A stretch of 32,758 bases of DNA from Leptospiraceae bacterium (GTDB taxonomy: Bacteria > Spirochaetota > Leptospiria > Leptospirales > Leptospiraceae), in assembly GCA_025360185.1 (NCBI GenBank), contig JANYCR010000437.1, forward strand, positions 1 to 32,758. The letters are read 5' to 3'. Shown piece by piece: positions 1 to 32,758 of this stretch. The notes beneath the pieces were generated by a model, which saw only the letters and a list, made by a program, of their open reading frames with translations, was not told the DNA's origin and made no database searches. The position numbers were made by a program, and so were the translations under genes. Within the stretch, counting starts at the first letter, position 1. Each line of letters opens with the position of its first letter.

Positions 1-14
1 CGCGCTCTCACTCT

Positions 15-96
15 GGTCAATTATTTGCAGGCAATTAGCACCAAGTAGAAATTTAACCAATAAGAAAAACATATCAACCCAAGCAAATAATTGACC
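15..96. repeat. 14-bp perfect inverted repeat, long spacer
   Basis: GGTCAATTATTTGC at 15-28 is matched exactly in inverse by GCAAATAATTGACC at 83-96, with a 54-nt spacer. The stem does not extend in either direction. No T-tract follows either arm, so an intrinsic terminator is unlikely. It lies between the 3' end of the lipoprotein gene at 133 and the window edge. Function unknown. Confidence 0.5.
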
Positions 97-132
97 TCGT
101 TCCATCGCTAACGCTACAAGTAGGAAAAAATT

Positions 133-1035
133 TTACTTCTTCAAAAATGAAACAAGTTCTTTTGAGAATTGATTAATGTCCGGCTCATAGGTATTAGCCG
201 GTGGAACTCCCATCCAATAGCTTCTTCCAGATAGAATCCACCAAGCACTAAGCATATTAATTTCATATTTGTATTCGAAGACCTTGATTAAATTCAAATT
301 CTTATCGTACACTGCAAACATAGATTCTGCCTGCCATTCATCCATAAGTGGAAACGTCCAAGCCGTGCAGCTAGTAATAAATACATTCAAAGCATACATT
401 CCTATTCCAGATTTTTTTTTCTGAAGAGGCGGACCGTGGTATGCGACGATCAAAAAATCTTTGTCTAAGTTTTTAAATTGAATCTTACCTATGCTATTAT
501 TACGGCTTTTATAAAAAATAAGCAAAGGCTCCAGAATTTCCAGACCCAGATGTTTCGTTTTTAATAAGTACTCTCTTAAGAAATCTTTTAAATTTTTTTC
601 TTTTACGAGCAAATTTACATTTTCGCTTTGTTGTAATTTTATTTCTTCTCCAAAATCTAGAAATTGAACTGTCGAATGATCTTTGCGAAGAAAAACAATT
701 TGCTTTAGTATGCCATATTTTGTTCGTCGATATGCAAAAAAATTATTTTCGAGTCCATCTAAAACATTTTCCTTCTTTGTATTATCATCTACAAATTGAA
801 GGATTTGTTTATGTTGCTCCTTATTGATATTGAGGCTTTCGGAACTAATATGTTCATCTAACTTAACGCTTGTTTCATAGAATTCAAACGGGTAAAACCC
901 TATTAGCCCTATCTTCTTGGATTTTAAAAACTCTAATTCCTCTTTCGTGAGATCATATGGAGTGCTATCTCTTACAAAATAATGAGTGCAACCAAGTGTG
1001 GATAAAAATAAAACTAACAGGAATAATCTTTTCAT
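133..1035 (-). CDS. Putative lipoprotein of unknown function
   Basis: I do not recognise the family. The frame opens at 1053, but the Met at 1035 is the better start because it gives a clean lipoprotein signal peptide: Met-Lys-Arg, a hydrophobic stretch, then LSTLGC with the lipidated Cys at residue 16. The mature protein of about 285 residues has no further membrane segment. It is charged and Lys/Asn-rich, with a run of aromatic residues (SAWWILSGRSYW) near the C-terminus. It is predicted to be membrane-anchored on the periplasmic or surface side. It sits alone between the left edge and the higBA remnant. The lipoprotein call is good; the function is unknown. Confidence 0.75.
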   Translation of the reverse strand: MKRLFLLVLFLSTLGCTHYFVRDSTPYDLTKEELEFLKSKKIGLIGFYPFEFYETSVKLDEHISSESLNINKEQHKQILQFVDDNTKKENVLDGLENNFFAYRRTKYGILKQIVFLRKDHSTVQFLDFGEEIKLQQSENVNLLVKEKNLKDFLREYLLKTKHLGLEILEPLLIFYKSRNNSIGKIQFKNLDKDFLIVAYHGPPLQKKKSGIGMYALNVFITSCTAWTFPLMDEWQAESMFAVYDKNLNLIKVFEYKYEINMLSAWWILSGRSYWMGVPPANTYEPDINQFSKELVSFLKK

Positions 1036-1101
1036 AAGAAAAGACACTAACACAAAAAAGTTCTAAATGCAATAGGTAGATTCCGTATTAGAGGAAACTA
1101 C

Positions 1102-1404
1102 CTATACGGCTACTTTAGATTTACCCCAAACTTGAACTGATTTTAATTTAGTCTTAATTTTTTTCTTCTCTTCCAAAATATCATAATGATTTTGCATTCT
1201 AAGCCAGTATTCTTCATTAAAGCCAAAGAACTTGCCTAATAAAAGAGAAAGTCTGGCAGTAATATTTTTTTTGCCATTAATAAGTTCACTTAAATTTGAT
1301 TCCGAAATACCAGTCGCGCGAGACAATTTATAAGCAGTAATTTTCATTTCGTCTAAGTATTCTTTTAAAATTTCACCCGGATGCACGTTAAATGTTTTTT
1401 CCAT
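1102..1404 (-). CDS. higA: HigA-type antitoxin, XRE family
   Basis: This is a small DNA-binding antitoxin of the HigA/VapI type. The preferred start is the ATG at 1404, giving 100 residues that open with EKTFNVHPGEILKEYL, the usual HigA N-terminus. An upstream in-frame start at 1431 is possible, but it would lie deep in the higB remnant. An SD-like GGAG lies about 7 nt before the 1404 ATG. The helix-turn-helix covers roughly residues 22-60 (YKLSRATGISESNLSELING), followed by the family motif FNEEYWLRMQNHYDI. HigA proteins bind HigB and repress their own operon. Here the HigB gene upstream is truncated, so this antitoxin probably has no intact partner nearby. It may survive as a regulator or as protection against a related toxin. 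Confidence 0.88.
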   Translation of the reverse strand: MEKTFNVHPGEILKEYLDEMKITAYKLSRATGISESNLSELINGKKNITARLSLLLGKFFGFNEEYWLRMQNHYDILEEKKKIKTKLKSVQVWGKSKVAV

Positions 1405-1558
1405 AATTTTTCTCCAATCGCAGCTCATCAATCTCCTTTACAGAATTGATTGCCATAAGTCTCATCAAAGCTTTCTTGTGAAGTTCTTTCGGAAGCCTAC
1501 GAACAAACTCCCCATTAAAAACTTTCTCAGAATCTTTATCGTAAAAAGATAGAATCAT
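1388..1558 (-). pseudogene. higB: Truncated HigB/RelE-type toxin remnant
   Basis: A 56-codon frame begins MILSFYDKDSEKVFNGEF, followed by RRLPKELHKKALMRL. This matches the N-terminal half of HigB-family mRNA interferases (the IKSF.DK.TE..F.GE pattern). Full-length members have about 92 residues. Here the protein stops after residue 56, and the central LEKL.G segment and the C-terminal strands carrying the catalytic residues are missing. The frame runs 17 nt into higA, so the deletion fused the toxin start almost directly to the antitoxin ribosome-binding site. The protein should be inactive as an RNase. It could still bind HigA, which is inference. Confidence 0.75.
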
Positions 1559-1586
1559 AGTCAATACTTACTAACTAGAGAAGTAA

Positions 1587-1616
1587 TGTCAATTATTTTT
1601 CAATTTTTATTTGACA
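1587..1616. promoter_or_regulatory. Candidate HigA operator upstream of higBA
   Basis: TGTCAA (1587-1592) and TTGACA (1611-1616) form a 6-bp inverted repeat in very AT-rich DNA. It lies 29 nt before the higB remnant start and within the divergent intergenic region shared with the gene at 1653. HigA proteins normally autoregulate from such palindromes. The arms are short, so chance is possible. Confidence 0.25.
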
Positions 1617-1652
1617 ATTTTTTTCAATAGCAAACAATTTTCATAAATCAAT

Positions 1653-2336
1653 ATGAACAATCCTCCAATCAAAAAAATCTTTCTTCTTTTAACATTTTCC
1701 ATTCTCACATTCAACTGCTCGAGCTTCAAGTCGTTGAAATATTTACCAAAGAATAAAGGCGATGAAACATACATCTATATTGTCAGTCATGGTTGGCATA
1801 CAGGTGTCGTAATCTTAGAAGAGAATTTAGGAGAAGATTTAAAATTCTTACATGAGCATTTTGGCATTAGCCCCTACTATGAAATTGGCTGGGGAGATAA
1901 AGGATTTTATGAAGCAGAAGAAATTACCATTAAGATTACATTGCAGGCTTTATTTATTCCTACTCCTAGCGTCTTACATATAGTATCCGTTCCGAACGAA
2001 CCGGATAAATATTTTTCAGGCTCCGAGGTAATTAAAATTCCAATCTCCAAAAAGGCGCATGTAATTTTGAATCAAAATATTTCTAAAACATTCAAAAGAA
2101 ATGAGAAAAATGAATTAATTAAAACCAGACGTGGGCTTTATGGAAAAAGTTTTTTCTTCGTCGCAAATGGCTCTTATTATATTACAAATACCTGTAATAC
2201 TTGGACAGCCCGCGTATTGGAAGAAGCAGGACTTCCTTTCAGTAGTTTCTTGACTCTCACCGCAAGAAGCATCCGTAGCCAGGCAAGGGATGCACTCGAA
2301 TCCTATCGTTGTTGTATCGAAGATTCTATAAAGTAA
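1653..2336 (+). CDS. DUF2459 (TIGR02117-like) lipoprotein
   Basis: The protein has 227 residues. It starts with a lipoprotein signal peptide ending ILTFNC, with the lipidated Cys at residue 22. The rest matches the DUF2459 family: YIVSHGWHTGVVI near residues 43-55, EIGWGDKGFYEAEE near 81-94, and NTCNTWTARVLEEAGLP near 183-199. The conserved His, Trp-Gly-Asp and Cys pattern is typical of this family, some members of which lie near urease genes in other bacteria. The biochemical function is unknown. It is transcribed away from the higBA remnant. The next gene, an esterase lipoprotein, starts 48 nt downstream and may be co-transcribed. Confidence 0.85.
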   Translation: MNNPPIKKIFLLLTFSILTFNCSSFKSLKYLPKNKGDETYIYIVSHGWHTGVVILEENLGEDLKFLHEHFGISPYYEIGWGDKGFYEAEEITIKITLQALFIPTPSVLHIVSVPNEPDKYFSGSEVIKIPISKKAHVILNQNISKTFKRNEKNELIKTRRGLYGKSFFFVANGSYYITNTCNTWTARVLEEAGLPFSSFLTLTARSIRSQARDALESYRCCIEDSIK

Positions 2337-2384
2337 ATTTAATTTTTCGTTTGCTTTTTTTTGGAAATAAATTATTAATAGATT

Positions 2385-3293
2385 ATGAAAAAGATTTTAT
2401 TACTTCTAATTCTTTTTTTCTTTGCAGAGTGCAGCAAGAATTCTCTCCGCGGAAATATCCCTATAGATTATATATTAATCCATGAAAAAATCCAAATTGA
2501 TTCATTAGAAAGAGAATATGTTTTATTTAAACCAAAGCAAATGAAAGCAAATGTGATTTTATTTGGTCTGCATGGAAGAGGCGGAACTGGCGAAGAGCTT
2601 ATGTGGAAAACAGAGTTTAACCGCTTAGCAGAAGAGCAGGGATTTATCGTTGTTTACCCATCCGGCATAAATCGTGCTTGGAAGGACGGGCGAAAACTCT
2701 CAGAAGAAAGCAATAAAGCTGACGATGAGAAATTTATTCTGACTTTAAAAGAAAAACTAGAAAAAGAATTCTCTATTCAGAAATTCTTTTTGTTTGGCTA
2801 CTCTAACGGTGGTTTCATGACACAAAAGATAGCATTTACTTATCCGGAAGCATTTGCCGGTTACGCAAGTGTAGTCTCTACTATGTCTGAAAATTTAAGC
2901 AAAGAAAAACCAAGGCAACCTGTTCCCGTTCTTTTCATGAGTGGAACTGAAGATCCTATCGTTCCATACAAAGGCGGAATGATTAGCGGCAATAAAGGAG
3001 TAGCCGTAGGTGCTGAGGATACAGTTAAACAATGGGTAAAATGGAATAAATGCGGAGTCAAGCCAGATGCAGAAATTATCAATCAACTAAATGATGGGGT
3101 AAAAGTATTTATCCACACCTACTCCAATTGCAAATCAGGAAAGCCAGTTCGATTTCTAAAACTAGAAGGAGCAGGTCATGGTTGGCCTGGGAAATTAGAA
3201 GAAGAGAAACCGGGCTTTGGAAAGTTTACAACGGAGATTAGCGCAAATGTAGAAATTTGGAAATTCTTTCAATCACTACCAGGGAAAAACTAA
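2385..3293 (+). CDS. PHB depolymerase / feruloyl esterase-like lipoprotein
   Basis: This is an alpha/beta-hydrolase of the PHB depolymerase/LpqC type (COG3509), 302 residues. The signal peptide ends LFFFAEC with the lipidated Cys at residue 16, so it should be anchored outside the inner membrane. The oxyanion-hole region is GLHGRGGTGEE (61-71). The nucleophile Ser140 lies in GYSNGG, the acid Asp190 in GTEDPIVPY, and His265 in GAGHGWPG, so the catalytic triad is complete. Substrates in this family range from polyhydroxyalkanoates to feruloyl and acetyl esters, and the sequence does not decide between them. Its last 18 nt overlap the convergent sulfatase gene. Confidence 0.85.
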   Translation: MKKILLLLILFFFAECSKNSLRGNIPIDYILIHEKIQIDSLEREYVLFKPKQMKANVILFGLHGRGGTGEELMWKTEFNRLAEEQGFIVVYPSGINRAWKDGRKLSEESNKADDEKFILTLKEKLEKEFSIQKFFLFGYSNGGFMTQKIAFTYPEAFAGYASVVSTMSENLSKEKPRQPVPVLFMSGTEDPIVPYKGGMISGNKGVAVGAEDTVKQWVKWNKCGVKPDAEIINQLNDGVKVFIHTYSNCKSGKPVRFLKLEGAGHGWPGKLEEEKPGFGKFTTEISANVEIWKFFQSLPGKN

Positions 3294-5219
3294 ATTCTTT
3301 TCCATTAAATAAATTGGTAGGTTGAGGAAAGCGTTTGTTTTGCGCTCTGTGAGTTTACATTCAGGCGATATATTGCAATTCTCTGCATCAATGAATGGCT
3401 CTTTGAGAGGGAAATTAACTGTCGGACGACTTGCATCTAGATTCTGAAAATAAAAATGTCCTTCTTCAATCCAACCATACAAATATCCAAAACAAAAATA
3501 AGCAAAAGATTTTACATTTGGGGCAAATAGGTCTTTACCCATTACTGAGAATAAGACTGGTTTTGCGACAAATCCCAGTAAAGTAGGAATTAGATCTAAC
3601 TGTGAACCAATTGTATCACGAACTTCTGGTTTTAATCTAGAAGGTGCGTAAACTAGAAAAGGAATATTTCTATCTTCATAATGATTCAAATCCCTGTGAT
3701 GTGTATGGTCTGCTAGAAAAACAAAAATTGTATTTTCAAAATAAGCTTCTTTTTCTGCGGAGCGCATAAATTCTCCCAATGCAAAATCTGCATAGTGATA
3801 AGTATTTAAAAAAGCAAAGTCTTTTGTATTTGTATCAAATACTTCAAACTTTTTATTAGGAACTTTATACGGGTAATGAGTGGATATAGTGAGATAAGTA
3901 GCAACAAATGGTTTATCCTTATTTTGCGCTCTTAAGTATTCATTAAATAATTCCAATCCGTCACCGTCATCAAAGCCCCAAACACCTTTTTGAAATCGTT
4001 TTGTTTTCTCGATCGTTCTTTCATCAACGACAGTATCAAAACCCCACTGCTTGATATGAGGCTCAATATTTTCAAAAGACAAATCACTGCCTGTCATAAA
4101 AAGACTTTCATAATTTGCTTGCTTGAGAAGTTTCCCTAGACCGGATACTCTTGCGTTAGCCTCTTGTGTATGAAGAACACTCATCATAGGTCTATCTGGA
4201 ATTCCTGTCAGGGTTGCAATAAGTCCGTTAGACGTTCTACCACCCGTTGCAAAAAATCTCTTAAAGAAAACACCCTTCTCAGCGAGACGGTTAAAGTTTG
4301 GAGTAACTTCTATTCCATCTATGAGCCCATTTTTAGAAATTGGCTTTACAAATTTTCCAGTCCAACTTTCTAAGAGAATGATAACTAGATTAGGGGGATT
4401 ACTCTCATTTACCGCTGTAACTTTACGCAGGATTGGATAAACTGGATTTATAAATTCAGCACCCTCGTAAGAAATAGATTCCCGAACATGTAGGGCCGCC
4501 TCGGCAAAAGAAATCTTCTTTGCATTTGGAATCTGGGTCTGACTCAAATCATAATAAGAGGTAAACACACCATTTAACCCTAATATATTAATAAATCCAT
4601 TATTAGAAATAATCGCATGACTCGGACGAAGTGATGTAGTTTGAATCCCACCGCGAATCAGAAAGACAGAAATTAATAAAAGAATTATGACTTCTAAAGC
4701 TCGACTTAAAGGCTTACGGGTATTTTCCTCATAATAAAATTCTTTTCTATAAAGATAGATGACTAGACTTATATAAAAAATTACAAATAGAACGGCAAGT
4801 AAAAATAAAATAGGTTGCTCTAGAAAAAAAGATTGAACCAAAACAAAAATATCTTTATTTAAAAATACAAACCCCTCGTAGCCCAAATGCTTATTCGCAT
4901 GCGCAAAATAGACAATATCCCCGACAAGATGTAGGAGAGCCCAAACAAATAAAATATTTGGAAGGAAAACCCATAGAAATTGAAAACTGCGAAAACGATT
5001 GAGAGGAAATAGTAAAGAAAGAAAATAAAATGGAGATAATACACTCGCAATGACAGCGGCATCAAATCGTAATCCAACGAGAAAGCTTTGTATTACAAGT
5101 CCTAGACTCACATCTCCTAATCTATCTTTGTAGGCTAATAGGAATATAACTCTATAGATAAAAAAGAGAGAAAAAAAAACGGTAGAGTAGAAAAGAAAAA
5201 GTTTTGCGCGAAGATTCAG
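3276..5219 (-). CDS. LTA-synthase-like sulfatase, probable CTG start
   Basis: This is a membrane-anchored phosphoglycerol-transferase/sulfatase of the LtaS-like COG1368 family. With a GTG at 5111 the protein has 611 residues and lacks its first helix. The frame stays open upstream to a CTG at 5219, adding 36 residues with a basic N-terminus (NLRAKLF) and a clear membrane helix, for 647 residues in all, the usual LtaS size. The CTG overlaps the preceding TGA as CTGA. Numbered from CTG, about five membrane segments precede a catalytic domain with ILLESW (Glu284), GGRTSNG (Thr329, nucleophile position), STHYPY (His448) and FLADHTHH (Asp504, His505). The metal site looks complete. The acceptor is unknown, since spirochaetes of this type are not known to make lipoteichoic acid. 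It is last in the FNR-PC4 operon. Confidence 0.85.
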
Positions 5220-5434
5220 AACATCGCACCGGCTGAGTTAATCGCTTCTTTGACTTGCTCATATAGCTCTGGCGGAATTGCGATTCCTTTCTGAGTAGGC
5301 TTGTATTCACCGTTAGTATCTGTATACCAGACTCGCAAATTCAAAAGTTTCTTACCTTTGAATTCACTTATCTCCACGCGGATAATTTCGCCTTTGCCCT
5401 TGTCTATGTCTTTTATAATTCCATTCTCACCCAT
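5216..5434 (-). CDS. PC4/p15-family ssDNA-binding protein
   Basis: This 72-residue protein consists almost entirely of a PC4 C-terminal domain (PF02229 type). It shows the strand pattern [21 protein letters not shown], then [18 protein letters not shown] and a final helix KEAINSAG. Bacterial members are small dimeric single-stranded nucleic-acid binding proteins. Roles in transcription or repair are proposed for the family but are not shown for this gene. The start ATG overlaps the FNR stop by one base (TAATG). The stop overlaps the proposed CTG start of the sulfatase. Translation of all three genes is therefore probably coupled. Confidence 0.85.
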
Positions 5435-6366
5435 TAGTAAGTCTCCACAAAGAGTTGTTTTTGCTCTTTTAATTTTTCTTCAAAATGCGACAATTCTCCG
5501 TTATCCCCTAAAGCCTTTTGTAACTCATGGATAACGCCCTTCTCCATTCCTTTCGGTCCACCACATATATAAAGCCTACCGTTATTGGCAAAAGAATTTT
5601 TGATTTGGTCTGCAAGCTCGCGAACTCTATGCCCGATATACATTCTGCCACCATCGAAAGAATTATTTTGTTCACGGCTAATCGCTGTTATGAGTTTAAA
5701 ATTCTTATGCTTCTTTTCTAGCTCTAAAAATTCATCAAGTAGAACTACTTCATCTGAATACGGTGCACCGTAAATAATCGTAATAGTTCCTGTGAAGTTA
5801 ATCAACTTGTGCTCTAGTAATTCATAAGTCATTCCATAAAAAGGTGCAATCCCAGTTCCAGTAGCGCAAAAGTAGATGTCGCCGCTAAAGTCAGTAGCAG
5901 GGAGTAAAAAAATTTTGCCGGCAGGACCTGTCATCGTTACTTCATCCCCTTCTTTTAAATCGCACATGTAGTTCGAGCCTACGCCTGAAAATTTGACCTT
6001 ACCCTCTTCGTCGTAAGCATTGTCCCGCTTAATTATAAATTCAATCGAGTCTTCTTTCATTCCCATTGAATACGTAGGAGAAGAAATAGAATAGAGACGT
6101 ATCGCATAATCGGTATTTTCCGATCCCTTAGCGACTTTCTCTGGGTCTTGCCCGGGAGGAATAATACCCGCGCTTTGCCCAATTACAAATGGAAACTCGG
6201 AATGATTAATTCCAATCACAATTCTATGGATAGATGCGATGCCCTCTTTCTTTGGGCGTTTGCCCTTACCCGGCTCAGGAGTAAGTTGAATATTTTTTAA
6301 AACCTTCGCCTTAAGTGGAGCAGATTTTTTGAATAGATTGATTTTAGGTTCACGCGGTGATTTCAT
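5434..6366 (-). CDS. fnr: Plastid-type ferredoxin-NADP+ reductase
   Basis: This FAD enzyme moves electrons between NADP(H) and ferredoxin or flavodoxin; it has 310 residues. The FAD-binding motif RLYSISSP is at residues 90-97 and the family [10 protein letters not shown] segment at 128-137. The NADP-binding ATGTGIAPF is at 168-176, followed by YGAPYSDE and CGGPKGME. The chain ends VETY, with the terminal aromatic residue of plastid-type FNRs that stacks on the flavin. The N-terminal 40 residues are a basic extension. Plastid-type FNR is a known feature of Leptospira, which supports the host assignment. It is first in a coupled operon with the PC4 protein and the LtaS-like enzyme. Confidence 0.93.
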
Positions 6367-6468
6367 TCTAGTTCCTTACCTTTTTAAAAACTTACGACTA
6401 GCATTCTCTTTGAAAAGCTAAGGTCAATAAAAAAAGGAGAAAGGATTTTACAAGAGAAAGTTAGAAAA

Positions 6469-6544
6469 TGGTGCGTCGTGTAGGGCTTGAACCTACGACC
6501 CATTGATTAAGAGTCAATTGCTCTACCAACTGAGCTAACGACGC
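6469..6544 (-). tRNA. tRNA-Lys (anticodon CTT), CCA encoded
   Basis: On the minus strand the acceptor stem is GCGTCGT/ACGACGC, the D arm contains AGCTCAGTTGGTAGAGC, and the anticodon stem ATTGA/TCAAT encloses the loop CTCTTAA with anticodon CTT (Lys, codon AAG). The T arm is GTAGG-TTCAAGC-CCTAC. The discriminator A and CCA are encoded at 6469-6472. All stems pair, and the total is 76 nt. It stands alone between the FNR gene and a small membrane protein gene. Confidence 0.95.
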
Positions 6545-6698
6545 GTATTTTCATTTCTTGGTTTCATACTTTTAAAAGAGTATAATTAGAATAGAATTTT
6601 TTATTCTTACCTTATATTTTTTTGAACCGCAAGCTATTTCTATCTTGTATAACAATGGAGAATGATTTTTACTTTTCACAGAAAATTCATTTAACAAA

Positions 6699-7211
6699 AT
6701 GACAAAAGCTACTTTGAATAGAACACTTTATAAACAATATAAATCAGAGCAAAAACGATATAGGCTGTTCGTCCCAATCTTACGCTATTTCGGTTTTTCG
6801 ATGCTCGGTCTGTATCTATACCTTCTCTTTAGCCAGAAGGGTTTAGATACAAAGTATTTTCTTTTAAATATCTATGCAATGTATTGCAACGCATCTGTAA
6901 TGATTTTATTTCAATATTATAAAATTCCCCAAATCTTCAAGAATCTTTTCTCGCAGAATGAATTGCTTGTAATTGAGTCTTACCGGGTAATCAATGATAA
7001 CCGCAATGAAATCTATTGCTCATTCTTGATGGAACTTTATGGAAGAAATTATAAGCCCGAACAAATGAATCACAATCTTACAGAAATGAAAGATTTGATT
7101 TTGTCCCTAGAAACACTTGACTGGGAAAAGATTGGAAGAGTATACTTCAGTGTTTTCTTTTTAATTTCCGGTTTTTTATTTTACTTGCTATACCCGTTAG
7201 AATCCATCTAG
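6699..7211 (+). CDS. Small membrane protein, unknown function
   Basis: I recognise no family. The protein has 170 residues and three likely membrane helices, near residues 24-43, 52-70 and 145-166. Between the second and third helix is a soluble segment of about 75 residues rich in Asn and Glu. The basic N-terminus suggests a cytoplasmic start. The gene ends inside the last four bases of the convergent phosphatase gene, so the two 3' ends overlap (7208-7211). No strong Shine-Dalgarno sequence is visible upstream of the ATG. Confidence 0.6.
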   Translation: MTKATLNRTLYKQYKSEQKRYRLFVPILRYFGFSMLGLYLYLLFSQKGLDTKYFLLNIYAMYCNASVMILFQYYKIPQIFKNLFSQNELLVIESYRVINDNRNEIYCSFLMELYGRNYKPEQMNHNLTEMKDLILSLETLDWEKIGRVYFSVFFLISGFLFYLLYPLESI

Positions 7212-9637
7212 TCTATATATTTTTTTACAATTTGATTTCTCGGGTCGAGTCTAAAAATACTATTGATGAGTGTCTCAACCCTATTAAATTTTGAAATACG
7301 GTAATAAGATTCAATGAGAGTAATTAGATTAGAAATATTTTTTGGCTGACGAATTCTAACGCGTTCTGAAAATTCTATCGACTCTTCGAAACGTTCCAAC
7401 CTTTGTAGGCATTCCGCGATTAGCTGCATTGAAATAGTGTCTTCTGGATGGAATTCTAAGTAGCGAGACAAATGCTTGTATGCCATTGAGTCATTTTTTG
7501 TTGTAATAAAACCAATCCCAATTTCATTATCCTCTAGCGATTCCGTTTCTTCCTCCCCAATCCATTCAAGGCGTATCATGGAAAAATCATCAATTACAAC
7601 TCCTCTATCTTGGATCAATCGAAATATTTCTGATAGCTCTGCCTGTGCTCGTTCAATAACTTTTAGGATGAAAGTTTCATCTCCGATCATTTTCTCATTT
7701 TGATTTTCATCCTGAATTAAAATATCATCCCTTCCATCAGAACCATTGAGGATAATATCACCTTTGCGTAAAACAAATGTTTGCACTCGAATAAAACCAT
7801 CCGTTAACTGAGAACCTAGTTTTTGATATAAATTATTATCACCAATGAATACTGCTTTTCTATCCCTGAATAAAATTGTCTGAGGATGCTCTGCGTTGAT
7901 AAAATACATAAGACCTGATTTCTCATCTACTAATCCAAGAACAATCGAAACAAGCATCGAACCTTCAAAGCTTTCAAAAACTTTATGTAGTTCTACAAAA
8001 GAATTCTTAAGCCATCTTTCAGGCGACATCTGTCTTACCATATCAGAGTAAGAAGTTCTTTCAATAATTGATTTGAAGACTGCGCCTAATACTAATACTC
8101 CTCCGGCTCCTTGCATAGATTTTCCCATTGCATCTGCATTAAGAAAAACAGTCATTTTACGACCCGTTAGATAAATACTTTCTGTCTTACAAATATCGCC
8201 TCCGATTTCGCTTACCCTATCACGAAATTCAAATTCTTTTTTTTGTTTTATAAAGAATTCTACTTTCACTGAATCTTGTTTCGCGTTATTACTTGCAAGT
8301 GATTCAATCAGGAGGGATGTTAGAAAATAATCTGCATCCTGTTGGGTTTTCAATTCTTTAATTTCATTAAAACTCTCTTCTAGTTTTTTTGTTCTGTCCT
8401 CTACACGCTTCTCCAAAGTTTCATTGAGTTGTTCTGTTTTGTCATGCACCTCGGTAAAATTTTTAGCAAGTATTGCAGCGATTCCGAGTATATAAAAACA
8501 AAATCCATACTTGGTCAAAGAAATCCCTGTTCCCAAAAATTTAGCATCTACTAAATCAAATAAAGCAGTAGTACACAATAATATCGTACCAATGAGAATT
8601 CTTTTTGCAGAAGGAATTTTATCTTTTATTCCTTTATACATTAAATGAAACATCAAAGGAACTCCAAAAAAAAGTGCCGTTACCTGCCAGAAAGAAAGAA
8701 TTCGTTTAAAAATAAATTCAGGGGTAAATAAGGTAATAACCGCTATAAGCAAATGATAAAAAGTTAAAAATTTTACTTTCTTACTTACCTTATTATAAAA
8801 TAAAAATTCAGTGAATAAAAAAATTGTCATGAAATCTATATATAGAGCAGAGTATTCAATCCTCCGAATTAAAAGGGTATCGAGTCCTAATTCAAAAATT
8901 GTATTTGTTCTAGTTAAAATATAAATACCAATGAGAAGACTGTAGATGCCAAAATAAAGATTATAACGTTCTTTTCTTCGATTTAGAAATAGGAATAAAT
9001 GATAAAATGCTACGACAAAATAAATCCCTATCAATATTAAAGTAGAGCGCTCCTGCCGTTCTTTCTTTAAATCATCATAAAAACCAAATTCATTTCCTTT
9101 CGTAAAATAAAGTCCTGTATTATTTGAGCCGGGTCTTCCCCAGAGATGAATTAATAACCGATTCTTTTCTTTATGTAGATAAGATTGATTTACCTCAAAG
9201 ACCTGTCCTCTTAATGCGCGATGTAATAGAATTTTACCACCTTCTACTTTTCCTTCGTTAGCAATTTGCACTCCGTTCAAATAAACTTCGAATACTTCGC
9301 CTACTCCCCCGATTGCAATTCCCTTGTGTCGCAAACTTTGAAATAAGTCTTCAGTTAAGTCAAACTCCACTAGTAGGCTATAATCTGCGAGCAATTCACT
9401 TGATGAAAAATATTCCCATGGATAGAGAGGAAATTTTTTTACTTCCTTCCAGTCTTTATCGACTTGAAAATCTTTACTAATATAGATTTCAGAAAATCCT
9501 TCTCTGATATTCCAGACTTTCGGAGCACATCGTGAATCTTTACAAATCTCCAATAGATCAACGGAATCTTTTGCATATAATGATAAAGACCATGAGAAAT
9601 AAAAAAATATATAGGATATAAGTATGCGGAGTTTCAT
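7208..9637 (-). CDS. 7TM-DISM receptor with SpoIIE/PP2C phosphatase and TPR
   Basis: This is an 809-residue membrane signalling protein. In order it has a signal peptide (to about 22), a jelly-roll-like 7TM-DISM sensor domain outside the membrane (about 30-190), seven membrane helices (about 195-395), a short coiled coil (about 400-450) and a SpoIIE-type PP2C domain (about 460-685). It ends in C-terminal TPR-like helices (about 700-809). The acidic metal ligands are at expected places: GGDICK, NADAMGKS, GSDGRDD and VIDDFSM. The phosphatase is therefore probably active, although the second motif lacks the usual G-H-G. Such proteins usually dephosphorylate anti-sigma-factor antagonists. No antagonist or anti-sigma gene is adjacent, so the target is unknown. 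The 3' end overlaps the convergent gene by 4 nt. Confidence 0.85.
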   Translation of the reverse strand: MKLRILISYIFFYFSWSLSLYAKDSVDLLEICKDSRCAPKVWNIREGFSEIYISKDFQVDKDWKEVKKFPLYPWEYFSSSELLADYSLLVEFDLTEDLFQSLRHKGIAIGGVGEVFEVYLNGVQIANEGKVEGGKILLHRALRGQVFEVNQSYLHKEKNRLLIHLWGRPGSNNTGLYFTKGNEFGFYDDLKKERQERSTLILIGIYFVVAFYHLFLFLNRRKERYNLYFGIYSLLIGIYILTRTNTIFELGLDTLLIRRIEYSALYIDFMTIFLFTEFLFYNKVSKKVKFLTFYHLLIAVITLFTPEFIFKRILSFWQVTALFFGVPLMFHLMYKGIKDKIPSAKRILIGTILLCTTALFDLVDAKFLGTGISLTKYGFCFYILGIAAILAKNFTEVHDKTEQLNETLEKRVEDRTKKLEESFNEIKELKTQQDADYFLTSLLIESLASNNAKQDSVKVEFFIKQKKEFEFRDRVSEIGGDICKTESIYLTGRKMTVFLNADAMGKSMQGAGGVLVLGAVFKSIIERTSYSDMVRQMSPERWLKNSFVELHKVFESFEGSMLVSIVLGLVDEKSGLMYFINAEHPQTILFRDRKAVFIGDNNLYQKLGSQLTDGFIRVQTFVLRKGDIILNGSDGRDDILIQDENQNEKMIGDETFILKVIERAQAELSEIFRLIQDRGVVIDDFSMIRLEWIGEEETESLEDNEIGIGFITTKNDSMAYKHLSRYLEFHPEDTISMQLIAECLQRLERFEESIEFSERVRIRQPKNISNLITLIESYYRISKFNRVETLINSIFRLDPRNQIVKKYID

Positions 9638-9701
9638 AGAAATAGGAATTCCTAGCCTAGGTAGTCAATAAATTTCTGTCAATAAAAAGAAATTTATTTA
9701 G

Positions 9702-9872
9702 GTATCAAATTCTAATTCGCAAGTAATTCTTGTTGCTGCCTGGATTGGACAATTTATCGGTCATAAGATTGAAGGCAAAAAGCCATCGTTCTTTAAAGAC
9801 CTGCAATTTTTACTCATCGGACCTTTTTGGCTAATGAGTAAAATTTACAATAAACTAAAAATCGGATACTAG
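9702..9872 (+). pseudogene. 3' fragment of a DUF962/Mpo1-like gene
   Basis: The frame between the TAG at 9699 and the TAG at 9870 encodes 56 residues without an ATG start. It includes AAWIGQFIGHKIEGKKPSFF and then LQFLLIGPFWLMSKIY. This matches the C-terminal end of the DUF962 (YGL010w/Mpo1-like) family, whose hallmark is W..QFIGH..EG..P followed by a hydrophobic segment. Full proteins have about 150-180 residues, and the N-terminal two thirds with the His-rich motifs are missing. Upstream sequence is the 5' end of the oppositely oriented phosphatase gene. This looks like the relic of a deletion or rearrangement. It is the only coding trace in the 308-nt gap 9638-9945. Confidence 0.6.
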
Positions 9873-9945
9873 GATATTTTTTTGCGCAATCCTGTTAGCC
9901 ACGGATAGTATTTTAAAACTCTCTGTGACTAAATTCTCTGGCATA

Positions 9946-10698
9946 CTATGCTAGTTTTTTTTCGAAGATTTTAAATTTTCCAAGACCCATCTTTTGAATT
10001 CTGTACATAATGCTTACGCTCAGAACGCCTAATCCATATTTAACACTACGACTGAAATTAATAGACGAGGCTTCTGGAAAATATTTAGTTGGACAAGTAA
10101 CTTCTCCAATTTCAAAACCTTCATAGAATATCTGACCAATCATCTGGTTATCAAACACAAAGTCATCTGAATTCACTTCGTAATTTGTTTTAAGCAAAAC
10201 TTCTTTAGAGAAAGCACGGTAGCCGGTATGATATTCAGATAGCTTTTGACCCATCAAAATATTTTGAAATAAAGTCAGACAACGATTAAAGAAATATTTA
10301 TAGAGAGGCATACCACCCTTTAACGCTCCCGTTCCTAATATTCGGGAACCAAATACAACTGGATAAAGATCGAGGGAAATAATACTTGCCATCGCAGTAA
10401 TCAGCATAGGTGTATATTGATAATCAGGGTGCAGCATAATAACAATATCCGCTCCTAATTTTAATGCAGTATTGTAGCAAGTCTTTTGATTGCCACCATA
10501 GCCTTTGTTTTTTTCATGAACTACGACATGCTTAATACCAATTTTTTTTGCTACCTCCGGGGTATTGTCCGGACTGGCATCATCGACTAGAATAACATCG
10601 TCAACTATATCAAAAGGAATTTCTTTATAAGTTTTCTCTAAGGTAAGGGCTGCTCTATAGGCTGGTAAAACTACTACAACTTTTTTTTTATTAATCAT
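9946..10698 (-). CDS. GT2 glycosyltransferase, polyprenol-phosphate type
   Basis: This is a family 2 glycosyltransferase of about 250 residues. It resembles enzymes that load a sugar from a nucleotide donor onto a polyprenyl phosphate or another acceptor. The GT-A fold is shown by VVVLPAYRA at the N-terminus, the nucleotide-binding VDDASPDNT near residues 39-47, KNKGYGGNQ near 65-73 and the metal-binding HPDYQYTP near 91-98. GYRAFSKEVL near 160 is the typical acceptor-side motif. There is no C-terminal membrane pair, so it is probably a peripheral membrane enzyme. The frame opens with GTG at 10701, and the ATG at 10698 is the likelier start. It follows clpS by 91 nt on the same strand. Confidence 0.85.
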   Translation of the reverse strand: MINKKKVVVVLPAYRAALTLEKTYKEIPFDIVDDVILVDDASPDNTPEVAKKIGIKHVVVHEKNKGYGGNQKTCYNTALKLGADIVIMLHPDYQYTPMLITAMASIISLDLYPVVFGSRILGTGALKGGMPLYKYFFNRCLTLFQNILMGQKLSEYHTGYRAFSKEVLLKTNYEVNSDDFVFDNQMIGQIFYEGFEIGEVTCPTKYFPEASSINFSRSVKYGLGVLSVSIMYRIQKMGLGKFKIFEKKLA

Positions 10699-10792
10699 CA
10701 CTCTACTTCTTATTATGGATTCGACCCCGTTCTGAAATATTAGGTCATAAGTTAAAAAGAAAATTAATTAACCCTAAAAAGGCAATCTATTT

Positions 10793-11119
10793 TTATTGTT
10801 CTAATGTTGCACTCATCGGACCTATAGAAGCTGCCATCCTCGGATCAGGTCCGTAAGCATGAATTCTATCTTGGATATGCTCAGCATGTTCTAACTCTCC
10901 TTCAAAAACAATAGTTTTCTTTTCTGTGTCGACTTCTACTGCATGTTGGAACGCTTTTTCCATAGACATCTGGCAGATTTCCATTAGCATTTGAATTACA
11001 TAATCATAAGTATGATAGTCATCATCCCAAAGCACAACCTTCCAAGGTCCGCCTGGCTCCTTGCGGTTTAAATCAGTATCAATATCTATATCCGGTAAAA
11101 CTGTCGCTGGCATACTCAC
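10793..11119 (-). CDS. clpS: ClpS-like adaptor, atypical degron pocket
   Basis: ClpS proteins deliver N-degron substrates to ClpA/ClpC. This 108-residue protein has the fold signature WKVVLWDDDYHTYDYVIQML at residues 26-45 and EVDTEKKTIVFEGELEHAE at 62-80. Against E. coli ClpS the pocket positions read Asn34 to Asp32 and His66 to Asp64, while the two following acidic residues are kept. The C-terminal RIHAYGPDPRMAASIGPMSA end is also unlike the classical form. From memory this resembles a divergent ClpS subfamily in other phyla, so altered degron choice is possible. The start is GTG at 11119 or ATG at 11113. It lies downstream of the LpoB-like gene on the same strand. Confidence 0.85.
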   Translation of the reverse strand: MSMPATVLPDIDIDTDLNRKEPGGPWKVVLWDDDYHTYDYVIQMLMEICQMSMEKAFQHAVEVDTEKKTIVFEGELEHAEHIQDRIHAYGPDPRMAASIGPMSATLEQ

Positions 11120-11156
11120 AAGACTTTCGTAGAACGACTATTTGTCATGCCTTAAA

Positions 11157-11714
11157 TTACCATCCGAATGTAGCGTTCTTCGATACTTTCAAAAATTTCT
11201 TTTCTTCCTGCCAAGTAATGCTGCCGGTAGAGAGTTTTAATAACCTAAGAGTAACAACTATATATTGATTTTTTTCTCCATCCACATAACGCACATTATC
11301 CGTTATTTCTCCACTCAATTTAAAATTAGGAGAAATAAATTCTCCGGTAGGCAAGGCAGAATTTGGACTTACCATTCCACGTTGACTCAGTTCCATTTCT
11401 TTAATAGCGTCTGCTCTTTGACTTCTATCAACAAATACAATTTTGCGTTTAATTAAACTTGTCGCAATTTCATTCGCAAGCATATTAGTATTGATATGCT
11501 CCGAGGTTTTATTTTGAATTTTATTTAATTCAATGTAAGGACGCTCCTTTGAATTTTCAAAATAAGACTGGGCAGAGGCGACCATCAAGTCTACCGTCGC
11601 ACTTACTTCGGTCGGTCCCCACTCCATACTTGGCTCTGCATTTTCCGGTGCCACATAACGCGTTGTAGCACAAGAAAAAAATAAAAAGAGAAAAAAGGAC
11701 AAAAAATATTTCAT
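11157..11714 (-). CDS. lpoB: LpoB-like lipoprotein, PBP activator family
   Basis: This 185-residue lipoprotein has a signal peptide ending LFLFFSC with the lipidated Cys at residue 15. The mature part follows the LpoB/PF13036 pattern: a linker, then DLMVASAQSYF, a strand with ELNKIQNKTSEHINTN, LANEIATSLIKRKIVFVDR, and SPNFKLSGEITDNVRYV followed by a final pair of strands. In E. coli LpoB spans the periplasm to stimulate PBP1b. The linker here is much shorter than in E. coli. The partner penicillin-binding protein is not in this window. clpS starts 37 nt further down the same strand. Confidence 0.8.
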   Translation of the reverse strand: MKYFLSFFLFLFFSCATTRYVAPENAEPSMEWGPTEVSATVDLMVASAQSYFENSKERPYIELNKIQNKTSEHINTNMLANEIATSLIKRKIVFVDRSQRADAIKEMELSQRGMVSPNSALPTGEFISPNFKLSGEITDNVRYVDGEKNQYIVVTLRLLKLSTGSITWQEEKKFLKVSKNATFGW

Positions 11715-11824
11715 GAATGCAAATTTCTAAGAAAGAAACCAAAAAGCAAGATGAAAATATTATCCATCCCCAACCAATATTCCGATGAGTATTCTAGCGA
11801 TTGCTTAAAAACCTAGGGTGAGAA

Positions 11825-12838
11825 ATGAATTTTAAAACAGAAATAAAACTTAGCGGAAGAACTATCTCCAAGAATCATAAACCATTCTTAGTAGCAGAGA
11901 TCGGACTCAATCACAATAATGACCTTGAGATAGGAAAACACACAATTGCCGCAGCAAAAAAAGCAGGCGTAGATGCAGTAAAATTCCAATCGTATGTTAC
12001 GGAAGAATTCATAGACTCGAGAAGTTCAGATGCAAAATTTCTATTCGATATATTCAAACAATACGAACTCTCCGAGCATTCACACCGTGAATTTCAAAAA
12101 GCAGCGCATAATGAAGGATTAGTTTTCTTCTCAACTCCACTCTGCGTGTCAAGTGTAGATTTATTAGTTCAATTAAATGTTCCCGTTTTAAAAATTGCAT
12201 CCGGTGATATTGTAAATTCCGAATTACTGGAAAAAGTAGCTTCTAGCGGATTACCACTATTTGTCTCTTCTGGCGCTGCCGACTTACACGAAGTAACCCG
12301 TGCAATTGAATTTCTTGACTCCAAAAAAGTTTCCGAACTCTGCCTAATGCACTGTGTTTCTCTATATCCAACACCACCTGAAAATCTTAATCTTAAAACA
12401 ATTCAACTCTTTTCAGGAATGTATGATTTTCCGATTGGATTTTCCGATCACTCCGCAGGAACTCTCGGTGCCGCAATCGCTATTGGCTATGAAGCCTGCG
12501 TAATCGAAAAGCATTTTACTCTAGATAAAACACTGCCAGGTCCGGATCATACAATCTCTGTTAACCCCGAAGAAATGAAACTTCTTGTGGATAATTGTGA
12601 TTTGGCGTTTAAAATGAAAGGTGAGAAAGTAAAAAAAGTTACCGAAGCTGAATTCAACGGAAGGTTTTTCGGCAGACGCTCTCTCTACCTCCACGAAAAA
12701 AAAGCTACTCCAATTGCATTGCGACCAGCGGTTCATGTAAAAGATGATTACTCCGTTGATGCCTGGAGTCATTTAACTTTTAAAGTTCGTGATTTTAATA
12801 AAGTGAAGCCAGGCGAGCCTATTCGGTTGGATATTTAA
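11825..12838 (+). CDS. neuB: NeuB-family sialic/legionaminic acid synthase
   Basis: NeuB-type enzymes condense phosphoenolpyruvate with an N-acyl-hexosamine to make nonulosonic acids for surface glycans. The 337-residue protein has a TIM barrel with FLVAEIGLNHNND (21-33), VDAVKFQSY (49-57), VFFSTPL, VLKIASGD, MHCVSLYPTP and GFSDHSAG, then EKHFTLDKTLPGPDH. These are the substrate and metal-binding signatures of the family. The C-terminal part begins FGRRSLYLHEK but departs from the usual SAF (antifreeze-like) domain. An SD-like GGGTGAG precedes the ATG by 2-3 nt. No neuA, neuC or other nonulosonate gene is nearby, so the substrate is open. Confidence 0.88.
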   Translation: MNFKTEIKLSGRTISKNHKPFLVAEIGLNHNNDLEIGKHTIAAAKKAGVDAVKFQSYVTEEFIDSRSSDAKFLFDIFKQYELSEHSHREFQKAAHNEGLVFFSTPLCVSSVDLLVQLNVPVLKIASGDIVNSELLEKVASSGLPLFVSSGAADLHEVTRAIEFLDSKKVSELCLMHCVSLYPTPPENLNLKTIQLFSGMYDFPIGFSDHSAGTLGAAIAIGYEACVIEKHFTLDKTLPGPDHTISVNPEEMKLLVDNCDLAFKMKGEKVKKVTEAEFNGRFFGRRSLYLHEKKATPIALRPAVHVKDDYSVDAWSHLTFKVRDFNKVKPGEPIRLDI

Positions 12839-12936
12839 ATAAAAATCATTCCTTTCAATGCGTTAGACGGTCAACTAATTACTTTATTGGTATACAAAGG
12901 TTTCTTCCGATAATTATTTTAGGGAATACTTTTTCG

Positions 12937-13781
12937 ATGTCTTTTACTAATTTAAAATTAGGTCTTTTAAGAAACTATAAAGATATTACTACTATAGAGC
13001 AGGATAGAATTATCTATCTTTCGTTTTTAAATATATTCGTAGTTTTTATTCTAATAACAACGTTTATCATTCAGCTCTTTGATGGACATGTAAATTACGA
13101 TCAAGTTCCTCCGATTGCGTTATGTTTAGTTAAAGTGTTAATGACTTTCCTGGGTTTCTATAATGTTGCTGTTCACCTATTCATTTTTTGTATTTCAGGA
13201 TTTCTTTTATTTTTTTTTCAAGCTAAGATAACTGCTCAGTATTTTCCTCCTGTTGCCGCCTACTTCTCATTAGTCGTAATCGTTTCGATTTTATTTACCT
13301 CTGGAAAAATTGCATTTATCAATGCAATCGCATTCACAGTGGCAAAGATTTATGTTTATAATCTTTCGAAACATATGGGAGCTACCTATAGAATTTCAGT
13401 TTTAACAGACAACCTGACGTCATTGTGGCTAACATTTATTTTGTCCATGATATTTATTCACTCCATTCAGAAGGCTTTAAACAGTTCAGAAAAAGAAGCA
13501 GCAAAAAATCTAAAGCAATACGAAGATATAAAACAATTAGTCCAAAATCTAGAACATTCAGGAGACTCTCTATCGAATGCATCAGAGAATGTTTTACACG
13601 GGATCAAACCTCTTCGATTCAAAAAATGAAAACAATCATGAATGCACTCTCCGAAAGAATTCAAGAACAAAAATCGAAAATAGAAAATGTCTCTGTGATT
13701 ATAAAAACGTTAACCGGTAAAGGTAGCGAAGGCGCAGAAAAACTTTCTAACCTCAGTTTAAATTTTGATAGAATTAAATAA
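12937..13781 (+). pseudogene. Frameshifted membrane receptor, MCP-like
   Basis: The first part (12937 to about 13596) encodes five or six membrane helices and then a helical linker with SSEKEAAKNLKQYEDIKQLV. Frame 1 stops at 13629. The continuation is in another frame from about 13599 to 13781 (RDQTSSIQKMKTIMNALSER). Joining them requires one missing base near 13597 and gives SENVL-x-RDQTSSIQKM as one unbroken amphipathic coiled coil. This suggests a receptor with a methyl-accepting-chemotaxis-like cytoplasmic helix. Even when rejoined it ends after about 60 more residues, without the conserved MCP hairpin tip, so it is truncated as well. It overlaps the convergent rsmD end by 8 nt. A sequencing error is the alternative for the shift. 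Confidence 0.6.
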
Positions 13782-14352
13782 AACTCTCGGAAACTAACAA
13801 CGTATTATTCCCTACTTGTCTTACTTCAAAATTTTCCCAGTTAGGATTCTTAGGAGATTGAACAAGAAGAATAAGTTTTCTGTCATGGAACGCATCTCGT
13901 ATATTCATTGTTAGCCGGTGAATTTTATCGGAATCCTTTTCCCAAAAAGAATAAGGTGGATCAATATAGAACACAAGTGAATCTTTCTCTTCTTTTTCGA
14001 AGGCATCATAGTAACGAAATGAATCACGATGAAGTAAAATAAAATCTTTGCGAATGGTAGGTAAAAATTCTTTCAAACTTCTAAAACGATTTTTATCTAA
14101 CTCAAAAAAAACTATATTTTTAAATCCACGGCTAACAGCTTCTAGTCCCATTTGCCCTGAGCCTGCAAATAAATCAATAAACAAGGACTCAGAAAGAGAA
14201 ATTTTTTCTTGTAAATCAAAAGAATCTAGAATAGAAAATACTGATTTTTTTAAAAGCGCAGAGGTGAAATTGCTATTACCCTTAACACTAGAGGGAACTA
14301 AAACTTTTTTTCCTTTATATATACCTGATTGAATAGATAGGGTATTATTCAT
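13774..14352 (-). CDS. rsmD: 16S rRNA guanine-966 N2-methyltransferase RsmD
   Basis: RsmD methylates G966 of 16S rRNA during 30S assembly. The SAM-binding motif is FIDLFAGSGQMGLEAVSRGF, and the catalytic motif is YIDPPYSFW. The N-terminal SIQSGIYKGKKVLVP and FTSALLKKSVFSIL are also family-typical. The start is placed at the ATG at 14352, giving 192 residues and an ATGAATAA overlap with the gmk stop. The upstream in-frame Met at 14385 would add only a Lys/His-rich tail. It is last in the fapA-remA-gmk run, and its 3' end overlaps the convergent receptor pseudogene. Confidence 0.9.
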   Translation of the reverse strand: MNNTLSIQSGIYKGKKVLVPSSVKGNSNFTSALLKKSVFSILDSFDLQEKISLSESLFIDLFAGSGQMGLEAVSRGFKNIVFFELDKNRFRSLKEFLPTIRKDFILLHRDSFRYYDAFEKEEKDSLVFYIDPPYSFWEKDSDKIHRLTMNIRDAFHDRKLILLVQSPKNPNWENFEVRQVGNNTLLVSESFI

Positions 14353-14938
14353 TTTGTGCAGGTGTTTCTTCTTTTTTTTCCCCAAATAAAATTATCTCAA
14401 GGGCAAGGAGAGAATCTGCTAATTTATCATTGACAATATGATAATCATATTCGTTCACACGGGTTAATTCATTTCGTCCATTTTTGATTCGTCTTTCAAT
14501 ACTCTCCGGACTGTCAGTGCCCCTATTTCTAAGTCGTTCTATCCATACTTCCTCAGACGGTGGAAGAATAAAAATAGACTTCATCGCTTGAATTTTTGAT
14601 TTTATAATTCGGAAACCCTGCACATCTATGTCTAGAATTACTTTATAGCCTTTGCGAAGTTCTTTTTCGATATAACGTTTCGATGTCCCATAATAATTGT
14701 CGTGAACGAGAGCCCATTCTAAAAAGAAATCCTGCTCGATTAACTTTTCAAATTCCTCTCTAGTAACAAAATGATAGTTCTTTCCCGGCTCATCTCCCGG
14801 TCTCACAGCTCTTGATGTAACTGAAATAGAAAAGTGTATATCAGGATACTTTTGCAAGAGTAGAGAGATTAATGTCGATTTGCCACCACCCGCAACGGAT
14901 GATATAATATATAAGATTCCTCTAGGATTCACTTTCAA
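14345..14938 (-). CDS. gmk: Guanylate kinase, probable TTG start within remA
   Basis: Gmk phosphorylates GMP to GDP using ATP. The P-loop reads SSVAGGGKST, with Ser where Gly or Ala is usual at the first position. The GMP-binding SVTSRAVRPGDEPGKNYHFV, the WALVHDNYYGT segment and VILDIDVQG follow. The frame is open to 14983, but a start there would lie well inside remA and add a non-homologous tail. A perfect GGAGG at 14948-14952 sits 9 nt before a TTG at 14938, giving 197 residues, close to the family norm. A GTG two codons later is the alternative. The start overlaps the remA 3' end by 17 nt, implying coupling. Confidence 0.9.
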   Translation of the reverse strand: MKVNPRGILYIISSVAGGGKSTLISLLLQKYPDIHFSISVTSRAVRPGDEPGKNYHFVTREEFEKLIEQDFFLEWALVHDNYYGTSKRYIEKELRKGYKVILDIDVQGFRIIKSKIQAMKSIFILPPSEEVWIERLRNRGTDSPESIERRIKNGRNELTRVNEYDYHIVNDKLADSLLALEIILFGEKKEETPAQNE

Positions 14939-15215
14939 GGGATTCTTCCTCCAATGCAGGCAAACTGTTATCATCCGCTTCAATCCGTCTAGCTAGAGAC
15001 TCTACTTTTAGACTAGAAAGTATTAAATGATTTGTATCCGTCAAGATAACAGATCTAGTTTTTCTACCATTGGTTGCATCTACTAAATGACCATTAGACT
15101 TTGCCTCCGAGCGCAAACGACGAGCTGAAGCTGAATCCGCATGGATGATGGTAACTACGCGTGAAGTCATAAGAATATTGGAGAAGCCAATGTTCAAAAT
15201 TTTAAAGGCAGACAT
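14922..15215 (-). CDS. remA: RemA/DUF370 family DNA-binding regulator
   Basis: This 97-residue protein has the RemA core: LNIGFSNILMTSRVVTIIHAD, then SASARRLRSEAKSNGHLVDA, TNGRKTRSVILTDTNHLIL and SSLKVESLARR. In Bacillus RemA is an oligomeric DNA-binding activator of matrix and osmoprotection genes. The gene often sits next to gmk, as here. The C-terminal 20 residues are an acidic tail (LPALEEESLESES) outside the conserved part. The coiled-coil gene stop is one base before the ATG, and the 3' end holds the gmk ribosome-binding site. A regulatory role is inferred from the family only. Confidence 0.9.
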   Translation of the reverse strand: MSAFKILNIGFSNILMTSRVVTIIHADSASARRLRSEAKSNGHLVDATNGRKTRSVILTDTNHLILSSLKVESLARRIEADDNSLPALEEESLESES

Positions 15216-15216
15216 T

Positions 15217-16083
15217 TTAAATTCTTCGAGACCTTTCGATCTTTATAGTTTCAATAAGCGAAATTTCTGGAATGGCTAAACCCATTTCTTCAGAAATATC
15301 ACTATGAGAATAACCTTTTTTTAAAAGATGAACTACTTTTTCGACTTTGGTCGCATCTGCAGGTAATTCTTCTAAGGCGGTTGAAATTGAAATACGAATT
15401 GAATCTTGTGGATTAGGAATTTGGGAATAAGGGTTGTTAACCATAGCTTGAAAACTACTATCGGTCTTTAGATTATCTTGAATTACATCATCTGAATCGA
15501 GCGGATTACCACCAATAGACACATCTATTACTGAGTTTTTCTTTGTCTTAGAGCTAGGTTCATTTTCAGGTTTAGTAAAAACTTCATCGTTTACACCAAA
15601 CATAGATTTAAGACCTTTCCCCAAGCCGCCAATCAAACCACTTAAAAACCCATCCTCATCAGATTTATTTTTATCAGTTGCTTTCGAAGTTATAGCAGGC
15701 TTATTATTAGCTTTTGATTCACGAGGATTATACTCAGTTTGCGCTTCATACTTAGCGGCAAATGGCTTACTAATAGATTGAGACTCTGCTTCCTTAAAAG
15801 AAGAACTTACAAGGTTAGATTTCTCGTTCTCAGGTAGACTTTGAAAATTAATTCCCATTGTCTCCGCTTTATGCAGGAGGTTTTTTAATACTGCTATTCT
15901 GGAATCCATTAAAGCAAGATAGCTTTCTGATTCTTTAAAAAATGAAAGTGTATGTGCTTGAATTTCTTTTTTAAGTTTTACTATCTGATAGTCACGTACA
16001 CTAGATGTTACTTTAATCGAAACAGCATAATATAAGATTATTCCAAAAACAATATTGATAAGGACTAGGGCTAAAAGTTCCAA
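15217..16083 (-). CDS. Membrane-anchored coiled-coil protein with C-terminal helix-turn-helix-like tail
   Basis: The protein has 288 residues and starts at TTG (16083) with GGAG upstream. Residues 2-22 form one membrane helix. Residues about 30-80 are a charged coiled coil (VKLKKEIQAHTLSFFKESES). The middle, to about 235, is low-complexity and polar (Ser/Asn/Lys), with a glycine-rich patch GFLSGLIGGLGKGLKSMFG. The last 35 residues (LLKKGYSHSDISEEMGLAIP) look like the short helix-turn-helix-like tail of DUF6115-type proteins. This architecture is seen beside motility and surface genes in other bacteria, but no function is assigned. It lies 18 nt after fapA and 1 nt before remA. Confidence 0.7.
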   Translation of the reverse strand: MELLALVLINIVFGIILYYAVSIKVTSSVRDYQIVKLKKEIQAHTLSFFKESESYLALMDSRIAVLKNLLHKAETMGINFQSLPENEKSNLVSSSFKEAESQSISKPFAAKYEAQTEYNPRESKANNKPAITSKATDKNKSDEDGFLSGLIGGLGKGLKSMFGVNDEVFTKPENEPSSKTKKNSVIDVSIGGNPLDSDDVIQDNLKTDSSFQAMVNNPYSQIPNPQDSIRISISTALEELPADATKVEKVVHLLKKGYSHSDISEEMGLAIPEISLIETIKIERSRRI

Positions 16084-16101
16084 TTAGATTCTCCACTTAT
16101 T

Positions 16102-18087
16102 TTATTTTCTTCTTCCACCACGTCGAGTATCCCCTTTTTCATTTTCGGGGTCGGTATATGCCTTCATCTGAATTTTATTTTCAGCTAGAAAAAGAGTCTT
16201 GGATTGCAAGTCATTCTTAATCTTATAAGGCTCTGCATTTTTAATTCGAACGGAAACACCACCATACATTTTCTTTTCGAAATAGACTTTGCCCTGATCT
16301 CCAACTTGTTCCATATAGGAATTTACAGTCTGAATTTCCTTGTCATATTCTGCGATTCTTTTTTCCAACTTTTTCACACCGACTTCCAATTTACCGAGGT
16401 AGGCTAAATTTTCCTCAGTAAACGAAGATGGATCTGCTTCTTGTCTGGCTTTGAGAGTCTTATGACTTTTATTTAGTAATTCTAGCTTTTCGTGGGCTTC
16501 TTTACGTTTAGCGGTATAATCCTCTACTTGCTTGAGTAGCTTTGGATTGACACCTACAATGAGTTCAGTTGTCGGATTAGCTTGTGATCCAATATTCTTA
16601 GCGGAAATCAAAACACCAGCCTTAATACGTCCACCTAAAATATTCGCTTTTTTTCCATTGCAAATAACTCGCCCACCCGCACTCACATCACAGTTCATAA
16701 TTACTTCTTGAACAATCACATCTTTGTCAGTCACAACAATCGCATCTTGCAAGAATTTAGACACTACGTTTCCGCCTGTAGATTCAATGCGTGCCTCTCC
16801 TCTTCCCGTGACACCTTGGCGAATAATAATATCTCCATCCGCTTCGACTTGCGCTTTTTGGACAGTGCCATAAATTTCAATATTCCCTGAAGCTTTGACC
16901 TGAAAGTTATCTTCGATATTTCCGGTAATAATAATCGAGCCCAAGAAGGTAACGTTTCCGGTGCGCATATTCACGTCTCCACTGATTCGATATACGGTCT
17001 CAACCGACAAACGTTCTTCGGCAAATATCACTTGTCCGTTCACTTCCGCGGTTAATTTCATTTTGTCTTCCGAAAGAATTGTCCCCTTACCTTGGTTTAG
17101 TGGAATATCCTGTCCATCTTTTGCTTCGAGCATTTGGTTGAATAGATCGCGACCATACTTTCCTTTTTCCGGTGGAGTCTTTTCGGCAAGCAATTGTCCT
17201 ACGACTACGTTCTCTATTAAATCCAAGTCTTTATAATCCACTTTCCCAGAAGCATCTTCCTTTAGTACAACTTTCTTTTCTGTGCGAACATGAAATACAA
17301 TTTGAGCATTCTTACCATGAATAGCGGGGTCACCGGAGGCTGCAACAAAGGGTTCGTTGTATTTTTCTTTTTCCAATGCTTCTCTAATTACATCTTCTTT
17401 AATTCCATATACAATATCTTCTTTCTTGAGTTCATAAATAACATCTGCAACTTCTAAATCTCTTCCCCCTTGCTTTGGAGGTAGGATAGTAACAAATGCT
17501 TTCATATTATCATCAGATATCTCTACTTTTACGCCAGCCTCAGCAAATGGTTTTAACTTTGCTTCTCCCATTCGCATATATTCGGTGGATTTAGAATCTA
17601 AAAATTTTTGGATTGCTGCTTCAGGTGGAGGATTAATTCCACGCGTCACTAGTTTTTTTAGAACATCTTGCACGTTTGGATATTTTCCATTACCGATAGG
17701 CGGAATCTCCATCATATAAAGACCATGACGGTAGTATTTAATACTCACCCACCCATCAACATCTTTTGGAACGATTAAATTTTTAAGCTCTTTCGAAAGA
17801 AGTTTCCCACTTCCTCCAGTTAGCTTTTTATCGAGTCCTTCTAACTCATTGATATTATCTTCATGGTTGGCAATAAATACTCTAATGCGAAAGGGATGCG
17901 AAAATAAAAGACTCTTTTTTCCTCGCTCTATAACTTCGTAATCAAGTTGGTAAATTTCTTTTCCGAAGTGCTTGGCGGCAAGTCGCAGACTTTCATCAAT
18001 TGTATCACCGATGACCTCCACTTGCTCTTTTTCTAGCTTTTCAAGAGCAGACTCTTCTTCGAACATTACGGTTTTTAGTTTACTCAT
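16102..18087 (-). CDS. fapA: FapA/DUF342 polymerising protein
   Basis: This FapA-like protein has 661 residues. An N-terminal domain (EVIGDTIDESLRLAAKHFGK, then YEVIERGKKSLLF) resembles the Jag-N-like FapA_N fold. The DUF342 core contains PPEKGKYGRDLF and the characteristic polymer-forming beta-helix: ISGDVNMRTGNVTFLGSI, ITGNIEDNFQVKASGNIEIY, then repeated short strands around GDIIIRQGVTGRG and GGRVICNGKK. A coiled coil (about 520-600) precedes a basic C-terminus. A strong SD (AAAGGTGG) precedes the ATG. In Vibrio FapA affects flagellar assembly and localisation. In a spirochaete a periplasmic-flagellum or cell-shape role is plausible but unproven. It leads the fapA-coiled coil-remA-gmk-rsmD operon. 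Confidence 0.88.
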   Translation of the reverse strand: MSKLKTVMFEEESALEKLEKEQVEVIGDTIDESLRLAAKHFGKEIYQLDYEVIERGKKSLLFSHPFRIRVFIANHEDNINELEGLDKKLTGGSGKLLSKELKNLIVPKDVDGWVSIKYYRHGLYMMEIPPIGNGKYPNVQDVLKKLVTRGINPPPEAAIQKFLDSKSTEYMRMGEAKLKPFAEAGVKVEISDDNMKAFVTILPPKQGGRDLEVADVIYELKKEDIVYGIKEDVIREALEKEKYNEPFVAASGDPAIHGKNAQIVFHVRTEKKVVLKEDASGKVDYKDLDLIENVVVGQLLAEKTPPEKGKYGRDLFNQMLEAKDGQDIPLNQGKGTILSEDKMKLTAEVNGQVIFAEERLSVETVYRISGDVNMRTGNVTFLGSIIITGNIEDNFQVKASGNIEIYGTVQKAQVEADGDIIIRQGVTGRGEARIESTGGNVVSKFLQDAIVVTDKDVIVQEVIMNCDVSAGGRVICNGKKANILGGRIKAGVLISAKNIGSQANPTTELIVGVNPKLLKQVEDYTAKRKEAHEKLELLNKSHKTLKARQEADPSSFTEENLAYLGKLEVGVKKLEKRIAEYDKEIQTVNSYMEQVGDQGKVYFEKKMYGGVSVRIKNAEPYKIKNDLQSKTLFLAENKIQMKAYTDPENEKGDTRRGGRRK

Positions 18088-18246
18088 TGTCCACCTTTTA
18101 TTAATCCCAAGATTTCGGACTGCTATTTTACAGAAGTCCTAGAAATCTCTCAAGTATCTTTTTTATTTTCGGTATAATTGGACTCAGTAAAAACCTAATT
18201 TTTTACGCAATTGAGAATTGAATCATTAAGAATTTAGAAACTTAAT

Positions 18247-19560
18247 CTATTTGGGAACGGGCTCTGTATAAATATCAGGCTCTGGTTCGGGTATAGGTTT
18301 GATTACGTCAGTGGTTTTTACTTTTTTCCCTTTTTTAGTCTTTGGATTTTCCTCTTCCATCGGAATTGGTTTTGTTTCGGACTCTGGTTTATCTTCCTGG
18401 TTGTTTTTAATTTCTGTTTTTGACTCAGGCGTCTCACTTGGAGCATCAACACTAGGGTTTAAATATATCTTTTCAATTTCTCCTTTTACAGAAAAATCAA
18501 TCGAACGTAAACTCCCTTCCACTGGATAAAAACTAAACCGCTTATATTTAGAAAGCTCAGCTTTTGAGTTTAATTTTTTAATTATTAGGATTTTACGTTT
18601 TGCTTCTTCATTCTTGATTTCAAAAAGAATTTGTATTTCTTTTTCGCGGCTAACGCACCTGCTTCCACAATTTCGGTATTCTTCGATAGAATCACGTAAG
18701 CCTTCTTTATTTGCAGGATCAGTAAGATCAGACTCTACAAATTTATCTACTTTGGCTTTTAGCTCACGCCCCTTTGCATTTTCGATTGGCATTTCTCGAA
18801 AATCAATATATTCACAATTTTTAAAATTGAAATTCTTTCCGATAGAAGGGTTCATCTTTTGATTATTAGCCGTTTCTTCATTTACGAAATCTTTTTTTAA
18901 AGCTTGTAAAACTTTATAATTATCCTTTTCTTCTATCGAGGCAGCCATGAGGGCATCTAGAACTTCTTTACTTTCGGTATATAAAAAGTATCCGGCGATG
19001 ACCTCTCGCTTTTGTGCTTTCGTATAACGCTCTAAATCATAAGGGTAAGGATAACACTCTATTGCCGAATTTTTATCATCCTCTTCTTTATTGGTTGTAG
19101 AATAAATACTACAAGAAGCCTCTACAATAACAGCTTTGTATAATTGATTGAAAATGTTTTTATAAATACCTTGGTATTTTAATCTTTTTGGTTGGAGATT
19201 TTTTTTATCGAACTCGATTATATAATACTGCCCGCCACAGTTCAGATTAATTGCCTTCGTAAGAAAAAAAGTATCGTCTGCTCCAGTTTTATCCTTTACT
19301 TTACGATCAAAAAACCATGTGCAGGATTCGATTGGAAATTTATTAATTTTACCAACAATGGATTGTGTTTCGTTCTCGACAAATTTTAATATTTCAATTT
19401 TGCCTGGTTGTTCCTCGCTCACGACCGAATACTCACGAATTAACTCTTTATAGAGCTTAGGATTTTGCTTTTTAATATCTACCGGTTTGGCTGCACAATT
19501 TAAAATTAGCATTGTGCAAGTAATAGCAATGACTAGAAAATGGATTTTATTTAATCTCAT
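18247..19560 (-). CDS. Putative lipoprotein with Pro/Glu/Lys-rich tail
   Basis: The protein has 437 residues and no recognised family. The signal peptide ends TMLILNC with the lipidated Cys at residue 22. The body contains several Cys residues (ESCTWFF, LNCGG, FKNCEY, YRNCGSRC) and is otherwise charged and helical. From about residue 360 to the end it becomes a low-complexity tail rich in Pro, Glu, Thr and Lys, ending PIPEPEPDIYTEPVPK. Such a tail suggests an extended spacer or wall-associated segment. It is divergent from the cyclase-like gene at 19706, with 145 nt between the two starts that should hold both promoters. Confidence 0.7.
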   Translation of the reverse strand: MRLNKIHFLVIAITCTMLILNCAAKPVDIKKQNPKLYKELIREYSVVSEEQPGKIEILKFVENETQSIVGKINKFPIESCTWFFDRKVKDKTGADDTFFLTKAINLNCGGQYYIIEFDKKNLQPKRLKYQGIYKNIFNQLYKAVIVEASCSIYSTTNKEEDDKNSAIECYPYPYDLERYTKAQKREVIAGYFLYTESKEVLDALMAASIEEKDNYKVLQALKKDFVNEETANNQKMNPSIGKNFNFKNCEYIDFREMPIENAKGRELKAKVDKFVESDLTDPANKEGLRDSIEEYRNCGSRCVSREKEIQILFEIKNEEAKRKILIIKKLNSKAELSKYKRFSFYPVEGSLRSIDFSVKGEIEKIYLNPSVDAPSETPESKTEIKNNQEDKPESETKPIPMEEENPKTKKGKKVKTTDVIKPIPEPEPDIYTEPVPK

Positions 19561-19705
19561 AAGAGGTTCTCTTCTTTTTTATTTACTTAATTCATCGAAG
19601 TTTTTAGTGTTACTTCTTTAATCTGAATACCCTAAGATTTATTTTTTCCTTAAAAAGTCCAGTAAAAGAGATTTCTTTTTTCACGGGTTACAATAAACAT
19701 TACAT

Positions 19706-21844
19706 ATGCTTCGATTAAAAGGGTTTTCTATATTATTTATTATTCTTTTCGTCTATAGCTGTAATATTGGCTTAGTATTTAAGGATTCTCCAAAAGTAGA
19801 AAATGGAATTTTAAATCTTACTTTTTGGGACTTTGAAAAGAAAGGTGCGATTAACTTAGAAGGAAATTGGGAAATCTACTGGAAAAAATTAATTCGTCCT
19901 AATACTATAAATTCATTTGCGACAGAAAATCCCTCAGAATATTTCGAATTTCCTAGTTCCTGGCGGGGGAGATTGCTTGACAATGAAATTGCAACTAAAA
20001 ATGGATATGCAACGTTTCGTGTAAAAATATTACTGCCCGATCAAAATAATAAAAAGAGAAAAAAATTAGCACTTCGTATGAAGGAGCAAGCAACTGCATA
20101 TGAACTTTATGTGGATAATGAGCTATTAGCCCAAAAGGGAAAAGTTGGGAGTTCTGCAAAAGAATCCATCCCAGGTTATGGAACCATTACTGTTTTTTTT
20201 GAAACAGAAAAAGAAACTTTAGAAATAGTTTTATTGGTTTCCAATTATCATCATAGAAATGGAGGCATTTGGAGTGTCCCGATTCTTGGAATACATGAGC
20301 ATATTCAACAATTGAAATACGAGCGGAATTCTATAGAGTTCCTTTTGGGGGGAAGTATTTTAATAATGACTCTTTACCACTTCATGCTTTTTTTATTTCG
20401 TAAAAACGATTTCACGAGTTTTTATTTTGCGTTATTTTGTCTAATAACTCTTATGCGCATAATTTCAACCGGCGAAATTATGTTAGTGCAGTTAATACCT
20501 AATATCCACTATGAAATTATAACGAAGTTTGAGTATTTTTCCTTTTTTATTCTTGCTCCTTTGTTTTTTAAATTCTTTCAAGAGCTTTTTCCTAATCAAG
20601 TATCAGCACGATTGGTAAAAATAAACCTAGTCATTGGTGGCATTCTAGGGATGATTGTTTGTTTTTCCAATTTAAGAATCTATAATTACTTTGTAGATTT
20701 CAATTATTTGATGATTATTCTCACCATGATTATAGTTTATTATTATCAAATAATAAACATTATCAAACGAGTAGAGGATTCTGTGACTATCTTTCTTTGC
20801 ACAAATGTCCTTATAATTTTTATTCTAAATGATATTTTATATAACCTAAAATTCATTATAACCGGTGAATTTATGCAAATTGGAGTTTTTATATTTCTAT
20901 TTGCGCAATCGGTGATCCTATCGAGACGCTTTTCTCTTGCTTTCAGAGACATCGAAAAACTTTCTAATAACTTAAGTATAATAAATAATGCTTATAGTAA
21001 TTTTGTTCCAAAAGAATTTTTAAAAATTCTAAATAAAGAAAGTATCATTGATGTTTCGCTAGGCAATCTTGTCCAGAAAGATGTCACAATACTCTTTAGT
21101 GGAATACGCGGATTTACCTCTATAGCGGAAAAAGTAGACTCGGTAGAAATTTTTTCAATTCTAAATAAATACTATATGGGTGTAACAGCCATTATCCAAA
21201 GAAACAAAGGATTTATAGATAAATTTATTGGAGATGAAATCGTAGTCCTATTTCCAGAATCCGCCAAAGATGCATTAATTGCAGCGGGTGAAATCAATCA
21301 ATATCTACAAGAGTTTAATCAATCCCAAACTATGCTCAAAAAATTAAACTTCAAAATCGGGATAGGTATACATTCCGGCTCTGTTACTCTGGGAACACTT
21401 GGCGGAAAAGAAAGAATGGATACAACGGTAATAGGCAATGCAGTTGGTATTGCTAAAAAAATCGAAACTCTAACGAAATCCTACTCTGTTCCTATTATTA
21501 TATCTTCTGAAACATATTCTTTACTCGTAGATGATTTAAAAATAAATTCTAGGGAGATTGAACATTTGCGAGTTGGTGGTAACGATGGATTTATTACTAT
21601 TTATGAATACTTCGGCTCAGATGATCCAATAACAATCGAGAAAAAAAAATCTGTAGCTTCCGAATATTTTAGAGCACTGACGCTATATCGAGGAGGATTT
21701 ATTAAAAAGGCAAAAGATTTATTTTCGCTTTGTCAATCCCTACTCCCTAATGATCCCATTTACTCAATGCATATGAATCGCTGCAATGATAGTCTACTTG
21801 GTAATGAAGGTTCTGACTTATCTAATCCATTAGGCAAATTATAG
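19706..21844 (+). CDS. 7TM-DISM receptor with degenerate class III cyclase domain
   Basis: The protein has 712 residues. It comprises a lipoprotein-like or signal segment (VYSCN, Cys at 19), an extracytoplasmic jelly-roll-like sensor domain (about 30-200), seven membrane helices (about 212-405), a linker, a class III nucleotidyl cyclase domain (about 455-630) and a short TPR-like tail. The cyclase fold is clear (FSGIRGFTS, DKFIGDE, TTVIGNAVGIAKK), but key residues differ. The first metal Asp is Gly466, the purine-selecting position is Asn578, the transition-state Asn is Gly581 and the transition-state Arg is Lys585. Lys506 and the second metal Asp510 remain. It is therefore probably a non-catalytic or ligand-binding pseudo-cyclase. 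It leads a run with a histidine kinase and a GGDEF regulator, 19 nt before the kinase. Confidence 0.85.
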   Translation: MLRLKGFSILFIILFVYSCNIGLVFKDSPKVENGILNLTFWDFEKKGAINLEGNWEIYWKKLIRPNTINSFATENPSEYFEFPSSWRGRLLDNEIATKNGYATFRVKILLPDQNNKKRKKLALRMKEQATAYELYVDNELLAQKGKVGSSAKESIPGYGTITVFFETEKETLEIVLLVSNYHHRNGGIWSVPILGIHEHIQQLKYERNSIEFLLGGSILIMTLYHFMLFLFRKNDFTSFYFALFCLITLMRIISTGEIMLVQLIPNIHYEIITKFEYFSFFILAPLFFKFFQELFPNQVSARLVKINLVIGGILGMIVCFSNLRIYNYFVDFNYLMIILTMIIVYYYQIINIIKRVEDSVTIFLCTNVLIIFILNDILYNLKFIITGEFMQIGVFIFLFAQSVILSRRFSLAFRDIEKLSNNLSIINNAYSNFVPKEFLKILNKESIIDVSLGNLVQKDVTILFSGIRGFTSIAEKVDSVEIFSILNKYYMGVTAIIQRNKGFIDKFIGDEIVVLFPESAKDALIAAGEINQYLQEFNQSQTMLKKLNFKIGIGIHSGSVTLGTLGGKERMDTTVIGNAVGIAKKIETLTKSYSVPIIISSETYSLLVDDLKINSREIEHLRVGGNDGFITIYEYFGSDDPITIEKKKSVASEYFRALTLYRGGFIKKAKDLFSLCQSLLPNDPIYSMHMNRCNDSLLGNEGSDLSNPLGKL

Positions 21845-21863
21845 AAAGGGTAACGTATGGCTA

Positions 21864-24800
21864 ATGGCATCTACTAAATATTACATCACAACCGTCAGTT
21901 GGTATAATCAATTAAGGATTAAAAGTAAAGCTCTCGTTGGAATCTCCGTTATTTGCCTGTTAATTTTAATCGGCATCTCCTTATCTATTCATCTTGTTAA
22001 TAAGATTCATGAAGAAACAAAGGAAATTCATAACAAATGGATGCAGAGCATTCTAAAAATTTCAGAAATGCTAGATCAGCTAGATCACATTGGCAAATTA
22101 GAATCAAAACATATTTTGACAAATAGCCTAGAAGAAAAATCAAATATTGAAGAACAATTGCGTCTCCTACAAAAAGATTTTTTAACAAATAAAATCTATT
22201 ACAAAACTCTCAGCTTCGACAAAGAAGAGAAAAGCGTATATATTAGATTTTCACAAAATCTCGAACAATATTTCATAGCTCAAAATGAACTCATTGAAAA
22301 ATCAAGATCACCAAATAAACAAGGCATTACAATTCTATCAGAAAAATCAAAATCTCAAATTGACAGAGTTAATTCAAATCTTCACGAAATGCTCAACTTA
22401 AATAAGCAGGGCGAAATTGAGTCAAACCAAATTGTGGATAATTCATATTATTCTCTTTTATTCCAGATGGTACTTACATCAATTTTCACAGTAGTATTTA
22501 TTTATCTAGTCATCTATTATACATTTAAACAATTTGTTTTTCCGCTTCAATTGGCAGAGTCTGCTACAAACCGTATTGCAAAAGGAGACTGGAAAGTTAG
22601 AATAGAATACGAATCAAAAGATGAACTCGGAAAATTCATTAAAACATTTAACCAAATGGTAGAAGATCATCGAAAAATTGATGCAGAGAAAACTAAAATC
22701 GAAAAAGAAGTCAGAAAAAATGAAGAGCTTTTTAGAACTTTAATTGAGATTTCTCCTGATGCAATATTGCTCATTGGATTAGACTACTCTATACTTTGGG
22801 CTAATAACAATATGCTTCGAATGTTTGGTTATGATTCGATAGAGGAATTACGCGAGTTACATGCCGTGGATTTTGCAATTCCTCCTGAAAAGGAAAAAAT
22901 TGCTTCGATAATGAGATCACTACTAAGCTCGGACTATAGCAATTATGCATATGAAAGTATGGCAATTAGAAAAGACAAAACTACTTTCCCAATAGAAATT
23001 CAACATGCGATTTATCAAAATGAAAATGTTAATGTCGGTATACTTACCAATATCCGCGATATAACTGAACGAAAATTAGCAGAAGAAGCACTCATCGAAA
23101 ACGAAGAAAGATATAGAATTATTACCGAAAATATGGCAGACGTTATTTTGGTTATCGATGCGAACTCAATGAAGCTACTCTATATTAGCCCTTCTATTAA
23201 AAATCTAACCGATTATTCAGTATTAGAAATCATGTCTCAATCATATAAAGATTTTTTAGCTCCTGCCTCCTTAAAATATGCACAAAAAACTTTTCCACTT
23301 CGATTGAAACGGTTATCAGCAGGTAAAAAATCATTGAAAGGAATTTATGTCGATGAACTCGAGCAATATAAAAAAGACAGAACCGCGATTTGGACAGAAG
23401 TTGTATCGCGCTACATAATGAATCAAAATACCGGCAATCTGGAAGTTCATGCCGTTATGCGTAATATCACTGAAAGAAAAAAAATCGAAAAGGAAATAAA
23501 TGAAAAAAGTCAAATGCTCGCCGGTATTCTTGCTAACATGCCAGTAATTGTCTTTCGCGTAGATCAAAATGGAATCATAACACAAAGCACAGGCGCTGGT
23601 TTAAAAAAAATGGGCTTATTCGACAACCAAGCAGTCAATGTAAATATCTTTGAGGTTTATCATGAGTTTGCGCCCGAGTTTCATAAAGCATTAGATGGTG
23701 AACCTCAAGTATTTATTTCGAATGGTCTTTACAATGACGGGATTGAATGGTTTTTCCAAAATTATTTTTTCCTCGACGAGTCAACAGGAGGGCTTATTGG
23801 CTTTGGGCTTGATATCACCGAGCAAGTAGTCGCCAAAAAAGCTGCCGAGTCTGCAAGTAAAATTAAAGGTGAATTTCTAGCAAATATCAGCCATGAAATT
23901 AGAACTCCAATGAACGCAATCATAGGCTTTACTGAAATATTAAAAGGTTCCATCTCAGACGAAATTCAGAAAAAATATTTAGAAAACATTGTATCAAGTG
24001 GAAAAACGTTATTAGCCATAATCAATGACATTCTCGATTTGTCAAAAGTAGAATCGGGGAAACTTGAGCTAGAACTCTCTCCTGTAAATATTATGAGCGT
24101 ATTTGGAGAATTAAGAGATATTTTTTCCCAAAAATTATCTGAGAAAAATTTAGATTTTCAAATTATAGTTGACCCAAGCCTTCCTAAAGAGATAATTCTC
24201 GACGAAATTAGGTTTCGGCAGATTTTTTTAAATTTACTGAGTAACGCAATTAAGTTTACAGATCAGGGCTATATTCGATTAACCGCAAGACCGGAAAAAA
24301 AGAAGGACACTATACAATATATGGATTTAATTTTTACAGTAGAAGATACTGGTATCGGTGTACCTGTTGAAGACCAAAGTTTGATCTTCGAAGCATTCAC
24401 ACAACAAAAAGGTCAGAGCCATTCTAAGTATGGTGGAACGGGACTAGGGCTTGCTATTTCCAATCGACTCGTCAAGCTTATGAATGGAGTAATCTCTATC
24501 AAAAGTGAAGTAGGTAAAGGAAGCATTTTTGAAATAATTTTAAATAGCGCACTAATTTCTAAAGATGTCTCCCCAAAAAATCAAACACAAATAAGCGAAA
24601 GCAAACCAATAGTTTCCACAAAATCGTCTTCCGAAAAAATTGCACGAATCCTACTTAATGAAGAAGGCATAAAGAATTTAAAACCTTTACTTGAAGAAAT
24701 GAAAACAGACTTATATAACGAATGGGAAAAATTATCTAACATTTCAAGTATAAATGAAATTGAAGAGTTTGCTTATAAAATAAAATATCTAGGAGAAAAA

Positions 24801-24938
24801 TATAATTATCCCCCTTTTATAAAATATTCAGATAGTTTACAGGCAAAAGCACTATTGTTCGATATGAATTCACTTTTGATTTTACTTAAGGAATATCCGG
24901 AACTTTTAGAAGACTTAAGGTCAAACTATGTTAACTAA
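21864..24938 (+). CDS. Membrane histidine kinase, HAMP-PAS-PAS-PAS-HisKA-HATPase
   Basis: This sensor kinase has 1024 residues. Membrane helix 1 is at about 23-45 and helix 2 at about 198-220, flanking a helical periplasmic domain of about 150 residues that resembles four-helix chemoreceptor modules. HAMP follows (220-275), then three PAS domains (about 288-405, 413-540, 548-660), the first two closing with RDITERK and RNITERK. HisKA has FLANISHEIRTPMNAI with the phospho-acceptor His677. The ATPase has NLLSNAIKF (Asn794), VEDTGIGV and GGTGLGLAIS. All catalytic boxes are intact. There is no receiver domain, and a helical extension of about 110 residues closes the protein. The 3' end overlaps the response regulator gene by 11 nt, which identifies the likely partner. 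Confidence 0.93.
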   Translation: MASTKYYITTVSWYNQLRIKSKALVGISVICLLILIGISLSIHLVNKIHEETKEIHNKWMQSILKISEMLDQLDHIGKLESKHILTNSLEEKSNIEEQLRLLQKDFLTNKIYYKTLSFDKEEKSVYIRFSQNLEQYFIAQNELIEKSRSPNKQGITILSEKSKSQIDRVNSNLHEMLNLNKQGEIESNQIVDNSYYSLLFQMVLTSIFTVVFIYLVIYYTFKQFVFPLQLAESATNRIAKGDWKVRIEYESKDELGKFIKTFNQMVEDHRKIDAEKTKIEKEVRKNEELFRTLIEISPDAILLIGLDYSILWANNNMLRMFGYDSIEELRELHAVDFAIPPEKEKIASIMRSLLSSDYSNYAYESMAIRKDKTTFPIEIQHAIYQNENVNVGILTNIRDITERKLAEEALIENEERYRIITENMADVILVIDANSMKLLYISPSIKNLTDYSVLEIMSQSYKDFLAPASLKYAQKTFPLRLKRLSAGKKSLKGIYVDELEQYKKDRTAIWTEVVSRYIMNQNTGNLEVHAVMRNITERKKIEKEINEKSQMLAGILANMPVIVFRVDQNGIITQSTGAGLKKMGLFDNQAVNVNIFEVYHEFAPEFHKALDGEPQVFISNGLYNDGIEWFFQNYFFLDESTGGLIGFGLDITEQVVAKKAAESASKIKGEFLANISHEIRTPMNAIIGFTEILKGSISDEIQKKYLENIVSSGKTLLAIINDILDLSKVESGKLELELSPVNIMSVFGELRDIFSQKLSEKNLDFQIIVDPSLPKEIILDEIRFRQIFLNLLSNAIKFTDQGYIRLTARPEKKKDTIQYMDLIFTVEDTGIGVPVEDQSLIFEAFTQQKGQSHSKYGGTGLGLAISNRLVKLMNGVISIKSEVGKGSIFEIILNSALISKDVSPKNQTQISESKPIVSTKSSSEKIARILLNEEGIKNLKPLLEEMKTDLYNEWEKLSNISSINEIEEFAYKIKYLGEKYNYPPFIKYSDSLQAKALLFDMNSLLILLKEYPELLEDLRSNYVN

Positions 24939-26169
24939 TTTTAAAAATGCTTATATATTAATCGTTGACGATACACCTAAAAATATTCAACTCCTTGGCA
25001 CTATTTTAAAAAATATTGGTTACAAGATTATCGTCGCGACTAACGGATTGCAAGCACTGGGAATTTTAGAAAAAATTAAACCTGATTTAATTCTTCTTGA
25101 TGTTATGATGCCTGAACTGGATGGGTATGAAACTTGTAAAAGAATAAAGGCAACGGATAATTTAAAAAATATTCCCATCATTTTTTTAACAGCGAAAACT
25201 CAACCAGAAGATATTGTAAAGGGCTTTGACTTGGGCGCAGTGGATTATATCGTTAAACCTTTCAACTCTAGTGAATTAGCGGCAAGAGTAAAAACACATT
25301 TGGAACTCAAGTTTAATCAGGATATGCTACAAACTCTACTCAATTTTCAGCGAGACATGGTCTTAATGACTGATGGAGAAAAAGTTATTGCGGCTAATTA
25401 TAGTTTTTTGCAATTTACAGATTCAAAAAATATAGAAGAGTTTAATCAAAAATATCCAAACATAATGACTTTCCTTGATTTCGGAACTGGCTCCGACAAG
25501 GATAAGAATTCAAGTTTAAAACTTCAAAGACTTCCAAACGATGAAGAGTTTCAAGTTAAAATGAAAACAGCAAATGATATAACTCTAATTTTTAGAATCA
25601 AACAAAATATTGTTCCGGAAAAAGAAGTTAGTATCTTGAGTCTAACAGATATTACCCAATTAGAAAATCAAAAAAATAGCTTAGAAGAAAAAGCAAGTAT
25701 CGACGAACTAACAAAAGTATACAATAGAACAAAATTCCAACAACTTTTTAAGCAAACGATAGAAGAAAACAAAATTAACCCTAGATCAATTTGTCTGGTA
25801 ATTTTCGACATCGATCATTTTAAAAAAATAAATGATACGTATGGTCATAATAAAGGCGATGAAGTTTTAGTAAATATTTCGCAGTTCATTAAAGCTCATA
25901 TTCGGATGTCAGATATTCTTTGTCGATGGGGTGGAGAAGAGTTTACACTATTACTTGTAGGTTCCAATATTGAAGACGGAATTAAAATTTGTGAAAAAAT
26001 TCGGATGCTCGTAGAGAAATATCCATTTATTGAAGATCGTCCTGTCACGATGAGCATGGGAATTAGTCAATATTTACTAACAGATACATTAGAATCTTTT
26101 GTGGCTAGGGCGGATAACGCTCTTTATAGAGCAAAAAAAAGCGGACGAAATAGGACAGAGAGAAATTGA
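24928..26169 (+). CDS. Response regulator with GGDEF diguanylate cyclase
   Basis: The protein has 413 residues. The receiver domain (about 8-125) has Asp14/Asp15, the phospho-acceptor Asp58 in LILLDVMMPE, the Thr in FLTAK and Lys110 in VKPF. A middle region (about 135-245) looks like a worn PAS domain ending SLTDITQLENQKN. The GGDEF domain (about 250-413) starts DELTKVYNRTKFQQL, carries FDIDHFKKINDTYGHNKGD, and has GGEEF at 335-339. An RxxD product-inhibition site (Arg326-Asp329) lies five residues upstream. The domain is therefore predicted to make c-di-GMP and to be feedback-inhibited. It is most likely phosphorylated by the overlapping upstream kinase. Confidence 0.93.
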   Translation: MLTNFKNAYILIVDDTPKNIQLLGTILKNIGYKIIVATNGLQALGILEKIKPDLILLDVMMPELDGYETCKRIKATDNLKNIPIIFLTAKTQPEDIVKGFDLGAVDYIVKPFNSSELAARVKTHLELKFNQDMLQTLLNFQRDMVLMTDGEKVIAANYSFLQFTDSKNIEEFNQKYPNIMTFLDFGTGSDKDKNSSLKLQRLPNDEEFQVKMKTANDITLIFRIKQNIVPEKEVSILSLTDITQLENQKNSLEEKASIDELTKVYNRTKFQQLFKQTIEENKINPRSICLVIFDIDHFKKINDTYGHNKGDEVLVNISQFIKAHIRMSDILCRWGGEEFTLLLVGSNIEDGIKICEKIRMLVEKYPFIEDRPVTMSMGISQYLLTDTLESFVARADNALYRAKKSGRNRTERN

Positions 26170-27266
26170 TTCCAAGAGATTTTTTCATTGAAGATAGACT
26201 GGAGAAATACCGGTTAACCGCAGGTTGTAACCTAGGCGAAAGCGGCTTACGAAACTATACCGTAAGGGAGCTTTTTAATAAGCTTGAAATTCAATTCGAG
26301 ACAATTAAATGTATTTCGCTAGCGGATTCTCCTAATCGAGGACGAGAAGATCTCAGAGTAGAAATAGCAAATCTATATGAAAATATTTCTCCCGAGCAAG
26401 TTCTGATTACGACGGGAACGAGTGAAGCACTGTATATTTTATTTAATCTACTAATTGAGAAAAATGATATAGTTTCCTTGCTAACACCAGCATTCCAAGC
26501 GTTATACGAAATACCTCTCATGCTTGGTGCAAAAATTCAGGCAGTGGAAGTTCTTGATTATCTTCCCTTCGATAAATTGTTTTCGGATAACGTTAAGTTG
26601 GCTATATTAAATCATCCGCACAACCCTACAGGCATTGGACTAGGACAAGAAGAGATCGACACTCTAAAAAAATCCTTACCTAAGTTTGGCGGTTACACTT
26701 TATTTGACGAACACTATCGTTTTTTAGATTATAAGAATGATTTAAGTTTTTCTGGAGCAGGCTTAACCGATAAATGTTTTGCAACCGGCTCTATTACGAA
26801 GTGCTTTGGAGTGACTGGGCTTAGAATTGGTTGGCTAATCGGAGATGCCGCTAGACTGGAAAAAGCTCGCTCTTTTAAAGATTACTTGACGCATACAGTT
26901 AACCCCATTTCGGAATTTTTAGCTCTTGAAATTTTACGTAAACGAAAAAAGCTTATTCTTCCAATTAAAAATAATATTTCAGAAAATATACAAACTCTTT
27001 CGGATAACGTTTCCCTTTTATCGGGAATAGAATCGTTCCGCGCTCCTGATGGAGGGCTTGTTAGCTTTGTAAAATTGAAAGAAGGAATTATCTCTGAGAA
27101 TTATGCTGATTTGCTACTTGAACAGTGCGACATATTCGTATTACCCGGTAGTAATTTCGAGAGAGAAGGATTTATACGCATCGGATTTGGGGAAACTCCC
27201 GAAAGATTTAAAGCTGGAATAGAAAGATGGAAAAATTTAAAGATTGCAAAGGAAGTCTTACTTTAA
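26166..27266 (+). CDS. PLP-dependent class I/II aminotransferase
   Basis: This fold-type I aminotransferase has 366 residues. NHPHNPTG (149-156) supplies the Asn that contacts PLP, LFDEHYRF (179-186) supplies Asp181 and Tyr184, and TGSITKCFG carries the Schiff-base Lys212. GLRIGW contains the phosphate-binding Arg, and the C-terminal FIRIGFG the carboxylate-binding Arg. It resembles general aspartate/aromatic or capreomycidine-synthase-like members, and the substrate cannot be read from sequence. The start is a TTG overlapping the preceding TGA as TTGA, so translation should be coupled to the diguanylate cyclase gene. Its pathway partners are not obvious in the window. Confidence 0.87.
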   Translation: MIPRDFFIEDRLEKYRLTAGCNLGESGLRNYTVRELFNKLEIQFETIKCISLADSPNRGREDLRVEIANLYENISPEQVLITTGTSEALYILFNLLIEKNDIVSLLTPAFQALYEIPLMLGAKIQAVEVLDYLPFDKLFSDNVKLAILNHPHNPTGIGLGQEEIDTLKKSLPKFGGYTLFDEHYRFLDYKNDLSFSGAGLTDKCFATGSITKCFGVTGLRIGWLIGDAARLEKARSFKDYLTHTVNPISEFLALEILRKRKKLILPIKNNISENIQTLSDNVSLLSGIESFRAPDGGLVSFVKLKEGIISENYADLLLEQCDIFVLPGSNFEREGFIRIGFGETPERFKAGIERWKNLKIAKEVLL

Positions 27267-27301
27267 AAACTAGAAATTAAATTCACTTCAGAGTAGAATC
27301 T

Positions 27302-27778
27302 ATGAAAGAAAAAGTCCAACTAATTACAGAAGAATTATTTTCTTCCGTGTCCGAAAAAGCAAAACTCAGTCCTCGAAAACGGGCAAACCACAACTTCCAC
27401 GAACTAGCAGAAGTATACCAGAGATTTTTAAACGTGCTCACAAGAGGAACTTACGTTCAACCGCATAAGCATGAGAATCCGCCAAAGCCAGAAACATTCA
27501 TTGCGTTAAAAGGGAAACTTGGATTTTTAATTTTCGATGAGAATGGAAATATTACCGGAAAACACTTATTATCCGAAGATGGACCGATATACGGAATTGA
27601 TGTGCAGCCGGGTGTATGGCATGGGCTTGTTACACTCAGTGATGTATGTGTTTGCTTTGAAGGTAAGTCAGGACCCTATGACCCGAAAGAAGATAAATTT
27701 TTTGCAGCATGGGCACCGACAGAAGCGGATGACGCACGGTTTGCGACAATAGAAAAATGGGAGAAATTATTTACATGA
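27302..27778 (+). CDS. wbuC: WbuC-family cupin metalloprotein
   Basis: This 158-residue single-domain cupin matches the WbuC family, first noted in O-antigen clusters. The metal-binding motif reads QPHKHENPPKPETFIALKGK, with two His and one Glu, and a third His lies in VQPGVWHGLVTL. The N-terminal segment SPRKRANHNFHE and the C-terminal GPYDPKEDKFFA also fit. The function is not established; a role in modifying a surface sugar is guessed from gene neighbourhoods elsewhere. Here it sits between an aminotransferase and purB. Its TGA overlaps the purB ATG (ATGA). Confidence 0.83.
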   Translation: MKEKVQLITEELFSSVSEKAKLSPRKRANHNFHELAEVYQRFLNVLTRGTYVQPHKHENPPKPETFIALKGKLGFLIFDENGNITGKHLLSEDGPIYGIDVQPGVWHGLVTLSDVCVCFEGKSGPYDPKEDKFFAAWAPTEADDARFATIEKWEKLFT

Positions 27779-29076
27779 TAGATAGATACAGCAATCCAGA
27801 AATATCTAAGATATGGAGCCTCGAAAATAAATTCGAGATTTGGAAAGATATTGAAATCCTTGCCTGCGAAGCAAGAATGAATCGTGGAGAAATCCCTGAA
27901 GCAGATTTTAATGAAATTAAATCGAAGGCAAAATTTAAGGTAGAAGAAATTCTAAAACTAGAAGAAACCTTGCAACATGACGTAATTGCATTTTTAACAA
28001 ACTTGGGCTCTTACATAGGACCTGCCTCAAGGCATGTCCACCATGGATTAACTTCCTCAGACATCGGCGACACCGCGTTATGCGTTCAGATGAAACAAGC
28101 GATTGAACTTATCATCAAGCGAGTAGAAACGTTACTCGAAACAGTAAAAGAAAAAGCAATCCAAGAAAAGGATTCTCCCTGCATGGGAAGATCGCACGGA
28201 ATTCATGCAGAGCCAATGACTCTAGGTTTAAAATTCGCCCTCTTCTTTGCAGAGATGCAAAGAAATTTGGAACGACTCAAGCAAGCGCATAAAGAAATTT
28301 CTGTTGGAAAATTTTCCGGTGCGGTTGGGACTTATTCCAATATAGATCCACAGATTGAAGAATTCGTTTGCACAAAACTCGGGTTAGCCGTTGACCCAAT
28401 TACAACCCAAGTAATCACACGAGATCGCCATGCATTTTATCTTTCGATATTAGGGCTAACAGCATCTAGCCTTGACAGAATGGCGACAGAAATTCGACTC
28501 TTACAAAAAACAGAAGGGCGCGAAGTAGAAGAGCCATTCTCCAAAGGACAAAAGGGATCTTCCGCAATGCCGCATAAACGAAATCCAGTCATCTGCGAGC
28601 GCATAAGCGGAATAGCACGTGTTATCCGTTCAAACGTAAATGTAGGATTTCAGGACATGCAACTCTGGCACGAGAGAGATATATCTCATTCTTCCGCAGA
28701 ACGAATTGTATTACCTGATTCTACGATTGCTTTAGATTATATACTTGATAAAATGAATTATGTAATTAAAAATCTGCATATCTATCCAGATGCAAGCGAG
28801 CGGGTTCTTGGTATTACCCGAGGGCTTATTTTTTCACAGAAACTAATGCTTGCTATGATAGAGCGCGGTGGAATTTCCCGCGAGAAGGCTTATGAAAAAG
28901 TCCAGTCTCATGCAATGGCTGTTTGGGCAAATCAAAATGAAACAATGAAATCAAGGCTTTTAGCCGATGGTGAGGTGAATCAAGTGTTAACCGCAAAAGT
29001 GCTGGATGAAATTTGTGATATCAAGCCTTATCTGGCTCGTATTGATGTGATTTACAAAAGGTTGGGACTAATATGA
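27775..29076 (+). CDS. purB: Adenylosuccinate lyase
   Basis: PurB cleaves SAICAR and adenylosuccinate, releasing fumarate, in purine synthesis. The protein has 433 residues from the ATG at 27775, which gives MIDRYSNPEI, the classical N-terminus. An in-frame ATG at 27757 is less likely. The active-site segments are HHGLTSSDIGDTA, GRSHGIHAEPMTLG and the fumarase/lyase signature GSSAMPHKRNP. Length and motifs match Bacillus PurB. The start overlaps the wbuC stop and the stop overlaps the next gene's start, both as ATGA. A housekeeping enzyme is thus embedded in a signalling and surface-protein run. Confidence 0.95.
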   Translation: MIDRYSNPEISKIWSLENKFEIWKDIEILACEARMNRGEIPEADFNEIKSKAKFKVEEILKLEETLQHDVIAFLTNLGSYIGPASRHVHHGLTSSDIGDTALCVQMKQAIELIIKRVETLLETVKEKAIQEKDSPCMGRSHGIHAEPMTLGLKFALFFAEMQRNLERLKQAHKEISVGKFSGAVGTYSNIDPQIEEFVCTKLGLAVDPITTQVITRDRHAFYLSILGLTASSLDRMATEIRLLQKTEGREVEEPFSKGQKGSSAMPHKRNPVICERISGIARVIRSNVNVGFQDMQLWHERDISHSSAERIVLPDSTIALDYILDKMNYVIKNLHIYPDASERVLGITRGLIFSQKLMLAMIERGGISREKAYEKVQSHAMAVWANQNETMKSRLLADGEVNQVLTAKVLDEICDIKPYLARIDVIYKRLGLI

Positions 29077-30041
29077 AATATATTCATTTTTTAATAATCA
29101 TTGCAATGGCTAACTCTGCATTATTCGCTGAAACAGCCAAGCCAATTCAAAACCGAGTTCTATCAGGTCTAATTATTAGACACGGTGATATAGTAGATTC
29201 CATTCGCCCGATTTACGGAGAGATAGATGCAAATGGAAAAATAGAAGACTTAGCTTTTGGAAGCGCGCAAGTCGGTGGAAATGGTGGGACTGAAAAAATA
29301 GTTCTAAAACAAGGTTATGTAATCGTTGGATTTTACATGGACAAGGGAAATTATTTTGGTGCAATGCATATCGGTAAACTTCGAATTATCTGGCAGAAGT
29401 GGAGTCGAATCAAGCCAGAGGGAGATTTAATTTTATCTGACAGTTATAGCACGGCAAACCATATGACTGATGTAGTTAAAATAGAATTATCCGCACCGAA
29501 GGGTTCTTTTATTAGGGGGTTAAATGCAAGTGCAACAGAGCATACGAATGGAGATAATTTTTTATCTGAAATCCAAATCGAAGTTGCAAATGAATCCTCT
29601 AAAAAAAGTTACATTGGAACTGCGGCTAATACAAATACTCCTTCTATCACTTATTCAGTAGAAGTAGAAATTATTTCTGGATTTAACAAAGGAAAGATTG
29701 CAAAGGGAAATTTTTCTTATAATATTTTTGGAATAAGGGGAGAAGGAGAAGAATTTTTAGATGTATCGGAGATAGAATTCACTTATGACAACGATAGGTA
29801 TACGCGAGATACATTTGACGCTGTTCCCAAAATTCGACTCATAGATGGAAAGTTTAAAGAAATCCAATTTACCGGCGGACCGCAAACCAAACGCTTTGGG
29901 ATTAACAGCGGTTTCAATCGAAATCAATTTGGCAGGGATTCCGAAATTTTTATTTTAAAAGGTGAGGATTACTTCGGTTATCTCAATGCGGAGACTTATG
30001 TAGAAGGAGCGGGTAAGGTTAAATACAAGAAGGTGAAATAA
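29073..30041 (+). CDS. Secreted jacalin-like lectin domain protein
   Basis: The protein has 322 residues. The N-terminus has a signal peptide (KYIHFLIIIAMANSALFA, cleavage near 20-22) without a lipobox Cys. Residues about 28-165 follow a beta-prism, jacalin-like pattern: LIIRHGDIVDSIRPIYGEI, then VGGNGGTEKIVLKQGYVIVG and MHIGKLRI. Residues about 175-322 are a second beta-rich region with GNFSYNIFG and FDAVPKIRLIDGK, reminiscent of beta-sandwich modules in secreted PEP-CTERM-type proteins. Jacalin domains bind carbohydrate, but the ligand here is unknown. The ATG overlaps the purB stop by 4 nt. The match is by pattern only. Confidence 0.6.
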   Translation: MKYIHFLIIIAMANSALFAETAKPIQNRVLSGLIIRHGDIVDSIRPIYGEIDANGKIEDLAFGSAQVGGNGGTEKIVLKQGYVIVGFYMDKGNYFGAMHIGKLRIIWQKWSRIKPEGDLILSDSYSTANHMTDVVKIELSAPKGSFIRGLNASATEHTNGDNFLSEIQIEVANESSKKSYIGTAANTNTPSITYSVEVEIISGFNKGKIAKGNFSYNIFGIRGEGEEFLDVSEIEFTYDNDRYTRDTFDAVPKIRLIDGKFKEIQFTGGPQTKRFGINSGFNRNQFGRDSEIFILKGEDYFGYLNAETYVEGAGKVKYKKVK

Positions 30042-30051
30042 TATATTTCTC

Positions 30052-30381
30052 ATGAAACCAATCACTTTCCTACTCCTACTCTCCCTTCTAAATTGCTTTA
30101 CTGTATATAAAAAAGACGAAACCGTTCTCGAAAAAGAAACACTAGAAACAAAAGATGTAAAAGGTGAGTTTGATCTTTCTGAGCAAGCAATGGGAGATCA
30201 GAAGATAACTAGTATTATCCTGAAATACAATAAAACAAAGGAATCAGCAAAGTGTAATGCACAGTATCCAAAAATAGCTACGATAAATGAAAATCTATAT
30301 CAATATGAAATTAACAGTTTGAAAAGGGAATATTGTGGTGGGATCGGGATACCTGGAACGGTTACTTATAAGTGCAGCTAA
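30052..30381 (+). CDS. Small lipoprotein, unknown function
   Basis: The 109-residue protein has a signal peptide ending LLLSLLNC with the lipidated Cys at residue 15. The mature part of about 95 residues is Lys/Glu-rich and has three further Cys residues (AKCNAQY, REYCGG, YKCS at the very end), which could form disulphides outside the cytoplasm. I recognise no family. It follows the jacalin-like gene by 10 nt and is probably the last gene of the run. A hairpin overlaps its stop codon. Confidence 0.65.
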   Translation: MKPITFLLLLSLLNCFTVYKKDETVLEKETLETKDVKGEFDLSEQAMGDQKITSIILKYNKTKESAKCNAQYPKIATINENLYQYEINSLKREYCGGIGIPGTVTYKCS

Positions 30382-30396
30382 TAAAAAGTAACCGTT
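30357..30396. terminator. Hairpin at convergent gene junction
   Basis: AACGGTTACTT (30357-30367) and AAGTAACCGTT (30386-30396) are perfect 11-bp inverted arms with an 18-nt loop. They span the stop codon of the small lipoprotein gene, just before the convergent TPR gene end at 30400. Neither strand shows a clear T-tract after the stem, so it may act as an RNA 3'-end stabiliser or a weak bidirectional terminator. Confidence 0.35.
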
Positions 30397-30399
30397 TAG

Positions 30400-31980
30400 C
30401 TATCTCGTTGAACAATACTTTTGCAAGTCTGCGTTAAATTCTGTATTGCCTCTCATTTTAGATATTTGGAAATCAGTGCATGCTTCCTCGTATTTTTTTA
30501 ATTTAAAGTAGGCATTCGCTCGTTGAGAATAATTAATTGGGTCGTCTGGATTAATTTTAATAGCAGAATTATAATCTTGAAACGCCCCATCCAAATCGCC
30601 TTTGGAAATTTTTATATTGCCTCTATTTGAATAGGCTAGATCAAAGTTTGGGTCGATTTCTATTGCCCTAGAATAATCTTTCAAGGCTTTATCCAAATCT
30701 TTTAAATATTGATAACAAATACCTCTTCCATTAAATGCATTTTCATTCAAGTGATTAATTGAAATTGCCTGGCTGTAATCATCAATTGCCTCTTTATATT
30801 TTTTTAAGTCAGAAAATGCATTGGCTCGATTCACATAGAGGGATTCATTCTTCGGATTTAATTTTATTGCTACATCGTAATCTAGGATCGCATCTTCTTT
30901 ATTTCCCATTCTAGATTTAGTAATACCTCTATTATTGTAAGCATAATCACTTTTGGGGTTAATTCGAATTGCCTCGTTGAAGTCCAGAATAGCTTCTTTA
31001 TAGTTTTTCATTTTTGTTTTTATTCTGCCTCTCGCAATATAGCCTTCTGGATAATCGGGATTTAACGCAATACTTGAGTTAACATCTTTTAAAGCTCCCT
31101 CGAGATCATTTTGTTTCATCTTTAAGACAGCTCTTTCAGTAAATTGTTTGTACATTTTTGGAAAGTTTTTTAAGATTTCATCGTAAAACTTAATTTGCTT
31201 AAGATTGGCTTGCTCTTTTTCTTTTTTGCCAGCAAAGAAATGCTCGAAGAATGGATCAACGTAATAATTTGCGGAAGAGGATTCACTTGCTAACCTATAA
31301 TCTTGTAATGCCCCAGCTTTATCTCCCTGAGTTAACTTTATATCAGCTCGATAATAATAATCAGAGTAAATAGATTTATTAAGATCAATTAATCTAGTAT
31401 AATCTTCTAAAGCTCCTGTTTTATTTCCTAATTCAAATCTAATTTTTGCGCGTAATCGATAAGCATTTATGTAATCCGATTTTTCTCGAACAGCAGAATC
31501 TAAATTTTTTTCAGCTTCTTCTTTTTTTCCTATTCTATATAATATTAATCCGCGTCCATAATAGCATAACCCATCGTATTTATTTATATCTAAGCATTTA
31601 TTAAAATCCTTTAAGGCGGGATCATATTCAGTCAATTCAGCATAAGAAAAACCTCTATTTTTGAAAAAATGGGAATTGGTAGAATCTAATTGAATTGCCT
31701 TATCGGAGTCTGCGATCGCACCCTTGAAATCTTTTAAAGAATGTTTTGCACTTCCTCTATAATTATAAGCAAGGGCAAAATTTGGATTTAACTCAATTGC
31801 CTGCGAGTAATCAGCAATTGCCTTTTCGTAGTTAAAAGAATCAAAGAATTTATTTCCACGATAATAAAACTGTGCGGCAGTTTTCGGTTCTGGAGCATTT
31901 AATTTCTCTTCTTTTTTTGGAATAGAGCAAGAGCAATAAAATAGAAAATATGATACAAAAAATAAAACTGTTAGTTTCAT
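30400..31980 (-). CDS. TPR-repeat lipoprotein
   Basis: The protein has 526 residues. The signal peptide ends FLFYCSCS, so the lipidated residue is Cys16 or Cys18. From about residue 36 nearly the whole chain is tetratricopeptide repeats of the Y..RG......YE.AI.DY..AI...P type, about 13 units of 34 residues. They are interrupted near residues 225-265 by an irregular stretch (YVDPFFEHFFAGKKEKEQ). TPR arrays act as protein-binding scaffolds, and this one should be anchored in the periplasm or on the surface. The target is unknown. The long tandem similarity also makes it prone to repeat-number change. It starts 24 nt after the helicase stop. Confidence 0.88.
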   Translation of the reverse strand: MKLTVLFFVSYFLFYCSCSIPKKEEKLNAPEPKTAAQFYYRGNKFFDSFNYEKAIADYSQAIELNPNFALAYNYRGSAKHSLKDFKGAIADSDKAIQLDSTNSHFFKNRGFSYAELTEYDPALKDFNKCLDINKYDGLCYYGRGLILYRIGKKEEAEKNLDSAVREKSDYINAYRLRAKIRFELGNKTGALEDYTRLIDLNKSIYSDYYYRADIKLTQGDKAGALQDYRLASESSSANYYVDPFFEHFFAGKKEKEQANLKQIKFYDEILKNFPKMYKQFTERAVLKMKQNDLEGALKDVNSSIALNPDYPEGYIARGRIKTKMKNYKEAILDFNEAIRINPKSDYAYNNRGITKSRMGNKEDAILDYDVAIKLNPKNESLYVNRANAFSDLKKYKEAIDDYSQAISINHLNENAFNGRGICYQYLKDLDKALKDYSRAIEIDPNFDLAYSNRGNIKISKGDLDGAFQDYNSAIKINPDDPINYSQRANAYFKLKKYEEACTDFQISKMRGNTEFNADLQKYCSTR

Positions 31981-32004
31981 AATATCCTTCTTTAAATTAA
32001 TTTT

Positions 32005-32757
32005 TTAATAAATCCTATCTCTTTTCTTTTGTAAAATAGAAGACGCGCGATGCAAGCGATTTTCTAATTTTATCTTTTCAGGATCAGGTGCAACTTGTGC
32101 TACTTTTTTTGGAGAAGGATGCTTATGCAAAATAATTTCAGGCAATTCAATATTACCCGTCAATAGACAACGAATCAAACTACGAGTGCAAGCTACAGAA
32201 GCATTGGACTCCTCTAATAGCTCCTGTAAGTCACGATTTTCAAGCCCAGTTGGATTTGCAGTGACACACGAAGGACAGCCTGCTTCACATTCACACTCGT
32301 CGATAATAGCAAGGCAGAGTTCTAATGCATCAAAAATTTTATCGTAAATCTTTTCTGCATAACCTACTCCACCTTCATGTGCGTCATAGAGATAAAGAGC
32401 AGATTTCCAGTCGTTGCGAGTTACCTCCGTAAAAGAAACGTCAGTATGTATATCAGAAACATCTGCCATACAAAGACTGGGGGCGGAGCGTTTTAAAATA
32501 TAACTCAAACCATAAAGCGCAGCTTCCGAATAACGCTTGTCAACCGCTTCGATTGCCTTTAGCCAGAGTGGTGGCGGATAAAGGCAAAGCCCTGTTGTAT
32601 CATAAATAAACGGAGGCAAAGTAATCGGACCATAACCAATGTTCTCATGCGAGCGCTCTTTTATTTTTTTGTATAGCTTGGGTTGTTTGTTTACATTGAC
32701 TTCACCAAAATTTAGAAGCGCACCTTGCACCTCTTTGGTCTCATCAACCTCAGTCAT
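32005..32757 (-). CDS. MrfA-like DEAD-box helicase, C-terminal DUF1998 part (partial)
   Basis: Only the C-terminal 250 residues lie in the window, and the ATG at the very edge is probably internal. The sequence matches the DUF1998 end of MrfA/YprA-type helicases: LPPFIYDTTGLCLYPPPLW (47-65), then LYLYDAHEGGVGYAEKIYD (121-139). It continues into a Cys cluster (Cys155, 157, 161, 164 in CECEAGCPSC) that binds zinc in this family. MrfA of Bacillus acts with MrfB in repair of mitomycin-type damage. Helicase motifs I-VI would be to the right of the edge. A basic C-terminal tail of about 60 residues extends past the usual domain. Confidence 0.82.
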   Translation of the reverse strand: MTEVDETKEVQGALLNFGEVNVNKQPKLYKKIKERSHENIGYGPITLPPFIYDTTGLCLYPPPLWLKAIEAVDKRYSEAALYGLSYILKRSAPSLCMADVSDIHTDVSFTEVTRNDWKSALYLYDAHEGGVGYAEKIYDKIFDALELCLAIIDECECEAGCPSCVTANPTGLENRDLQELLEESNASVACTRSLIRCLLTGNIELPEIILHKHPSPKKVAQVAPDPEKIKLENRLHRASSILQKKRDRIY

Positions 32758-32758
32758 A

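Follow-up and report, generated by a model that had tools for sequence, protein, structure and literature searches.

A receptor with a predicted class III pseudo-cyclase domain, conserved beside histidine kinase and diguanylate cyclase genes in a genus of Leptospiraceae

Introduction

In the dimers formed by class III nucleotide cyclases, one subunit supplies the two metal-binding aspartates and the other supplies the purine-specifying pair together with the transition-state asparagine and arginine. The C1/C2 pair of mammalian adenylyl cyclase includes a degenerate class III site that is retained for regulation, with one complementary half-site in each domain, and pseudo-kinases and pseudo-receivers are also familiar. 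The class III adenylyl cyclases CyaB, CyaC and OaPAC (PDB 3r5g, 1wc1 and 4yus) have the fold that is of interest here; in CyaB and OaPAC the purine positions hold Lys and Thr. The class III guanylyl cyclase XC_0250 of Xanthomonas is active with Leu and Ala in place of the Asn/Arg pair, whereas alanine at either of its metal aspartates abolishes activity (PMC3770947), and Ma1120 is active with Ala for the Asn (PMC4215837). Isolated bacterial class III members with missing residues have already been listed, such as Rv2561, which has one Asp (PMC4886424). Conserved bacterial pseudo-cyclases nevertheless seem to be little described, as a literature search for them returned no description.

The receptor described here was found in a 32,758-nucleotide stretch of a Leptospiraceae genome (the window). 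It shares the fold of CyaB, CyaC and OaPAC, and the purine residues of CyaB and OaPAC, but its first metal Asp, Asn and Arg are replaced. It resembles XC_0250 in lacking the Asn/Arg pair, and differs in that XC_0250 keeps both metal aspartates and is active. In contrast to the mammalian C1/C2 arrangement, both half-sites are damaged within one protein.

Results

The features of the locus are collected in Table 1.

Table 1. Positions of the receptor gene, its domains and catalytic positions, and the neighbouring genes in the window.
Feature	Position	Strand	Evidence
Divergent lipoprotein-like gene	18247..19560	-	ORF; beside four of five receptor copies; association only
7TMR-DISM receptor with class III cyclase-like domain (pseudo-cyclase), 712 aa	19706..21844	+	ORF, Pfam, AF2
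Extracytoplasmic beta-sandwich domain, residues 30-196, DISMED2-like by position	19793..20293	+	Model strands
Seven-helix membrane region and signalling helix, residues 197-431	20294..20998	+	PF07695 (1.9e-20); model helices
Class III cyclase-like domain, residues 455-640	21068..21625	+	PF00211; Foldseek to 3r5g, 1wc1, 2w01
Gly466 (GGA), first metal-Asp position	21101..21103	+	HMM alignment, codons
Lys506, first purine-specifying position, kept	21221..21223	+	HMM alignment, codons
Asp510, second metal Asp, kept	21233..21235	+	HMM alignment, codons
Thr574, true second purine-specifying position, kept	21425..21427	+	Alignments to CyaB/OaPAC and 77 canonical domains
Gly581, transition-state Asn position	21446..21448	+	HMM alignment, codons
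Lys585, transition-state Arg position	21458..21460	+	HMM alignment, codons
Out-of-frame remnant of lost C-terminal receiver (QIIERVTYG* in another frame)	21817..21864	+	DNA alignment, three orthologues
Histidine kinase, 4HB_MCP-HAMP-PAS repeats-HisKA-HATPase, presumed same operon	21864..24938	+	ORF, Pfam
PleD-like receiver-GGDEF diguanylate cyclase, overlaps kinase gene	24928..26169	+	ORF, Pfam

The receptor belongs to the 7TMR-DISM type, as judged by its match to PF07695 (1.9e-20) and by an AlphaFold model (built with 20 relatives; mean pLDDT 83.9) in which the chain runs from an outer beta-sandwich through membrane helices and a long signalling helix to an alpha/beta cyclase domain. Pfam places 7TMR-DISM at residues 208-407 and PF00211 at residues 458-626, both well above cut-off (for PF00211, E = 5.8e-17 and 62.3 bits against a cut-off of 21.9); it returned no DISMED match in residues 30-196, and NCBIfam returned no match for the protein. 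PDB sequence matches of the cyclase domain include CyaB (3r5g, 3.2e-21), Cya2 (2w01), OaPAC and CyaC, while Foldseek relates the modelled domain to CyaB, CyaC, Cya2 and photoactivated cyclases, with a TM score of about 0.8 to CyaB and CyaC, normalised to these single-domain target structures. Homology and predicted fold together indicate that this is a genuine class III fold, as had been recognised in an earlier note made from the DNA alone; the interval given there (21074-21460) spans most of the domain and stops short of its C-terminal strands.

When the six catalytic positions were scored on an HMM alignment of cyclase domains from the window genome and its relatives, the receptor read G466, K506, D510, T574, G581 and K585, so that the pair of metal aspartates is incomplete, the transition-state Asn and Arg are both absent and the purine Lys/Thr pair is present. 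The persistence of Lys506 and Asp510 and the replacements at Gly466, Gly581 and Lys585 were thus correctly read in the earlier note, which, however, counted four of the six positions as replaced by taking Asn578 for the purine-specificity residue. This is ruled out by aligning the receptor with CyaB, OaPAC and the 77 canonical domains of the set, all of which carry Thr at the second purine position; that position lies seven residues before the transition-state Asn in both CyaB (RMDYTIIGREVNLASR) and OaPAC (RDYTILGDAVNVAAR), and corresponds to Thr574. Position 578 is the D/N of an 'IGD' motif, is occupied by D, N or R in the aligned proteins and falls outside the six, and the number of replaced positions is therefore three.

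The genus is sampled by four species with five copies of the receptor (one each in the window genome, G001 and G002, and two in G003), all from metagenome assemblies, the orthologue hosts being uncultured Leptospiraceae/Leptospirales bins. The replacements are found in all five, the readout being GKDTGK or, in the most distant copy (50% identity), GKDTMK; Lys506, Asp510 and Thr574 are invariant, and no acidic residue stands beside Gly466 (LFSGIRGF) in any copy. Since the same residues recur in independent assemblies with synonymous differences between their codons, a sequencing error or a local mutation can be ruled out. Orthologues with the canonical residues, which would have spoken for such a local change, were also sought, and no canonical form of this receptor gene was found among 48 genomes of the class and 61 relatives; beyond the five copies, the nearest matches read in the class-wide search are 42-45% identical and all DKDTNR. 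Full-length receptor matches were also recorded at L035 and L036 (in G014 and G018), the aligned span including one in-frame TGA. In a quick-search tree of 111 cyclase domains, the five copies group together as a single clade (SH-aLRT 99) within the DKDTNR domains, and the conversion of the catalytic residues therefore most likely happened once.

The converted domain is under purifying selection, with a pN of 0.13-0.35 against a pS of about 0.7, values similar to those of the kinase and the diguanylate cyclase of the operon, although omega values are rough because dS is saturated. In addition, of the 43 columns whose conservation reaches 85% or more among the 77 canonical domains, 24 show no change in any of the five copies. 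With catalytic residues lost and the gene constrained across species, the receptor gene encodes a predicted pseudoenzyme that is being maintained rather than decaying, in agreement with the earlier proposal of a receptor pseudo-cyclase that is not the product of random decay. The two copies in G003 lie on contigs 154 and 24 in diverged versions of the operon, with receptors 79% and 64% identical to that of the window, which may reflect a duplication or a mixed bin.

The four copies outside the window continue into a C-terminal receiver domain (PF00072 above cut-off in each). Where a phospho-receiver would have its phospho-acceptor Asp, these tails have N, S, S and S. DNA alignment shows that the window receptor has lost this tail by an in-gene deletion of about 0.34 kb with a change of frame at the 3' end, an event confined to the window species among the five copies.

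Downstream of all five copies lie a multi-PAS histidine kinase gene and then a PleD-like receiver-GGDEF gene, the latter cut by the contig end on contig 154 of G003. The phospho-Asp, an RMSD I-site and GGEEF are visible in the sequence of the receiver-GGDEF protein, and the motifs of both kinase and diguanylate cyclase look intact. At the thresholds used, orthologues of these two proteins were found in this genus only, among 61 genomes. The operon holds no cyclase gene, its conserved neighbours being the kinase and the diguanylate cyclase, and the lipoprotein-like gene on the other strand has no Pfam match. A kinase adjoining a receiver-GGDEF protein is the arrangement of PleD-type pathways, to which the window operon adds the pseudo-cyclase receptor. 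Neither this operon nor the pseudo-receiver tail of the orthologues figures in the earlier note.

The window genome (5.8 Mb) contains 79 class III cyclase family matches, a very large expansion, many of them in receptors of the 7TMR-DISM type. In a census drawn from stretches of the genome, in which short fragments left some of the six positions unreadable, the fully readable cyclase domains keep both metal aspartates and the Asn; Arg is replaced by Lys in two paralogues, and the Lys or the purine residue differs in a few. Dozens of the 7TMR-DISM paralogues have complete catalytic residues. These Leptospirales receptors combine PF07695 and PF00211 as does the window receptor, with up to about 37% full-length identity, but those with the complete set read DKDTNR, whereas the window receptor lacks the metal Asp, Asn and Arg.

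Discussion

The reading we favour, at a probability of roughly 60%, is that conversion of the class III cyclase domain into a pseudoenzyme goes back to the ancestor of the genus, and that the domain has since been kept for a structural or regulatory role, signalling by contact to the kinase and from there to c-di-GMP. The receptor has lost residues from both half-sites, namely Asp466 (to Gly) on the metal side, and Asn (to Gly or Met) and Arg (to Lys) on the transition-state side, and its homodimer should therefore be inactive, with no clean complement to offer a partner. Because active cyclases without Asn/Arg exist, as XC_0250 and Ma1120 illustrate, Gly466 is the main argument for inactivity. 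Nucleotide binding is possible, since Lys506, Asp510 and Thr574 are kept.

The receptor is probably a former cAMP-making enzyme turned signalling adaptor, and it most likely signals by contact to the adjacent kinase and diguanylate cyclase. Binding of a signal to the outer beta-sandwich would move the seven-helix bundle and the signalling helix, the movement of which would change the dimer of pseudo-cyclase domains, perhaps with nucleotide still bound; contact between the proteins would relay this change to the neighbouring kinase, and the kinase would phosphorylate the receiver-GGDEF protein and so set c-di-GMP. In the orthologues, the degenerate receiver tail could then act as a docking module unable to take phosphate. 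It is from the fixed gene order alone that an action of the receptor on the kinase, and via the kinase on c-di-GMP, is proposed. Against this reading stands the window copy itself, which has no receiver tail while its operon is still present. The fuller proposal, in which a cAMP-type receptor has lost catalysis and become an allosteric input for the kinase and the diguanylate cyclase, uniting pseudo-cyclase and pseudo-receiver in one protein and driving c-di-GMP rather than cAMP, is put forward tentatively, at clearly less than even odds.

A different role would be that of a regulatory or inhibitory subunit, which pairs with a canonical paralogue in a mixed dimer that keeps one site and has low or modulated activity. 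Class III cyclases function as dimers, and with about 79 cyclase-domain matches and dozens of complete 7TMR-DISM paralogues in the window genome, partners would be plentiful; the retained site would take both metal aspartates from the partner and Lys506 and Thr574 from the window receptor. Loss of Asn/Arg need not make a site inactive (PMC3770947), and an adjacent pair of genes with complementary half-sites does occur in a relative, G006. Yet both half-sites are damaged in the window receptor, unlike in that pair, so that neither half is a clean complement, and the neighbours in its operon are a kinase and a diguanylate cyclase rather than a cyclase. We consider such a mixed dimer unlikely. 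It is less probable still that the domain remains an enzyme, whether a slow cyclase or a catalyst of some other nucleotidyl reaction using one metal site. The invariance of Lys506, Asp510 and Thr574 in all five copies and the active cyclases that lack Asn/Arg are consistent with residual catalysis, but the first metal Asp is Gly in every copy with no acidic neighbour to take its place, and mutation of either Asp in XC_0250 abolished activity (PMC3770947). That the gene is decaying and functionless, particularly in the window species with its lost receiver tail, appears very improbable: the deletion of about 0.34 kb and the frame change at the 3' end are what such decay might leave, but the approximately 690 codons upstream remain intact, with 79% identity to the nearest orthologue, and in comparison with G002 all domains of the window copy give low pN/pS values, close to those that the intact G003 copy gives in the same comparison.

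Pseudo-sites themselves are already known, and what is new here is a receptor pseudo-cyclase found throughout a genus, with a pseudo-receiver tail and adjoining c-di-GMP genes. Returning to the preferred reading of a maintained pseudo-cyclase, the genus-wide operon, the three-residue conversion, the dozens of apparently active paralogues available as controls and the adjacent c-di-GMP genes make it directly testable, and with it the question of whether the cyclase fold is able to work purely as a transmitter of signals, joining cAMP-type receptors to c-di-GMP control.

In G006, two overlapping 7TM-cyclase genes on contig 6 (L125:5879-8020 and L125:8005-9573, both on the minus strand) have complementary half-sites, one protein reading DKDSYV (metal aspartates kept, Asn/Arg lost) and the other QKNTNR (metal aspartates lost, Asn/Arg kept). 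By these residues the pair would fit an obligate bacterial heterodimer that has a single active site, a logic that resembles that of mammalian C1/C2. The window also encodes another 7TMR-DISM receptor (7208-9637, minus strand), the output domain of which is a SpoIIE phosphatase.
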